Part shown: positions 1 through 64,000 of the stretch, piece after piece
Layout of the letters: each line of letters starts with the position of its first letter
Position numbering within the stretch: position 1 is the first letter of the stretch
NCBI GenBank assembly: GCA_032027145.1
Contig: JAVSMP010000001.1
Coordinates: 710,903 to 774,902, forward strand
Direction: 5' to 3'
Length of the DNA stretch: 64,000 bases
DNA from: Ignavibacterium sp.
GTDB lineage: Bacteria > Bacteroidota > Ignavibacteria > Ignavibacteriales > Ignavibacteriaceae
The notes under the pieces: model-generated
The model's input: only the letters and a program-made list of their open reading frames with translations
Databases searched by the model: none
Told to the model about the DNA's origin: nothing
Position numbers and translations under genes: made by a program

Positions 1-566
1 TCTCAATTGATGGAATTCTTTTCAGGCTTTTTGATACGGCAGGAATTCGCATATCTGAAGATACAATTGAGAAGGAGGGTATTTTCAGAAGTCAGGAAAC
101 TGTAAAGAATTCAGATGTGATTATTTTTCTTGAGGATGTTAAACAAGGGGATTCAAAAGAACTTCATATTGATCTGCTAAAATTAACCAACCCAGATAAA
201 GTAATTAAAGTATTAAATAAAATTGACTTAGATTCCACCTCTGAAATCAGCGCAGATGTCAAAATCTCAGCTAAGACAGGGGAGGGGATTGGCCAATTAT
301 TTTTGAAATTGAAAGAAAAAGTAATCGGTTCGGGTAGTTATACTGAAAAAACTGCCATAGTTACAAATCTCAGACACCATAACTGTCTGAAGAAGTCCAG
401 AGAAAATCTTATGAATGCCAGAGAATCAGTTTTAAAGAAAATGAGCGGTGAGTTTATATCTGTGGATCTAAGAAATGCAGAAATGAACCTTGCTGAGATA
501 ATCGGTGAAGTTACAACAGAAGATATTTTAAATAACATTTTTATGAAATTTTGTATTGGAAAGTAA
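1..566 (+). CDS. mnmE: tRNA modification GTPase MnmE, C-terminal part (5' truncated by window)
   Basis: MnmE is the GTPase partner of MnmG in installing the 5-carboxymethylaminomethyl group on wobble U34 of certain tRNAs. The reading frame is open from base 3 to the TAA at 564-566, about 187 residues. Visible are the G3 switch-II motif DTAG (nt 33-44), the G4 motif NKID (nt 216-227), a G5-like SAK, and the family's diagnostic C-terminus FCIGK, whose cysteine is conserved. The N-terminal folate-binding domain and the P-loop lie outside the window. mnmG follows 78 bp downstream on the same strand, so the two partners are probably co-expressed. Identification is firm; only the 5' end is missing. 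Confidence 0.96.
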   Translation, partial: SIDGILFRLFDTAGIRISEDTIEKEGIFRSQETVKNSDVIIFLEDVKQGDSKELHIDLLKLTNPDKVIKVLNKIDLDSTSEISADVKISAKTGEGIGQLFLKLKEKVIGSGSYTEKTAIVTNLRHHNCLKKSRENLMNARESVLKKMSGEFISVDLRNAEMNLAEIIGEVTTEDILNNIFMKFCIGK

Positions 567-570
567 ATTT

Positions 571-586
571 AGTTTCACGTGAAACC
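571..586. promoter_or_regulatory. parS: parS-like ParB binding site 1
   Basis: Contains the perfect 14-bp palindrome GTTTCACGTGAAAC (572-585), the core of the bacterial parS consensus TGTTTCACGTGAAACA; 14 of 16 positions match. It lies just after the mnmE stop in the mnmE-mnmG gap. parS sites typically cluster near the origin and nucleate ParB for chromosome segregation. ParB binding is inferred from the sequence alone, since parA/parB are not in the window. Confidence 0.8.
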
Positions 587-613
587 AAAACAATTGCTAT
601 TCTGCACCTAATT

Positions 614-629
614 TGTTTCACGTGAAAAG
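614..629. promoter_or_regulatory. parS: parS-like ParB binding site 2
   Basis: TGTTTCACGTGAAAAG matches the first 14 of 16 positions of the parS consensus, with the last two bases diverged. Its centre is 43 bp from that of site 1, about four helical turns. It ends 15 bp before the mnmG ATG, so bound ParB could also affect mnmG transcription or the 5' leader. Confidence 0.75.
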
Positions 630-644
630 AAAAAATTAAAAGTA

Positions 645-2522
645 ATGAAGAAATTTGATATTGTTGTGGTTGGAGGTGGACACGCTGGAATTGAAGCTGC
701 TTCTGTTGGAGCCAGAATGGGATGTTCAGTGGGTTTAATTACAATGGATAGATTTGCACTTGCCAGACTTTCTTGCAATCCGGCTATTGGTGGAACAGCA
801 AAGGGACATTTAGTACGTGAAATTGATGCTCTTGGTGGAATTATGGGAAAAATTGCAGATCCCACAGGAATACAATTTAGGATGCTCAATAAATCAAAAG
901 GTCCTGCGGTTTGGTCTTTAAGATGTCAGTCAGATAGAAAATTGTATTCTGAAGAAGCTTATCAGGTAATTAGTTCCACAGAAAATTTAGAGATCGTTGA
1001 AGATTCCGCAATTGGAGTTATCGCAGAAAATGGAAGAGTAGTTGGTGTAAAAACACAAAGCGGGAGAGATATACTTTGTAAGACTTTGATTCTTTCATCC
1101 GGAACTTTTCTAAATGGATTAATGCATACCGGGTTAAACAAAACAACGGGCGGAAGACATGGAGAACAATCATCAACAGGCATTACAGAATCATTGGTAA
1201 GTTTGGGTTTTGAGTATGGAAGACTCAAAACTGGTACGCCACCAAGATTAAAGAAAGATACAATTAATTGGGCTGTACTCGAAGAACAGCCGGGAGATGA
1301 AAATCCTGAACCTTTTTCATATCAGACTGATATTTCAAAATTCCCTTTTCTTCCACAAGTAAGTTGTCATATCAGTTACACGGATAAAGAAGTCCACAAA
1401 ACTTTGGAAAAGGGATTTGAATTTTCACCAATGTTTACTGGACGAATACAGGGTGTTGGACCACGTTATTGTCCTTCTATAGAAGATAAGATAGTTCGTT
1501 TTTCTGATAAAGAAAAACATCAGCTGTTTTTGGAACCTGAGGGACTTGACAGCGATCTGATTTATCTAAATGGATTTTCTTCATCACTACCAGCAGAAAT
1601 TCAATATGAAGCATTAAAGAAAATTAAAGGCTTAGAAAATGCTGAGATGGTTCGTCCAGGTTATGCTGTTGAATATGATTTTTTTCCACCACATCAAGTT
1701 GATTCAACATTGGAAACCAAAATAATTGAAGGGCTATATTTTGCTGGACAGATTAATGGAACTTCCGGATATGAAGAAGCGGCTGCCCAAGGTTTGATGG
1801 CTGGTATTAATGCCGCGCTTAAAATTCAAGGGAAACCTGAATTTATTCTGAAGAGAAGTCAAGCATATATCGGAGTTTTAATTGATGATCTTGTTACAAA
1901 ATCTACAGACGAGCCTTATAGGATGTTTACTTCAAGAGCAGAACATAGATTATTGCTCAGACAGGATAATGCAGATAGAAGACTTATGAAATATGGATTT
2001 GACTTCGGTTTGATTCCTAAAGAATTGTTTGAAAAAGTCAACTTTAGAGAAAAAACAATTGTTGGTGGTGTTGATTATTGTCGAACTAAAAAATATCATG
2101 CCAGAGAAATTAATTCATTTTTAAATGCAACAAATTCCAATGAAATAGATTCAACTGAGACAATTTCAAAGCTGTGCAAAAGACCTGAAATAAATCTTAG
2201 GCAGCTGTTGGAATTTAACGGGTCAATTAACGAAAAAGCTGCGATTGATTTGTTAAACGATGAAATCGCTCTTCAACAAACAGAAATCGAACTGAAATAT
2301 GAGGGTTATATTCAGAGACAATTTGAAGCTATTGCAAAACTTGAACGATATGAAACAACTGCAATTCCATTGAATTTTGATTTTAATAAAATCAGACATT
2401 TATCAACAGAAGGGAAAACTAAATTGAACAAAGTAAAACCTCGCTCAATCGGGCAAGCTTCGCGTATCTCTGGAGTAACGCCTTCAGATATTTCTATTTT
2501 GTTGGTATATTTAAAGAACTAA
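645..2522 (+). CDS. mnmG: tRNA uridine-5-carboxymethylaminomethyl(34) synthesis enzyme MnmG (GidA)
   Basis: FAD- and NADH-dependent subunit of the MnmE-MnmG complex that modifies U34 of tRNAs reading NNA/NNG codons. The 625-residue length is normal for the long form. The N-terminal Rossmann motif GGGHAG is at residues 10-15, followed by the family signatures around [21 protein letters not shown] (about residues 46-66) and RPGYAVEYD in the middle. The C-terminal helical domain that contacts MnmE and tRNA is present. The start has no clear Shine-Dalgarno. The gene sits between its partner mnmE and rsmG, the classic gid order. Nothing appears broken. Confidence 0.97.
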
Positions 2523-2540
2523 TTTTTAAGGTTTTTACTA

Positions 2541-3227
2541 ATGCCGCCTTCCAAACAAGAAATTTATCTTAAAGAATTACAAGACTACTGCTGGGATAAT
2601 GGTTTTAACCCAGAACCAATGCGCAATGAGAGACTTGCCTTCTACGCAAATCTTGTTGTTGAAAAAAATAAAAATGTCAATCTGATATCCAGGAAGGATG
2701 AAACAAATATTATTGAAAATCATATTTTCATCTCGGCATACATAACACAATTTCTTCCTGAAAAGGTAACAAGATTTTTAGATATTGGAACTGGGGGCGG
2801 TTTCCCAGGAATTCCACTTGCAATAATGAGACCCGATCTTAGGGGTGTTCTTGCAGACTCAACAAGTAAAAAAATTGATGCAGTAAAAGAGTTTATTGAT
2901 AAGCTTAAGATAAGTAATGTTGCTGCCGAAAATGCCCGAGTAGAAAGTCCAGAGTTTATTGAAAAATATAAAGAGAGTTTTGACTTAATTGTAAGCAGAG
3001 CTGTCGTTCCACTAATAATTCTTTTCAGATATGCTCTTCCTCTTGTAAAAAACAGAGCATTTATTTTTGCAATGAAAGGCGGAGATCTTGAAAGCGAATT
3101 TCAAAAAGCTGAATTAAAGTATAAATCATTTATAAAAAAGTCTACAGTTTATGAATTAGCTTATAAACCGACCAATATCAGAAATAAGAAAGGAAAGAAA
3201 TTAGTAGTAATAGAATTACAAAAATAA
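2541..3227 (+). CDS. rsmG: 16S rRNA (guanine(527)-N(7))-methyltransferase RsmG (GidB)
   Basis: SAM-dependent enzyme that makes m7G527 in 16S rRNA; loss gives low-level streptomycin resistance in other bacteria. The 228 residues fit the family. The SAM-binding loop LDIGTGGGFPGIPLA is at about residues 80-94, and the upstream N-V-N-L-I-S-R segment (about 46-51) is a family hallmark. It starts 18 bp after the mnmG stop, so the pair is probably one transcript. In many bacteria parA-parB come next; here a PAP2 phosphatase follows, so the partition genes are elsewhere or absent. Confidence 0.95.
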   Translation: MPPSKQEIYLKELQDYCWDNGFNPEPMRNERLAFYANLVVEKNKNVNLISRKDETNIIENHIFISAYITQFLPEKVTRFLDIGTGGGFPGIPLAIMRPDLRGVLADSTSKKIDAVKEFIDKLKISNVAAENARVESPEFIEKYKESFDLIVSRAVVPLIILFRYALPLVKNRAFIFAMKGGDLESEFQKAELKYKSFIKKSTVYELAYKPTNIRNKKGKKLVVIELQK

Positions 3228-3263
3228 TTATAAAACCATTTTAAATATTCTCTTGCCTCATTA

Positions 3264-4049
3264 ATGAGATCTCATCTCGTCATTTTATTACTTGTTCTCA
3301 TTTCTTCTGTTTTATATCCACAAATTGAAGAAAATGCAGAAAAAGACTTCAGAAAATTTTTTGAAGTTGGGGGGGATGTATTGACCTCTCCGAAATATTT
3401 CAAATCAGATGACTGGATAAAACTATCGGCTACAATTGGAATAACCGGATTAGCTATGATTATTGATGAAGACATCAAAGAATTTTCGCAATCCAACAAA
3501 ACTGAATTCCTGAATCATATTTTTAAAATTGACGATTATTATCATATTGAATTTATGGTATCAAGCATAGCCGTATTCTATTTATATGCTTTGATAGATA
3601 AGAATAATGAGATGAGAAATCTTTCATTGCGGCTGGCTGAAGCAACAGCATATAGTGAATTGATTAATCTAAGTATTAAGTTTATCAGTGGAAGAAGCCG
3701 CCCGTATTTTTCTGAATCAGCTTTCAAGTTTGATCCTTTAAAATTAAATTTTGATCAGACATCATTTCCTTCCGGTCATTCAACATTAGCGTTTGCATAT
3801 TCCTCTGTGATAGCAAAAGAATACAACAATTTTTTATGGAAGTTTGGATGGTATGGTTTGGCAATTATAACTGCTTATGCAAGAGTTTACAATAATAAGC
3901 ACTGGATTTCGGATATTGTTCTTGGTTCGGCAATTGGTTTGTTTGTTGGTGAGTATGTAAACAACCACAAAACAAATCAGCGGTTAAACACTTCAAATGA
4001 CCCTGTATCTCCACCTCCGCCAATTATAATTCTCAAAATTCCTTTATAG
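3264..4049 (+). CDS. PAP2-superfamily membrane phosphatase
   Basis: Membrane lipid-phosphate phosphatase of the PAP2/PgpB type. All three catalytic motifs are visible: K139-x6-R146-P147, P-S-G-H at 169-172, and R207-x5-H213-x3-D217. The serine that usually precedes R207 is alanine here. A hydrophobic N-terminus (residues 4-18, ending LYPQ) may be a signal peptide, and hydrophobic stretches near 53-67, 97-112, 195-205 and 217-228 are probable membrane segments. Likely substrates are undecaprenyl pyrophosphate or phosphatidylglycerol phosphate; the sequence does not say which. mfd starts only 3 bp after its stop, so translation is probably coupled. Confidence 0.88.
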   Translation: MRSHLVILLLVLISSVLYPQIEENAEKDFRKFFEVGGDVLTSPKYFKSDDWIKLSATIGITGLAMIIDEDIKEFSQSNKTEFLNHIFKIDDYYHIEFMVSSIAVFYLYALIDKNNEMRNLSLRLAEATAYSELINLSIKFISGRSRPYFSESAFKFDPLKLNFDQTSFPSGHSTLAFAYSSVIAKEYNNFLWKFGWYGLAIITAYARVYNNKHWISDIVLGSAIGLFVGEYVNNHKTNQRLNTSNDPVSPPPPIIILKIPL

Positions 4050-4052
4050 ATT

Positions 4053-7000
4053 ATGAACAGATATGATTTTATTAAAATAAATTTTGATTCAATTATTATT
4101 GAAAATCTCAAAAGGTCGGATAGCATTCATATCAGTCCGCTTTATGGCTCTTCAAAAAGTTTTGCTGTAAGAGAATTATTTGAAATAGAAAAGCAAATAG
4201 TTCTGCTGTTTGCTGAAACTAAATTAGTAAATGAGATTAAAGTTGAACTAAGTGTTTTGGGTTTAACTGATCATCTGATTGTTATTGATGATTTTAATCT
4301 TGAGTTCATTCAGGAAAAACTCACCGAAATTTCTAAACGGGAAAAGTTTATTCTGATTTCTACATATCAGATATTATCTCTTAGTCTTCCGGAAAAAGAG
4401 AAAACAAATCATCTTACAACAAAAGTTTCTGTTGGTGGTGCATTGAAGTATGATGATTTAATTGAATATCTGAACTTGCTTGTTTATACAAAAGATAAAT
4501 TTGTTGAAGCACCTGGTTATTATTCACAGCGGGGTGCAATCGTTGATTTCTGGTCATATTCAGAAAAAAGTCCGGCAAGATTAGAATTTGATGGAGATTT
4601 TATTGAGTCAATAAGATACTTTGATCCGGAAAGTCAGCGTTCTTTTGAAAGAGTTGAAGAGATAACCCTGGCGGCTGCTTTTGAAAATCAAGTTACTGAG
4701 TATAATTCTGATATTTTCAATTACTTAAATAATCCAGTATTCTTTGCATCTTCTTTTGAGCTGAATAACTTGACATCTCTTGACCGTGAACTTACAATCT
4801 CGCAGGAGAATGAGAATGCTGTTTTAAAAGATTCACAAAAAATTATTGATAAAGATGAGTTTCCTGAAATCGCAACCGAGCCATCATTAGAAGAATCAGT
4901 TAATCAAAAAATTGAGACAATTGGTTCTGTTCATTTATTTGATTATAAAAACGCCAAAGCACGGTGGGTTGTTGAAGAAGAAATCAATTCTGAAATTAGA
5001 GTTGATACTGGCATTTCTCTTTCACCGGTTATTAATTCAAATTATCAAATTTTATTTAGCACAATAAAAGAATTCTCTACAAAGAATTTCAATATTATCA
5101 TCACCTCTGAAAATGAGCTGCAAACAAACAGATTAAAAGACTTGCTGCCGGAAATAAATCCTGAGCTTAGTGAATTTATTGAATCCGGTAAAATAAAAGT
5201 TGAAACACTGGCAATTAAAGAGGGATTTGTAAATCGAAAAGAGAGGCTTCTGATTCTAACTGATTATCAGATATTTAATAAGCCTTACAGAACAAAAATC
5301 TCTTCATCAAAAAAGCTCAAAAAATCCAAAGCAAAAAGTTTTTCGTCGATAAAACGCGGCGATTATGTTGTTCATGAAGACTATGGAATAGGGCAGTATG
5401 CAGGACTTGAAACAATAAAAATAGGCGATGCAAATCAAGAGTCTATGAAGATTCTTTATGCTGAAGGCGGAATAGTGTATGTAAATCTTAATTATCTCGC
5501 ATTGGTTAAAAGATATTCATCAAACGAAAATCTGAAACCAACTTTGGCAGTTTTGGGAAGTGGTGAATGGCAAAACACAAAAGCAAAAACTAAAAAGAAA
5601 ATCAAGGAAGCAGCCCGTGATTTAATCGAACTTTATGCAAAAAGAAAATCAACCGAAGGATTTAGATTTGCAACGGATTCTGTTTGGCAAAGAGAGCTTG
5701 AAGCATCTTTCTTTTATGAAGATACACCTGATCAGGCAAAGGCAAGTGAAGAAGTTAAACAGGATATGGAAGCACATAATCCAATGGATCGCTTGGTTTG
5801 TGGCGATGTGGGTTTTGGTAAAACTGAAGTTGCTGTACGGGCTGCATTTAAAGCTGTACAGGATGGAAAACAAACTTGTGTTCTTGTACCAACCACAATA
5901 TTAGCTGAACAGCATTACAATACTTTTAAAGACAGACTTACACAATATCCCGTTAAAGTTGCTGCACTGTCAAGGTTTCAAACGAAAAAAGAGCAGACAG
6001 AAATATTAAAAAACCTTTCACAAGGTCAGATTGATATTTTGATCGGGACACACCGTTTACTTTCTAAAGATGTTAAGTTTAAAGATCTTGGATTGCTTAT
6101 TATTGATGAGGAACATCGCTTTGGCGTGTCTGCAAAAGAAAAATTAAGACAAATAAAAGTTAATGTAGATACGCTCACATTAACCGCTACCCCGATTCCG
6201 AGAACATTAAATCTCTCATTGCTTGGTGCGCGGGATCTTTCAATAATTGCTACTCCGCCTCCAAACAGACAACCTATTTATACAAGTGTTTCAACTTTTG
6301 ATTCAACCAAGATTCGTGAATGGATAATGAACGAATTAAATCGTAACGGACAAGTTTATTTTGTTCATGATCGGGTTTACTCAATTGATAAATTAGCTGA
6401 TTATATCAGGCGATATGTTCCTGAAGCTAAAATCGCTGTTGCACATGGACAAATGAAACCAACACAGCTTGAAAATGTAATCTATGGATTTCTTAATCGT
6501 AAATTTGATGTGCTTTTATCAACCAAGATCATTGAATCCGGAATTGATATCCCTAATGTTAATACCATAATTATAAATCGGGCTGATAGGTTTGGACTTG
6601 CAGAGCTGCATCAATTGCGCGGAAGAGTAGGCAGAAGTGACAGGCAAGCTTACGCTTATTTTATTGTTCCTTCGTTAAGCGGAATTACTAAAAAAGCTTT
6701 ACGCAGATTGCAGGCAATTGAAGAATATACTGAGATTGGTTCTGGTTTTAATGTTGCTATGCGTGATCTTGAAATTCGTGGAGCAGGTAATCTGCTTGGA
6801 ACTGAGCAAACAGGGTTTATAAATGAGGTTGGTTTTGATCTTTATGTTAAGTTAATAAACGAAGCTGTTGAAGAATTAAAATATCAGGACTTTAAAGAAG
6901 TATTTAAATCGTTGCCTAAAATTGAAGAGCGGACAGAACCAACTATTGATTCATTTTTTGATATTGGAATTCCGGTTACTTATATGCCTGAACAAATGGA

Positions 7001-7451
7001 CAGATTGAATTTTTACACTGCATTATATTCTGTTAAAAGTTTATCCGAAATTGAAGAGCTTAAAGAAGAAATGCTGGATAGATTTGGCATCCTCCCCGAA
7101 ATTGTAAAACGATTGGTTTTAGCCGCAACACTTAAATTTTATGCTTCTTATGCTTTGTTTGAGCGAATTGCAATTCAAAGAAAAAATATTCACATTATTC
7201 TGCCGCGCGGAGAAAAAGAAGACTACTATAAAATCCGATTTGTTGAATTGATGAGATTCATTATGGATGAATCTGTTTATAAAGACAAAATAAAATTCAG
7301 CCAGCAAAAAGAAGTGATGAAACTTGTTCTTGAAAATAAATTCGAAAAACCAGAAGACATTCTATCCTTTCTTATCACCTTTTGCAGCAGGGTTGCAAAA
7401 CTTTTTGGAAATGAGGTTAAGCTGAAAGCTGATGTAGAAGAAGCTGCTTAA
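4053..7451 (+). CDS. mfd: Transcription-repair coupling factor Mfd
   Basis: ATP-dependent translocase that removes RNA polymerase stalled at DNA lesions and recruits UvrA. The 1132 residues match the usual full length. In order: a UvrB-like N-terminal region, the RNA-polymerase-interacting domain (around RGDYVVHEDYGIGQYAG, about residue 435), the helicase core with Walker A GDVGFGKT (about residue 587) and DEEH box (about 685), helicase motif VI in the QLRGRVGRS segment, and the C-terminal D7 domain that controls UvrA binding. The start is 3 bp after the PAP2 stop with no separate Shine-Dalgarno. Intact and confidently assigned. Confidence 0.97.
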   Translation: MNRYDFIKINFDSIIIENLKRSDSIHISPLYGSSKSFAVRELFEIEKQIVLLFAETKLVNEIKVELSVLGLTDHLIVIDDFNLEFIQEKLTEISKREKFILISTYQILSLSLPEKEKTNHLTTKVSVGGALKYDDLIEYLNLLVYTKDKFVEAPGYYSQRGAIVDFWSYSEKSPARLEFDGDFIESIRYFDPESQRSFERVEEITLAAAFENQVTEYNSDIFNYLNNPVFFASSFELNNLTSLDRELTISQENENAVLKDSQKIIDKDEFPEIATEPSLEESVNQKIETIGSVHLFDYKNAKARWVVEEEINSEIRVDTGISLSPVINSNYQILFSTIKEFSTKNFNIIITSENELQTNRLKDLLPEINPELSEFIESGKIKVETLAIKEGFVNRKERLLILTDYQIFNKPYRTKISSSKKLKKSKAKSFSSIKRGDYVVHEDYGIGQYAGLETIKIGDANQESMKILYAEGGIVYVNLNYLALVKRYSSNENLKPTLAVLGSGEWQNTKAKTKKKIKEAARDLIELYAKRKSTEGFRFATDSVWQRELEASFFYEDTPDQAKASEEVKQDMEAHNPMDRLVCGDVGFGKTEVAVRAAFKAVQDGKQTCVLVPTTILAEQHYNTFKDRLTQYPVKVAALSRFQTKKEQTEILKNLSQGQIDILIGTHRLLSKDVKFKDLGLLIIDEEHRFGVSAKEKLRQIKVNVDTLTLTATPIPRTLNLSLLGARDLSIIATPPPNRQPIYTSVSTFDSTKIREWIMNELNRNGQVYFVHDRVYSIDKLADYIRRYVPEAKIAVAHGQMKPTQLENVIYGFLNRKFDVLLSTKIIESGIDIPNVNTIIINRADRFGLAELHQLRGRVGRSDRQAYAYFIVPSLSGITKKALRRLQAIEEYTEIGSGFNVAMRDLEIRGAGNLLGTEQTGFINEVGFDLYVKLINEAVEELKYQDFKEVFKSLPKIEERTEPTIDSFFDIGIPVTYMPEQMDRLNFYTALYSVKSLSEIEELKEEMLDRFGILPEIVKRLVLAATLKFYASYALFERIAIQRKNIHIILPRGEKEDYYKIRFVELMRFIMDESVYKDKIKFSQQKEVMKLVLENKFEKPEDILSFLITFCSRVAKLFGNEVKLKADVEEAA

Positions 7452-7629
7452 TTGGATTGATAATCGTTTTAATTTGAGTTAGTTTGCTTATGCGATTTAA
7501 GCTGATTGGTAATTACTATGAAGCCTCAGTTTATTATCAGTACACTGCTTTTTGTTTCCTTATTCAGGAAGTATCAATTCTATAATCTTTTCAGATTTAT
7601 TATAATCAATTTTGTTTTAGGGAGTAGTT

Positions 7630-8085
7630 ATGAAGACAAAGACTGTTTTTTTCATTGCAATTCTCCTGATACTTTTAATTTCAGAATTAGTTTTTGGACA
7701 AGATATCAGAGTTCACAACCTAATAGGTAAACCAAGAACAGAAATAATCAAAAAATATGGGAATCCTGTTCATCAGGATAAAAGCAATCCTGATATGATT
7801 TGTATGTTCTATGAAACAAAAACTTATAGAATGATTTTTGTTTCAGATAAAGTCACAGTTTATCAGGCAGAAGCATCTGTTTATTATGATTCGGAAGCCA
7901 AAGCGAGAAAAGCTGTTGATGATTTTATCAGCGAATCTGTTTCAGATGATTTTGTCGTTGATACTGTTTCGGTAAATGATTTTCACCTTTCCAAATCAGG
8001 TGTTAAATCAGATTTGCAGTTAAAAGAAAATAAAATCACAAAAAAATTTGATGTTACTGTTAAAGCCAGAAGATACTTAAACTGA
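7630..8085 (+). CDS. Secreted protein of unknown function
   Basis: 151 residues with a clear signal peptide (KTK then a hydrophobic stretch, probable cleavage after LVFG before QDIR), so exported to the periplasm or envelope. The start is supported by GGAG five bases upstream. The segment around residues 33-45 (LIGKPRTEIIKKYGNP) resembles the beginning of a SmpA/BamE-like or copper-amine-oxidase-N-like small beta fold, but I cannot assign a family with certainty. It stands alone between mfd and catalase, with about 180 bp on the 5' side and 267 bp on the 3' side. No function can be stated. Confidence 0.75.
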   Translation: MKTKTVFFIAILLILLISELVFGQDIRVHNLIGKPRTEIIKKYGNPVHQDKSNPDMICMFYETKTYRMIFVSDKVTVYQAEASVYYDSEAKARKAVDDFISESVSDDFVVDTVSVNDFHLSKSGVKSDLQLKENKITKKFDVTVKARRYLN

Positions 8086-8352
8086 ACTTTAAGATGCTGA
8101 ATTGATTTTATAACAAAGTATTTAATTAAACTTAATTTAACCTCTTCAAAATCAGTATGATTTTTCTGTTGCAGAATTATTTTGCTCAATGTTAGCTATA
8201 TAACAGGATGTGTGGCTTGATAAAATCTTAGCTTTCTTTTATCGTATTATAAAACATCCTTTATGTGATCTGCAACTTGAATTCTTTTAAGAATAAATTA
8301 TTATCAAATAATTTTACTATTTTGAAAAATAAAAATAGAAAGGTAAAGTATT

Positions 8353-9825
8353 ATGGCTAATCAAGACAAAAAGAAAAAACTGTTTTCAGTTTCAGGAAGA
8401 CCAATTGCTGAAAATCAAAATGTAAAAACAGCAGGCAAAAGAGGACCTATGCTGTTAGAAGATTTTTGGTTCCTGGAAAAGCTGGCTCATTTCGACAGGG
8501 AAGTAATTCCCGAAAGACGAATGCATGCAAAAGGCTCTGGTGCATTCGGAAAATTTACTGTAACTAACGATATTACAAAGTACACAAAAGCTAAACTGTT
8601 TTCTAAAATCGGAAAAGAAACTGAGGTATTTGTCAGATTCTCAACCGTTGCCGGAGAAAGAGGCGCTGCTGATGCCGAAAGAGATATCCGCGGCTTTGCA
8701 ATGAAGTTTTATACTGAGGAAGGAAATTGGGACTTAACAGGTAATAATACTCCTGTTTTCTTCTTACGAGATCCTTATCGTTTCCCTGATTTAAATAAAG
8801 CAGTAAAGCGTGACCCTAAAACTAATCTACGAAGTGCCAACCACAATTGGGATTTTTGGACATTGCTTCCGGAAGCATTGCATCAGATTACAATTACTAT
8901 GAGCGAAAGAGGAATTCCTAAATCATATCGTCATATGAATGGATATGGCAGCCACACTTTCAGCCTAATAAATTCTAAAAATGAAAGAGTGTGGGTTAAA
9001 TTTCATTTTAAAACCGAGCAGGGAATTCAAAATCTTACAAACGAAGAAGCTGCTGCAATTATAGGAAAAGACAGAGAAAGCCACCAAAGAGATCTGTTCA
9101 ATGCGATTGAAAGGGGAGACTTTCCGCGTTGGAAAATGAAAATTCAACTAATGACTGAAGAACAAGCAAAGAAGTGCCATTTTAATCCTTTTGATTTAAC
9201 AAAAGTTTGGCCGCATTCTGATTATCCACTTATTGATGTTGGAGTATTGGAACTGAATAGAAATCCCGAAAATTATTTTGCAGATGTAGAACAAGCTGCT
9301 TTTAATCCTGCTAATGTAGTGCCCGGCATTGGATTTTCACCGGATAAAATGTTACAGGCAAGATTATTTTCTTATGGAGACGCTCAGCGATATAGATTGG
9401 GTGTAAATCATTATCAAATCCCGGTTAACAAACCTAAATGTCCGTTTCATAATTCTTCGCGAGATGGAGCAATGCGGATAGATGGTAATGAAGGCGGAAC
9501 ATTGCACTACTTTCCGAATAGTTATAATCAATGGGAAGAACAAAAAGATTATACTGACCCTGCTTTAAGTTTATATGGTGATGCTGATCATTATGATTTC
9601 AGAGAGGATGACAACGATTATTATACACAACCTGGAAATTTATTCCGTCTGATGAATGAAAAACAGCAAGAAGCATTGTTTAAAAATACAGCTGCAGAAG
9701 TTGGCGGTGCAGAAAAGTTTGTTCAGGAAAGACATATTAAGAATTGTTATAAAGCCGATCCGAATTACGGTAAAGGAGTAGCGGCTGCTTTAGGAATAGA
9801 CATAAATAAAATTGATTTGAAATAA
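8353..9825 (+). CDS. katA: Haem catalase (small-subunit, clade 3 type)
   Basis: Decomposes hydrogen peroxide to water and oxygen. The 490 residues fit the small-subunit catalases. Catalytic His58 lies in [12 protein letters not shown], distal Asn131 in TGNNTPVFF, and the proximal haem ligand Tyr341 in [14 protein letters not shown]; the His-Asn and His-Tyr spacings (73 and 283) equal those of human catalase. There is no signal peptide, so the enzyme is cytoplasmic. The start has an upstream AAAGG. The 267-bp upstream gap probably carries its promoter. A long imperfect hairpin lies between it and the pirin gene downstream. Confidence 0.97.
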
Positions 9826-9869
9826 GTATAGGAAAATATTCAGATCATAAAAGTGTTAACTTAAACCGT

Positions 9870-9966
9870 AAAGAAACTTCTGAAGAAATTCAGTTGTAAC
9901 TATTGATAATGATTGTTGCTGCTTCCTCAATTGCTGGTAAATTTTTCAGAGGTTTCTTTTTTGGTT
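9870..9966 (+). terminator. Long-loop hairpin with T-run between katA and the pirin gene
   Basis: Arms 9870-9883 and 9946-9959 are complementary over 14 positions with one G-T pair; the loop is 62 nt and a run of T follows the second arm. It could end katA transcription or act as an attenuator for the pirin gene, whose ATG is at 9993. Confidence 0.4.
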
Positions 9967-9992
9967 ATCTGTGCAAATAAGGAAAATTTTTT

Positions 9993-10913
9993 ATGCCTGA
10001 GTTGATTATCCAAGCCAGGGAAGCACTAATCAGTGAGCATTTAAGTGTTCGCAGAATACTTCCTTTCCGGCAAAAGAGAATGGTTGGTCCTTTTATTTTT
10101 ATGGATCATGCTGGTCCAATAAATAAATTTCCCTCAGAGATTGCTTCACTGGATGTACTGCCGCATCCTCATATCGGACTTTCTACAGTTACCTATTTAT
10201 TCAGCGGAAATGTTACCCACCGCGACGGATTAGGTGTTGAGCAAATAATAAAACCAGGCGAAGTCAATTGGATGACAGCAGGAAGAGGTATTGCACATTC
10301 CGAACGGTTCGAAGATCCTGAACTGCTAAAAAGAGAAAGTCTGGAAATGCTGCAAACATGGGTGGCTTTACCAAAAGAAAATGAAGAAATCGATCCAACT
10401 TTTTTTAATTACAAACCTGAACAATTAGCTTTCTTTACTGATAAAGGAATTTGGATGAGACTGATTGCTGGGAGTGCTTTTGGATTAAACAGCGGAGTTA
10501 AAATACATTCTCCTATGTTTTACATACATGTTAAGCTGGAAAAAGATACAGATATGAACTTACCATCAGGTTACACTGAACGAGCTATATACATCGCAAA
10601 AGGAAGTCTGGAATTATCCGGTCAAATTTTTACACAGAACCAAATGATTGTTTTCTCAAAGAATGAAGACCCGATCATCTATGCAAAAGAAAGGGCAGAA
10701 CTGATGCTGTTAGGAGGCGAACCTCTGGGAGAGCGCTTTATCTGGTGGAATTTTGTATCATCAAGTAAGGAGCGTATTGAGCAGGCTAAAAATGATTGGA
10801 AAGCAGGGAGGATAATCCTACCGCCAAATGATAATAAAGAATTCGTATCTCTTCCTGAAGATCGTCTTTATTCGTCAGGCAGCAAGATACCGCCGCCGGA
10901 ACCCCTTTCGTAA
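9993..10913 (+). CDS. Pirin family protein
   Basis: Bicupin protein of the pirin family, some members of which act as quercetin 2,3-dioxygenases. The four metal ligands of the N-terminal cupin are all present: His58 and His60 (LPHPHIGLSTVTYLF), His102 and Glu104 (GRGIAHSERF). The 306 residues are the usual full length, with the C-terminal cupin around residues 190-245. AAGGA precedes the start. It follows catalase on the same strand, which fits a possible stress-related grouping, but substrate and role are not deducible. Convergent with the Dabb gene downstream. Confidence 0.92.
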   Translation: MPELIIQAREALISEHLSVRRILPFRQKRMVGPFIFMDHAGPINKFPSEIASLDVLPHPHIGLSTVTYLFSGNVTHRDGLGVEQIIKPGEVNWMTAGRGIAHSERFEDPELLKRESLEMLQTWVALPKENEEIDPTFFNYKPEQLAFFTDKGIWMRLIAGSAFGLNSGVKIHSPMFYIHVKLEKDTDMNLPSGYTERAIYIAKGSLELSGQIFTQNQMIVFSKNEDPIIYAKERAELMLLGGEPLGERFIWWNFVSSSKERIEQAKNDWKAGRIILPPNDNKEFVSLPEDRLYSSGSKIPPPEPLS

Positions 10914-10990
10914 AAACTATCTTTTTTTAGAACTGAGGCAGCGCAAAAATTTTTTATTGAATCTGCTGTATATATCAAGAACTTTAACAA

Positions 10991-11293
10991 TTAAATTTCG
11001 TAATCAACTACTCTGCGCTCATATCTGACTTCACCAAGCCATTTCTTTATTTCCTGATGATCTGGATGTATTTGATATTGGTGCAATGCATCTTTAGTTG
11101 TAAACTCAGAATACAATACAACATCACAGGAGTCTTTTTCACTGCTGAAATCAAATCCAACTTCTATTTTTATCAATCCATCTACTTTAGACTTCAGAGC
11201 CAGTATTTTCTCTTTTAAGATTTCTGCATTTATCTGTTTGTCATTTCCATAGGCGCTATCATTTAGACGCCAAAACACAATATGCTTTATCAT
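10991..11293 (-). CDS. Dabb (stress-responsive alpha/beta-barrel) family protein
   Basis: 100-residue ferredoxin-like single domain beginning MIKHIVFWRLND, the family's typical N-terminal strand, and with a conserved H-P-D-H (about residues 79-82). Dabb domains dimerise into a small barrel; bacterial functions are mostly unknown. Its ATG overlaps the stop of the upstream gene (ATGA), so the two are translationally coupled. Confidence 0.85.
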   Translation of the reverse strand: MIKHIVFWRLNDSAYGNDKQINAEILKEKILALKSKVDGLIKIEVGFDFSSEKDSCDVVLYSEFTTKDALHQYQIHPDHQEIKKWLGEVRYERRVVDYEI

Positions 11294-12222
11294 AAGATTC
11301 CAATTGTAAATATTATTGCTTTATCATTATAATCATTAAAAGTCATTATATACTCGCCCTGTATAAAAATCTGAAAATTGTATGTGTGAAATAATCTGAC
11401 TCCGCCCTTTAATCCAAGCTCAACCCCATCTTCATCTTTGTTGTTTGCATAAAATATTCCTTCATGTGCAACCCAATGAAATCCTAATGATGCACCAGCA
11501 TACGGGCAAACGTCAGTTCTTGTAAACAAATAATTTGCATAAATATTTATTGCAAATCCTTTTCTTGCACCAATCATTAACCCGGCTGATAAATCCTGCA
11601 ATTCATAATCAAAGTATGCATTAATTGTAAAAGACCTATCACGACTCTCATCATAGCCTTGAGTAGGAAACAAATATCCGAATCCAACACCAAAATTATA
11701 TCGTGCTTTTCTTCTTAAGGTTTCCATTGATTCTTGTTGAACAATATTTCCTACTTCTTGATTTGCATCAAAAGGGCTTAATCTCGAAACGCTGATAGCA
11801 ACTCTTTTCATCACCGCATCAAGATCTTCGAGACTTACAGATGTTGCTCTTTCAGATAAAATTATTTTGCCGGATTCAACATTAATCAACTGATACTGCA
11901 CTATAATTTTTTCCCCAAGGCGATTAAGTTTACAAATCAACACTTCAGAGGCTTCTAATTTCCCGCCGATATCCTGTGCACATTCTTCATCATCACAGAT
12001 TTTCTCACCCATGACAGACAAGGTTTTATTTTTAGAAATAAGATTAATATTTTCTTTATTTCCCAATTCCATTCGTAGAATTGATTCTGAGGTCTGCATT
12101 GAAGCATAATCCACATCAATCGAAGTTAACGGCAGTAATGCAATTCTTCTGATTTGTGTTTCTTGTGCGTTTAGTGAAATCGTTAGTAAAACTAACATAA
12201 GTAGGTGAGTCAAGCATTTCAT
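11290..12222 (-). CDS. Secreted CsgG/TolB-like protein with C-terminal beta-barrel-like region
   Basis: About 310 residues from the ATG at 12222, chosen because AGGAG lies six bases upstream and a signal peptide follows directly (KCLTHLLMLVLLTISLNAQ). The N-terminal half (IALLPL..., then EASEVLICKLNRLGEKIIVQYQLINVESGKII) resembles the alpha/beta domain of CsgG/TolB/LpoB-type outer-membrane proteins that bind partner components. The second half has alternating aromatic/hydrophobic strands (YNFGVGFGYLFP..., GLMIGARKGF, YANYLF) ending in a hydrophobic strand, as in an outer-membrane barrel. Precise function unknown. An in-frame start 27 bp further upstream is possible but lacks a Shine-Dalgarno. 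Confidence 0.72.
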   Translation of the reverse strand: MKCLTHLLMLVLLTISLNAQETQIRRIALLPLTSIDVDYASMQTSESILRMELGNKENINLISKNKTLSVMGEKICDDEECAQDIGGKLEASEVLICKLNRLGEKIIVQYQLINVESGKIILSERATSVSLEDLDAVMKRVAISVSRLSPFDANQEVGNIVQQESMETLRRKARYNFGVGFGYLFPTQGYDESRDRSFTINAYFDYELQDLSAGLMIGARKGFAINIYANYLFTRTDVCPYAGASLGFHWVAHEGIFYANNKDEDGVELGLKGGVRLFHTYNFQIFIQGEYIMTFNDYNDKAIIFTIGIL

Positions 12223-12486
12223 TTTTTCTCCTGAAAAAGTGCATATCAAACTTAATGTTAATCGCTGCTAACAACAATGTGTAACCCGAACGAAAGATTA
12301 AAAATTTCATTAATTCTCATTTTAAATCCACCTTTCGCCTAACTTTTTATATAGATTTTTTTCGATCAGTAACTTATATGCCTGTGGTGGAGAGTAAAAT
12401 TTGTTGTTTAATTTATTTTATAACATATAAAGATTGCTTATTTTTTGTGCTGATTATTTTGCTTGTATAACTAAAGGATAACCTCA

Positions 12487-12720
12487 ATGGCTTTCAGAGA
12501 CCAACAAAAATATCTGGATTATCTTAAAAAATTTGAATCCAGAATGGAAAGAAAGGAACTGGAGGATTATAAAATGTTTGTTAAACGGCAAAAAGACGAT
12601 GAGGATTTTGATACTGTTTCTATGAAAAGGTTAAAAGAACTTTACGATAAATACTTTCAGCCTGCGGATAAATCAAAATATGATCATTTATTCAAGAAAA
12701 GCAACGAATCCGGAAGCTAA
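12487..12720 (+). CDS. Small charged protein of unknown function
   Basis: 77 residues, very rich in Lys, Asp and Glu, with no membrane or signal segment; probably two or three amphipathic helices (LDYLKKFESRMERKELEDYK). AAGGA is positioned before the ATG. It stands alone before the DUF2723 gene. Coding-like composition and the ribosome-binding site support a real gene. No family recognised. Confidence 0.6.
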   Translation: MAFRDQQKYLDYLKKFESRMERKELEDYKMFVKRQKDDEDFDTVSMKRLKELYDKYFQPADKSKYDHLFKKSNESGS

Positions 12721-12868
12721 TCGTCTAAAAATCGTATTTAATTTTATTTTCAAAATATTTTTTACCGTTCTTCGGTTTTGTTCAATATAAAAAGAATATT
12801 CTTCAATGCCTTGTTCAATGCTGATATGCGGCAATTTAATTTTTAGTTTATTCTAATCAGAGGTAATA

Positions 12869-15844
12869 ATGAATTTCAATCTGCTTAATAAAATTATTGC
12901 AGGAATTGTTTTCTTAATTTCGTTTTTCGTATTGTTCTCAACTGTGCAGCCATCGGTTTCCTTTTGGGATTGCGGAGAATTTATAGCTGCATCTGTTTCA
13001 CTTCAGGTGCCACATCCTCCGGGAACACCTTTCTTTTTAATTCTCGGTAATATTTTTTCCAAATTACCAATCGGAGAAAATCTCGGTTACAGAGTAAATA
13101 TGATCTCCGTGCTTTCATCAGCATTGTCAATATTGTTTTTATATTTAATTGCTGTTAAACTGATTGAAAATTATAAAGGCAAAAAAGCAGATAATCTTTT
13201 TGATGCCGTAACTACTTATGTTTCTGCAGGAATCGGTGCACTTGCATTTTCATTCAGTGATACTTTCTGGTTTAATGGTGTTGAGGCAGAAGTTTATGCA
13301 TTCAGTACTTTTCTTTTTGGTGCAGTTACATATTTAATTATAAGATGGAATGAAAAGCCGGATAATAAAGACAGTGAAAAATATATTTTAATGATCGCAT
13401 ATTTACTCGGACTTGCAACCGGCGTTCACTTAATGGCTGTTCTTGCCGCAGTACCTGTTGTTATGATAATTATGTTTAAAAAATATGTTAATGATGAAGA
13501 GACTCTTAAAAAAACAGGTTATATTTTTATCGCTCATTCTGCTATTATTCTTTTAATTGCAATTGTCTGGTGGGCGGGCGAAAAAAGCCAATCTGCTCCA
13601 ACTATCGAAGAATATCTGGCTTTTGACAATAAATTTAAAATGTTTGTGGTGGCAGTAAGTGTAATAATTATGGGAGTCTTCTGGAAAAAAATCTTCAACA
13701 GAAATTCATTCTATATGCCTATTATCATCGGTGGTATTGCATTATTTGCTACCTATCCGGGTGTAGTAAAGTTCCTGCCCGCAATAATGATATTTATCGG
13801 AGGAGATAATCTTGCTGTTGAGATCTTTGTTCTTTTAGCAATCTTTGCTGCACTGGGCTACGGAGTTTACTACACAAAAAGGAGATCCAAGCCAACGTTA
13901 CATCTTGTGTTTATGTCTGCAATTTTTATTCTGATTGGATTTATAACTTTTGCAATGGTTATCATCCGCTCAAATCAAAATCCACCAATGAATGAAAACG
14001 ATCCTAATACTTTTACTGAGCTGGAAAAATATCTTAACCGTGAACAATACGGGGACTTTCCAACATTTAAAAGAAGATTTGCAACTGAACCACATCAGCA
14101 GGTTGTTTACACAAACTATTCATCTGATTTAGATTTCTTTTATACTTATCAGATGGAACACATGATGACAAGGTACCTGTTATGGAATTTTGCAGGCAGA
14201 GAAGGCTGGGAACAAGATCAAGGAGCTAATATTGCACCATTTAATGATCTCGGAAATATTATAGGCAAAATAATCGGAGTTCACTTTGGAGGTGAAACAA
14301 AAGATTCATTATTCGGGATTCCGTTTCTACTGGGCTTAATAGGAATATACTTTCATTTCCGTAAAGACTGGAAAATGGCAAGTGTTTTTATAATTATGTT
14401 TATACTGATGGGGCATTTAACTGCATTCTATCAAAACCAGCAGCAGCCGCAGCCAAGAGAAAGAGATTATTTTTATGTCGGAGCTTTTTTTGTCTATGGA
14501 ATATGGATTGCTATTGGTATCCGCGGATTAATTGATCTTATTGCTGAAAGAATAAAAAAAGTCTCTATAAGAAATGCTGCCGCTTATGGTGTACTTGCTT
14601 TGGGAATTGTTTTTGTACCAGTAAGAATGTTACAGGCAAATTATTTTACACACGATAGATCTAACAATTGGGTTCCGTGGGATTATTCATATAACTTATT
14701 GCAAAGCTGCGCACCCAACTCTGTTCTGTTTACAAATGGTGATAATGATACATTTCCATTATGGTACCTGCAGGATGTTGAAGGCGTAAGAAGAGACGTA
14801 AAAGTTGCAAATCTTAGTTTGTTAAATACTAATTGGTATATCAAACAGCTTAAGAATAACGATCCTTACAAAGTAGGAACCGTTAAAATGCGTTTAACCG
14901 ATGAGCAGATAAATCAGCTTAGACCAATTCAGTGGTCTCCTAAAAATCTAACTATCCAACCGCCAAAATCCTCTGCCGAAACTTCTTTTGCGGATATAAT
15001 TCAGCAATTTGGATTAAAAGATACTTCGGTATTAAAGCAAGGCGAGCTTAGCTGGACAATGAACCCGACATTAAATTACGGCAACATTAAAGCAGTACGA
15101 GTGCAGGACCTGATGGTTAAAGAAATTGTTGAGGCTAATAACTGGGAAAGACCAATTTATTTTGCAGTTACCTGTTCAGAAGACAGTAAAATAGGTTTGG
15201 GCAACTATTTAAGAATGGAAGGAATGGCTTTTCGCTTTGTGCCGGAAAAGCGCTCTGCTAATGATGAGTTTATCGAACCAAACATTTTAAAAGCAAACCT
15301 AACTGAAGCAGTCGGATATAGTAAAGAATATCAGCCGGGATTTAAATTCCGGGGATTAAATGATCCGAACATTTTCTTTGATGACAACCACAAACGGATG
15401 GTTCAGAATTATAGGAATGCATTTTTAAGATTAACACTTTATTATCTTGGAAAAGGACAAAACGATCTTGCTGTAAATACCCTGAATACAATGGATGAAA
15501 AACTACCGAACAAACTTATTCCGATGGAGTTTGGATTATTATACGAAATCAGTAATCTGTATTTACGTGCCGGTGCAAGGGACAAATATGATCTGTTTAT
15601 TTCTGATGTAGAGAAACAAGCAGTTGCAAAACTTAATTCCAATCCTGATGATGTTCAGTCATATTACAATCCTTATCGGATACTGTTTGATATTTACGAA
15701 ACACAGGGCAAAAACGATAAGCTCTTAGAACTCTGGCAAGCGCTTGGGGTTAAATATCCACAAGATCCGAATGTGCGGGCAAACATAGAAAAATACAGAA
15801 ATCTTGTTCAGGGAAAACCAGATACAAGTAAAACTACGCAATAA
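12869..15844 (+). CDS. DUF2723 integral-membrane protein (GT-C type glycosyltransferase-like)
   Basis: 991 residues with about a dozen N-terminal and central membrane segments and a soluble C-terminal part with TPR-like helices (about 880-980). The N-terminus, with FWDCGEFIAASVSLQVPHPPGTP at about residues 31-53, carries the acidic luminal loop and proline-rich segment that define DUF2723, relatives of protein O-mannosyltransferases common in Bacteroidota-group genomes. A second signature, QPQPRERDYFYVGAFF, is at about 529-544. Expected role: transfer of a lipid-linked sugar to protein or envelope glycan on the outer face of the inner membrane. AGAGG is six bases before the start. The GT9/methyltransferase pair lies downstream beyond a strong hairpin. 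Confidence 0.9.
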   Translation: MNFNLLNKIIAGIVFLISFFVLFSTVQPSVSFWDCGEFIAASVSLQVPHPPGTPFFLILGNIFSKLPIGENLGYRVNMISVLSSALSILFLYLIAVKLIENYKGKKADNLFDAVTTYVSAGIGALAFSFSDTFWFNGVEAEVYAFSTFLFGAVTYLIIRWNEKPDNKDSEKYILMIAYLLGLATGVHLMAVLAAVPVVMIIMFKKYVNDEETLKKTGYIFIAHSAIILLIAIVWWAGEKSQSAPTIEEYLAFDNKFKMFVVAVSVIIMGVFWKKIFNRNSFYMPIIIGGIALFATYPGVVKFLPAIMIFIGGDNLAVEIFVLLAIFAALGYGVYYTKRRSKPTLHLVFMSAIFILIGFITFAMVIIRSNQNPPMNENDPNTFTELEKYLNREQYGDFPTFKRRFATEPHQQVVYTNYSSDLDFFYTYQMEHMMTRYLLWNFAGREGWEQDQGANIAPFNDLGNIIGKIIGVHFGGETKDSLFGIPFLLGLIGIYFHFRKDWKMASVFIIMFILMGHLTAFYQNQQQPQPRERDYFYVGAFFVYGIWIAIGIRGLIDLIAERIKKVSIRNAAAYGVLALGIVFVPVRMLQANYFTHDRSNNWVPWDYSYNLLQSCAPNSVLFTNGDNDTFPLWYLQDVEGVRRDVKVANLSLLNTNWYIKQLKNNDPYKVGTVKMRLTDEQINQLRPIQWSPKNLTIQPPKSSAETSFADIIQQFGLKDTSVLKQGELSWTMNPTLNYGNIKAVRVQDLMVKEIVEANNWERPIYFAVTCSEDSKIGLGNYLRMEGMAFRFVPEKRSANDEFIEPNILKANLTEAVGYSKEYQPGFKFRGLNDPNIFFDDNHKRMVQNYRNAFLRLTLYYLGKGQNDLAVNTLNTMDEKLPNKLIPMEFGLLYEISNLYLRAGARDKYDLFISDVEKQAVAKLNSNPDDVQSYYNPYRILFDIYETQGKNDKLLELWQALGVKYPQDPNVRANIEKYRNLVQGKPDTSKTTQ

Positions 15845-15880
15845 AGAGATTTTTTATTTTAGCTATTCTGAAAACCGAAA

Positions 15881-15909
15881 TGTCACGCTTAGCTTGTCTA
15901 AGCGTGACA
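15881..15909. terminator. Perfect 12-bp stem hairpin after the DUF2723 gene
   Basis: TGTCACGCTTAG, a five-base loop, then the exact reverse complement. It lies 37 bp after the DUF2723 stop. The following DNA is AT-rich but has no clear T-run, so it is a terminator-like or RNA-stabilising hairpin rather than a textbook intrinsic terminator. Confidence 0.55.
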
Positions 15910-15995
15910 TAAAATTAATTATCTATCTTCGTCATGCTGTATGTTACACAAATGACTATATTTTTTACCGACAGTATTAGAAATATCAACCAGCT

Positions 15996-17060
15996 ATGAA
16001 AGTATTAGTTCTTGCATTATCAGGAATTGGGGACGCACTAATGTTTACGCCTGCATTAAAACTGCTCCGCCAGGCTCTTCCTTCAGCACAGATAGATGCG
16101 CTTGTAATGTTTAAAGGAACTAAAGATATCTATCAAAGTAATCCTGCTCTTAACAATGTAATTCATTTTGATTTTCTTAAAGAGGGTTTTTTAAAATCAC
16201 TAAAGTTTATTCTTTCGTTAAGAAAAAAATATGACGCAGCTATAAATGTTTATCCTTCAAACAGAAAAGAATACAACATTATAAATTTTCTGATTGGGGC
16301 TAAACAAAGGGCTGGGGTTAAATATTTACGGATGAACTTTCAGGACCTTGGATGGCTTAACAACGTAACAGTTTTAGAAAACGATCAGACACACAACGTC
16401 CAAACAAATATCAAGCTGATTGAAAAACTGTTAAATAAAAATTTTGATGAGGCGCCTGCATTGCAGATTTTTCCTTCCGAAGATGATATCGGGTTTGCAG
16501 AAAATTATCTTAAAGAAAATAATATTGCCGAAAATGATTTTGTTGTAGGCTTTCATCCCGGCTGTGCAACATTAAAAAATCATATCAAACGAAGATGGGA
16601 GCCAGAAAAGTTTGCACAGCTTGGTAAAAGATTGATTCAAGATAAAAACGCCAAAATACTTTTATTCGGCGGACCCGAAGAAGATCAGTTAAAAGAATCT
16701 ATCAAAAAAATGACAGACTCGGAAAATTCTTTTGTAGTTAAGACAGAAAGATTTTTACAAAGCATTGCAATAATGAAACGAAGCGATGTTTTTGTTACTA
16801 ACGATTCGGCTTTGATGCACATTGCTTCTGCTCTTGGTTTAAGGATTGTCGCAATTATTGGTCCAACAAACGAATATTACATTCATCCATGGAAAACTGA
16901 ATACAAAATAGCTTCATTATATCTGGAATGTTCGCCTTGTTTTTTTTATTCGCCAAAACCGCTTACTTGTTCCAGAACTGATGTAAAATTTAAATGCATT
17001 AAAGAACTGAGTGTTGATATGGTATTAAACAAAGTTAAAGAGCTTATAAATGAAGGATAA
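15996..17060 (+). CDS. Glycosyltransferase family 9 (ADP-heptose:LPS heptosyltransferase-like)
   Basis: 354 residues with the two-Rossmann GT-B layout of heptosyltransferases. The N-terminus VLVLALSGIGDALMFTPALKLLRQ is the typical acceptor-side motif. The C-terminal donor-binding part has FHPGCATLKNHIKRRWEPEKFAQL (about residues 187-210), then LFGGPEE, and TNDSALMHIASALGLRIVAIIGPTNE (about 268-293). It probably adds heptose or a related sugar to lipopolysaccharide or another envelope glycan. The next gene starts inside its last 11 bases, so the two are translated together and may modify the same glycan. Confidence 0.88.
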   Translation: MKVLVLALSGIGDALMFTPALKLLRQALPSAQIDALVMFKGTKDIYQSNPALNNVIHFDFLKEGFLKSLKFILSLRKKYDAAINVYPSNRKEYNIINFLIGAKQRAGVKYLRMNFQDLGWLNNVTVLENDQTHNVQTNIKLIEKLLNKNFDEAPALQIFPSEDDIGFAENYLKENNIAENDFVVGFHPGCATLKNHIKRRWEPEKFAQLGKRLIQDKNAKILLFGGPEEDQLKESIKKMTDSENSFVVKTERFLQSIAIMKRSDVFVTNDSALMHIASALGLRIVAIIGPTNEYYIHPWKTEYKIASLYLECSPCFFYSPKPLTCSRTDVKFKCIKELSVDMVLNKVKELINEG

Positions 17061-17757
17061 AAAAAGATGGGATCTCGCTCAGCATTACGAAAAAAACTGG
17101 TGGACTTCAAAAGCCTACGAACTTGATTTGGAGTTTTACGAAAGATTTGCAAATGATATGCTGGCAATCTTACAACCGTATCTTAAAATTGAATCAGATA
17201 CACACATACTCGAAATCGGAAGCGGCGCTGCCGGAATAATAACTTATTTGAAAAGCAGTTATCGTTTTGCAGTTGATCCTCTTGAAGATATTTATTCATC
17301 AATAGAAAAATTTACCCGGATAAGAGATAAGCAGGTTAAATATTTTAACATCAAGGCAGAGGAAATTCCTTTTGAGAATAATTTTTTTAACCTGATTATT
17401 ATGGATAATGTACTTGATCACTGCGAAGATCCGGAAAAAGTGTTTACTCAAATACAGCGGGTAACTAAACCCGGCGGTATAATTTATTTCCGGCAGAATA
17501 CCTATCACATTTGGGGAAAGTTTATCAGAAGCGTTATTGAGTTACTTAAGATTGACAAAGGGCATCCGTTTTCATTTTCTAAATCTGAACTGAAAAAATC
17601 TTTTTCATATCACAGGTTGTCTGTTTTATATTATAAAGAATCCGGTTATTTAAAAACCTGGTTAAAAGAAATTAAGTCTAAAAGATTTTATGATAAAGTT
17701 AAAGCGGTTCTATTTGCTACAAGAGATAAGACCACATTTGTTCTGAGAAAAGATTAA
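17050..17757 (+). CDS. Class I SAM-dependent methyltransferase
   Basis: 235 residues. SAM-binding motif I HILEIGSGAAGIITYL at about residues 49-64, an acidic end to strand 2 (DPLED), and a motif-IV-like LIIMDNVLDHCEDPEKVF (about 115-132), followed by KPGGIIYFRQ. It overlaps the GT9 gene by 11 bp, suggesting a glycan or small-molecule methyl transfer in the same pathway; substrate unknown. Its stop codon overlaps the end of the convergent LOG gene by 4 bp. Confidence 0.82.
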   Translation: MKDKKRWDLAQHYEKNWWTSKAYELDLEFYERFANDMLAILQPYLKIESDTHILEIGSGAAGIITYLKSSYRFAVDPLEDIYSSIEKFTRIRDKQVKYFNIKAEEIPFENNFFNLIIMDNVLDHCEDPEKVFTQIQRVTKPGGIIYFRQNTYHIWGKFIRSVIELLKIDKGHPFSFSKSELKKSFSYHRLSVLYYKESGYLKTWLKEIKSKRFYDKVKAVLFATRDKTTFVLRKD

Positions 17758-18278
17758 ACTGTCTTTATTAAATACTCAACAATTTCTGTAACAGAGCCGC
17801 AGTATTTAACCAAATCTGTATTACGGTTTTCTGATTTCAGCTGTTCGTTTATTACATCCGAAATTACTTTCCACATTTTAGAATGACAAACAATCGGCTT
17901 ATGCTTCTGAAGATTTTTGTTTGCATACTCCCAAACAGCGGCAAACTCCAACAATGTTCCTGTTCCGCCCTGAAGAATAACATAAGCATCGCCCAGTTCA
18001 ATAAGTTTGGCAATTCTATCAAATAATTTTTTTTCTTTAACTTCAACAGTTATATAAGAATTTGGCTTAACGCTCCAAAGATCAACAGTAACCCCATAAA
18101 TCTTTCCATTATTATCATAAGCTCCTTTTGAAACTGCTTCCATTATGCCTTTATTACCGCCGTTACAAATATTAAACCCCGCTTTAGTTAAAGCAGTACT
18201 AAGCTCATAAGCAAATTTATACTGTGCATCACTTTCGACAGGAATTGCACTTCCGAAAATTGTGATTGTTTTGTTCAT
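17754..18278 (-). CDS. LOG-family (Rossmann-like nucleotide-binding) protein
   Basis: 174 residues. The family's two signatures are GGNKGIMEAVSKGA (residues 40-53) and QGGTGTLLEF (103-112), the second being a variant of PGGxGTxxE with Gln for Pro. Plant and some bacterial LOG proteins hydrolyse cytokinin riboside monophosphates; many bacterial members are nucleotide-monophosphate phosphoribohydrolases. Reaction inferred from family only. Cytoplasmic. Confidence 0.85.
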   Translation of the reverse strand: MNKTITIFGSAIPVESDAQYKFAYELSTALTKAGFNICNGGNKGIMEAVSKGAYDNNGKIYGVTVDLWSVKPNSYITVEVKEKKLFDRIAKLIELGDAYVILQGGTGTLLEFAAVWEYANKNLQKHKPIVCHSKMWKVISDVINEQLKSENRNTDLVKYCGSVTEIVEYLIKTV

Positions 18279-18437
18279 AATTTTTCCCGCGTCTTTTAAA
18301 AACAGATTTTATAAAATTCAATTTATGGATTAAGTTCAAAAATTACATTTAAATTATGACAGCTTTTATAATTGAATACCGATTTATATTTTTCAACTAG
18401 TCTGATTTTTTCAGATTATTAAAAAAGCAAAAGGAGT

Positions 18438-19586
18438 GTGTTTATCATTAACAGAAAAAATATCTTTACAAGAATAAAAATAATGGTTTTAGTTTTTCTT
18501 TTATTTTTAATGAGTACAGTACTAAGTCAAAATCAAATTAGCTATGATAGTCTTGATAATCTGATGAAAAAACTATATCCCGAAGAGATTCCCGGGGCAG
18601 CTTTGCTTATCGTTCAAGATAATAAAGTTACATTCAATAAAGGATATGGTCTGGCAGATATTGACAGCAAAGAAATAATTTCAACCGAGACTCATTTCAG
18701 AATGGCATCTGTAAGTAAACAATTTACTGCTATGTGTATTCTGATCCTTCAAAGCCAAAATAAACTTAATATAAACGATGCTGTGATAAAGTATATTCCT
18801 TCCTTGCCAAATTTTGCTGAGAAGATAACCATCAAACAACTGCTTACTCATACTTCCGGTATTGCAGATTATGAATCATTGATTCCAAAAGATCAGAAAG
18901 AACAGATTTCGGATGCAGATGTTTTACAGCTTATAGGAAAATCAGACAGTCTGTATTTTAAGCCGGGTTCAAAATTTAAGTACAGCAACACAGCTTTTTG
19001 TCTGCTTACACAAATAGTAGAAAAAGTATCCGGACTTTCGTATCCTGAATTTATCCGGGAAAATATTTTCACTCCGCTTGATATGAAACATGCGGTTATT
19101 TACGAAAAGGATAAGGAGATTTTTAATCGGGCTTATGGTTATCATTTAAAAGATAATAAATGGATTTTTGCTGACCAAAGTATTACCAGTGCTACAATGG
19201 GTGATGGCTCGGTTTATACTTCTTTGAATGAATATCAAAAGTGGATTCAATCGTTATGGGATAAGCAATTTGATAATGATTTACTTAATCCGTTAAAGCC
19301 GCACGCAATTATTAAAAAGGGTCTCGGCTATGGCTACGGATGGTTTATAGCAAACGAAACTGATGGAAGCACAGCTTGTTTTCATTCTGGTGAAAGCACA
19401 GGATTTCATAACATTGTTTACCACAATCCCGCAAAAAGATTTATGGTAGTGTTGTTTTCAAATAGTGATGATGACAGGGTTTCGGCAGCATTTAATGAGA
19501 TAATGACAGATTTAAATATAAAACTGCAAGGTATCTCAAAGGGTAAAACTTTGTTTGAATTTTTAAGCGATATTTACGGCGAGTAA
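18438..19586 (+). CDS. Serine hydrolase of the beta-lactamase/penicillin-binding-protein-like fold
   Basis: Secreted class C beta-lactamase-like hydrolase. From the GTG at 18438, S91-V-S-K94 is the nucleophile motif, Y182-S-N184 the second motif and H316-S-G318 the third; LLTHTSG (about 135-141) is also typical. The N-terminus is a signal peptide (VLVFLLFLMSTVLS). The start is uncertain: AGGAG sits directly against the GTG, too close to serve it; an in-frame ATG at 18483 would leave a shorter signal peptide. Members include esterases, D-aminopeptidases and penicillin-binding proteins, so antibiotic resistance should not be assumed. Confidence 0.87.
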   Translation: MFIINRKNIFTRIKIMVLVFLLFLMSTVLSQNQISYDSLDNLMKKLYPEEIPGAALLIVQDNKVTFNKGYGLADIDSKEIISTETHFRMASVSKQFTAMCILILQSQNKLNINDAVIKYIPSLPNFAEKITIKQLLTHTSGIADYESLIPKDQKEQISDADVLQLIGKSDSLYFKPGSKFKYSNTAFCLLTQIVEKVSGLSYPEFIRENIFTPLDMKHAVIYEKDKEIFNRAYGYHLKDNKWIFADQSITSATMGDGSVYTSLNEYQKWIQSLWDKQFDNDLLNPLKPHAIIKKGLGYGYGWFIANETDGSTACFHSGESTGFHNIVYHNPAKRFMVVLFSNSDDDRVSAAFNEIMTDLNIKLQGISKGKTLFEFLSDIYGE

Positions 19587-19758
19587 ACAGCGTAGATTTA
19601 TTTGTGTTATAATTAAACTTCTTTGTGATAATTAATTCAACTATCATACTTCAACAAGTCCATAATGCTGGGTTGTTTTTTGTTTTTCATGTTTCATCGG
19701 GATTTTTTGAATATTAAAAGTAAGTTATGTTAAGCATATTATTTGGGTGATTATTTCA

Positions 19759-22700
19759 GTTTCAATCCACGCACGCACACGGCGTGCGACTTCATTTGTT
19801 TTCCCTTTCCATTATCTTTCATAAGTTTCAATCCACGCACGCACACGGCGTGCGACGTGGGTAAAATACGGACAGTAATATGATGGATGTTTCAATCCAC
19901 GCACGCACACGGCGTGCGACCCACGTTACGTTGCATCAAGCCAAGCATATAATTCTGTTTCAATCCACGCACGCACACGGCGTGCGACTTTTCAAGCTCG
20001 GTTATTTTATCTACAGAGATTGTTTCAATCCACGCACGCACACGGCGTGCGACTGTCATTACCATTACCACGGCGTTTGGTGGTTAATGTTTCAATCCAC
20101 GCACGCACACGGCGTGCGACATATTTTTATCTGTCTTAAGCAAAGCCGTTTGATGTTTCAATCCACGCACGCACACGGCGTGCGACTAGCTACTCAAGTG
20201 TTTGCTACTGATTGGTATGGTTTCAATCCACGCACGCACACGGCGTGCGACATAAAGGATATACCATATTTATCTTCGTATCCTGTTTCAATCCACGCAC
20301 GCACACGGCGTGCGACATATCAGGTCCCTTAAATTTTGCCGTTGCAAGTGTTTCAATCCACGCACGCACACGGCGTGCGACGCAATATTTTTTTCAACTT
20401 GGGCAAAACTTACGGTTTCAATCCACGCACGCACACGGCGTGCGACGATTTCAATTATGACAGTTCGGCAACGGACAAGGTTTCAATCCACGCACGCACA
20501 CGGCGTGCGACTCATCAGGTGATTATAAACAGGTAGATAGCAACAGTTTCAATCCACGCACGCACACGGCGTGCGACGATAGAATATATATTGATGATAT
20601 AATCTTATCCGTTTCAATCAACGCACGCACACGGCGTGCGACCATAACCATTTCTTGCAATGATTGTGTTGTTGATTGTTTCAATCCACGCACGCACACG
20701 GCGTGCGACTTTTATACATAGATCTATTGTTAAAACTGATTCAAGTTTCAATCCACGCACGCACACGGCGTGCGACAGCCCATCCAGAAGTAAAGTTATT
20801 GTAAATAGATGTTTCAATCCACGCACGCACACGGCGTGCGACGCTGTAAGATTTCCTCCACCAGTAAGTGGATATGTTTCAATCCACGCACGCACACGGC
20901 GTGCGACTTTTTCAAGCTCGGTTATTTTATCTACAGAGATTGTTTCAATCCACGCACGCACACGGCGTGCGACAAAACTCCCAAACATTTTTTTGAGTTT
21001 GAAATTGTTTCAATCCACGCACGCACACGGCGTGCGACAACAATAAATATATATTAAAAATGCCTAAAAAGGTTTCAATCCACGCACGCACACGGCGTGC
21101 GACTTAGATGGGTTACAAATTTTTGTGCAGGCAACGGGTTTCAATCCACGCACGCACACGGCGTGCGACTTACCGAGTATATCAGTTTTAGCATCAAACA
21201 TCGGTTTCAATCCACGCACGCACACGGCGTGCGACTCATTGGCAAAATAAAACCTGAAAAAAAAATAGTTGTTTCAATCCACGCACGCACACGGCGTGCG
21301 ACTTGCAGAAGATTATTATCGCAATATATTAGATTTTGTTTCAATCCACGCACGCACACGGCGTGCGACATGATTCAACCGTTGCATTTACAACTTTAGC
21401 CAGTTTCAATCCACGCACGCACACGGCGTGCGACGGTATTTTCTTTTCGTATGATAATTTTATAAACGTTTCAATCCACGCACGCACACGGCGTGCGACT
21501 CCACAAAAGATTTCAACCCAGATGGATTGCCGTAGTTTCAATCCACGCACGCACACGGCGTGCGACCTTTTTATCAATCATTTTTTTATCTCAATCCTGT
21601 TGTTTCAATCCACGCACGCACACGGCGTGCGACCCGTAAACAGTAACATCATTTTGAGCAGCCACAATGTTTCAATCCACGCACGCACACGGCGTGCGAC
21701 ACAAGCTTACTAACCACTATAACCATATTGATATAAGTTTCAATCCACGCACGCACACGGCGTGCGACACAACAACGATTTGATGAGATTGAAAGAGCGA
21801 TAGTTTCAATCCACGCACGCACACGGCGTGCGACTAAAAACTGTATTAATTACATACTAAGTCTATGAGTTTCAATCCACGCACGCACACGGCGTGCGAC
21901 ATTGTTATTTCATTTTAGCTTCCCGGATTGCCGGGTTTCAATCCACGCACGCACACGGCGTGCGACAGTTTTATTTTAAACTTGACTTTGCAGGTCTGGC
22001 GTTTCAATCCACGCACGCACACGGCGTGCGACGATATGGATATTTTGTTATTACCAACATCATAACCGTTTCAATCCACGCACGCACACGGCGTGCGACC
22101 GCCCGTTATTTCCTGACCGATAGTTTCTTCCCCGTTTCAATCCACGCACGCACACGGCGTGCGACTTTTGCGATGCAGTTTTTGATTGACCGGACAATGT
22201 TTCAATCCACGCACGCACACGGCGTGCGACCAAACAGGCAACAAGAATGACATCCAATCAATCGGTTTCAATCCACGCACGCACACGGCGTGCGACCAAG
22301 CTATATGATTTTAGTTCCTTTCGTAATCCCGTTTCAATCCACGCACGCACACGGCGTGCGACACGCCAAGTGTTCCCAAGCCAAACAATACCCAGGTTTC
22401 AATCCACGCACGCACACGGCGTGCGACGTTATACCAAGAGTGTATGTAATTGGCGGACTAAGTTTCAATCCACGCACGCACACGGCGTGCGACTAAGGCA
22501 AACTGGGAAACTGTTCTCGACATAAGGTTTCAATCCACGCACGCACACGGCGTGCGACCTTCCGCCATAATCTTTATAAGCATCACATTTGGTTTCAATC
22601 CACGCACGCACACGGCGTGCGACCGTAGCATGGTTCCAAGTAGTTCCCCCATCAGTTGTTTCAATCCACGCACGCACACGGCGTGCGACGATAGTTTTCG

Positions 22701-24529
22701 AGACGACCTCACTCACTAAAGATGTTTCAATCCACGCACGCACACGGCGTGCGACAATCTTTTAATTCAATCTCATCCAACTCTTTACGTTTCAATCCAC
22801 GCACGCACACGGCGTGCGACGCAGCAGGATCAAACTTCGATTGATATTCTTGAGGTTTCAATCCACGCACGCACACGGCGTGCGACGTTGCAAAACTTCC
22901 ATCATCCTTTACGCTTGATGTTTCAATCCACGCACGCACACGGCGTGCGACCGCCTGTCTCTGGCTCTGTCGCATTATAATATCCGTTTCAATCCACGCA
23001 CGCACACGGCGTGCGACGGTAAGTCTCAAATTCATTCCCGCACATACATTGGTTTCAATCCACGCACGCACACGGCGTGCGACGATTGGTAAGGGGTGGG
23101 GAAGAGTGCCGTTTGTTGTTTCAATCCACGCACGCACACGGCGTGCGACCAAGCATTTCTTTTTTAATTCCTATTTTTTGTTTGTTTCAATCCACGCACG
23201 CACACGGCGTGCGACACTCAAGGACTTATCCAGGGAGAGGGTTATGGAAGTTTCAATCCACGCACGCACACGGCGTGCGACAACGGTGTGGCAAATAATT
23301 TGCGCTGAACATTAGTTTCAATCCACGCACGCACACGGCGTGCGACGGAGTTTTTTGAGAGTGAGGTATTTGGTTCGAAAGTTTCAATCCACGCACGCAC
23401 ACGGCGTGCGACTAGGAAACCTTGTTAAAGCCATTAAGGCAAAAGGTTTCAATCCACGCACGCACACGGCGTGCGACTATTTTCTTTGCATATTTTTTCC
23501 ATATCAATAGGTTTCAATCCACGCACGCACACGGCGTGCGACAGGCAATCTATTCGGCATCAAAACAAACTAAGCTGTTTCAATCCACGCACGCACACGG
23601 CGTGCGACAGATAAGTTTGGTTTAGCAGATCCGATTATTATGTTTCAATCCACGCACGCACACGGCGTGCGACTCAGGCGGGGTCAAGATAATCCGAGAT
23701 GACATCTGTTTCAATCCACGCACGCACACGGCGTGCGACAACTAATTTTTCTGTTTTGTCGCCAGATAAAATTGTTTCAATCCACGCACGCACACGGCGT
23801 GCGACGTATCGCAATGAATAACAAAATTCATATCGACTATGTTTCAATCCACGCACGCACACGGCGTGCGACTAATACAATAGATGCCACTCGTTACGCT
23901 TTAGAGTTTCAATCCACGCACGCACACGGCGTGCGACAGGTGTTCCTATAATCAAAGCCGTTGACACAGGCGTTTCAATCCACGCACGCACACGGCGTGC
24001 GACCATCACCAAAACAAGAGTTTAAATTTGATTATAAGTTTCAATCCACGCACGCACACGGCGTGCGACCTTAGTCAATGGGCACATTGCAGCGATGTCA
24101 ATGGTTTCAATCCACGCACGCACACGGCGTGCGACCAAAGCATCTTAGGTATTGATAACCAAGAAGATGTTTCAATCCACGCACGCACACGGCGTGCGAC
24201 AAAGCAAATAATTTAGAACAATCTGACCTTGAAGTTTCAATCCACGCACGCACACGGCGTGCGACCTAAAAAAGGCGCAGGTTCAATAGAGTTTGGTGAG
24301 TTTCAATCCACGCACGCACACGGCGTGCGACGCAGATTGCAGCTTTACTTAAGGTTACTGAGTTTGTTTCAATCCACGCACGCACACGGCGTGCGACTTG
24401 TTATTCCATATCTGTGCTCTTTTAACTGTGTGTTTCAATCCACGCACGCACACGGCGTGCGACATTCCAAGTTATGTAGTCATCCGCATATATCAAAGTT
24501 TCAATCCACGCACGCACACGGCGTGCGAC
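19759..24529 (-). CRISPR. Type I-C CRISPR array, 73 repeats and 72 spacers
   Basis: I located 73 copies of a 32-bp repeat, the first at 19759-19790 and the last at 24498-24529, spaced 64-68 bp (spacers 32-36 bp). On the plus strand the repeat begins GTTTCAATCCACGCACGCAC and ends ACGGCGTGCGAC. Read on the minus strand it begins GTCGCACGCC and ends ATTGAAAC, the type I-C form whose last bases become the crRNA 5' handle. CGCACGC and GCGTGCG form a perfect 7-bp stem with a 5-nt loop. All copies I read are identical except that at 20611-20642 (tenth base C to A). The leader and cas genes lie at the high-coordinate end, so newest spacers are near 24.5 kb and transcription runs leftward. Confidence 0.98.
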
Positions 24530-24692
24530 TGTTACTTATCTAAATGTTTATAGATAAATGTTTTAAAAAATGTTTTTCGCTATCCGGTCACTTTATTTTT
24601 AATTTTTATCTGCTCTAACAGATAAATCATTAAACTATCAAATTTTCAAAGAGCTAAGCTCCCGGCATTTTTATGTACACTTAGGTTAGCAG
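24530..24692 (-). promoter_or_regulatory. CRISPR leader
   Basis: AT-rich 163-bp non-coding stretch between the cas2 stop and the leader-proximal repeat, in the position expected of the type I-C leader that holds the array promoter and integration signals. It contains two inverted repeats of related sequence: TTATCTA/TAGATAA at 24536-24542 and 24551-24557, and TTTATCTG/CAGATAAA at 24605-24612 and 24619-24626. Confidence 0.75.
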
Positions 24693-24983
24693 TCATAAAA
24701 TTAATGTGTCGTCAATATTAAGATTTTTACTTTTTCCGAAGCTTTCAATTCGTCTTTGATAATTGGAGCCGAGATAGTAAAACCTTAGACTATCTTCATC
24801 TTCTTTAAATATTGTTAATAACTCGTTTTTCAATACTTCCCATTGTGCCGGATCAATAATACATTCAAACACAGAATTCTGTGCTCTTATGCCAAAATTC
24901 AAACAAGTATCGGCTACTTTTTTTAATCTCTTTTTACCGCTTTTTGTTGTTGTAGAAACATCATAGCTTACTACTACCATCAT
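24693..24983 (-). CDS. cas2: CRISPR-associated endoribonuclease-fold protein Cas2
   Basis: 96 residues with the ferredoxin-like N-terminus MVVVSYDVSTTTKSGKKRLKK, including the conserved Asp of the first strand, and a middle QNSVFECIIDPAQWEVLK, both typical of type I-C Cas2. With Cas1 it forms the integrase that inserts spacers at the leader end; Cas2 is mainly structural there. Lies 7 bp after the cas1 stop, and its own stop marks the edge of the leader. Full length. Confidence 0.95.
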   Translation of the reverse strand: MMVVVSYDVSTTTKSGKKRLKKVADTCLNFGIRAQNSVFECIIDPAQWEVLKNELLTIFKEDEDSLRFYYLGSNYQRRIESFGKSKNLNIDDTLIL

Positions 24984-24990
24984 AACATTC

Positions 24991-26034
24991 TCACTTTAAA
25001 TAAAATGGTGGATAATTTTCCATATCGCCTCTGATATATCTTGCAAGCAATTGGGCTTGTATGTGTGGCAGTAAACCTATTGTCATCTTTTCGCCGAGAA
25101 ACGGATGAGTGATTTCTTCCTGCTTTCTTTTTTGATATGCTGTTAGCAATTCTTTTCTTGCATTATCAGACATTCTTACTTCGCCCGATTCCCTGATTTC
25201 AAAATCTCTTATGTTTACCTGTTTAAGATTTATCAGGTTCAGCATTACCCGGTCACCAAGATAAGCTCTGAACTCTTCCATAATATCCAGTGCAAGGCTC
25301 GGTCTTCCTGGTCTAAGCTGATGAAGAAATCCGACCTGCGGATCTAAACCAACCGTTTCTAACGCTGAGCGTACATCATTTGCAAGAATCGAATATAAAA
25401 AAGAGAGCAGCGCATTCGCTGGATCAAGAGGCGGACGCTTTGATCTTTTGGTAAATATAAAATCTTCTTTTTGAGATGTAATTAAATCTGATAAAATATT
25501 GAAATATATATTTGCACATTCTCCTTCATAACCGCGTAGTTCGTCAAGAGTTTCTGCTTCTTTAATATTTTTTAATCTGCTGCCGAGTATGTCTGCAGAG
25601 TTGATTACTTCATCAGAAATATTTTCAGGATGATTACGCTGATGGCGTAAAAGAAGATATCTGTAGTTTGAAACTTTAGCTGCAATTATTGGCTTTGCAA
25701 TTTTCAGTGATTCAAATTCGTTATCTGATATTGCATATTGAGCTTTTCGAAGAAGGACATTTCCTTTTTGCGCACCATAAACCTTTGCCAAGAACTTTCC
25801 AGTTTCTGTAAGATAGCTTACGCCTACGTTATTCTCCGCACAGAAAGCCATAAGCTGTGGAGTAAGAGCTTTGAAACCAAAACAAACAATATTTTCAATC
25901 GTGTGAATTGGAGCCTGAAATGCTTTTTTGCTGTTTCCTTCCGAGTCTTTTAATTCAACAATAAATGTTTCGCGCTCTTTATGTACAAATGCATCATCAG
26001 AAGTGATGTATAACGTGTTAAGATGTTTTTTCAT
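24991..26034 (-). CDS. cas1: CRISPR-associated integrase Cas1 (type I-C)
   Basis: 347 residues, the I-C length. The presumed metal-binding residues are all present: Glu170 in RGYEGECANIYF, His238 in GFLHQLRPGRPSLALD and Asp250 in LALDIMEEFR. The N-terminal beta domain starts HLNTLYITSDDAFVHKERETF, characteristic of subtype I-C. It catalyses insertion of new spacers next to the leader. The ATG overlaps the end of cas4 (ATGA), so translation is coupled. The catalytic residues are intact, so acquisition may still be possible. Confidence 0.97.
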   Translation of the reverse strand: MKKHLNTLYITSDDAFVHKERETFIVELKDSEGNSKKAFQAPIHTIENIVCFGFKALTPQLMAFCAENNVGVSYLTETGKFLAKVYGAQKGNVLLRKAQYAISDNEFESLKIAKPIIAAKVSNYRYLLLRHQRNHPENISDEVINSADILGSRLKNIKEAETLDELRGYEGECANIYFNILSDLITSQKEDFIFTKRSKRPPLDPANALLSFLYSILANDVRSALETVGLDPQVGFLHQLRPGRPSLALDIMEEFRAYLGDRVMLNLINLKQVNIRDFEIRESGEVRMSDNARKELLTAYQKRKQEEITHPFLGEKMTIGLLPHIQAQLLARYIRGDMENYPPFYLK

Positions 26035-26708
26035 ATCGAATATAATTCCTTAATATAATTCTGCAGTTTGGTTTTATTCATGGCTTTTGGCTGACAGATT
26101 GTCTGAAGAGAACAATTCCTGCATTTTTGTTCATATACGGCTGCCGGAATTATTTTTGATTCTACAATTTTTCTTACAGCCGAAATAATATTTTCGGTTT
26201 GAGTTCTAAGCTCATTATTTATTTCAATTAAGTTTCTTCTTCGGATTTTTCCATAAAAGAAAGCCCCTTCTTTTATTTGTGTGTTTAACATTTCTTCTAA
26301 ACAAAATACCTGTGCACAAAGCTGAACTTTATCACTGATATCTTCTTTTGGTTCACCTGACTTAAATTCAACAGGTAAAACAATTATGTTATCCAGTACT
26401 TTCTCTTTATTCAAAGCTCCCGTAATAATTCCGGAATTATTTTTGGACTTCTTTGAATGGAATTCAACAACATCGCACCTGCCGACAAGTCCATATTTAA
26501 ATGAGTGAATTCTTAACCCGCGGACTGTTTTTACACTTCCTCTTGTTTCATAAGTATCGGTATCAACTTTTTGATGTAAGATATCGCCTCTTACAGTAAA
26601 AAGATTTTCCTGCCAAACATCATCAACATGTATCAGTCCGCATTGGCGGGGGCAATAAACATAGTGCTGTAATGCACTGATCATTATAAAATCGTCTTCT
26701 GTGAACAT
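26031..26708 (-). CDS. cas4: CRISPR-associated exonuclease Cas4
   Basis: 225 residues. RecB-type nuclease with four-cysteine iron-sulphur candidates: Cys19 and Cys23 (YVYCPRQCGLIHVDD) and a C-terminal set Cys196, Cys199, Cys205. The nuclease core shows GRCDVVEFH and LPVEFKSGEPKED. In type I-C, Cas4 works with Cas1-Cas2 to select PAM-flanked prespacers and trim them. Its ATG touches the TAG of the upstream Bro-N remnant frame with no gap, and no Shine-Dalgarno is visible, so its translation may depend on ribosomes finishing that remnant. Confidence 0.96.
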   Translation of the reverse strand: MFTEDDFIMISALQHYVYCPRQCGLIHVDDVWQENLFTVRGDILHQKVDTDTYETRGSVKTVRGLRIHSFKYGLVGRCDVVEFHSKKSKNNSGIITGALNKEKVLDNIIVLPVEFKSGEPKEDISDKVQLCAQVFCLEEMLNTQIKEGAFFYGKIRRRNLIEINNELRTQTENIISAVRKIVESKIIPAAVYEQKCRNCSLQTICQPKAMNKTKLQNYIKELYSI

Positions 26709-27213
26709 CTATTTGTTTTTTCTTTTTTTAATACGACGTTTTTGCTTTTCAGTTTCATTCAGAGGCTGCTCGGATTTTAGCTGAAAAGATTTATAATTCT
26801 GATTTGTTACAACCTTTCTACCGGACTTTCGCTCCAAATCTTTTCTTGCTCTTCCTGCAACACTTCCTCCTTCAATCGCTGCATGTTTATTTTGATCGAA
26901 GCCCAGGGCATTTTTATTCTTTGCAATTTCTGTTGTAGATGCCTCGCCGAGCATTGTAAATATCAAGTAACTGATTGACATCAGTAAGGCGCATTTTGCC
27001 ATCAGCAGCCTTAATTTTCAACGCGTTACAATTTGTCACGGTTTCATTTCCTTCTTCTTTCAGGCGTTTTTTCAGAACACGCCAGTAAACCTGAGGATTC
27101 GGACTATTGGTAAATATTGCAATTACATCTACAATTGCGAAAAACCATTTTTGCTCTTTTTCGTTCCACTCAGAACGAATTTTCCTTTGTTCAAAAAGTT
27201 TAATGTCAGCCAT
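26709..27213 (-). pseudogene. Bro-N phage antirepressor-like gene, internally deleted and frameshifted
   Basis: Two frames together match one protein family. Frame 1 (27213 to 26914) has the Bro-N start (IKLFEQRKIRSEWNEKEQKW, AIVDVIAIF, QVYWRVLKKRL) and runs to LTDVNQLLD; frame 2 (27002 to 26709) has the family's C-terminal module (IFTMLGEASTTEIAKNKN, AGRARKDLERKSGRKVV). Compared with typical full-length relatives as I recall them, the central part is missing and the join at about 26965 is out of frame. AAAGGA precedes the start. It lies in the cas operon between cas7 and cas4, and its second-frame stop directly precedes the cas4 ATG. A prophage-type passenger gene, now broken, though both halves are otherwise open. 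Confidence 0.75.
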
Positions 27214-27250
27214 AATATTCCTTTCAAAGTACTAAGAAAGCATTAAGAAG

Positions 27251-27445
27251 TTATTCAACATCAACAACCTTAAATGTTTCCGAAAATGTTTTTCCTTCGA
27301 GCTATATTTCCCCCCTAACGGGATTATTGTTGAAATATTTATTCATAAGTTTATTCTTTTATCTCCTGTCCCGATAGGGACTAAATATTTCTAGATCAAT
27401 AATGCTGAGACAATACAAGTCCCATAGGGACGATATAGAAATTCA
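27251..27445 (-). repeat. 195-bp cas7-tail/REP unit, diverged copy
   Basis: One unit of the family described at 27978-28500. On the minus strand it carries a copy of the cas7 3' end (encoding EGKTFSETFKVVDVE then stop) followed upstream by hairpin-forming REP-like motifs CCCTAACGGG, GTCCCGATAGGGAC and GTCCCATAGGGAC. Separated from the other copies by the transposase gene, and more diverged than they are in the cas7-like part. Its far end contains the last codon and stop of the transposase gene. Confidence 0.85.
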
Positions 27446-27904
27446 TTTAACATCAATCAAAACATATTTTTCATTGTATGACACCTCATATTTTTTTAAC
27501 ATATCAATATATTCTTCCCTAAATGTTTTTCTCCTATGATGTATTTCCTGATTATTTATATATTTAACAACAGAATCAATTTGTGAATTCGAAAAAGAAA
27601 AGGCGCCGTAACCAGATTGCCAGTTAAAATGACCATTAACGAGTTTTTGCTCGTTTATCCATTTTGATGAATTGCCTTTTATGTCCTGTAATAAATCCGG
27701 AATAAGTTGATGTGGTTTGTATCCAATTGCAATATGTAAATGATCGGGCATTCCATTTATTGCAATTAATTTATGATCGTTATTTCTGACTATTCCGGTA
27801 ATATATTTGAATAATTCATTTTTCCACGAAGCTTGAATCAGCGATATTCTGTTTTGTACAGCAAAAACAAGATGAAGATATATTTGCGTATATGTATTGG
27901 CCAT
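27443..27904 (-). mobile_element. IS200/IS605-type Y1 (RAYT-like) transposase gene
   Basis: 153 residues. HUH motif His55-Leu-His57 in GMPDHLHIAIGY and catalytic Tyr115 in SVVKYINNQEIHHRRKTF, the layout of IS200-type single-tyrosine transposases that cut and join single-stranded DNA at hairpins. AAGGA lies six bases before the ATG. It is flanked by small palindromes (GTCCCTATGGGAC at 27923-27935 and the GTCCC-n-GGGAC series on its other side), as expected of a REP-associated transposase. The gene is intact and co-oriented with the cas operon, between cas7 and cas4. Confidence 0.9.
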
Positions 27905-27977
27905 AAATTTCCTTTTTATTTCGTCCCTATGGGACTATATTTTTATTGTTGCCACTAATTTTCTATAACTATCAAAT

Positions 27978-28500
27978 CCCTAACGGGATTATTGTTGAAA
28001 TATTTATTCATAAGTTTATTTTTTTATCTCCTGTCCCGATAGGGACTAAACATTTCCAGATCAATAAGGCTGAGACAATACAAGTCCCATAGGGACGATA
28101 TAGAAATTCATTAATCCACATCAACAACCTTAAATGTTTCCGAAAATGTTTTCCCATCGAGATATATTTCCTCCCTAACGGGATTATTGTTGAAATATTT
28201 ATTCATAAGTTTATTTTTTTATCTCCTGTCCCGATAGGGACTAAACATTTCCAGATCAATAAGGCTGAGACAATACAAGTCCCATAGGGACGATATAGAA
28301 ATTCATTAATCCACATCAACAACCTTAAATGTTTCAGGAAATGTTTTTCCATCGAGATAAATTTCCTCCCTAACGGGATTATTGTTGAAATATTTATTCA
28401 TAAGTTTATTTTTTTATCTCCTGTCCCGATAGGGACTAAATATTTCCAGATCAATAATGCTGAGACAATACAAGTCCCATAGAGACGATATAGAAATTTA
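27978..28500 (-). repeat. Tandem 195-bp units: REP-like hairpins plus copies of the cas7 3' end
   Basis: Units at 28306-28500 and 28111-28305 are in exact 195-bp register (CCCTAACGGG recurs at 27978, 28173 and 28368). A third, 27978-28110, keeps only the hairpin part because the transposase segment replaces its cas7-like part. Each full unit holds about 60 bp copied from the 3' end of cas7, encoding LDGKTFSETFKVVDVD or the SETF-to-PETF variant and a stop, then CCCTAACGGG, GTCCCGATAGGGAC and GTCCCATAGGGAC. The genuine cas7 tail reads RVIDVD where the copies read KVVDVD. Confidence 0.93.
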
Positions 28501-29349
28501 TCAATCCACATCAATAACCCTAAATGTTTCCGAAAATGTTTTCCCATCGAGATATATTTCATAATCTGAATAATCTCTTGCCGGAGCTTCTACTAATTTT
28601 TTGTGGGTAACACGCGCAAAAAGCTCGTGTGCTGGTTTACTGCCTAACGCGGTTTTGTGTTTGAATGCAATTATCTTTCTTGTATTCATTTCACCACGTG
28701 CAGCAGAGTGGTCTTCTTCGAACATTTTCTGCAATGCTTCCCAAAATAAATTCAGATCATCTTCAGAAAATTTAGTGTCGTTTGCAAGGTGAGCAGAAAT
28801 AAATCCGTGTGCTCTATATAAACCATATGGTACTGTATATTTGCGCCCCATTTCCGAGCCTCCTGTTTCAGATCTTTCTTCAGTTGTTTTGGCAATACGG
28901 GTAATGGTATGTTCGAGTGCAACGATTGCGTCGACAGAACGCGCAAAAGTTAACTGTATTGGACCACGAACTTGCCCTGCATTTTTACCTGTACTCATTA
29001 CGGCTCCAAAGGTTCTTATATCAAAATATTTTTTACACATCCACATTCTTGCAGCCTCTGTTTTATCTCCTTTTTCTTTCTTACTTACTTCGTCATCTTC
29101 GTGCGCTTTATCAATTAGGGTATTGAGTACTGCTTTTTCTTTGATAAAAATATCATAAGGTGATTTTTCTTCTCTTGTCATCAAAACATAATTCCTAACT
29201 TTTCTTTTAATACAAACATCAGTTACTAAGCCGTTACCAGTTTCTGCATCAATGCGTGGTAAATTACCTGCATCCGGATCACCGTTTGGGTTGCCGTCTT
29301 TTACATCGAAGTAAAGAACAAAGTCGTAGCGATTTTTAATTGGTTCCAT
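28501..29349 (-). CDS. cas7: Cascade backbone protein Cas7 (Csd2, type I-C)
   Basis: 282 residues. Forms the helical backbone that wraps the crRNA spacer. The N-terminus (YDFVLYFDVKDGNPNGDPDAGNLPRID) is the Csd2 signature; the central part includes FDIRTFGAVMSTGKNAGQVRGPIQLTFARSVD. AAGGAG is eight bases upstream of the ATG, a strong site fitting a protein needed in many copies. It ends at TCA 28501-28503, exactly where the tandem tail copies begin. The cas8c stop lies 21 bp upstream. Confidence 0.97.
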   Translation of the reverse strand: MEPIKNRYDFVLYFDVKDGNPNGDPDAGNLPRIDAETGNGLVTDVCIKRKVRNYVLMTREEKSPYDIFIKEKAVLNTLIDKAHEDDEVSKKEKGDKTEAARMWMCKKYFDIRTFGAVMSTGKNAGQVRGPIQLTFARSVDAIVALEHTITRIAKTTEERSETGGSEMGRKYTVPYGLYRAHGFISAHLANDTKFSEDDLNLFWEALQKMFEEDHSAARGEMNTRKIIAFKHKTALGSKPAHELFARVTHKKLVEAPARDYSDYEIYLDGKTFSETFRVIDVD

Positions 29350-29370
29350 TTTTTATTCTCCTTTATTTGA

Positions 29371-29748
29371 TTAATTATTATTGTTTGAATCTTCTTTATC
29401 TGATTTCTTAGTAAAGAAATCTTGTCTTTGGTGATAATACCCAACTGCAAAATTTGCTTGATCATTAAGCGAAAGATTGGATGGAAATGATTTAATTTCA
29501 TTTACGATTTCACCAATGAGCTTCTCGAAATTAGTTTTCCTTCCCTCGCTCAGTTTTTTTAGATGAGAGTTTTTTAAACTTAAAAGACGTGGGAATACAG
29601 TAACTGGACTTGCTGAGGCAGCACCATAAAATCTGTCTCTAATCGTTGCGTTTATTCCGGGGTTAGCTTCTTCCTGTATTTTTTCTAAAGCAGCAAATAG
29701 CCGACCGATGCGATATGCGGTATCCTTATTGTTAAGATCGAGTGACAT
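29371..29748 (-). CDS. cas11c: Internal start in cas8c giving the small subunit Cas11c
   Basis: In-frame ATG at 29748 (Met456 of Cas8c) with AAGGAG seven bases upstream, a stronger site than most genes here have. It would make a 125-residue, mainly helical protein beginning MSLDLNNKDTAYRIGRLFAALEKIQ (first 20 residues are diagnostic). Known type I-C systems make their Cas11 small subunit from exactly such an internal start in cas8c; it fills the belly of Cascade. Production here is inferred from position and the ribosome-binding site. Confidence 0.85.
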   Translation of the reverse strand: MSLDLNNKDTAYRIGRLFAALEKIQEEANPGINATIRDRFYGAASASPVTVFPRLLSLKNSHLKKLSEGRKTNFEKLIGEIVNEIKSFPSNLSLNDQANFAVGYYHQRQDFFTKKSDKEDSNNNN

Positions 29749-31113
29749 AGTAATCTCCTTTTTATTTTGTTTTTGAGTTCTATTTAATCGATTGAAATAT
29801 GCTTTTATAATTGCGGCACGAGCACGATTTACATTTTGCTCTGCTCTGATTCTTCTAATACATTGTTGAAGTAAGGATTGAGGGTAGGGGGTTCCATCAA
29901 TTATACTTTCTATAACTCTTCCGACAATGTTTGGAGGTACATTTTCCATTTTGTATTGTAGCGCTGTTGCCGAAAGGATTTGATATAAACTTAGATACCT
30001 GGCTTCTTTTGGTCCTCGGATAATTTCAAAGTCATCAAAATGTTTTTTTATGTTTAATCCAAAGTCTTCAACTGATGGCGCTTTCCAGAAACGGACAGAT
30101 ATTCTTGCAGCATTTGGTGATAGACCAAGGACAAAGAAATGATTGGTTTTTGCTTGTTGATAAGTCCCAGTAAAAATTGATTGAATAAATTTTTCAATTT
30201 TATCTACGCCTGCATCAGGATTATCCTTTTCTGTTTTTTGAACAGCGATGACCCAGGGAAAAATTTCTTCCGGATTCATATCTTCAGTCTTTTTCTCTGA
30301 CCAAAAAACTATGGTTGAATCGGCAATTGTAATCTTATTTTTTGAATCTTTTCCTAACAGAACATTGAGTGCCGTCGTATAAGCAAATGCACCACGCTTT
30401 CCTATCGGGGCATTAAAATTTTGAGTTTTACCATAAGAATTAAATGAAGAAAGATTGAATGAGATAAGAGCTCCACCTTGTGTATTCCCTCCCCGAACAC
30501 CTTTCACGGCTGGATGAAGTCGCTCAACCTCTGTATTCACTTCGCCGGTTAATAAACATACGCCATTACCTGTTTGAGAAGTTATTATTTTAAGTGCACC
30601 TCTTAAATCATCGCAGATACAACTATGAGCAGAACCATCAATCTTAAAAACAATAAAAGGGTTTTCTTCAATAATTTGATTCCATACCTGAGAATAATCA
30701 GAATTTTCAATCTGCAAAACCGGATTATTTTCAAGGAAAAACAATAAAGTCCTAACATTCAGAAAATTATTTATATCTATTTCATCTTTAATTCTTTTTT
30801 TAAAGAGACTAAATCTTTCATTTATATCACTTCGATTTCTTGGATTTGCCCCTAGAGCATACTCAATATTATCCCATAGCAAATTAGCATTTATTCCAAC
30901 TGTTCGCTTCACAGTTTGTGGAACTAAAAATTTTTTTGCTCTTTTCTTTTTCCCTTCACCTTCACGTGTATCTTCGATTGCTACAAATTTGCCTTCATTA
31001 TTTATTACTATTACATAAGGTATTTCTTTCCATTCCCAACCTTCTGGAGCAATATTGCTTTTGGCGTCTGATGCTTTCCTTTCATAATAATCATATAATG
31101 CTTTAAGTATCAT
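29371..31113 (-). CDS. cas8c: Cascade large subunit Cas8c (Csd1, type I-C)
   Basis: 580 residues. Large subunit thought to recognise the PAM and recruit Cas3. The start MILKALYDYYERK and the motif LLTGEVNTEVERLHPAVKGVRGGNTQGGALISFN (residues about 181-214) are diagnostic of Csd1. The ATG overlaps the cas5 stop by 4 bp and has GAGGAG upstream. The last 125 residues can be made separately as Cas11c from an internal start (separate entry). No frameshift or stop. Confidence 0.96.
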   Translation of the reverse strand: MILKALYDYYERKASDAKSNIAPEGWEWKEIPYVIVINNEGKFVAIEDTREGEGKKKRAKKFLVPQTVKRTVGINANLLWDNIEYALGANPRNRSDINERFSLFKKRIKDEIDINNFLNVRTLLFFLENNPVLQIENSDYSQVWNQIIEENPFIVFKIDGSAHSCICDDLRGALKIITSQTGNGVCLLTGEVNTEVERLHPAVKGVRGGNTQGGALISFNLSSFNSYGKTQNFNAPIGKRGAFAYTTALNVLLGKDSKNKITIADSTIVFWSEKKTEDMNPEEIFPWVIAVQKTEKDNPDAGVDKIEKFIQSIFTGTYQQAKTNHFFVLGLSPNAARISVRFWKAPSVEDFGLNIKKHFDDFEIIRGPKEARYLSLYQILSATALQYKMENVPPNIVGRVIESIIDGTPYPQSLLQQCIRRIRAEQNVNRARAAIIKAYFNRLNRTQKQNKKEITMSLDLNNKDTAYRIGRLFAALEKIQEEANPGINATIRDRFYGAASASPVTVFPRLLSLKNSHLKKLSEGRKTNFEKLIGEIVNEIKSFPSNLSLNDQANFAVGYYHQRQDFFTKKSDKEDSNNNN

Positions 31114-31868
31114 CTTCTTATCTCCTCGCTTGTTATAGATGGAATATTAACTACGCCATTTTCAATCTTAGCTTGGAAGAACATTGGCTTTGGGTCTTTC
31201 AAATCTGTAAAGTCCATATCATAAAGCATAAAACCAAGTTCACGTGTTTCATTAACTGTATTTGCTGGATTGGTTTCAAAATCTTTTATCAGTTTGAAGC
31301 TGCAGCTAAACTCACGTGTTCCGAGGTAAGGTTGGTTAAAACATTGTCCCTTTGTAGCTCTTCGTTCAAATATTGCGAGATATTTTCCGGGAGTTTCATC
31401 TTTTCTGTAAGCATCTTTTTTTTCTTCCCAATCTTTTATTTCCTGAAGCATAAATTCTCTTTCATCAGAGTCCCAGAGAAATTCTGGTACAGCTTTGTAG
31501 TTGATGTTTTTTCTTTCAGCAACAGGTACAAATTCTAAGACAGCATAAAAACGATATTTAACGTCTCGAAGAAAATATCCGGCTCGTTGCTGACGATTGT
31601 CTTCAACAATGATTCCGGTTTTGTTTGAGGCTACAACTCCAACTTCATTTCTTCTTACTGAAATCCAATTTATTGGATTTAGTATTTCAATCTTTGTTGG
31701 ATGCCAGCGGATAGCTGGTTTCCAAAAAATTGATTCAAATACGGCCCGAACTGATGATGGGGTGGGAACATCATAACTCACTCTTTCAACTTTCATTTCC
31801 GGACGTGTGAAGCAGGCGTAATCTCCCCAAACCTCAAGGCAGAATGGTTTGTGGTTAAGGTTGTTCAT
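31110..31868 (-). CDS. cas5: Cas5c crRNA-processing Cascade subunit
   Basis: 252 residues. In type I-C, which lacks Cas6, Cas5 cleaves the repeat and holds the crRNA 5' handle. The N-terminus FCLEVWGDYACFTRPEMKVERVSYDVPTPSSVRAVFESIFWKPAIRW is the Cas5d/c RAMP signature (about residues 9-54), including the conserved Y-D-V-P-T-P-S. AGGAG lies ten bases before the ATG. No cas6 gene occurs in the locus, which agrees with this role. It follows the 269-bp REP-rich gap after cas3 and overlaps cas8c by 4 bp. Confidence 0.96.
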   Translation of the reverse strand: MNNLNHKPFCLEVWGDYACFTRPEMKVERVSYDVPTPSSVRAVFESIFWKPAIRWHPTKIEILNPINWISVRRNEVGVVASNKTGIIVEDNRQQRAGYFLRDVKYRFYAVLEFVPVAERKNINYKAVPEFLWDSDEREFMLQEIKDWEEKKDAYRKDETPGKYLAIFERRATKGQCFNQPYLGTREFSCSFKLIKDFETNPANTVNETRELGFMLYDMDFTDLKDPKPMFFQAKIENGVVNIPSITSEEIRR

Positions 31869-32137
31869 AAATGTTATCTCCTGAAATTTATTAAATATGT
31901 CGTCCCCACGGGACTTAAATTCTCATTCATTAATTCGTTCTATGAACATATCGTCCCTAAAGGGACTCTTGTTATTTCTGACAATTTTTTCTATAAGTAT
32001 TTTATCCCTAAAGGGATTTATATGTAAAACCTCACCGCTTAAAGCGGAATCTTTTTTTGTCTCGATAGGGACAAAAAGATGACGGGGTCTCAGAGGGACG
32101 AAATATAATTCAATTAACATCAATCAAAATATATTTT
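31869..32137. repeat. REP-like palindrome cluster between cas3 and cas5
   Basis: Non-coding gap holding a series of short inverted repeats: GTCCCCACGGGAC (31902-31914), GTCCCTAAAGGGAC (31953-31966), ATCCCTAAAGGGAT (32004-32017), CCGCTTAAAGCGG (32035-32047) and GTCTCGATAGGGAC (32059-32072). They share the GTCCC-n-GGGAC form of the hairpins around the transposase at 27.4 kb. In the cas transcript they would fold into consecutive hairpins between cas3 and the Cascade genes. Confidence 0.85.
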
Positions 32138-32139
32138 TC
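32110..32139 (-). pseudogene. Remnant of a second RAYT transposase (last ten codons)
   Basis: The minus strand encodes EKYILIDVN and a stop; the intact transposase at 27443 ends EKYVLIDVK and a stop. DNA identity covers 28 bp with one mismatch (27447-27474 versus 32114-32141). The remnant abuts and slightly overlaps the cas3 stop codon, and REP-like hairpins continue beyond it. Confidence 0.8.
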
Positions 32140-34435
32140 ATACAACACTACTTCCAATTATCCAATCAGATTCATCACAAATCAGCCCTAATCCCGATAC
32201 ATACAAATTTGGATCACTCTGTACCCAATAACCGTTAATATTTTCTACATAGCCAGTATTATTAATTTTATCGAAGCAATAAATAGGAACGTTAACAACA
32301 TATCTCTGCAATTTTCTCATCAATTCTTTTGAAGCTCCTGCAAATTTTAATTGTTCAATAAGTCTCTGACTGTCTTTACCGGTTTTCGTGCTTTTGTATT
32401 GCACTATAATGCTAAACTGCTTTGTTGAATCAATCATATTAAACTTTTCTGCGAATAATCTGAACTGGAAATTGAAATCCGATACATCTCTGACTAAATG
32501 ACTATAAAAATCAACTTTATCAAATGAGTTAAGATTTGAGTATAGATATTTGAAATATTTTGAATAAAGACTAGGTGTAAATTCAGTATCAGAATTATTT
32601 CGAAGAATTGATTTACCAGCATCCTCACATTTTCTTAGAAATCCTTGCGGCGATGGTTTTGGTGGAACAAAAATAAACACCTTTCCACTCTGCAATTGAT
32701 TTTCTCTGTTACATCTGCCTGCTGCTTGTGCAATTGAATCAAGTCCTGTTAAAGCCCTATAGACAACCGGGAAATCTATATCAACACCTGCTTCAACTAG
32801 TTGTGTGCTGATAACTCTTATTGGTTCTTTATTCTTAAGCTTTGTTTTAATATCAGAAATAATCTCACTTCTTTCTTCACCGCACATCAACCCGGAAAGA
32901 TGAACAGTCCCTTTGGGCATTAACTTATGAAGCTGCCTGCAATCATTTCTTTGATTAACAATACATAAAACTTGATCATAGGTTTGAAGCTCTTCTGCGA
33001 TATCAATCCAGCCAGATGGATTATTAAACTCTTTTGGTAAAATATATTGAACACGTTTAAAGTCCTTTGCAAGCAAATCAGGATTTTCAATAATTTCTAT
33101 AACATTATCAAATCCCTCAATAGTGTTAGCGTCGCTTCCAATTTTTCCGTTAAGTGCAGGTTGTGTTGCAGACATTAGGACAACTGTTACACCAAAATGA
33201 TTAACCAATCCTTTGAGCACACTTATTATTGGCTTTAAAAATTCTGTGGGAATCATTTGCGCCTCGTCTAAAATAATAACGCTGTTTACTATGTTGTGAA
33301 TTTTTCTGCAAACAGAAGTCTTATTTCCAAACAACGATTCAAACAATTGAACATTAGTTGTTACGATTATTGGTGCATCCCAATTTTCGGTTGCAAGTCT
33401 GTTCTTGGTGTTCTCGCTTTCAAGATCAAGATTGCTATGATGCTCTACAACCTGATCATCGCCAAAAAGAAACTTACCTTCCTGTTTAAATTTTTCAATC
33501 TCTTCATCAATGTCAGTGCCGTATTTAAAAACTTTTGCTGTTTGTTCAATTATACTTGTGTATGGAATAGCAACAATGATTCTTTTCTTTTTGTGTATTA
33601 AAGCGTGCTCTAAAGCGAATGCCATTGATGAAAGTGTCTTTCCTCCACCAGTCGGCACCGTTAGTGAAAAGAAACCGGGAGAAAGATTAGCTTTTTCTCT
33701 GCATTGATTTAAAATTTCATTTCGTCTTTTATTTAGTGTTCCAACCGATTTCTTGGTCGTCATATAGTTATCAAATCGCTGCTTCAATTCTTCTATTGAT
33801 AAATACCCGCCTCTATCTTTTTCATCCATATAATTTTCTGTATCAAGAAAGTCAGCATCAACAAGACAAGAAAAAAGCATTCTAATCCAGAGATGAATTT
33901 GTTCATTAGAGTTTTTATCTGTTTTATTCTTGAAAACTGTTGGAATGGAAGATGGGATTGCTTTATTAAGAAACTGTTTTGCTTCTTCAATTATTTTTAT
34001 TTTCTCTAAATCATCAGTAATAAGCTTACCATCATCGAAAAGACGGTTTTCTAAATCTGCTATCCAGTCTTTTAATCCCGTATGATGACACCCAATAACA
34101 TAAGATAAAATTTTTGCCGCTTGAGAATAATTAAATTTTTCAAAAATATATGCAGCCCCTGCCTGGCTATGATTTGGTCTGCTGCCATAATTTTCTATAT
34201 GTGCGTCTTCATCATGATAACCGGTTTCTCTTCTAATATACTTTTGCCAATCAGGATGATATTTTCCGAGGTCGTGCAGATAACCAGCTAACTCAGCCCA
34301 ATCTTTATTTCCGAATTCAGAAGCGAATTCACCAGCTCTTTTTGCAGTATCATTAAGATGAGTAGATAAATAATGCGGCTCTGCCCAAATTCCTTCTGAA
34401 GATTTTTTTATGTGTGCGATAAATTCTTTTTTCAT
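32138..34435 (-). CDS. cas3: CRISPR-associated helicase-nuclease Cas3 (HD domain fused)
   Basis: 765 residues. HD nuclease domain at the N-terminus with His26, then His54-Asp55 in GYLHDLGKYHP and further histidines at 117-118; SF2 helicase with Walker A at 260-267 (VPTGGGKT), DEAQ box at 390-393 and SATQP motif III. It is recruited by target-bound Cascade to unwind and degrade invading DNA. It is the first gene of the cas operon, and the 380-bp gap upstream probably holds the promoter. All key motifs are intact. Its stop codon coincides with a transposase remnant, so the last residues could have been altered by that event. Confidence 0.97.
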   Translation of the reverse strand: MKKEFIAHIKKSSEGIWAEPHYLSTHLNDTAKRAGEFASEFGNKDWAELAGYLHDLGKYHPDWQKYIRRETGYHDEDAHIENYGSRPNHSQAGAAYIFEKFNYSQAAKILSYVIGCHHTGLKDWIADLENRLFDDGKLITDDLEKIKIIEEAKQFLNKAIPSSIPTVFKNKTDKNSNEQIHLWIRMLFSCLVDADFLDTENYMDEKDRGGYLSIEELKQRFDNYMTTKKSVGTLNKRRNEILNQCREKANLSPGFFSLTVPTGGGKTLSSMAFALEHALIHKKKRIIVAIPYTSIIEQTAKVFKYGTDIDEEIEKFKQEGKFLFGDDQVVEHHSNLDLESENTKNRLATENWDAPIIVTTNVQLFESLFGNKTSVCRKIHNIVNSVIILDEAQMIPTEFLKPIISVLKGLVNHFGVTVVLMSATQPALNGKIGSDANTIEGFDNVIEIIENPDLLAKDFKRVQYILPKEFNNPSGWIDIAEELQTYDQVLCIVNQRNDCRQLHKLMPKGTVHLSGLMCGEERSEIISDIKTKLKNKEPIRVISTQLVEAGVDIDFPVVYRALTGLDSIAQAAGRCNRENQLQSGKVFIFVPPKPSPQGFLRKCEDAGKSILRNNSDTEFTPSLYSKYFKYLYSNLNSFDKVDFYSHLVRDVSDFNFQFRLFAEKFNMIDSTKQFSIIVQYKSTKTGKDSQRLIEQLKFAGASKELMRKLQRYVVNVPIYCFDKINNTGYVENINGYWVQSDPNLYVSGLGLICDESDWIIGSSVV

Positions 34436-34515
34436 TTTATCTGCTAATTATTAGCCGTTGAACCAAATAATTAATCACAAACTTTAAACTGTGATTGCTG
34501 TATTAAATTAAAGAA

Positions 34516-34632
34516 CTATATTGTGTAAGCCAGCAGCGTGTATAATGTTGCCCACCAAATCAGCATCCCCCAAAAGGCAAATGAAAGAGGAAAGAAGGGA
34601 ATGATATCGCCATATATTGCTTTGATATTCAT
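34516..34632 (-). CDS. Candidate 38-residue membrane microprotein
   Basis: Open frame with ATG at 34632 and TAG at 34516-34518. It is strongly hydrophobic and tryptophan-rich (PFFPLSFAFWGMLIWWATLY at about residues 12-31), a plausible single membrane span. GGAAG lies only one base before the ATG, so the ribosome-binding site is poor. It is in the 380-bp gap between cas3 and UbiA, which otherwise shows only AT-rich DNA expected to hold the divergent cas and ubiA promoters. No known family recognised. Confidence 0.35.
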   Translation of the reverse strand: MNIKAIYGDIIPFFPLSFAFWGMLIWWATLYTLLAYTI

Positions 34633-34814
34633 ACTTCCGTTGCAAACTTAACAAGTAAGAGAAACAGAGGCAACTATTTGCGCAGAGTTCATTTCATAAC
34701 TATTAAATGATCTTATCTCATAAATTCCTGTATTTGATTTTTAATGACAGATTTATCTGCAGTAATTTGTTTTTATGTTACTTTGGTTAACCAATTCATT
34801 AGTAATTTTATGGT

Positions 34815-35663
34815 GTGAAAAAATTAAAAGCTCTTTTCAGACTCATAAGATTTGAACTTCCGCTTGCTGCTGGAATTTGTGTTGTGCTTGGTCAGCTTTT
34901 TGCTCTTGGCAGATTTGCACCATTTTATTTAACACTATCAGCAGCTTTGTCTGTTTTTCTTATCTCCGCTTCAATACTCGTTTCAAATGATTACTTTGAT
35001 GTTGAAACTGATAGAATAAACGCACCTCACAGACCTATTCCTTCTAAAGCTGTTACTTCTAACGAGGCGATGTTGCTTGCAGTCTTTTTATTATTAGCCG
35101 GACTAATATTAAGCTTTACAATTAGTGTTGAAGCTTTATTATTTTCAATCGGTTTAACAGTAATTGGTTTATTATACAACAGGAAATTCAAACGGAATGG
35201 TTTAGCCGGAAATCTTATGGTTAGTTTTTCCGTTGGTATGACTTTTATTTTCGGAGGTCTGTCTGTTGGATTACCACTCAATAAGATTGTTTTGTTCTTT
35301 GCACTTATTGCGGCACTCGTTGATCTTGGTGAAGAAATTGCTGCTGATTCAATGGATGTTAAAGGTGATCTGCTGATTGACTCAAACTCAATCGCAATTA
35401 AATACGGTAAAGAAAAAGCATTAAGATTAAGTGTGTTTATATTTGTATTTGTAATACTATTAAGTTTTATACCTTTTTTATTGAAGTGGTTTAAGCTGAT
35501 ATACCTAATACCAATCGCTGTAATGGATATCTTTATCGGTATTTCAACATATAAACTTATCAAATCAAAAAATGAAGAGGGTCGTAAATATATCCGTTTA
35601 CTTTATCTTGGAGCGACCTTTGGTTTGTTTATATTTTTATTTATGAGATTGATTGGATTATAG
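34815..35663 (+). CDS. UbiA-family prenyltransferase (DGGGP-synthase-like)
   Basis: 282 residues, GTG start, about eight membrane segments. First Asp-rich motif Asn58-Asp59-x2-Asp62-x3-Asp66 in SNDYFDVETDRINAPHRP, and a second acidic motif in DLGEEIAADSMDVKGD (about residues 173-188). These bind prenyl diphosphate through Mg. The sequence style (LIRFELPLAAGICVVLGQ, RPIPSKAVTSNEA) is that of geranylgeranylglycerol-phosphate geranylgeranyltransferase relatives found in this phylum and in archaea; the true acceptor is unknown. An MFS gene follows. Confidence 0.87.
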   Translation: MKKLKALFRLIRFELPLAAGICVVLGQLFALGRFAPFYLTLSAALSVFLISASILVSNDYFDVETDRINAPHRPIPSKAVTSNEAMLLAVFLLLAGLILSFTISVEALLFSIGLTVIGLLYNRKFKRNGLAGNLMVSFSVGMTFIFGGLSVGLPLNKIVLFFALIAALVDLGEEIAADSMDVKGDLLIDSNSIAIKYGKEKALRLSVFIFVFVILLSFIPFLLKWFKLIYLIPIAVMDIFIGISTYKLIKSKNEEGRKYIRLLYLGATFGLFIFLFMRLIGL

Positions 35664-35717
35664 TTAACTGTTCTTTTCTTAAATATTTCTTTCAAAATAA
35701 TTTTAAATTTCTTTTTT

Positions 35718-36917
35718 ATGAATCCCTGGAAAGGATTAAAGGATTTACCGCATGATATGTGGGCGTTGTTTTTTACTTCGCTCATAAATCGCTCCGGCAC
35801 AATGGTAATTCCTTTTCTTGCTCTTTATCTTACAAAAAAAATCGGTGTAACACCAACAGAAGCAGGTACGGCACTGCTTGTTTACGGGGCTGCCGCATTT
35901 ATTGCAGCACCATTAACAGGAAAACTTTCCGATAAAATCGGCTCAATTAAAATTATGCAGTTTTCTTTATATGGCACGGGCTTGATTTTTTTTGCTTACT
36001 CTTTTATAACAGATTATTACTGGATACTTGCAGCAACATTTGTGCTTGCCGCAGTTAATGAAGCATTTCGTCCGGCAAATCTTTCTTTAATCGCTGAGAT
36101 TGTAACTCCGCCGCAGCGCAGAATGGCTTTTGCATTAAATCGTTTAGCTATAAACGCCGGAATGAGTATTGGCCCGGTTATCGGCGGTTTCTTAACTCTT
36201 ATTGATTATCATTATTTATTTTATGCAAATGCTTTTGCTTCAATTGCAGCAGGTATTTACTTTAATTCTGTCAGATGGTCTTCGCTGTCATCTGAGGAAG
36301 AAGAGACTGTTAAAGAAAAATCCATAATAAAGTTTGGGATATTGAACGATAAGCATTATCTGTTTTTTTTATTTGCTGTCATCCCGGCAAATCTTGTTTT
36401 CTTTCAGCATCTTGGCGCTTTTCCGCTATACATAGTTAATGATCTTAAGTATTCCACAGCAGCATTTGGATTGTTCGGTTCAATAAACACTGTTTTAATA
36501 ATCATCGCAGAAGTTCCGCTTAATAATATGATGAGCAATACTCCATACAGAATATCTTTAATGATTGGAGCTTCTCTTGCAGGCTTGGGTTTTGGCGGAT
36601 TTGCAATTGCAGGCTCTACATTACCGCTTATAATTGCCATAATAGTTTTTACATTTGGAGAAATGATTTTCTTTCCAACAACTGCAGCATATACTTCAGA
36701 AATTGCACCGCCGGAAAGACGCGGCGAGTATATGGGATATTATCAAATGACTTTTAGTTTTGCTTTTTCTGCTGGTCCCTGGTTAGGAACAGTTGTCTAT
36801 GAAAACTTTGGCTCTTCATTTCTGTGGAACTCTGCATTATTTTTCGGTATGATTACAGCAGTATTAATGTTTTTTATTAAAGAAAAGATTCCTTCAAATG
36901 GAAACAGACCTGAGTAA
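35718..36917 (+). CDS. MFS transporter
   Basis: 399 residues, about twelve predicted membrane spans. The MFS loop 2-3 motif appears as GKLSDKIGS (about residues 75-83), and the second-half equivalent includes APPERRGEYMGYYQM (about 334-348). It resembles drug/proton antiporters of the DHA1 type. The GNAT gene begins inside its last 20 bases, so they are co-translated. Substrate cannot be read from sequence. Confidence 0.87.
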   Translation: MNPWKGLKDLPHDMWALFFTSLINRSGTMVIPFLALYLTKKIGVTPTEAGTALLVYGAAAFIAAPLTGKLSDKIGSIKIMQFSLYGTGLIFFAYSFITDYYWILAATFVLAAVNEAFRPANLSLIAEIVTPPQRRMAFALNRLAINAGMSIGPVIGGFLTLIDYHYLFYANAFASIAAGIYFNSVRWSSLSSEEEETVKEKSIIKFGILNDKHYLFFLFAVIPANLVFFQHLGAFPLYIVNDLKYSTAAFGLFGSINTVLIIIAEVPLNNMMSNTPYRISLMIGASLAGLGFGGFAIAGSTLPLIIAIIVFTFGEMIFFPTTAAYTSEIAPPERRGEYMGYYQMTFSFAFSAGPWLGTVVYENFGSSFLWNSALFFGMITAVLMFFIKEKIPSNGNRPE

Positions 36918-37611
36918 TATTATCAATCATCTTAAACGGGATCTTATTACAAATATCAGTACAATCGGTTTTATCGAAAGCAATCCGATTACAGAGATTA
37001 TAGAATTAGACAACTCATTTCTGATTAAAGGCTCAAGCGATGTTGAATGGGTTTATATTGTGTGCAATAACGAAGCCGGGCTTAAAGCTTTGTTAGAGAG
37101 AGCCGGTAACAGCATTTACTTTGCATCTGTAGAAAATTGGATGATACCTTTTATTACCGAAAAAAGAAAACCTGAGTGGATACTTACTACAATGCGTTAC
37201 TTTCTGCCTGATGATGTGGATGTTCCTGCAAATAAAAAAGATGTAATACCTTTAACAACAGATCATATCGGTTTTATAATTTCTCAGTCGAATTACAGAC
37301 AGTTTTTAACCCCAGCATATATTGAAGAAAGAATAACAAAATCTATCAGTGCTGCAATAATGAAAAAAGATAAACTTGTTGCCTGGGGTTTAACTCATGA
37401 TGATGGTGCTCTTGGCTCGCTGCATGTTCTTGATGATTATAGAAAAAAAGGTTATGGAAGAGAAATACTTCTTTCGCTAATTCATCAAAACAGAAAGCTC
37501 GGTAAAATTTCTTTTGCACAGATTGAGGAAAAAAACCAAAAGGCAATTAATCTTGTTGAGCAGTTAGGGTTCGTTAAAGACAGATTGGTAAGCTGGATTA
37601 AATTGATTTGA
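36898..37611 (+). CDS. GNAT-family N-acetyltransferase
   Basis: 237 residues. The C-terminal half carries the acetyl-CoA-binding GNAT motif A: LGSLHVLDDYRKKGYGREILLSLIHQN (about residues 170-196, with the R/Q-x-x-G-x-G/A form as RKKGYGR), then IEEKNQKAINLVEQLGFVKDR. The N-terminal half is a less conserved acceptor-binding part. It starts inside the MFS gene (20-bp overlap). Acceptor unknown. Confidence 0.83.
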   Translation: METDLSNIINHLKRDLITNISTIGFIESNPITEIIELDNSFLIKGSSDVEWVYIVCNNEAGLKALLERAGNSIYFASVENWMIPFITEKRKPEWILTTMRYFLPDDVDVPANKKDVIPLTTDHIGFIISQSNYRQFLTPAYIEERITKSISAAIMKKDKLVAWGLTHDDGALGSLHVLDDYRKKGYGREILLSLIHQNRKLGKISFAQIEEKNQKAINLVEQLGFVKDRLVSWIKLI

Positions 37612-37709
37612 AAAAGATTTTAATGCGGAGACTTTAAAACACAAAAGTGTTATAAAGCTTTAATAATTATTCTTTAATTTTGAAACATAATTAATTATTG
37701 GTTTATAAA

Positions 37710-38159
37710 ATGGATTTAGTTGATTTACTCAAAACACAAAGTTCAGAAATTCTGGAAAACGCTCATCAGTCGTTAAACTGTGCTTATTTAAAATCTTACA
37801 GTAAATCTTCACAAAGTGAAAACAGAGCAAGGCTGTTAAACCTTCTTACATTAACACAGCAATGTGTAAGCGAAAGGAATTTGCTGCCAATGAAAGAGTA
37901 TTCGTCACAGATTGCAAGAGAAAGATTTAATGCTGGATTCGGCTTGCACGAAGTACATACGGCTTTTAATGTTTTAGAAGTAGAGATATGGAATCGTGTT
38001 ACAAAAAACATTGCGCCGGAAAATCTTGGTAAAGCTTTGGGATTGGTTAGCACTGTTCTTGGTGCGGGGAAAGAGGAGCTTGCATTAACGTATGTTTCAC
38101 TTGCAAGCAAATCCAAAACACCAACACTAAATCTTACCGAACTGTTTGGCAGGAATTAG
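37710..38159 (+). CDS. RsbRD-N-terminal-like helical protein
   Basis: About 149 residues, all-helical in appearance. The segment ERFNAGFGLHEVHTAFNVLEVEIWNRV (about 67-93) resembles the RsbRD N-terminal regulatory domain found in stressosome-type co-antagonists, but no STAS domain follows, so it is a stand-alone sensor-like domain at best. The ATG at 37710 was preferred to the TTG four codons earlier. It sits alone between the GNAT gene and the minus-strand lipoprotein. Family assignment is tentative. Confidence 0.6.
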   Translation: MDLVDLLKTQSSEILENAHQSLNCAYLKSYSKSSQSENRARLLNLLTLTQQCVSERNLLPMKEYSSQIARERFNAGFGLHEVHTAFNVLEVEIWNRVTKNIAPENLGKALGLVSTVLGAGKEELALTYVSLASKSKTPTLNLTELFGRN

Positions 38160-38256
38160 AATAGCTAAATTTTAAGTCATTATCATTAAAGCAGTAATTT
38201 ATTGGTTGCGCTTTAGATTCCAGTTTTCAGTGGGTGGTATTTGAGAAAAATAAAAA

Positions 38257-38655
38257 CTATCTAAGCACCAGCGTATCCGGTCCGGAGACTTTGTTAATGT
38301 GGCATTTGCATTCATCGGTATTAAACATAAACTCACCTTTTGCAGCTCTGATACCATCAGTTACGGAAAAATAAATTACCTGCGGCGTACCATAAGCAAA
38401 CATTATGTGAGTAAAGGAATCATTTAATACTGTGTATTTGCCTTCATCAAGAAAAAACGGATCCTGCTGTACATCAAGTTCATCGCCATCTTTATCTTTA
38501 ATAATAACGGTTAAAGAATCAACAGGAACACCAAGCGTATCTACAACTGTTACCAGATAAAATCTGAACTCGCCTGTGCAAATACAATCTTTCTCTATTT
38601 CGGAACAAGAAAAGAGAATTAAAACCGGAAAGAATGAAATAAAAAAGATTTTCAT
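38257..38655 (-). CDS. Lipoprotein of unknown function
   Basis: 132 residues with a lipoprotein signal (hydrophobic FFISFFPVLILFS, then Cys17). The mature part begins with a Cys-rich patch (CSEIEKDCICTGEF) and then a probable single beta-sandwich domain (YLVTVVDTLGVPVDSLTVIIKDKDGDEL), like a carboxypeptidase-regulatory or Ig-like fold; further cysteines are near the C-terminus (ECKCHI). The ATG overlaps the end of a broken paralogue directly upstream (38652-39100), so the pair arose by tandem duplication. Confidence 0.75.
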   Translation of the reverse strand: MKIFFISFFPVLILFSCSEIEKDCICTGEFRFYLVTVVDTLGVPVDSLTVIIKDKDGDELDVQQDPFFLDEGKYTVLNDSFTHIMFAYGTPQVIYFSVTDGIRAAKGEFMFNTDECKCHINKVSGPDTLVLR

Positions 38656-39100
38656 TTAAAAATAATAGTTGACGGATTTTTATAGTTACTAATATTAATT
38701 AAATAAGGATATTCACAATAGCATGTTCCACTCAATTCGACGTTAAATATAAATATTGTATCAATTGCTTTTGTTCCATTTGATGCGGAGAAAGAAATCT
38801 CATTGCTGCAGTTAATGAGAATAGATAGAAGATCTTAGTGCTCATCATCTACTATTGTGTACCGTCCAATCGCCGCTGTTATAGGGTTTTGCGGCACATT
38901 CAAAATATTTCCGCAGCCATCTTTAACAGTAATACTTAAATTATTCACAGGTCTTCCTAAGGTATCAATAATTGTAACATAGAATGTTTTATCAGGATCG
39001 CCCCGCATAGGGAGCAATTAATATCTTCTTCTGAACAAGAGCTAAATATCATAGGAGGGAATAGAAACACAATTAAGTTTTTAAATGTTATTTTAAACAT
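38652..39100 (-). pseudogene. Broken paralogue of the 38257 lipoprotein
   Basis: Starts with a lipoprotein signal (MFKITFKNLIVFLFPPMIFSSC) and EEDINCSLCG, then must shift frame at the GGGG run near 39003 to continue as DPDKTFYVTIIDTLGRPVNNLSITVKD, matching the neighbour's YLVTVVDTLGVPVDSLTVIIKD. An in-frame TAA follows IVDDEH at about 38835, after which homology resumes (FSASNGTKAI... versus FSVTDGIRAA...) to a TGA that overlaps the neighbour's ATG. One frameshift and one nonsense codon make sequencing error an unlikely sole explanation. Confidence 0.8.
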
Positions 39101-39189
39101 AATTAAACCATTAAATATTTCTTTTATCAAACTTAAACTTATTTTTGGGATAAATCCACAAACAAGTTTTAACAAATCTTGAGAATATT

Positions 39190-40314
39190 ATGCTTGACAA
39201 TGCCGGAAAAAAAATAAAACATCAAACAAAAAAGCAACTAAGAAAAGTTGCCAGGCTTATAAAGAACAAGCCCAAAAATATTGGTTTGGCTCCAGGCTCG
39301 CTTGTTTATGTCGGGGATAAAGAAAAAAATCCTATTACTATTAGTTTGTTTGATTATAAGGCTGAGCATTTTGAGGAAAAAACAATTTCTAATCTTGATG
39401 AACTGCTGAATTATAAAGTATCGGATACAATAAGCTGGATAAATGTTGATGGAGTGCACGATGTACAAATTTTAGAATCAATCGGAAAACTTTTTGATAT
39501 TCACCCGCTGACATTAGAGGATATTTTAAATACAAATCAACGTCCCAAGGTTGATGAATACTCAAATTATCTTTACATCGTTTTAAGAATGTTCTTTATG
39601 GAAGAAAAAGACAATTCGTTAAAGAACGAACAGGTTAGTTTTATACTAACAAAAAATTATCTTATAACTTTTCTTGAGGATGCCGGCGATGTATTTGATC
39701 CTGTTAGAGAAAGATTAAGAAAATCTGCAACAAAAATGAGGGAAAGTGGAACTGACTATCTTGCCTATGCACTTATTGATTCAATTGTAGATAGTTATTT
39801 TCATATATTAGAAAAAAAAGGTGAAGAAATAGAAGGACTTGAAGACTCGGTTGTTCTTAATCCAGATAAAAATGATATTCAAACAATTCATTTATTAAGA
39901 AGAGAAATGATTCTGCTGCGAAGGGCTATCTGGCCTTTAAGAGAGGTAATATCATCTTTACAAAGAAATGAAATTGAGTTTTTCGATGAGAAAATAAGAG
40001 TCTATCTGCGTGACGTTTATGACCATACAATCCAGGTTATTGATACAATTGAATCTTACCGCGATATGATTGTTGGTATGCTTGATACCTATCTTTCAAG
40101 CACAAGCAACAAACTAAATGAAGTAATGAAAGTACTAACAGTTATTTCTACTATGTTTATTCCTCTTACATTTATTGCTGGTGTTTTTGGAATGAATTTT
40201 AAAAATTTTCCCGAGCTTGGGCTTGAGTGGATGTATCCCTGGGGCTTCTGGGCTTTTACAATACTAATTATAGCCGGTATGACTCTTTTTTTCAAACACA
40301 AAAAATGGTTTTAG
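39190..40314 (+). CDS. corA: CorA-type magnesium/cobalt transporter
   Basis: 374 residues. Large cytoplasmic N-terminal domain, then two C-terminal membrane spans. The first span ends with the diagnostic Gly-Met-Asn at 334-336 (FIAGVFGMNFKNFPEL), the selectivity loop of the pentameric channel. The protein ends with the basic tail FKHKKWF. Long charged helices (about residues 200-300) form the funnel. Nothing unusual. A terminator-like hairpin follows. Confidence 0.95.
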   Translation: MLDNAGKKIKHQTKKQLRKVARLIKNKPKNIGLAPGSLVYVGDKEKNPITISLFDYKAEHFEEKTISNLDELLNYKVSDTISWINVDGVHDVQILESIGKLFDIHPLTLEDILNTNQRPKVDEYSNYLYIVLRMFFMEEKDNSLKNEQVSFILTKNYLITFLEDAGDVFDPVRERLRKSATKMRESGTDYLAYALIDSIVDSYFHILEKKGEEIEGLEDSVVLNPDKNDIQTIHLLRREMILLRRAIWPLREVISSLQRNEIEFFDEKIRVYLRDVYDHTIQVIDTIESYRDMIVGMLDTYLSSTSNKLNEVMKVLTVISTMFIPLTFIAGVFGMNFKNFPELGLEWMYPWGFWAFTILIIAGMTLFFKHKKWF

Positions 40315-40418
40315 CATTTAAAAATGTGTGCTTTAACAAGCGGTTAATAAAAAACTTGCTATTGCTCTGAAAAAGATTATCTTACTATCAATTCAAAATT
40401 CTAATAAATTTAAAAAAA

Positions 40419-40462
40419 TCCTGAGTGCTTTAAGTTTGTAGAACTTAAGTTTTTTTCTCAGG
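40419..40462 (+). terminator. Hairpin with T-run after corA
   Basis: Inner arms around TTTAAGTT (40429-40436) and AACTTAAG (40442-40449) with a five-base loop, followed directly by a run of T, and an outer pair CCTGAG/CTCAGG spanning the T-run. About 110 bp after the corA stop; probably its terminator, though the outer pair could form an alternative structure in front of the next gene. Confidence 0.55.
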
Positions 40463-40565
40463 TATTTAACTGTATAGTTTTATTATTACTTAAACTTTGA
40501 TCCAGAACTAATTTGAGATTATAGAAAACAAGCATTTTAGTTATCGATTTTGAACAGGAGTTTCG

Positions 40566-41585
40566 ATGGAAAAATATCAAATAGTAATAGCCGATAATGG
40601 TGAACCTGCCTTAGTCTGTACCTTATCTGCCAGAAGTACTTATAGCGATAAAAGTATTGCGATTATAAAAACCGATAAAAGAAATACTATCATTGAGGAA
40701 ATACTGACTCCTGTTACAGGTACTTTTAATAATATGTTCAATATCTTTTATGATGATATTGCCTCCAGAGATAAAAATAAAATTGTTTTAACAAGCGGCA
40801 GAATTATAGAATTTGAAAAGCTTGTTCTTGCCAGCGGCTCACGTGCTATTGAACCACCAATTGAAGGAATAAACAAATCTGGTGTAATTCTTATAAATAA
40901 AGATGTTGAACTGATCAGAAAGACAAAAAAGGAAGCTGTTTGTGCTGAAAACATTGTTGTATATGGCGGGGGCTATATCGGTGTAGAGCTTTGCGATGAA
41001 TTACTCAGGCTGGGGAAAAGAGTAACTATTATAGAAAAATCAACACGGTTAATGCCGTCTTCTTTTGATGCCGAAATAAGTTATAAGATAAAAGAAGTGA
41101 TCGAAAATCTTGGCGGCCGTGTTATTCTTGATTCCAAGATCAGGCAGGTTATCGGTCTTGATTCTGTAACAGGTGTTAAGCTAAACTCAGATGTGGTAGT
41201 AGATTGTGATTTTCTAATGATCTGTGCAGGCTCAAGACCAAATGTAGATATGGCTGAAAAGCTTGGAATTATTTACGATAAAGACAGAGGGATTCTTATT
41301 GATGAGTACTTTAGGACATCCGACAAAAATATTTACGCAGTGGGTGATTGTGCTGCAAAACATGATTTTTTTGCCAGTGACCTTTCAAATGTTTTAACCT
41401 ATTCTTCCAAATTAGAAGAAGCAAAATTACTTGGAGCTAATTTATATTCAATAATTTTTAACCGTGGAAAAATGATCAGCTATCTTTCTGAAAAGACGGA
41501 TATAAAATCAAAAATCTTAAACGAACTTAAAAATTTGGAGATAACCGATGCCTCAGAAACTTATTTACATTTGTCAAAATTGTAA
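40566..41585 (+). CDS. NAD(P)/FAD-dependent oxidoreductase with a degenerate N-terminal FAD motif
   Basis: 339 residues, pyridine nucleotide-disulphide oxidoreductase fold of the NADH oxidase/rubredoxin reductase kind. The NAD(H) Rossmann motif is clear (VVYGGGYIGVELCDELLRLG, GGGYIG at 134-139), and the second FAD contact YAVGDCA is near residue 267. The first FAD-binding motif is not: where GxGxxG is expected the protein has IVIADNGEPALVCTL. No redox-active CxxC is seen. A zinc-ribbon gene overlaps its 3' end and is probably co-translated, suggesting a partnership. Electron acceptor unknown. Could be an active enzyme with altered flavin binding or a regulatory relative. Confidence 0.8.
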   Translation: MEKYQIVIADNGEPALVCTLSARSTYSDKSIAIIKTDKRNTIIEEILTPVTGTFNNMFNIFYDDIASRDKNKIVLTSGRIIEFEKLVLASGSRAIEPPIEGINKSGVILINKDVELIRKTKKEAVCAENIVVYGGGYIGVELCDELLRLGKRVTIIEKSTRLMPSSFDAEISYKIKEVIENLGGRVILDSKIRQVIGLDSVTGVKLNSDVVVDCDFLMICAGSRPNVDMAEKLGIIYDKDRGILIDEYFRTSDKNIYAVGDCAAKHDFFASDLSNVLTYSSKLEEAKLLGANLYSIIFNRGKMISYLSEKTDIKSKILNELKNLEITDASETYLHLSKL

Positions 41586-41721
41586 AAGCGAGTGGGATGC
41601 TGAAGATAAATTAAAAACCTGCAGATTTTGCGGAAGTCTAAAGGTTTATAAAAGCTTTAATCATCAAAGAGCTGCTAAAAAAAGCAGAAGCAAACAACGG
41701 TGGGCTTACAAAACAAGATAA
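41548..41721 (+). CDS. 57-residue zinc-ribbon protein
   Basis: Short frame overlapping the oxidoreductase 3' end by 38 bp, with GGAG seven bases before the ATG. It has two CxxC pairs (YICQNCKSEW and KTCRFCGSLK), a classic zinc ribbon (a rubredoxin-like iron centre is possible), and then a very basic tail (HQRAAKKSRSKQRWAYKTR), suggesting nucleic-acid contact. Its coupling to a flavoprotein reductase would suit a rubredoxin-like electron carrier, while the basic tail argues for RNA or DNA binding; the sequence does not decide. Confidence 0.75.
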   Translation: MPQKLIYICQNCKSEWDAEDKLKTCRFCGSLKVYKSFNHQRAAKKSRSKQRWAYKTR

Positions 41722-41822
41722 CACTTTATTGTTTTCTGTTTTTTCAATTACCTTCATATATTTGTTCCGGACAACATTAAATTTTAGTATTAATTTTTAT
41801 CACTACATCCGGAACGTACTTA

Positions 41823-42320
41823 ATGGCAAATAAAAACAGACCCTCCTGGGATGAATACTTTTTAAAACTTGCAATGCTTGCTTCTGAAAGGGCTAGCTGC
41901 CCAAGAATGCACTGCGGATGCGTACTTGTTAAAGAAAGATTTGTTCTTGCAACCGGCTACAATGGCTCGCTGCCCGGTCAACCGCACTGCGAAGATGTTG
42001 GATGCTTAATCGTTGATAATCATTGTGTGCGGACAAATCATGCTGAAATAAATGCTCTGGTGCAGGCAACACGACATGGAGTCAATGTTTTTGGAGCAAC
42101 TGCTTATATAACAAATATGTCCTGTACCACCTGTGCAAAAGCACTAATAGCTGCGGGAATAAAACGTGTTGTGGTGTTTTCAGATTTTCATGATACTCTT
42201 GCAACACAATTTTATTCGGATGCTGGTGTTGAAATTGTTAAAATGGATATGCCAGATACACAGATTAATTATGATCTGCTAAACTATTCATCTGCAAAGA
42301 AAACTGAAAAATCTTTGTAA
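41823..42320 (+). CDS. dCMP deaminase / ComE-type cytidylate deaminase
   Basis: 165 residues. Zinc-dependent deaminase with His73-Ala-Glu75 (TNHAEINAL) and Cys101-x2-Cys104 (MSCTTCAKAL). The additional cysteine/histidine segment near residues 26-31 (CPRMHC) and PHCEDVGC is typical of dCMP deaminases, which bind a second zinc. Converts dCMP to dUMP for thymidylate synthesis. Cytoplasmic. Neighbours show no pathway link. Confidence 0.92.
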   Translation: MANKNRPSWDEYFLKLAMLASERASCPRMHCGCVLVKERFVLATGYNGSLPGQPHCEDVGCLIVDNHCVRTNHAEINALVQATRHGVNVFGATAYITNMSCTTCAKALIAAGIKRVVVFSDFHDTLATQFYSDAGVEIVKMDMPDTQINYDLLNYSSAKKTEKSL

Positions 42321-42405
42321 CTATTTAAATCTTGCTTATAGTTTATATAATCAGCAATTTGCTTAAACTGCTGTGAAAAGGGTTAACCTGAAGTTCAATC
42401 AACAC

Positions 42406-42807
42406 TCAGATTTTTGAAAAATATTTTTTTATTGAAATTACTCTTTTAAAAAACAGAGAGTTTTTACTTAGGAAAATAGATTTATTTGCTCCATTCGGAA
42501 AATAGTACCATCTTATTTTTCCATAAGCGTTAGAACATTTTCTTGTGTGGTTTATCATATACTCAATCGGATCAGGGCTGCTATTATTGATAAGATATAA
42601 TTCAATCTCCCGAAGAGCTTCAGTAAATATCTTTTTTAATAAATCAATATCATCCTGAAAGTTTAGTAAAAACTCAACTACAAAAATTTTATGCTTACAG
42701 ATTCCAATCCTTGCTATGGGTCTGGTTATATAACCATACTTAAGCTCAAAGTACCTGTCTGACACATCTACTTTGCCGGGCTGCCAGCTCCAGTAATCAT
42801 CAGCCAT
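42406..42807 (-). CDS. Protein of unknown function
   Basis: About 133 residues from the Met at 42807 (an ATG five codons further upstream is also possible; neither has a good Shine-Dalgarno). Soluble and basic, rich in aromatic residues (DDYWSWQPGKVDVSDRYFELKYGYITRPIARIG). No membrane or signal segment, no family recognised. Convergent with the dCMP deaminase gene. Confidence 0.55.
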   Translation of the reverse strand: MADDYWSWQPGKVDVSDRYFELKYGYITRPIARIGICKHKIFVVEFLLNFQDDIDLLKKIFTEALREIELYLINNSSPDPIEYMINHTRKCSNAYGKIRWYYFPNGANKSIFLSKNSLFFKRVISIKKYFSKI

Positions 42808-42965
42808 TTTGTTAATCCACAATTGTAAATGGATAAGGTTTTATATTAATAACAGATTTCAACAAAAAAATTATTCTGATAATAATATCTTTAATAAAAA
42901 CAGAAACAGTTTCTTTCCGGTCTCAAATATCAAAGCCCTGATAATTGCCGAATGGAAAAAATCTT

Positions 42966-44264
42966 TTATGAGCTTTGTGCTGTTCTATGATGGCTCACAA
43001 ATTTATTGTACAATAGTAATCCGATAATTGTAACTACGCCAATCATACTGAAAACTATCCACAGTGTTGCTGGTTGATTAAGCTTATCAACAAAATGGAC
43101 ATAAAGATTTGCACCAAGTATTCCGCCGATAAAGCTTCCTAAAACTCCATACAAAAATGAGTATCCCAGGTATAGAGCTTTTTTATCTTCGGGTGCGATA
43201 AGACCAACATAGCTTATAAACTTTGGATGAGCTGTCATTTCACCAATTGAGAAAATTGTAATGCCAAGCATAAAAATCCAGATATTGGTATTGATAGCAA
43301 GTATTGCCATACCTGCAGTGCCCATTGCAATCCCTGTAATCATAGTAGGCAGCGCTTTTGTATTCTTTACTATATTTGAAACAATTATCTGAAGCAGAAT
43401 TATTGTTCCAGCGTTAATTACCGTAACATGCTCAACATCAAATTTCCAGTTTAGACTTACTCCCATTCCGTTAAACAATCCGTTAACAAAATTGTTAAGA
43501 GATGTTGCATCAACATATTTTTGTACATACCATAAAACAGAATCAAACATCTGGAAGTATAGAATCCAAAAACCTGAGTAAATTACAATCAGTCCGATAA
43601 ATCTGAAATCAGTCAGAACTAATACCGCTCCCTTTAAAACTTCGGCAAGAGTTTTTGCACTTTCTGGTCTTTTTGGTTCTTTGTAGATAAAAAAGGTAGG
43701 AATTAACATTGCAGCAGTTCCAATAGCAGATGCAACCATTACATACTGCCAGCCAAAAGTATTTTTAATATATGGAACAAGAATCAGCGGAAATAAAAAT
43801 GCTCCAAGATTTATTGACCAATAAAAAATTCCAAAACCAAGCGTGCTGTTGCTTTCATTGGTTTCGCGTGCAATGGTTCCGGATATCATAGGTTTAAAAG
43901 CACCAGCGCCGATAGCCATAATAATTAAACTTCCAAAGACCATTGCATACTCTGTTGTCTGGCTGGTAAGAAAATATCCAAGACCAAGAAAAATAAATGC
44001 AAATGTCAGTACACGTTTATAACCGAATCTGTCTCCTATCGCGCCGGATAGAATAGGGAGGATATATAACATCGGTTGAATAACGCTTTTTATCACTCCA
44101 ACACTTTCCTTAGTGTATTCTAATTGATCAGTCATATAAACAGAAAGAATACTCATCATTCCGTAATATGAACCGCGTTCAAAGAATTCCATTAATATTA
44201 CTATCCAGTAATTGAGAGAGAAAGATTTGAATACAGATTTTTTAGCTTGTTGTTCAGTCATCAT
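42966..44264 (-). CDS. POT/PTR-family proton-dependent transporter (MFS)
   Basis: 432 residues, about twelve or more membrane spans. The proton-coupling E-x-x-E-R motif of peptide transporters is present in helix 1 (VILMEFFERGSYYGMMS, about residues 22-38), followed by GAIGDRFGYKRVL, the MFS loop 2-3 motif. The family imports di- and tripeptides, sometimes nitrate or other solutes; peptides are the default inference. Slightly shorter than many POT proteins but with no sign of truncation. Back to back with the terminator that also serves the subtilase gene. Confidence 0.88.
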   Translation of the reverse strand: MMTEQQAKKSVFKSFSLNYWIVILMEFFERGSYYGMMSILSVYMTDQLEYTKESVGVIKSVIQPMLYILPILSGAIGDRFGYKRVLTFAFIFLGLGYFLTSQTTEYAMVFGSLIIMAIGAGAFKPMISGTIARETNESNSTLGFGIFYWSINLGAFLFPLILVPYIKNTFGWQYVMVASAIGTAAMLIPTFFIYKEPKRPESAKTLAEVLKGAVLVLTDFRFIGLIVIYSGFWILYFQMFDSVLWYVQKYVDATSLNNFVNGLFNGMGVSLNWKFDVEHVTVINAGTIILLQIIVSNIVKNTKALPTMITGIAMGTAGMAILAINTNIWIFMLGITIFSIGEMTAHPKFISYVGLIAPEDKKALYLGYSFLYGVLGSFIGGILGANLYVHFVDKLNQPATLWIVFSMIGVVTIIGLLLYNKFVSHHRTAQSS

Positions 44265-44334
44265 TTGTCCGTTTTATGTTTAATGGTTTGGATTATCGCC
44301 TGCAAAATTAGTGAAATGAGAATTAAGAAATAAC

Positions 44335-44366
44335 AAAAAAGGCGACTCTGTTTTGAATCGCCTTTT
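44335..44366. terminator. Intrinsic terminator after the subtilase gene
   Basis: AAAAAAGGCGA and TCGCCTTTT are complementary arms around a 12-base loop; T/A runs on both sides make it read as a terminator on either strand. It lies about 20 bp beyond the subtilase stop on the minus strand. Confidence 0.8.
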
Positions 44367-44386
44367 AAAATAATCAATCGTCAGAG

Positions 44387-47300
44387 TTACTTGATCAGAA
44401 CCATCTTCTTGGTGTCAGTAAATGTTTTGCCTCCTCCAACTGCTTTCATCTGGTAAATATATGTGCCCGATGTAAGTGTTGAAGCATTAAAGCTTGCTTT
44501 CTGATAACCGGCTTCCATAGTTCCGTTAACAAGCGTAGAAACCAATTCGCCAAGTGTATTGTAAACTGAAATTGTTACATCAGCTTTTTCAGGCAGTGAA
44601 TATTCAATTGTTGTAACCGGATTGAATGGGTTTGGATAATTTTGATAAAGTGTATAATGATCAGGAGTATTTACTTCAACTTCTATAACAGGTGAATATT
44701 CAAATGTTCCATCCAAATCAACTTGTTTCAATCTGTAAGAGTAATTTCCAACAGCAAGTCCCTTATCAACATAATTATAAGTAGTTATTTCTGTTGTTGT
44801 TCCTTTACCGTTAACAAACGAGATATTAGTCCACTCGTCAGATCCTTTGAGCTGTCTTTGAATCTGAAATCCCGAGTTGTTTATTTCGGTTGCTGTTGAC
44901 CAGTTAATACTAACATTATTTCTGTCTGAATTAGCCGTAAATCCAGTTAACTCAACCGGAATTACTGTTATCTCCATAGTAACAGGAACAGTAACCAGCG
45001 GATTTACTGGGTCGTTGCTTGCTACCTTCAAATCCATAGAATAATTACCAAGTGGAAAATCTTCACTCTTAAATGTTAATACAACTTTAGCACTGTTGCC
45101 ATTAAATAATGTTCCGCCGTTTACATCGTTAGTAAGCCATTCTGGTTCAGCAGAAAATTGCAGTGCTTTATTATTGGCAGCATAATTGGCATTGTAAGCA
45201 ACCAGCAATCCAACTGTGCCCGCAGCATTTTCAATTCCAACTGTTGCAGAGTTTAGTGTTCCGCTCATATTGTTATAGTAAACCATTATCTTACCGCTTG
45301 AGTAGAGAACTACCTGAAATGTTAAAGACCCCTGATTGGAATATCTGTGCCAGCCGGTAAACTGCACTATAAATCTGTTGCCGTCTTGTTTATAATGAAC
45401 CGTACCGGAAGATACACCGTCAAGATCATCCCAGAATGGTGCGATAAATTCATTTGGTACTGCGGTACTTGGGATTGTAGCATTTGTATAGATGTTAGAC
45501 GTTATTGGTGAAAATAATATTACTCCATTTGAACTGACATATATCTGAGTTTTAATATTTCCATAAAATTTAAAGTTAAAGCCTAATGGAAAAGGTCCTG
45601 CATATCCTTCATCTTTCGGGTTAAAAGTACTGGTTGCAGTCCAGTTTGTTACTAATGTTCCGGTAGAAACAATATCATCCCAAACATATTGAGGTCCGTT
45701 GGATTCATCGCTATCAATCCACTTATAACCAAATAAATCTGGTCCTCCCTGACCATCAATACTTACTCCGCCTATTTCCTTTGGATTATCCTTATCATCG
45801 TTACTGTTAATATCCACGCTGTTTCCAACCTGTGGAATTAGATAGGTGCTTATTGAACTTTCAGGGAAAGTATTGTTTTCCAATGTAACAGTAAAATCTA
45901 AAGTAGATGGATTTACAGAAACATTGGATATTGTAACAGTATCAACAACTATTTCAGCGGGACTTAATGTATGATGTATGCTCATCGGAGAAACAGATAT
46001 TTGCGGAGCGCCTAATGTTGTTCCGCTGGCATTATTAGATAATCCTGACCAGTTGCTCCACATATCTCTTGACTTAATAGAAAAATAATATGTTGTTGCA
46101 ACACTTAATCCTTCAACTAAATAATTCTCTGTTGCACCTGCAGTATCAGGCATTGCTGTAAACGGTAATTGAGTTGCGTTATTAAACGCTGTAGTATCGT
46201 TAATAGGAGATGTAGAATATCGAATATCATATCCGGTAACTCCATTCATTGAAGAATCGTAAGGAACGGTCCATTGCAGCGTTAAAGAATTAGAAGTAGG
46301 AGAGCCAGCCGATAAATCAACAATTGGATCCGGGGCAGTTGTGTCTGGTGTACCCAAACTTAAAAATGCTGCATAAACATCAATCAATCCCATTCCATAA
46401 TTGTTATCTTCTCCGGGTGTGCCAAGATCAACTGCTGTGTTATAAAGAGCCTCTAAAATTTCTTTTCCGGTTAAATTCGGAGCAAATTGTTTTAGCAGAG
46501 CAACTGCGCCTGCTACGTGCGGTGCAGCCATAGAGGTTCCGCTTAATACTGTATAACCGGTAGCTGAACCAGAAGATCTTACATTAACACCAGGTGCAGA
46601 TACTTCGGGTTTTATCAGCAATGAGCCGGTTCCGCCGCAAAGAGAAGGACCACGGCTTGAAAAACTTGCAATAGGATTATTATTACCGCCGATATAAAGA
46701 GCACCATCAATTGCTGCTGTAGATAAAACGTTAACAGTGTTTGTGTTTATATTTTTTGGTTTTGTTATTGTTGATGAGCCGGGTCCGCTGTTTCCAGCAG
46801 AAAATATTACAGCAATACCAGCAGCTTCTACTGCATCTAAGGTGGTTTTATAAATACCTGAACATTCATTTGAAACATCTGGATCATACCAGCTATTGCT
46901 TATTGCATCCGGCATATCATTAATTGTTGACGGATTTCCATCTGGATTCATTGCCCATTGAAAAGCTGCAATTGAGTTTGATGTATGAGGGCTTGAACAT
47001 ATCGTTTTTGCAGCAATCCATTCGGCACCGGGTGCAACCCCAACAGTATCGCCGGTAAGCGGCGACCAGCCTGTCATAGTGCCTACGGTATGGCTTCCGT
47101 GTCCATCGCAATCGCTTGGGGTTGTTGTTCCGCCACCTGGATCAAACCAGGCTTGGTTATGCGGTACATGATTGCCTCTCCATTTATGCTGCAAAGCTGG
47201 ATGGTTTGGATGAACACCTGTATCAATACCCATAACCAATCTGCCCTGACCGGTAATTCCCAGAGCCCAGAGAAGGTGTGCGTTGATTATTTTTAAACCA

Positions 47301-47782
47301 GGTTCAACTGATTCAGTATTCTCTGGAATATAATCATCGCCGGCAATTGGTCTGTCTAATTCGATTAACGCATCAACATCAAGCTCTGCTACATCCATTC
47401 TGTTCATCAATTCATAAATAACACTCGGTTTTGCCTCTACAACAAACATGTTTGATATCCAGAAAGATTTGAATGAATAAATATCTGCCGACTCATATTT
47501 TGATGTAAAATAATTATTTAATTCAACCTGCGTTCTTTCTGCATTTTGCTGCAAAGCCGTAATAACCTGATAAGCTCTTTGTTGTAATGATGCTTTTTCT
47601 GTATATAGTTGTTGGTCCAGGAATGCAAGATCAACCTGAGAACGAAGTAAAACAATTACCTGAAGATAATCATCCTGACCTGCTCTATTAAGAGCATCCT
47701 GCAGTCTGCTGCTGACTTCAACCTGTGAAAAACCATTAGAAGAAATCAGTAAAAGTGCGAAGAAAAGTATTAGCTGTTTCAA
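44387..47782 (-). CDS. Secreted subtilisin-like (S8) protease with T9SS sorting domain
   Basis: 1131 residues. Signal peptide (QLILFFALLLISSNGFS, residues 3-19), an inhibitor-I9-like propeptide region (about 20-140), then the S8 domain with Asp187 (VMGIDTGVHP), His228 (CDGHGSHTVGT), oxyanion Asn331 (FSAGNSGPG) and Ser417 (LSGTSMAAPHVAG). A fibronectin III domain follows (about 485-590), then choice-of-anchor/Ig-like beta regions, and finally the type IX secretion sorting domain (YQNYPNPFNPVTTIEYSLP to KKMVLIK). It should be exported, released or anchored at the cell surface, and degrade external protein. Full length. Confidence 0.95.
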   Translation of the reverse strand: MKQLILFFALLLISSNGFSQVEVSSRLQDALNRAGQDDYLQVIVLLRSQVDLAFLDQQLYTEKASLQQRAYQVITALQQNAERTQVELNNYFTSKYESADIYSFKSFWISNMFVVEAKPSVIYELMNRMDVAELDVDALIELDRPIAGDDYIPENTESVEPGLKIINAHLLWALGITGQGRLVMGIDTGVHPNHPALQHKWRGNHVPHNQAWFDPGGGTTTPSDCDGHGSHTVGTMTGWSPLTGDTVGVAPGAEWIAAKTICSSPHTSNSIAAFQWAMNPDGNPSTINDMPDAISNSWYDPDVSNECSGIYKTTLDAVEAAGIAVIFSAGNSGPGSSTITKPKNINTNTVNVLSTAAIDGALYIGGNNNPIASFSSRGPSLCGGTGSLLIKPEVSAPGVNVRSSGSATGYTVLSGTSMAAPHVAGAVALLKQFAPNLTGKEILEALYNTAVDLGTPGEDNNYGMGLIDVYAAFLSLGTPDTTAPDPIVDLSAGSPTSNSLTLQWTVPYDSSMNGVTGYDIRYSTSPINDTTAFNNATQLPFTAMPDTAGATENYLVEGLSVATTYYFSIKSRDMWSNWSGLSNNASGTTLGAPQISVSPMSIHHTLSPAEIVVDTVTISNVSVNPSTLDFTVTLENNTFPESSISTYLIPQVGNSVDINSNDDKDNPKEIGGVSIDGQGGPDLFGYKWIDSDESNGPQYVWDDIVSTGTLVTNWTATSTFNPKDEGYAGPFPLGFNFKFYGNIKTQIYVSSNGVILFSPITSNIYTNATIPSTAVPNEFIAPFWDDLDGVSSGTVHYKQDGNRFIVQFTGWHRYSNQGSLTFQVVLYSSGKIMVYYNNMSGTLNSATVGIENAAGTVGLLVAYNANYAANNKALQFSAEPEWLTNDVNGGTLFNGNSAKVVLTFKSEDFPLGNYSMDLKVASNDPVNPLVTVPVTMEITVIPVELTGFTANSDRNNVSINWSTATEINNSGFQIQRQLKGSDEWTNISFVNGKGTTTEITTYNYVDKGLAVGNYSYRLKQVDLDGTFEYSPVIEVEVNTPDHYTLYQNYPNPFNPVTTIEYSLPEKADVTISVYNTLGELVSTLVNGTMEAGYQKASFNASTLTSGTYIYQMKAVGGGKTFTDTKKMVLIK

Positions 47783-47966
47783 AGTACCACTCCTTATTGT
47801 TTGTAAGCGAAAGTTAATAACTAAAGTTGAAGACTACAAACCTTTTCAATTTTCAATTTTATATAATTAGAGAATTCTAAATATCTTTTTAAAAGAAAAT
47901 TGCTTTTTTAAGTACTGAGCTATACTTTTAGAACAAGAAAAATAGTTCAATATATTTTTTAGGCGC

Positions 47967-48542
47967 TTGACAACAGAATTAAATGACATAGAACTGTTCA
48001 AAAGAATCCTAAACAAAGATTCTAAAGCTCTTGAGGCTCTTTACGACAGATATTCGCCCGTTTTATTTACTTTTATAAAAAGAATTGTAAGCGATACGGC
48101 AATGGCTGATGGAGTTCTTACTGATGTTTTTGTGATTATCTGGCAAAAGACACCCAAACTAAATCTTGAACATCACAATCCCTATGCTGTATTAATTAAT
48201 CTCTGCCGTAATAAAGCACTTGATACTCTGAGAAGAACTCAAAATATAGAGCTGCCCGAATATACCAGTGATTTTGAAGATGAGTATATTTTACCAAAAC
48301 TCTCTATACATATTCCTCCTAATGATTTATCAAAAATTTTGCTGAATAGGGAAAAAATACAATTCGCAATTCATAATTTAACCGAAGCACAACAGTATGT
48401 AATATCCCTGGCTTATTATGATGGCTTGGCTGAATCCGAAATTGCAACTAAACTGAACATTCCGCTTTTAACAGTTAAATCGAAAATCCGGGTTGCACTT
48501 AACATCATTAAAGAAAACCTTGCCAAAGAGGGAATTCAATGA
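47967..48542 (+). CDS. ECF-type RNA polymerase sigma factor
   Basis: 191 residues with a TTG start. Region 2 lies around ALYDRYSPVLFTFIKRIVSDTAMADGVLTDVFVIIWQ (about residues 19-55) and region 4 around LTEAQQYVISLAYYDGLAESEIATKLNIPLLTVKSKIRVAL (about 137-177), the latter a helix-turn-helix for the -35 element. Its stop overlaps the ATG of the next gene, which encodes a membrane protein with an anti-sigma-like N-terminus; the pair is most likely a sigma/anti-sigma module that senses the envelope. The divergent subtilase gene lies 184 bp away, but control of it is conjecture. Confidence 0.88.
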   Translation: MTTELNDIELFKRILNKDSKALEALYDRYSPVLFTFIKRIVSDTAMADGVLTDVFVIIWQKTPKLNLEHHNPYAVLINLCRNKALDTLRRTQNIELPEYTSDFEDEYILPKLSIHIPPNDLSKILLNREKIQFAIHNLTEAQQYVISLAYYDGLAESEIATKLNIPLLTVKSKIRVALNIIKENLAKEGIQ

Positions 48543-50200
48543 TTGATGAACAAAAAATAATTGGATTACTTCAGGCAAAGGCTTTGGGATGTCTTGATTC
48601 TTCCGACGAAGAAATTCTTTCTGATTTTATAAATGGAGGACATTTATTTCCATGGGATGAATTAGGTGCTTTGCAGAGTGTCGCCTCGCTTTTACCCATT
48701 TCACTTCCATTGGAACTGCCTGATCCATCACTAAAGGATAAGATTGCTTTAAGATTAATTAAATTAACCGAAGAAATTCGTGCTCAGAAGATTATTCAGG
48801 AAGAAAAACAAATACTGCCAGAAGTTGATGTTGCCATATCACAAGAACCAGATTTTATTGAAGAAGAATTTGAACAGCAAATTGAAGAATTAAATGACAC
48901 TCAAGAATCAGCACCCGAACAACAAGGAGAATTTGAAGAAGTAACCGGAATCAAAATTGAAATACCAGATTTTATTGAAGAAGAATTTGAACAGCAAATT
49001 GAAGAATTAAATGACACTCAAGAATCAGCACCCGAACAACAGGAAGAATTTGAAGAAGTAACCGGAATCAAAATTGAAATACCAGATGTTGTTGAAAAAG
49101 AGTTTGAACCGCAAATTGAAGAATTAAATGACACTCAAGAATCAGCACCTGAACAACAGGGAGAATTTGAAGAAGTAACCGGAATCAAAATTGAAATACC
49201 AGATGTTGTTGAAAAAGAGTTTGAACCGCAAATTGAAGAATTAAATGACACTCAAGAATCAGCACCTGAACAACAGGGAGAATTTGAAGAAGTAACCGGA
49301 ATCAAAACAGAAATTCCGGATATTATTGAGGAAAATAATTTCAACATGGAAATCGAGGAAGCAACTTTTAATCTAGATGATGTTGTTTTACCCGATTATG
49401 ACTTAATAAATACTTCTGAAACTGAGTTTGATCAAATTGAGCAGCCCAATATAGAAAACATCACAGAAAAACCCTTTGAAGAACCACCAATTGAAACCCA
49501 GCCAATTGATACAGTTGAACCTTTTAAAGAATTACCGGCTGAAATATCTTTTGATCATACGATTAAATCATCTGAAGAAGAATTAACCGAATCGCTGCCA
49601 ATTGAGACAGCGTTGTCTGATGCTGTTGAGTCGTTTAACGAACAATTTATTGAAAAACCGGTGAGTGATACGGATAAAGCATTTGAAGAACCTCTGACTA
49701 ATGAACAGGCTTCGGATATAGTTGAACAATCTGAAGAACCTATGACTGAATCAGCCGAAACATACACTCAGTCTATTGAACCATTATTAGGCAGTGAAAC
49801 AATTGTTGAACAAACTGAAAAAACTCAAGAGGAGGTTACAGAACAGGTTCAAAATAAAGCTGTGCGGGATGCAAAAACAATCGCAGAGTCTGATACTGAT
49901 TCTGAGAAACAGCCGGATCTTACAAAGCGTAGTGTTGCAGATAAGTTGTTTAAAGCAATTGAACAGGATTTTGATTCACTAAAATTTCATTATGAAAGAA
50001 GTGAGGCAAAACTTAAAAGAGGTTTGCTTGTTTCTTACGTAGTTATTGCCGTGTTGTTTTTGCTGCTTATCTTCTCATTCTTTAAACTCAGCGGCGATGT
50101 AAACAATTTGTTGGATGAAATTAAAAGCCTGAAGAAAAATACCAGTTCTTTTTTGATTAAAGAGAAGAACATTAATTCATTTTATCAATTCTTCGGTTAA
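48539..50200 (+). CDS. Putative membrane anti-sigma factor with acidic 39-residue repeats
   Basis: 553 residues. N-terminal helical part (IIGLLQAKALGCLDSSDEEILSDFI) resembles the cytoplasmic domain of RskA-type anti-sigma factors. Then come four tandem 39-residue acidic repeats (nt 48848-49315; core FEQQIEELNDTQESAPEQQ), a long Glu/Pro/Ser/Thr-rich stretch, a basic segment and one membrane span near the C-terminus (LLVSYVVIAVLFLLLIFSFF, about residues 496-515), with a short coiled-coil-like tail outside. Coupled to the sigma gene by ATGA overlap. The large acidic insert between sensor and membrane is unusual for an anti-sigma factor. The 3' end overlaps the convergent gene by 29 bp. Confidence 0.7.
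   Translation: MIDEQKIIGLLQAKALGCLDSSDEEILSDFINGGHLFPWDELGALQSVASLLPISLPLELPDPSLKDKIALRLIKLTEEIRAQKIIQEEKQILPEVDVAISQEPDFIEEEFEQQIEELNDTQESAPEQQGEFEEVTGIKIEIPDFIEEEFEQQIEELNDTQESAPEQQEEFEEVTGIKIEIPDVVEKEFEPQIEELNDTQESAPEQQGEFEEVTGIKIEIPDVVEKEFEPQIEELNDTQESAPEQQGEFEEVTGIKTEIPDIIEENNFNMEIEEATFNLDDVVLPDYDLINTSETEFDQIEQPNIENITEKPFEEPPIETQPIDTVEPFKELPAEISFDHTIKSSEEELTESLPIETALSDAVESFNEQFIEKPVSDTDKAFEEPLTNEQASDIVEQSEEPMTESAETYTQSIEPLLGSETIVEQTEKTQEEVTEQVQNKAVRDAKTIAESDTDSEKQPDLTKRSVADKLFKAIEQDFDSLKFHYERSEAKLKRGLLVSYVVIAVLFLLLIFSFFKLSGDVNNLLDEIKSLKKNTSSFLIKEKNINSFYQFFG
48848..49315 (+). repeat. Four tandem 117-bp in-frame repeats
   Basis: CCAGAT recurs at 48848, 48965, 49082 and 49199, exactly 117 bp apart. 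Copies 1-2 begin DFIEEEFEQQ and copies 3-4 DVVEKEFEPQ, so the array probably grew by two steps of duplication. The near-identical DNA implies recent expansion or ongoing homogenisation. Confidence 0.95.
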
Positions 50201-50696
50201 ACCAATAAGAAACCAATCCGATAACTGCTGCCGTTAAAATTATTATTAACCAGTATTTTTTTAGAATTGCAAAAACTGCTGAAGAAAATAATTCTAAATT
50301 AGCATTTCCCTTATCCCATATAAACCAGATACCGGCAATAATAATTACGGCTGAAAGAATCAGTGAGGCTTTATTTAAACGAACCAGCAAATTGCCTGTT
50401 AAAAGACTAACCCCAAGAATAAATAAAGCAGCAGGTATAAATATTTTTTCGAATCCAACAATCTCATATTTTGTAAAAACAAACATCACAGAGCCGGTTA
50501 AGAAAAGCACTGAGCCGATAATAACTCCGGTAAGATGTTTTTTAATATATGAAGAATAAAAGAATCCTATGCCGCCAGCAATTGACAGATACGCTGTAAT
50601 ATTTAAAATATTTGTTGTTAAAGCTCCGCTGATAATCAGCACAAATATAACTACAGCCAGAACAATCAGAAGTTTATTAAATTCGTTTGAGTTCAT
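50172..50696 (-). CDS. Integral membrane protein of unknown function
   Basis: 174 residues, five or six hydrophobic spans (LLIVLAVVIFVLIISGALTT, AYLSIAGGIGFFYSSYI, LTGVIIGSVLFLTGSVMFVF and others) ending in a basic tail (YWFNRRIDK). Resembles small LiaF/DUF5668-type membrane proteins, but I cannot name a family. It is downstream of arginase, with a 1-bp overlap of stop and start, so they share a transcript. Confidence 0.7.
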   Translation of the reverse strand: MNSNEFNKLLIVLAVVIFVLIISGALTTNILNITAYLSIAGGIGFFYSSYIKKHLTGVIIGSVLFLTGSVMFVFTKYEIVGFEKIFIPAALFILGVSLLTGNLLVRLNKASLILSAVIIIAGIWFIWDKGNANLELFSSAVFAILKKYWLIIILTAAVIGLVSYWFNRRIDKMN

Positions 50697-51619
50697 TATA
50701 AAATTCTTTGACCCATGCTTGAGGCTATCAAGTCGGCGGCAAAAACAGCACTGCTGTTTTTAACATCAAGGATTGGATTCACTTCTGCAACTCCAAGCGA
50801 AGACATACATCCGCATTCTGCAATTGATTCCATCAACAAGTGAGCTTCGCGATAACTTAATCCACCGGGAACAGGAGTTCCAACTCCGGGCGCAAAATTT
50901 GGATCAACACTATCAACATCAAAACTAACATGGATGTGATCTACTCTTTCTTTAAACTGTTTTAACACGCGGTTAATAATTCTGTGTATCCCAAGTTTAT
51001 CAACATCGCTCATAGTATAAACAGTCGGATTAAGTTTTTTGATGATTTCTCTTTCCTCAATATCAATGCTTCTGGCTGCAATAATGGTGCAGTTTTCTGG
51101 TTTTAACTTGGGTCTAAATCCATAGAAATCAACAAGCTCCGGATGCCCAAGTCCCATTGATGCGGCAAGCGGCATACCGTGGATATTTCCTGAAGGAGTA
51201 GTTTCATCTGTATTCATATCTGCATGAGCATCAATCCATATTACACCAAGAGTCAGATTATTTTTTCTGCAGTATGATGCTATTCCCGCCAGTGTTCCAA
51301 GCGCCATTGAATGATCGCCGCCTAAACAAAGCGGAAACTTATTTTGCTCTAAAACTTTTTCGATTCTGGCAGCAAGTTTTTTAGATGTTTTTAAAATTTC
51401 ATTCAGATACTTAAGCTTTGGATTGATAATTTTTTGTCTCTCCATTATCTCAATGTTAATATCGCCGGTATCTTCTACCTTGTAGCCAAGTGCTTTAAGT
51501 TTGTTTTCTAATCCTGCAATTCTTAAAGCAGAAGGACCCATATCAACGCCTCGTCTTCCGGCACCAAGATCAACAGGAAAGCCAATTATTGAAACTATTT
51601 GTTCTGTTTGTTTAATCAT
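50696..51619 (-). CDS. rocF: Arginase (ureohydrolase family)
   Basis: 307 residues. All manganese ligands are visible: His103 in LGGDHSMALGT, Asp130, His132 and Asp134 in WIDAHADMN, Asp234 and Asp236 in SFDVDSVDP. The S-G-N-I-H-G-M-P loop (143-150) and PGVGTPVPGG are typical of arginase rather than agmatinase, so the expected reaction is arginine to ornithine and urea. No other arginine-catabolic gene is adjacent. Confidence 0.9.
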   Translation of the reverse strand: MIKQTEQIVSIIGFPVDLGAGRRGVDMGPSALRIAGLENKLKALGYKVEDTGDINIEIMERQKIINPKLKYLNEILKTSKKLAARIEKVLEQNKFPLCLGGDHSMALGTLAGIASYCRKNNLTLGVIWIDAHADMNTDETTPSGNIHGMPLAASMGLGHPELVDFYGFRPKLKPENCTIIAARSIDIEEREIIKKLNPTVYTMSDVDKLGIHRIINRVLKQFKERVDHIHVSFDVDSVDPNFAPGVGTPVPGGLSYREAHLLMESIAECGCMSSLGVAEVNPILDVKNSSAVFAADLIASSMGQRIL

Positions 51620-51991
51620 AAATATTGAATTTGCTTTTAATAAGTTAACAAGATTGATGTTAAATTACCATTGAACAAGATCCTTCTATTAACATCGTCT
51701 CGTCTCTGTTTGTTTTTATAGCAGGTAATCTTTTATTAACAGTATAAGTAAAACTCTGACACATATCTTTATTCTGTTTTAAGAAGTTCTCCGATGGATG
51801 TTTAGACTGCTGGTTTTCAAAAGATGCTGGTGATTTCTCATGTAAGTATAAAAAATTTATGCTATTAAATTTATGTGAATTTTAAGGAACTTAATTCGCC
51901 TGATGAATTGGTTTTGTTCTCAAATATTCATCGCCACAATCGTTATATTTTAACAGTAATTAAATATCTTTATTTAAAATAAGGGTGTACA
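51620..51991. other. Non-coding gap between arginase and the SpoIID-like gene
   Basis: Divergent intergenic stretch of 372 bp. I see no open frame with coding character, no tRNA-like cloverleaf and no strong hairpin; it presumably holds the two outward promoters. AAGGG precedes the SpoIID-like start. Confidence 0.5.
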
Positions 51992-53344
51992 ATGTTGGAT
52001 TACGAAGGTGAACCTTATATCAGCGTAGGAATTCTAACAGCTTCCAAAATTAAGTTTGAGCTTTATGGTGAATACGGTTCTTACGGATTTAAAAATTTTT
52101 TCAGCGGAAAATTTGAAGCAGAGATTATCAACGACAGAATCGTTTGTAAAAGCGATAAGGATAAAATAGAAATAACCAACGAGATAATTTTTGAACCTCA
52201 GGAACCGGATAATGAATCCTTTCTTATTCGTGATGTGATAATTGGAGTGAAATTTCATTGGGAACGAAAGGAAAAACAGCGGTTTACATATTCATTAAAG
52301 CTTCTTAAAGATGGTGACAAAATAGCAGTAATTAATATTATTCCAATTGAAAAATATTTAATGAGTGTTATCTCTTCAGAGATGAGTGCTAAATGTTCTT
52401 TGTCGTTGTTAAAGGCAACCGCTGTTGTTTCCCGAAGCTGGCTTCTTGCACAAATTGAAAAGTCCAAAAGAATACAAAGCGAGCATATTAATTATCACAC
52501 AACATATCAAACAGAAGATGAGTATATAAAATGGTACGACAGAGAAGATCATAAATTGTTTGATGTTTGCGCTGATGATCATTGCCAGCGTTATCAGGGT
52601 GTAACCAAAATGACTTCGGAGGCTGTCAGAAAGGCTGTTGAACAAACTACCGGAATTGTTTTACTTGAAGACAATAAAATACTTGATGCTCGCTTTTCAA
52701 AATCGTGCGGCGGTATTTCAGAATCATTTGAAAATGTTTGGGAACCGGTTAAACATCCTTCGCTTAGCTCGATTTATGATTACAAGTTTGTTGCTGATGA
52801 TTTTGATGATGATTTTTCTAAAGAGCTAAACGCTGAAAAATGGATTAAAGCAAGTCCGCCTGCATTTTGTAATACAACAGATCAAAAAATATTAAATCAA
52901 ATACTTTTGGATTACGATCAGGAAACCAAAGATTTTTACCGATGGGAAGTGCAATATACTCAACAGGAATTATCAGAGCTTATAAGAAAGAAAAGTGGAA
53001 TTGATTTTGGATTTATTCGGGATCTTATTCCAATTGAAAGAGGATTTTCTTCACGCTTGATTAAACTGAAAATTATAGGAACAAATAAAACTTTAACCAT
53101 TGGAAAAGAGCTTGAGATAAGAAGGATACTTTCAGAAACACATCTTTACAGCTCTGCGTTCATTGTTGAAAAGTCTGGAGATGTTAACGGAGTTCCTGAA
53201 AAATTTATATTGCGCGGAGCAGGATGGGGACATGGTGTCGGGCTTTGTCAAATTGGTGCCGCTGTAATGGCTGAACAAGGTTATCAATTTGATGAGATTG
53301 TTATCCACTATTTTAAAGATGCCGTTTTAAAAAAGATTTATTAA
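51992..53344 (+). CDS. SpoIID/LytB-domain protein
   Basis: 450 residues. SpoIID-domain signatures: IPIEKYLMSVISSEMSAKCSLSLLKATAVVSRSWLL (about residues 118-152) with the catalytic-type Glu in SSEM, the SCGG segment, and near the C-terminus AGWGHGVGLCQIGAAVMAEQG, close to the family's GRGWGHGVGMSQ. SpoIID enzymes are peptidoglycan lytic transglycosylases; in non-sporulating bacteria they serve cell-wall remodelling or remain uncharacterised. No signal peptide is evident, which is odd for a wall enzyme. Start chosen at the ATG after AAGGG. The GT4 gene follows 37 bp on. Confidence 0.87.
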   Translation: MLDYEGEPYISVGILTASKIKFELYGEYGSYGFKNFFSGKFEAEIINDRIVCKSDKDKIEITNEIIFEPQEPDNESFLIRDVIIGVKFHWERKEKQRFTYSLKLLKDGDKIAVINIIPIEKYLMSVISSEMSAKCSLSLLKATAVVSRSWLLAQIEKSKRIQSEHINYHTTYQTEDEYIKWYDREDHKLFDVCADDHCQRYQGVTKMTSEAVRKAVEQTTGIVLLEDNKILDARFSKSCGGISESFENVWEPVKHPSLSSIYDYKFVADDFDDDFSKELNAEKWIKASPPAFCNTTDQKILNQILLDYDQETKDFYRWEVQYTQQELSELIRKKSGIDFGFIRDLIPIERGFSSRLIKLKIIGTNKTLTIGKELEIRRILSETHLYSSAFIVEKSGDVNGVPEKFILRGAGWGHGVGLCQIGAAVMAEQGYQFDEIVIHYFKDAVLKKIY

Positions 53345-53381
53345 TGACTGATAGTAAGTATATGGGTTTAGGTATTTTTTA

Positions 53382-54491
53382 ATGAAGGTTTTATATTCAT
53401 GTTTATCTAAAAGCTGGGGCGGTATGGAAATGGTTGCGATTACCGGAATAAAACAGCTTTTAAAACATAATATCAAAGTCGGGCTTCTTTGTCTTGCAGA
53501 ATCACGAATCCAAATAGAGGCAAATGCACTTGGAATTATTATCTATCCAATTAAATCTAACAGAACTCCAAATATTTTTTCCAGTTTAAGAATAATCTCA
53601 ATAATCAAATCAGGGTCTTTTGATATTATCCATAGCCATTCTTCTAAAGACCTTTGGGTGATAGTTCCGGCATTAAATTTTCTTAAATCCGGTATTCCGC
53701 TTGTATTTACAAAACATCTGGAATCATTTATTATCAAAAAAAATTTTCTTCATAACTGGATTTATAAGCGTGTTGATTGCGCAATAGCTATCAGTTCTGT
53801 CATTAAATTAAATTTATTAAAAACCACCTCATTAAAAGAAAGTAAAATAAAAATTGTGTACAACGGAGTAGATTTAGAAAAATTTAATCCGAAAAATACC
53901 AACAGAAATAAGCTTAGAGATGAGATCGGGGCTGAGGAAAATAATTTACTGATCGGAATGACAGGAAGATTCAGTCCCGGGAAGGGACATGAAGATTTTT
54001 TGTTAGCTATAAACAGATTGAATAAAAAATATCCTGAAGCTAAGTATGTTGTTGTTGGCGAAGCAAGCCGCGGAGAAGATGAATACGAAAAAAATATCAA
54101 ACATCTTGCAGAAGAATACGGAATTAAAAATATCACCTTTACCGGATACCGAACAGATATTCCTGATGTGCTTGCTGCGTTTGATATCTATGTTTTCCCT
54201 TCACATGCAGAATCTTTTGGTGTGGGGTTGATTGAAGCAATGGCTTTGTGTAAGGCTTCCGTTGCTTCAAATAGCAGCGGCGTGCTTGATATTGTGGATG
54301 ATACGGTTGATGGGTTGTTTTTTAATTCAAAAGATGGATATGATCTGGCTGCAAAAATTGAAGTTCTGATCAACAATTCGGAGTTGAGAAAAAGACTCGG
54401 AGAAAATGCACGTAAAAAGATTTCAGATAAATTTGATTTAAACTTAGTCACTGAACAAATAGTTAACACATATAAACAACTAATTAAATAA
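53382..54491 (+). CDS. Glycosyltransferase family 4
   Basis: 369 residues, GT-B fold. N-terminal acceptor domain begins VLYSCLSKSWGGMEMVAI with the Gly-Gly loop; the donor domain has NGVDLEKFNP, IGMTGRFSPGKGHEDFLLA (about residues 190-208) and the E-x7-E motif in FPSHAESFGVGLIEAMALCKASVAS (about 272-296). Uses a nucleotide sugar to extend a polysaccharide or glycolipid. The DUF4922 gene starts 4 bp after its stop. Confidence 0.9.
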   Translation: MKVLYSCLSKSWGGMEMVAITGIKQLLKHNIKVGLLCLAESRIQIEANALGIIIYPIKSNRTPNIFSSLRIISIIKSGSFDIIHSHSSKDLWVIVPALNFLKSGIPLVFTKHLESFIIKKNFLHNWIYKRVDCAIAISSVIKLNLLKTTSLKESKIKIVYNGVDLEKFNPKNTNRNKLRDEIGAEENNLLIGMTGRFSPGKGHEDFLLAINRLNKKYPEAKYVVVGEASRGEDEYEKNIKHLAEEYGIKNITFTGYRTDIPDVLAAFDIYVFPSHAESFGVGLIEAMALCKASVASNSSGVLDIVDDTVDGLFFNSKDGYDLAAKIEVLINNSELRKRLGENARKKISDKFDLNLVTEQIVNTYKQLIK

Positions 54492-54495
54492 GTTA

Positions 54496-55494
54496 ATGAA
54501 AATATTTACTGATAATTCAACCATTAGAGACTACATTAGTCGTAACAACTATTCTGATGCGTTAAAAGCTTTGTTTGAAATTCAAAAAAACGATTGGACA
54601 ATGCTTAAGAACGGAGTTGACTCGCTTGCAACTGTCAAAACAAAATCATTTCAATTTAATGGGTTTAAGATAAAGGCTCAGTTTAATGCGGGAAGAATGA
54701 CATCTACATCTGCAAAAGTTGATCCCAAATCTATAAGCGAAAGAAAATGTTTTTTGTGTGTTGAAAATTTACCCGAACAACAGCGTGGTATTTTATATAA
54801 TAATTATATAATCCTTTGTAATCCATTTCCGATATTTACCGAACACTTTACAATTACTCACAAAAAACATCAGCCGCAAAAAATTGTTGATACATTTTCA
54901 GATATGATCGATATAAGCAGGGACATTTATAAATATTATTCGGTTATTTATAATGGACCCAGATGCGGGGCATCTGCTCCAGATCATTTACATTTTCAGG
55001 CTGGCAACAAGTTCTTTATGCCTATTGATGATGAATTTCATTTGATTAAAAACGAGTACGGAAAAGAAATATTTGAGTCTGATCAAATTTCAATGTTTGC
55101 TGTGGATGATGGAATAAGAAAATTCATCTCGATTGAAAGTTTAGACAGGGATTTACTGATAAAAACATTCAGCAGATTTTATAAAATATACTCCGCGCTT
55201 AGGAATGAAGACAGCGAACCACTTATGAATCTTATAAGCTTTTATGAAGAAGAATATGGCTGGAGAGTAATAATATTTTTGAGATCAAAACACCGTCCGG
55301 CAGCATTCTTTGCTGAAGATGAAAGTAAAATGCTGGTAAGCCCCGCTGCAATTGATCTTGGAGGTGTCTGTGTTTTTCCGAGAGAGGAAGATTTTAACAG
55401 AATAACAAAAGAACTGCTTGCCGATATATTTAAGGAAGTTTTTGTAGATGGAAGTGAATTAGAAAGAATTATTATTGAGTGTAATAAAATATAA
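54496..55494 (+). CDS. DUF4922 / HIT-like nucleotidyltransferase-type protein
   Basis: 332 residues. HIT-like core with His164-Leu-His166 in GASAPDHLHFQAGNK and, upstream, FTEHFTITHKKHQPQ; CFLC (85-88) and FNAGRMTSTSAKVD (63-76) are further family features. These proteins resemble GDP-galactose phosphorylase and ATP adenylyltransferases, so a phosphorolysis or nucleotidyl transfer on a sugar nucleotide is likely; the exact substrate is unknown. Being only 4 bp behind a glycosyltransferase gene supports sugar-nucleotide chemistry. Confidence 0.82.
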   Translation: MKIFTDNSTIRDYISRNNYSDALKALFEIQKNDWTMLKNGVDSLATVKTKSFQFNGFKIKAQFNAGRMTSTSAKVDPKSISERKCFLCVENLPEQQRGILYNNYIILCNPFPIFTEHFTITHKKHQPQKIVDTFSDMIDISRDIYKYYSVIYNGPRCGASAPDHLHFQAGNKFFMPIDDEFHLIKNEYGKEIFESDQISMFAVDDGIRKFISIESLDRDLLIKTFSRFYKIYSALRNEDSEPLMNLISFYEEEYGWRVIIFLRSKHRPAAFFAEDESKMLVSPAAIDLGGVCVFPREEDFNRITKELLADIFKEVFVDGSELERIIIECNKI

Positions 55495-55639
55495 TGTGAT
55501 TCTTCGGTTAAGATTGAAATTAATATCTGCCATTAAAATCACCCGCACAGCTTTTACGATCAGTTGAACCGGCATTTAAGTAGTTCTTCTTATTCGCTTA
55601 TTGATTATTTTACATCGTTGATTCTAGAAAATATGTCTT

Positions 55640-58630
55640 ATGAGATTATCTAATAAATCTGTTTTATTATCGTTGCTATTTATCCTGCTGATCAGCTATA
55701 ACTTATCTGCACAGGAATTATACATTAATGAGTTTATGGCTTCGAACTCAACAACGATTAAAGATCCCGATTACAACAATTTTGCTGATTGGATTGAGAT
55801 ATACAACTCTGGAACCGCCCCTGTAAACTTAAAAAATTATTATTTAACTGATAATTTATCACAACCGCAGAAGTTCAAAATACAGACAGATCTTTTGATT
55901 CCGGCAAACGGTTATGTAATTATCTGGGCAGATGATGCAAACACCGGTAATCACACAAACTTTAAACTAAGTGCCGGCGGCGAAAGCATAGGATTATACA
56001 GCCCAAATCTTCAACTAATTGATACCATTACATTCGGCGCACAGCAAACAGATGTTTCTTTCGGCAGATTCCCTGATGGAACAAACAACTGGTATAAATT
56101 TTCACCATCAACACCGGGCAGTGAAAATCTTGAATCCGGAATATATAATCTTCTACCATCACCAACAGTATCCGTACAAAGCGGATTTTATTCTTCATCA
56201 ATAACGGTTACTGTTTCGCATATTCTTTCAGATGCTACAATACGTTATACATTAAATGGAAAAGCGCCTTCTGCTGCAAGTAATGTTTATTCGGTGCCTC
56301 TACAGATTGATTCAACATCAGTATTAAGAATCCGTGCATTTAAAAACGGATATACACCAAGTTTAACTGAAACAAGAACTTATTTTATTAATGAATCTAC
56401 TGATCTTCCTGTTTTTTCTCTTGTAACCGATCCGGATAATTTTTTTAGTGATACATCTGGAATTTATGTTGCGGGAACAAATGGAATAATCGGTAATTGC
56501 AGCACAGAACCGAGAAACTGGAATCAGGATTGGGAACGACCTGTAAGTCTGGAGTTTTTTGAATCTGATAAATCTTTAGCATTTAGTGTTAATGCGGGGG
56601 TTAAAATATTTGGAGGATGTTCAAGACTCTATGCTCAAAAATCGTTGGGTTTCTATTTTAGAGGAGTTTATGGCACCGATAAATTAAGATACCGCCTGTT
56701 CGATGATTCTCCGATTTCTGAATACAATAATTTTATATTAAGAAGCTCAGGACAAGATTGGTGGCGCACAATGTTTAGAGATGGAATGGCGCAGACTTTA
56801 ATCGAACAGGGAATGAAATTAGATTATCAGAATTACCGCCCCTCTGTTTTATTCATTAACGGAGAGTATTGGGGTATTCATAATATCAGAGAAAAGCTTA
56901 ATGAACATTATGTTTATTATCATCACGGTGTAAACAAGGATAATATTGATCTGATTGAAATTGGAAAGGGTGTTGCCGGTGCCAATGGAGATTTAGTTGC
57001 ATATAATAATATGATTACATTTCTTTCAACAAAGAATATGGCTAATCCAACAAATTATGAATATATAAAATCTATTGTGGATATTGATGAATATATTGAT
57101 TACCAGATTGCGGAAATTTATTCGGCTAACGGCGATTGGCCCGGATCTAATATGAAGTTATGGCGTGAGCGCATTGATGGTTCCAAATGGCGATGGATGA
57201 TCTATGATCTTGATTTTACTTTCGGCGGAAACTCTGAAGGATTAGCTACAACCAATACTTTAGAACAAGCAACTGCTACAAACGGACCAAGCTGGCCTAA
57301 TCCGCCCTGGTCAACATTGATGCTGAGAAAACTACTGGATAATCCTGATTTTAAAAATGAGTTCATACAAAGATTTGCGGCTCACGTTAATACAACTTTT
57401 GAAACAAATCATGTTCTTGCTGTTATCGATAGCATGGCGCAGGATATTGCATCAGAAATTCCAAGACATAAAGAGCGCTGGCCTCAATCAATTTCGTTTG
57501 GTTCAACGTGGCAGTATCTTATTGATATAATGAGAAATTTTGCAATCGATAGACCAGCTAATGTCAGAAACCATTTTTATGCTAAGTTTGGAATCAGCGG
57601 ATCAAATACATTAATAATAAGTAGAAATAATCCTGACTGGGGAAAAGTTTTTACTAACACCGTAGAAATTAAAAATAACGGTTCTATTAATACATTTTTT
57701 AAAAGCATTCCAATCAGAATTAAAGCAATGCCCATGCCGGGATATAGGTTTGTGAGCTGGCAGGGAATTTCAAATTCAATGTCTCCTGAAATATCTGTTG
57801 TGTTAAACTATAATACAAATTTAACAGCAGTCTTTGAACCAGAAAACTTGGCAGTAACTTCTATCGTGATTAATGAGATAAACTATAAATCATCTTCGGT
57901 GTTTGATACTGAAGACTGGGTCGAGTTTTATAATCCTGATGATAATCCGGTTGATATCTCAGGCTGGAAGTTTCACGATGATAATGCTTCAAATCAGTTT
58001 ACTTTTCCTGCTAATACAATAATGGCTGCAAAAGATTATCTTGTTGTCTGCAGAGATACTGCAAAGTTCAAAGCGCTTTATCCAAACTTCTTTAAGCTAA
58101 TTGGCAATTTTAATTTTGGTTTAAGCAGTGATGGTGATGAGGTAATTTTAAAAAATTCCTCGGGAAATATTGTTGATGAAGTTGCTTATTCATCTACTGG
58201 CAATTGGCCCTCGCTGCCAAATGGAAACGGACCGACATTGTCGCTGATAAATCCTCAGTTTGATAATTCGCTGCCCGAAAACTGGCGTGCTTCCGGAATG
58301 TTTGGAACTCCCGGAATTTTAAATGATGTTTACACAAAAATTGAAGAAGAGAATAATTTAATTCCGCAGGAATTTATTTTATATCAGAATTATCCAAATC
58401 CATTTAATCCTGTAACGACAATAGAATATGATCTTCCTGCCATGAGTGATGTTTCACTAATCGTTTATGACATACTTGGAAGAAAAATAAAAGAACTGGT
58501 GAACACTATTCAGGTAGCTGGAAAATATGCGCTTAGTTTTGATGCGTCAAACCTTGCGGGCGGTGTTTACTTTTACAAACTGCAGACTGCTGATTTTATA
58601 AGTTCGAAGAAGATGCTGCTTTTAAAATAA
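55640..58630 (+). CDS. Secreted CotH-kinase/lamin-tail-domain protein with T9SS sorting domain
   Basis: 996 residues. Signal peptide (KSVLLSLLFILLISYNLSA), first lamin-tail domain (about 25-165: LYINEFMASNS...DWIEIYNSG), a chitobiase-type C-terminal Ig-like domain (about 173-250), a CotH-type kinase-like region (about 255-650, with LRSSGQDWWRTMFRDGMAQTLI, GEYWGIHNIREKLNEHY and WRWMIYDLDFTFGG), a second lamin-tail domain (about 745-880: VINEINYKSSSVFDTEDWVEFYNP), and the type IX sorting domain (YQNYPNPFNPVTTIEYDLP to KKMLLLK). CotH homologues can phosphorylate proteins outside the cytoplasm; activity here is inference. Confidence 0.92.
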   Translation: MRLSNKSVLLSLLFILLISYNLSAQELYINEFMASNSTTIKDPDYNNFADWIEIYNSGTAPVNLKNYYLTDNLSQPQKFKIQTDLLIPANGYVIIWADDANTGNHTNFKLSAGGESIGLYSPNLQLIDTITFGAQQTDVSFGRFPDGTNNWYKFSPSTPGSENLESGIYNLLPSPTVSVQSGFYSSSITVTVSHILSDATIRYTLNGKAPSAASNVYSVPLQIDSTSVLRIRAFKNGYTPSLTETRTYFINESTDLPVFSLVTDPDNFFSDTSGIYVAGTNGIIGNCSTEPRNWNQDWERPVSLEFFESDKSLAFSVNAGVKIFGGCSRLYAQKSLGFYFRGVYGTDKLRYRLFDDSPISEYNNFILRSSGQDWWRTMFRDGMAQTLIEQGMKLDYQNYRPSVLFINGEYWGIHNIREKLNEHYVYYHHGVNKDNIDLIEIGKGVAGANGDLVAYNNMITFLSTKNMANPTNYEYIKSIVDIDEYIDYQIAEIYSANGDWPGSNMKLWRERIDGSKWRWMIYDLDFTFGGNSEGLATTNTLEQATATNGPSWPNPPWSTLMLRKLLDNPDFKNEFIQRFAAHVNTTFETNHVLAVIDSMAQDIASEIPRHKERWPQSISFGSTWQYLIDIMRNFAIDRPANVRNHFYAKFGISGSNTLIISRNNPDWGKVFTNTVEIKNNGSINTFFKSIPIRIKAMPMPGYRFVSWQGISNSMSPEISVVLNYNTNLTAVFEPENLAVTSIVINEINYKSSSVFDTEDWVEFYNPDDNPVDISGWKFHDDNASNQFTFPANTIMAAKDYLVVCRDTAKFKALYPNFFKLIGNFNFGLSSDGDEVILKNSSGNIVDEVAYSSTGNWPSLPNGNGPTLSLINPQFDNSLPENWRASGMFGTPGILNDVYTKIEEENNLIPQEFILYQNYPNPFNPVTTIEYDLPAMSDVSLIVYDILGRKIKELVNTIQVAGKYALSFDASNLAGGVYFYKLQTADFISSKKMLLLK

Positions 58631-58847
58631 TAACATTAAACCTATTTGAACTCATAAACCAATTCCTCTCTTTTAAAACAGAAGGGGAGCAGGTGATTAA
58701 TTTGCCTTAAGCATTATTCTTTCTCTTTGTAATGCACAGATAAGGATAGCGCTGCTTCATTAATGAAAATTGTTTTGCTTATCAAAAAAATATTTGCTCA
58801 ATTGACCATTTTTCTCTTGTAATTTATCTTAAATGCTATTATGTTTG

Positions 58848-58867
58848 TTATGAGCATATGCTCATAA
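58848..58867. promoter_or_regulatory. Perfect 20-bp palindrome upstream of the DUF134 gene
   Basis: TTATGAGCAT followed directly by its reverse complement, ending 16 bp before the DUF134 ATG. A perfect uninterrupted palindrome of this length at this place is a likely operator; the DUF134 protein itself has a DNA-binding helix-turn-helix, so autoregulation is the simplest idea. Confidence 0.65.
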
Positions 58868-58883
58868 TTAAACAAAGTATAAA

Positions 58884-59237
58884 ATGGCAAGACCAGAAAA
58901 GAAAAGACATATAAGATGTAAGCCTGCCTGTTACTATTTCAAACCAACCGGAATTCCAATGTACGAACTTGAAGAGATAGAGCTTGCAAAAGATGAGTTG
59001 GAGGCTCTCCGGCTTGCAGATTTTAATGAGCTCTTTCAGGAAGATGCTGCTTTAAAAATGAATATATCACGAGCCACTTTCGGCAGAATAATTATGAGAG
59101 CACATCACAAAATTGCTGATGCAATCATAAATGGTAAAGCCATTAAAATTCAGGAAACCCTTCCTGAGCCACTAAGGGAAAAATTAAAAGCACCTCGAAA
59201 AAAATGCAGAAGAAAAAATGGATATAAAGACAGTTAA
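58884..59237 (+). CDS. DUF134 DNA-binding protein
   Basis: 117 residues. The start (ARPEKKRHIRCKPACYYFKP) has the conserved C-x3-C-type pattern and F-K-P of DUF134, followed by a sigma-region-4-like helix-turn-helix (ELEALRLADFNELFQEDAALKMNISRATFGRIIMRAHHKIADAI, about 37-80) and a basic tail. Often found beside NifX/NifB-like small proteins, as here (41 bp to the next gene). Probable transcription regulator of the pair, acting at the palindrome just upstream. Confidence 0.88.
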   Translation: MARPEKKRHIRCKPACYYFKPTGIPMYELEEIELAKDELEALRLADFNELFQEDAALKMNISRATFGRIIMRAHHKIADAIINGKAIKIQETLPEPLREKLKAPRKKCRRKNGYKDS

Positions 59238-59278
59238 CAATTTTTTAACAAACACTTAATTATAAATTTGGAGCAAAT

Positions 59279-59677
59279 ATGAAAATAGCAGTAGCAACAA
59301 ACGATGAAACCAGAATTGCCGGGCATGTTGGCAGATGCAAAGGATTTCTTGTCTTTGAAACAGAAAACAATAAAATCGTTAACAAAGAAATCAGGACAAA
59401 TACTTTTACTCATCATAGGCAGCACGAACACAATCACCACGAACAACATCACGCTCAGAAACATGAGCATAGCCATCATTCCCTGATAGAGGGGTTAAAT
59501 GATTGTGAGGTTTTAATATTTAATCATGGGGGTTGGAGATTAATAGAAGACCTTAAGGCAAATAATATTAAACCTATTCTAACTGACGAAGTTTTAGCAG
59601 AGGATGCTGTCCGGAAATATATTGATGGTGCGTTGGTTATCAATGAAGATAATATTTGCCAGGGACATCATCATTAA
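59279..59677 (+). CDS. NifX/NifB-type (dinitrogenase iron-molybdenum cofactor) domain protein with His-rich insert
   Basis: 132 residues. Starts MKIAVATNDETRIAGHVGRCKGFLVFE, the usual strand and loop of the FeMo-cofactor-binding-like domain; the C-terminal part (CEVLIFNHGGWRLIEDLKANNIKPI) completes the fold. Residues 45-67 are an insert in which about half the residues are histidine, a probable metal-binding loop. No nif genes are in the window, so a role in nitrogen fixation is not indicated; stand-alone members are thought to handle metal clusters. GGAG lies upstream of the ATG. Confidence 0.87.
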   Translation: MKIAVATNDETRIAGHVGRCKGFLVFETENNKIVNKEIRTNTFTHHRQHEHNHHEQHHAQKHEHSHHSLIEGLNDCEVLIFNHGGWRLIEDLKANNIKPILTDEVLAEDAVRKYIDGALVINEDNICQGHHH

Positions 59678-59690
59678 TTAACAAAAAGTG

Positions 59691-59726
59691 AAGGATGACA
59701 TCATCAAACATGTTGTCATCCTTTTT
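59691..59726. terminator. Intrinsic terminator between the NifX-like and RRM genes
   Basis: AAGGATGACA (59691-59700) and TGTCATCCTT (59714-59723) form a perfect 10-bp stem, followed by a T-run. It serves the NifX-like gene and perhaps, read leftward, the convergent RRM gene. Confidence 0.88.
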
Positions 59727-59741
59727 AATCACACCGGGATT

Positions 59742-60053
59742 TTAATATCTTCTTCGGTTTCCCTGTCCGCCGCCGGATCTTCCGCCGCCAGAAAAACGTT
59801 TTCTGCTGTCTGTTTTTGGGCGTGCTTCATTAACAACAAGTTTTTTACCCTTAAACTCTCTTGTGTTAATTCCATCGATTGCTTTCTGTGCCTCGGCAAG
59901 CCCTGGCATTTCAACAAATCCAAATCCTTTAGTTTGCTGTGTAAACATATCACGAATGATTTTTACTTCTTTAACCTGTCCGAACTCTGAAAAAAGATTT
60001 GTTAAATCTTCTTCTGTAACATCGTTAGTTAAATTACCAACGAAAATATTCAT
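59742..60053 (-). CDS. RRM-domain RNA-binding protein
   Basis: 103 residues. One RNA-recognition motif with RNP2 IFVGNL (3-8) and RNP1 KGFGFVEM (42-49), then a basic and glycine-rich tail (SGGGRSGGGQGNRRRY). This is the small glycine-rich RRM type seen in bacteria, often cold-induced. AGGAG is six bases before the ATG. About 320 bp of non-coding DNA precedes it, including a hairpin around 60093-60115, so a structured 5' leader is possible. Confidence 0.92.
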   Translation of the reverse strand: MNIFVGNLTNDVTEEDLTNLFSEFGQVKEVKIIRDMFTQQTKGFGFVEMPGLAEAQKAIDGINTREFKGKKLVVNEARPKTDSRKRFSGGGRSGGGQGNRRRY

Positions 60054-60372
60054 AGTAACTCCTGAATAAAATAATAAATATAATTAATAACTGGAGAGCA
60101 TTATTGTGCTTCTCCGATCCTGTGGATAAAAAAAAGAATGAATATTGTGGTATGAATTCAAATTTTTTTAGCAGGCACCTGTAAGATAAATTAAAATACC
60201 GCCCTTAACAACTGAAATAATTATGGAAAGTGACTATTAACAAATCTATCCCCGGAACAAAGCCGGTCTGTTTAATGTTGTTAATCTGAATCTGTGAACA
60301 GCGATTCTTACTAAATTCGTCAGACTTTGAAATGTTCAGCCAGACATCCGGATAAAATCAAGGTGCTTTTAA
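60054..60372. other. Non-coding gap between the RRM gene and metH
   Basis: 319 bp without coding character. It holds the RRM ribosome-binding site, a hairpin with one bulge (GGAGAGC near 60093 pairing with GCTTCTCC ending at 60115) and a single DnaA-box-like TGTGGATAA at 60121. Nothing else recognised. Confidence 0.5.
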
Positions 60373-63300
60373 TTAATAATTAAGTATTGGACTTAACCAT
60401 CTTTCTATTTCAACCATACTCATGCCTTTTCGCTTATGATAATCGAGCACCTGATCTTTTTCTATCTTGCCGACATTAAAATATTTTGACTGCGGGTGTG
60501 AAAAATATAATCCGCATACACTAGCGGCAGGGTACATAGCCATACTTTCTGTCAGTTTGATTCCCGAGTTGTTTTCTGCATCAAGCAATGAAAATAAAAT
60601 CGGTTTTTCAGTATGATCCGGTTGTGCTGGATATCCTGGTGCGGGACGAATGCCAACATAATTTTCTTTTATCAGCTCTTCATTAGAATAATTCTCATTT
60701 TCTGAATATCCCCAATATTCTTTTCTTACCAGTTCGTGCAGGTGTTCTGCAAATGCTTCGGCTAATCTGTCTGCAATTGCTTTAATCATTATCTTATTAT
60801 AGTCGTCAAAATCCTTTTCAAATTTATCTATTAGTTTTTCAATTCCAATTCCTGCTGTAACAGCAAACATTCCGATGTAATCTTTTACTTTTGATTCCTT
60901 TGGCGCAATAAAATCTGCAAGTGCAATGTTAGGCTCGCCGGTTGATTTCTGATTCTGTTGTCTTATAGAATGCAGTGTTCTTTTAACTCCGTTTCTTTCT
61001 TCGTCAGTATATATTTCTATATCATCAACTCCAACGGAGTTTGCAGGAAATAAACCAATAACTCCATTTGCGGTCAGTAATTTTTCTCTAATTACTTTGT
61101 CCAAGAGTCTGTTCGCGTCGTCAAAAAGTTTTTTTGCTTCTGCCCCGGTTTTTGTATCATCAAAGATTGATGGATATTTTCCTTTTAATTCCCATACCAT
61201 AAAAAAGGGAGTCCAGTCAATATATTTTCTCAAAACACTCAAATCAAAATTATTTAAAACTGTTATTCCTGTTTTAGCTGGTTTTTTAACAGAAGTGTTT
61301 TCCCAATTAATTTTTAACTTGTTCTCACGTGCAAGATCAAGGCTAATAAGGTTCTTTCCCGATTTCCTTTTTAAATATTCTTCTCTAAGATTTAAATATT
61401 CTTTTTTAGTATCCTCAACAAATCTCCCGCGCTCTTCTTCGTTTTCATTTAGAAGACCTGAAACAACCGGAACGCTCCTTGATGCATCAAGAACGTGAAC
61501 AACCGGTCCGCTGTAATTGGGATCAATCTTTACTGCGGTATGAATTCTTGATGAAGTTGCCCCGCCAATTAATAACGGAATATTTAATCCTCTTCTTTCC
61601 ATTTCTTTAGCAACATGTATCATCTCGTCTAGCGATGGAGTTATCAATCCGCTTAAACCGATTATATCAACTTTTTTATCAATCGCTGTCTGAATAATTT
61701 TTTCTGAATGAACCATAACTCCAAGATCAATTATGTTATAGTTATTACAACTCAGAACAACACCAACGATATTTTTTCCAATGTCGTGAACATCGCCTTT
61801 AACCGTTGCAAGGAGAATGGATGCGCCTCTTAATTCCTTTTCCCCCTTCTCCTTTGGTGAAGAATCAGAGATGACTTTTTCCTTTTCTTGAATAGAGACC
61901 AAAGATTGCGCATTTGCCATATACGGCTCAAGAATGCTGACAGCTTTCTTCATAACCCTGGCGCTTTTCACCACCTGCGGAAGAAACATCTTGCCAGCCC
62001 CAAATAAATCTCCTACCACGTTCATTCCCCCCATCAATGGTCCTTCAATAACTTCAAGCGGCTGTGAATATTTAAGTCTTGCTTCTTCAACATCGGTATC
62101 AATAAAATCAACAATGCCTTTAACTAATGCATACTTTAACCTTTCATCAACTTCTAAAGAACGCCATTCATCTTTCTTTTCTTCTGTTTTGTCCTTCTTC
62201 TTAATTGTTTCAGCAAATTCTACTAATCTTTCTGTTGCATCCTGCCTGCGGTTAAAAATAACATCTTCAACTTTCTCTAAAAGCTCTTTTTGAATTTCTT
62301 CATAAACTTCAAGCTGTCCGGCATTAACAATTCCCATATCCATACCCGCTTTAATTGCGTGAAAAAGAAAAGAAGAGTGCATAGCTTCCCGAACCACATC
62401 ATTGCCTCTAAAAGAAAAGGAAAGATTGCTTACTCCGCCGCTTACTTTTGCATCTGGCAAATTCTGTTTTATCCATCTTGTTGCCTCAATAAAATCGACG
62501 GCATAATTATTATGTTCCTCAATACCTGTTGCAATTGCAAGAATGTTTGGATCAAATATAACATCCTGAGGAGGGAATCCAACTTCCTTAGTTAAGATAT
62601 CATAAGCACGTTTACAAACTTCAATTCTTCTTTCAAAAGTATCTGCCTGACCCTTTTCGTCAAATGCCATAACAATAACAGCTGCTCCGTAATTTAATAC
62701 TTTGATTGCCTGTTCTTTAAATACCTCTTCGCCTTCTTTAAGAGAAATCGAGTTTACAATTCCTTTTCCCTGCAAACATTTTAGTCCTGCTTCTATCACG
62801 CTCCATTTTGATGAATCAATCATAATTGGAAGTTTTGCTATATCGGGTTCTGAACCAATAAGATTTAAATATTTCGTCATTGCCTGTTCTGAGTCAAGCA
62901 TCCCCTCATCCATATTAATATCAAGAACCTGAGCACCGCCTTCAACCTGGCTACGAGCGACAGAAAGCGCTTCATCAAATTTGTTTTCTTTAATTAATCG
63001 CTCAAACTTTTTTGAGCCGGTTATGTTAGTTCTTTCACCAATATTCATAAAATTAGAATCCAGACGAAGAACAACGGGTTCTAAGCCGCTTAATTTTAAA
63101 TATGATTCCCGGGGTTTCAATTTCCTCGGTTTATAGTTTTTAGCCATCTCAGAAATTTTTCTGATATGGTCAGGGGTTGTTCCACAGCAGCCTCCTACAA
63201 TGTTCACAAAACTGCTTTTTAAAAAATCTTCCAGAACGTCTGCCATTATTTGCGGAGTTTCATCATAGCCACCCATTTCGTTTGGCAGTCCGGCATTCGG

Positions 63301-64000
63301 ATAAACTGATAAAAATTTATCAGAAACATTTGCAAGATCTTCTACAAAGGGTCGCATTTGTTTTGCACCCAGCGCACAGTTTAAACCAACGCTTATAAGG
63401 TGTTTTGAGTGCGAAACTGAAATAAAAAAGGCTTCAACAGTTTGTCCTGATAATGTTCTGCCGCTATTATCTACAATTGTTCCTGAAATCATTATCGGGA
63501 TGTCTAACGATTTTTCATCTAATAACTTTTCCACAGCAAAGATTGCTGCTTTTGCGTTTAAAGTATCAAAAATTGTTTCAATCAGAATTATATCTACACC
63601 ACCATCAATCAATCCTTTTGCTGCATTATAATATGCCTCTGTTATTTCATCAAAAGTTACAGCGCGATATCCCGGATCGTTTACATTTGGAGACAGGGAA
63701 AGTGTTTTATTTGTTGGTCCTAATGCACCAGCAACAAATCTTGGTTTTAGTTTATCTTTTATATTAAACTCATCGGCAACTTCTTTTGCAATTTTTGCTG
63801 ATTCATAATTTAATTCATACGCAAGATCCTGCATTTGATAATCTGCCTGAGAGATCGAATTTGCATTAAATGTATTTGTTTCAACAATATCAGCACCAGC
63901 TTCAAAATAAGCGCGATGGATTTCCTTTATAATTCCGGGCTTTGTAATTGACAACAGATCATTGTTGCCTTTTAGATCGTGCTGAAAATCTTTAAATCTT
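60373..64000 (-). CDS. metH: Cobalamin-dependent methionine synthase MetH (5' end beyond window)
   Basis: The frame is open through the right-hand edge (upstream residues read [21 protein letters not shown]), so the true start lies outside. About 1208 residues are present. In order: homocysteine-methyltransferase domain with zinc cysteines in GLNCALG and [11 protein letters not shown]; pterin-binding domain ([30 protein letters not shown]); B12 cap and B12-binding domain with the lower-ligand His in [14 protein letters not shown]; and the C-terminal SAM-dependent reactivation domain ([12 protein letters not shown]). Transfers the methyl group of methyltetrahydrofolate to homocysteine. Only a few dozen N-terminal residues should be missing. 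Confidence 0.97.

Follow-up and report, generated by a model that had tools for sequence, protein, structure and literature searches.

The window analyzed here is a 64,000-nucleotide stretch of the host genome (G000, a single closed contig of 3.67 Mb related to Ignavibacteria). The minus strand of the window encodes a type I-C CRISPR-Cas operon, in the order cas3, cas5, cas8c and cas7, then cas4, cas1, cas2 and the CRISPR array. A repeat array occupies the interval between cas7 and cas4 (Table 1). Read in this direction, the real tail of cas7, with hairpin block a, is followed by two tail copies joined to hairpin blocks b and c, respectively, and thereafter by an inverted palindrome and the transposase gene tnpA, a further hairpin block (d), an orphan cas7 tail (tail0), a broken Bro-N/DinD-like gene (hereafter dinD-like) and cas4.

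Table 1. Features of the cas7/cas4 interval and its surroundings (window positions)
Feature	Position	Strand	Remarks
Second hairpin array, between cas3 and cas5	31900–32141	−	carries a stretch of about 30 nt from the 3′ end of tnpA, fused immediately past the cas3 stop
cas7 (type I-C Cas7/Csd2), 282 aa, intact	28501–29349	−	TIGR02589 4e-107; PF05107 1e-104
Last 60 bp of real cas7	28501–28560	−	
Unit 1: real cas7 tail and hairpin block a	28366–28560	−	palindromes 28474–28486, 28423–28436, 28367–28378
Unit 2: tail copy (28306–28365) and hairpin block b	28171–28365	−	FPETFKVVDVD, stop kept
Unit 3: tail copy (28111–28170) and hairpin block c (27976–28110)	27976–28170	−	FSETFKVVDVD, stop kept
Palindrome block upstream of tnpA	27913–27936	+	inverted relative to the downstream block 27418–27441, 92% complementary
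tnpA, Y1/IS200-type HUH transposase, 153 aa, intact	27443–27904	−	PF01797 1e-27; motifs DHLH, WQ, YINNQEIHH
Hairpin block d	27311–27442	−	directly downstream of tnpA
Orphan cas7 3′ end (tail0), diverged	27251–27310	−	in-frame TAG; where cas7 would end beside the dinD-like gene
Bro-N/DinD-like gene	26709–27213	−	two overlapping frames; relatives have an intact version of about 280 aa in the cas7/cas4 interval

Three 195-bp units, 96–98% identical and told apart by 5–11 substitutions, fill positions 27976–28560, each consisting of the last 60 bp of cas7 and a block of three palindromes. TRF places the array at 27977–28560 (3.0 copies, 96% matches, zero indels, score 1091), and a separate repeat search returned the same register (starts at 27312, 27977, 28172 and 28367). 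These results confirm an earlier note on this DNA, which had described a 195-bp unit recurring in register downstream of cas7 and, in each full unit, about 60 bp of the cas7 end including the stop codon. The three GTCCC/GGGAC-type palindromes per unit that it reported are likewise present, two of them being GTCCC..GGGAC and the third TCCC..GGGA. Between what it took for a partial unit at 27978 and a diverged copy at 27251, it had overlooked the intact tnpA gene and block d. The 195-bp unit folds strongly in silico (z = −5.3; 0 of 200 shuffles equally stable). Several palindromes in the array are nevertheless broken, including the first one past the real cas7 stop, and no T-run typical of a strong terminator was found at the array hairpins. 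A comparison of 26.7–29.4 kb with Rfam, at E values up to 1, matched no known RNA family, and the 195-bp unit has no further copies anywhere in G000.

Both in-frame tail copies end in KVVDVD, compared to RVIDVD in the gene. To this extent the copies agree with one another against the gene, as the earlier note had it, but they also differ from each other at four tail sites, all inside 25 bp (P = 0.006), and at every one of these the copy of unit 3 is identical to the real cas7 gene. Given this clustering, and given that one copy matches the real gene at each site, patchy conversion or recombination among the tails is likely on sequence grounds; the previous idea of tails evolving together agrees with these mosaic differences. 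The tail differences are conservative (S/P, K/R, V/I). As the orphan tail reads EI-stop-LEGKTFSETFKVVDVE-stop, with an internal stop, it is a relic. No convincing copies of the gene's own tail were found at the other cas7 loci examined (entry L108 of that list being the window itself), where two short and weak own-tail matches were obtained, one in L087 (opposite strand, inside the same tail) and one in L122 (77% over 39 bp). Each in-frame tail copy also ends a 31-codon ATG frame, MNKYFNNNPVREEIYLDGKTF(P/S)ETFKVVDVD, at 28111–28206 and 28306–28401 on the minus strand; these frames are probably due to chance.

All three hairpin/tail joints fall at the identical base, and at this point cas7 and the outer flank of the hairpin family have 9 nt in common. 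The sequence ATGAAATAT, which sits at the joint, is the only 9-mer common to the whole 849-nt cas7 gene and the flank consensus GGGATGAAATATTTATAG (codon-shuffle test, P = 0.003, for a consensus that was built from relatives and picked after the joint had been seen); the exact consensus flank is not carried by any hairpin of G000 today. Since the joints are identical and the match occurs only there, one founding microhomology joint with subsequent tandem duplication is likely. Blocks b and c are identical save for the final base before the joint, and blocks a and d share states that are absent from b and c, so that b/c represents the youngest duplication.

The tnpA gene lies inside the array, between unit 3 and the orphan tail, with inverted copies of the array palindromes on both sides. 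Its product scores above the cut-off of the IS200/IS605 TnpA profile NF033573 (69.6 bits, cut-off 55) and below that of the REP-associated tyrosine transposase profile NF047646 (28.5 bits, cut-off 80), and it resembles the solved TnpA 2xm3 (1.6e-8). The gene is present in a single copy in G000, its next best relative there being 32% identical; the several near-identical mobile copies expected of an IS200/IS605 element were not found for tnpA in this genome. TnpA-Y1 proteins of subclass 1.2 are characterized by DH[IV]H, WQ and Y---Q--HH motifs, a length of about 148 aa and low copy number (PMC6006769), and the window's TnpA fits this subclass in its low copy number, its 153 aa, its WQ and YINNQEIHH motifs and, with L in place of I/V, its DHLH motif. 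Members of subclass 1.2 are generally without IS200-type terminal structures and are listed without REPs (PMC6006769). In contrast to this REP-free description, most of the corresponding genes in the order of the host have matched palindromes on either side, inverted at the tnpA loci of relatives as they are in the window. At many tnpA genes the stems of the left and right palindromes agree with each other, yet they vary from locus to locus.

Across this order, noncoding direct repeats were found at 17 of 29 tnpA loci, 14 of which include palindromes. Such palindromic noncoding direct repeats are thus present at 14/29 tnpA loci, several of which share genomes and are not fully independent, versus 0/43 controls (Fisher 3e-7), where one further control match, L010, is the window itself. 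At the 17 hairpin sites analyzed in G035, no noncoding direct repeats were observed. Duplicated ends of neighbouring genes were encountered as well: at G008:C51, the end of a histidine-kinase gene (about 159 nt) is repeated with hairpins beside tnpA, and at G019:C38 the end of a sigma-54 regulator is repeated beyond the hairpin block and that of a TPR gene upstream of tnpA (both G019 cases diverged, 80–82%). Duplication of a neighbouring gene end at a tnpA locus is therefore not unique to cas7. Control matches to duplicated gene ends were discounted because they fall in CRISPR-array-like stretches with spurious frames, and an HsdS-like end at L265 (73%), a weaker case of a tail copy, was set aside as ambiguous. 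Other tnpA genes also lie inside tandem hairpin arrays (L058/L262 in G041:C21, L043, L046/L265, L047/L264 and L060/L263), with units that are longer or more numerous, for example about 365 bp in L058.

Of the 12 closest cas7 loci, 7 have hairpins of this family that begin 10–14 nt past the cas7 stop, a distribution which, on the cas7 tree, is compatible with one gain and three losses. The palindrome GTCCCN3-4GGGAC occurs 13 times in the 3.67 Mb of G000, with 10 of the 13 in the cas locus; strict counts amount to 2–13 per genome in most hairpin-bearing genomes and to 41 in G035. Because the strict palindrome is rare in most genomes, the position of the hairpins in the operon is inherited or maintained rather than a result of their abundance, and the hairpins probably came with the operon. 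In a Melioribacteraceae operon, cas7 is followed by hairpins, a tnpA gene (77% identical), hairpins and cas4, with no tail copies, and no orphan tail was found in six other operons in which hairpins directly follow cas7. Similar to the window, the cas3/cas5 interval carries hairpins in three relatives. A general attraction of these hairpins to gene ends was not observed: for all 48 palindromes checked in G035 and G003, the distance to the closest stop that was found exceeds 60 nt.

An orphan cas gene end at the interference/adaptation boundary, as represented by tail0 next to the dinD-like gene, has counterparts of matching layout in three relatives. In G041 (L172) and G032 (L169), the end of the old cas7 persists behind a different type I-C module, with a length of 27 and 31 codons, respectively. 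In G006 (L168), a divergent type I module is bordered on one side by the old cas3, of which the first 77 codons remain, and on the other by the final 24 codons of the old cas7. These are independent precedents for module exchange that leaves a cas7 end behind. The arrangement of tail0 beside the dinD-like gene resembles the undisturbed cas7–dinD junction of relatives, and with these precedents tail0 is probably a module-exchange scar. The cas7, cas1 and cas4 trees, which are poorly resolved around the window, do not separate the two modules. Independent recombination of interference and adaptation modules is reviewed in PMC4390879 (with Almendros et al. 2014 cited therein); the cases in G041, G032 and G006, and probably the present one, differ from this description in that a 3′ piece of the old cas7 remains and renders the breakpoint readable. 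A mirror image of these cas7-end scars is provided by a cas4 5′-end fragment (67 codons in G288) that is followed by a dinD-like gene and a complete cas4 in L151 and L184 (G288) and in L153 and L167 (G318). The dinD-like gene itself is recurrent between cas7 and cas4, being found in the window and in L086, L087, L090 and L107. In L088 and G032 its slot is occupied by a different gene, which we take to be RhuM-like.

Overall, we consider it likely that the array is a tandem REPIN-type hairpin cluster around a resident Y1 transposase gene which arose by a joint and duplication. In all likelihood it represents a scar of evolution and not a device, most likely without any function beyond that of the ancestral hairpins. 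According to this model, one illegitimate joint, formed in this lineage at the 9-nt match, would have connected cas7 codon 264 to a hairpin block at the outer edge of the latter. The block would thereby have come to separate the functional end of cas7 from an orphan one by the dinD-like gene; the simplest reading of the orphan end is as a scar left by an exchange at the interference/adaptation boundary. Unequal exchange between repeats of the 60-bp tail and the 135-bp hairpin block, or slippage at the hairpins, would then have generated the 195-bp units, and small conversion patches among the tails would have come last. A second event or a module exchange is assumed, because plain duplication of a tail together with its hairpins would place a hairpin block beside the dinD-like gene, where a bare tail is found instead; the divergence offers too few sites to date tail0 against the hairpins. 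Whereas the anatomy, identical joints, microhomology, mosaic differences, repeat-rich tnpA loci and scars in relatives are observed, we infer the order of events, the recombination mechanism and the absence of a selected function.

The array could also have grown by the action of TnpA, which would excise the cas7 tail and hairpins and reinsert them as a non-autonomous element beside existing copies of that element. A site within cas7 would serve as a surrogate end, with the gene end as a passenger that restores cas7 at every insertion. The (tail-hairpins)n-tail0 structure with its identical joints, the intact tnpA within the array, the richness of the order's tnpA loci in hairpin direct repeats and the duplicated gene ends at G008:C51 and G019:C38 are all in line with such a scenario, which we regard as unlikely given the six other operons without an orphan tail, the 17 G035 hairpin sites without noncoding direct repeats and the absence of the unit elsewhere in the genome. 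In addition, IS200-type elements are not known to duplicate their target on insertion. The proposal that REP spread had dragged a gene end along stands insofar as a gene end is part of the repeat unit and two other tnpA loci show duplicated neighbour gene ends, but tandem duplication that started from a single joint is the better reading of the array. In a still wider version, which we hold to be quite improbable, subclass 1.2 Y1 transposases of Ignavibacteria would move hairpin units into gene 3′ ends while carrying a replacement end. If true, the gene would survive and each insertion would leave an older end downstream, the cas7 array being a stacked record of such events, and the renewal of gene ends by hairpin units would be akin to the restoration of tRNAs by tRNA-targeting islands.

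A regulatory array, in which the hairpins slow ribosomes where cas7 translation stops or stabilize the mRNA of the interference genes, and duplication strengthens the effect, would set the expression of interference versus adaptation genes and would be compatible with an origin by joint and duplication. The position of the hairpins 10–14 nt past the cas7 stop in seven loci and the strong fold agree with this, as does the report that translation is lowered in E. coli by REPs located no more than 15 nt from a stop (PMC12306157). However, three losses fall even inside the hairpin-bearing clade, and the broken palindromes and missing T-run described above do not fit well, so that we consider a regulatory role unlikely. 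The earlier note had further proposed a potential store of alternative Cas7 C-termini. In such a store, gene conversion would swap the working tail for a copy and alter the protein. Although frame and stop are kept in two copies and the mosaic differences point to exchange, the changes are conservative, the outermost copy contains an in-frame stop and the other cas7 loci examined are without such copies of their own tail, and we therefore regard this proposal as very improbable. Tandem repeats are liable to mis-assembly, but with 5–11 substitutions between units, a single closed contig and a unit far shorter than a long read, a unit number produced by the assembly is hardly credible.

The proposed tandem hairpin cluster can be compared to known REP systems. 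In Pseudomonas fluorescens, tandem REPIN clusters include flanking sequence and in some cases lie beside transposase genes (PMC3116915). The array resembles the clusters by RAYT genes in strain SBW25 in its tandem units of hairpin doublets and flank and its adjoining Y1 transposase gene. It differs from them in that a cas gene contributes the flank, namely its coding 3′ end including the stop, that about 13 palindromes rather than hundreds are present in the genome, and that a GTAG foot is absent (PMC3116915). Of the features characteristic of REPtron-type systems, inverted palindrome blocks on both sides of tnpA and tandem units with flanking sequence were found, and dispersal of the family in high copy was not (13 palindromes in 3.67 Mb). 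Short intergenic palindromes in inverted pairs are also shared with GTAG- and CGTC-tagged REPs (PMC3733652). In reported CGTC REPs, which have no dedicated transposase, the CGTC is unpaired before an 8–9 bp stem, whereas here it falls within the 5-bp stem (PMC3733652); membership in the CGTC-tagged class was ruled out by this stem geometry, GTCCC/GGGAC being a 5-bp stem that uses GTC. The designation of the hairpins as REP-like in the earlier note was thus apt, in the sense of a REP-type family tied to a transposase. Its statement that the structure is undescribed has to be narrowed, as tandem REPIN clusters with flanking sequence are known (PMC3116915); in the literature searched, we found no account of a tandem REPIN cluster that includes the coding end of a gene, and none that links REPs to transposases of subclass 1.2. 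What is unusual is the nature of the repeated flank, the coding 3′ end of a gene, and the transposase, which comes from a subclass reported as REP-free.

These findings mark the interference/adaptation boundary of these type I-C operons as a repeated breakpoint, where orphan cas7 ends record swaps in at least three relatives and make module exchange readable at base level. They also tie a little-studied, reportedly REP-free transposase subclass to a palindrome family of its own and to tandem growth of flanking DNA at tnpA, which in one case takes in the coding end of a cas gene.

Two further observations were made in the course of these comparisons. In L083, L085, L088 and L104, cas8c is just 51–56% identical to that of the window, while cas5 and cas7 are mostly 80–85% identical, which suggests that cas8c was exchanged separately at these loci. 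Elsewhere in the window, a 117-bp tandem repeat (48847–49333; 4.2 copies, 95% matches) has a unit length that is a multiple of three and is probably coding.
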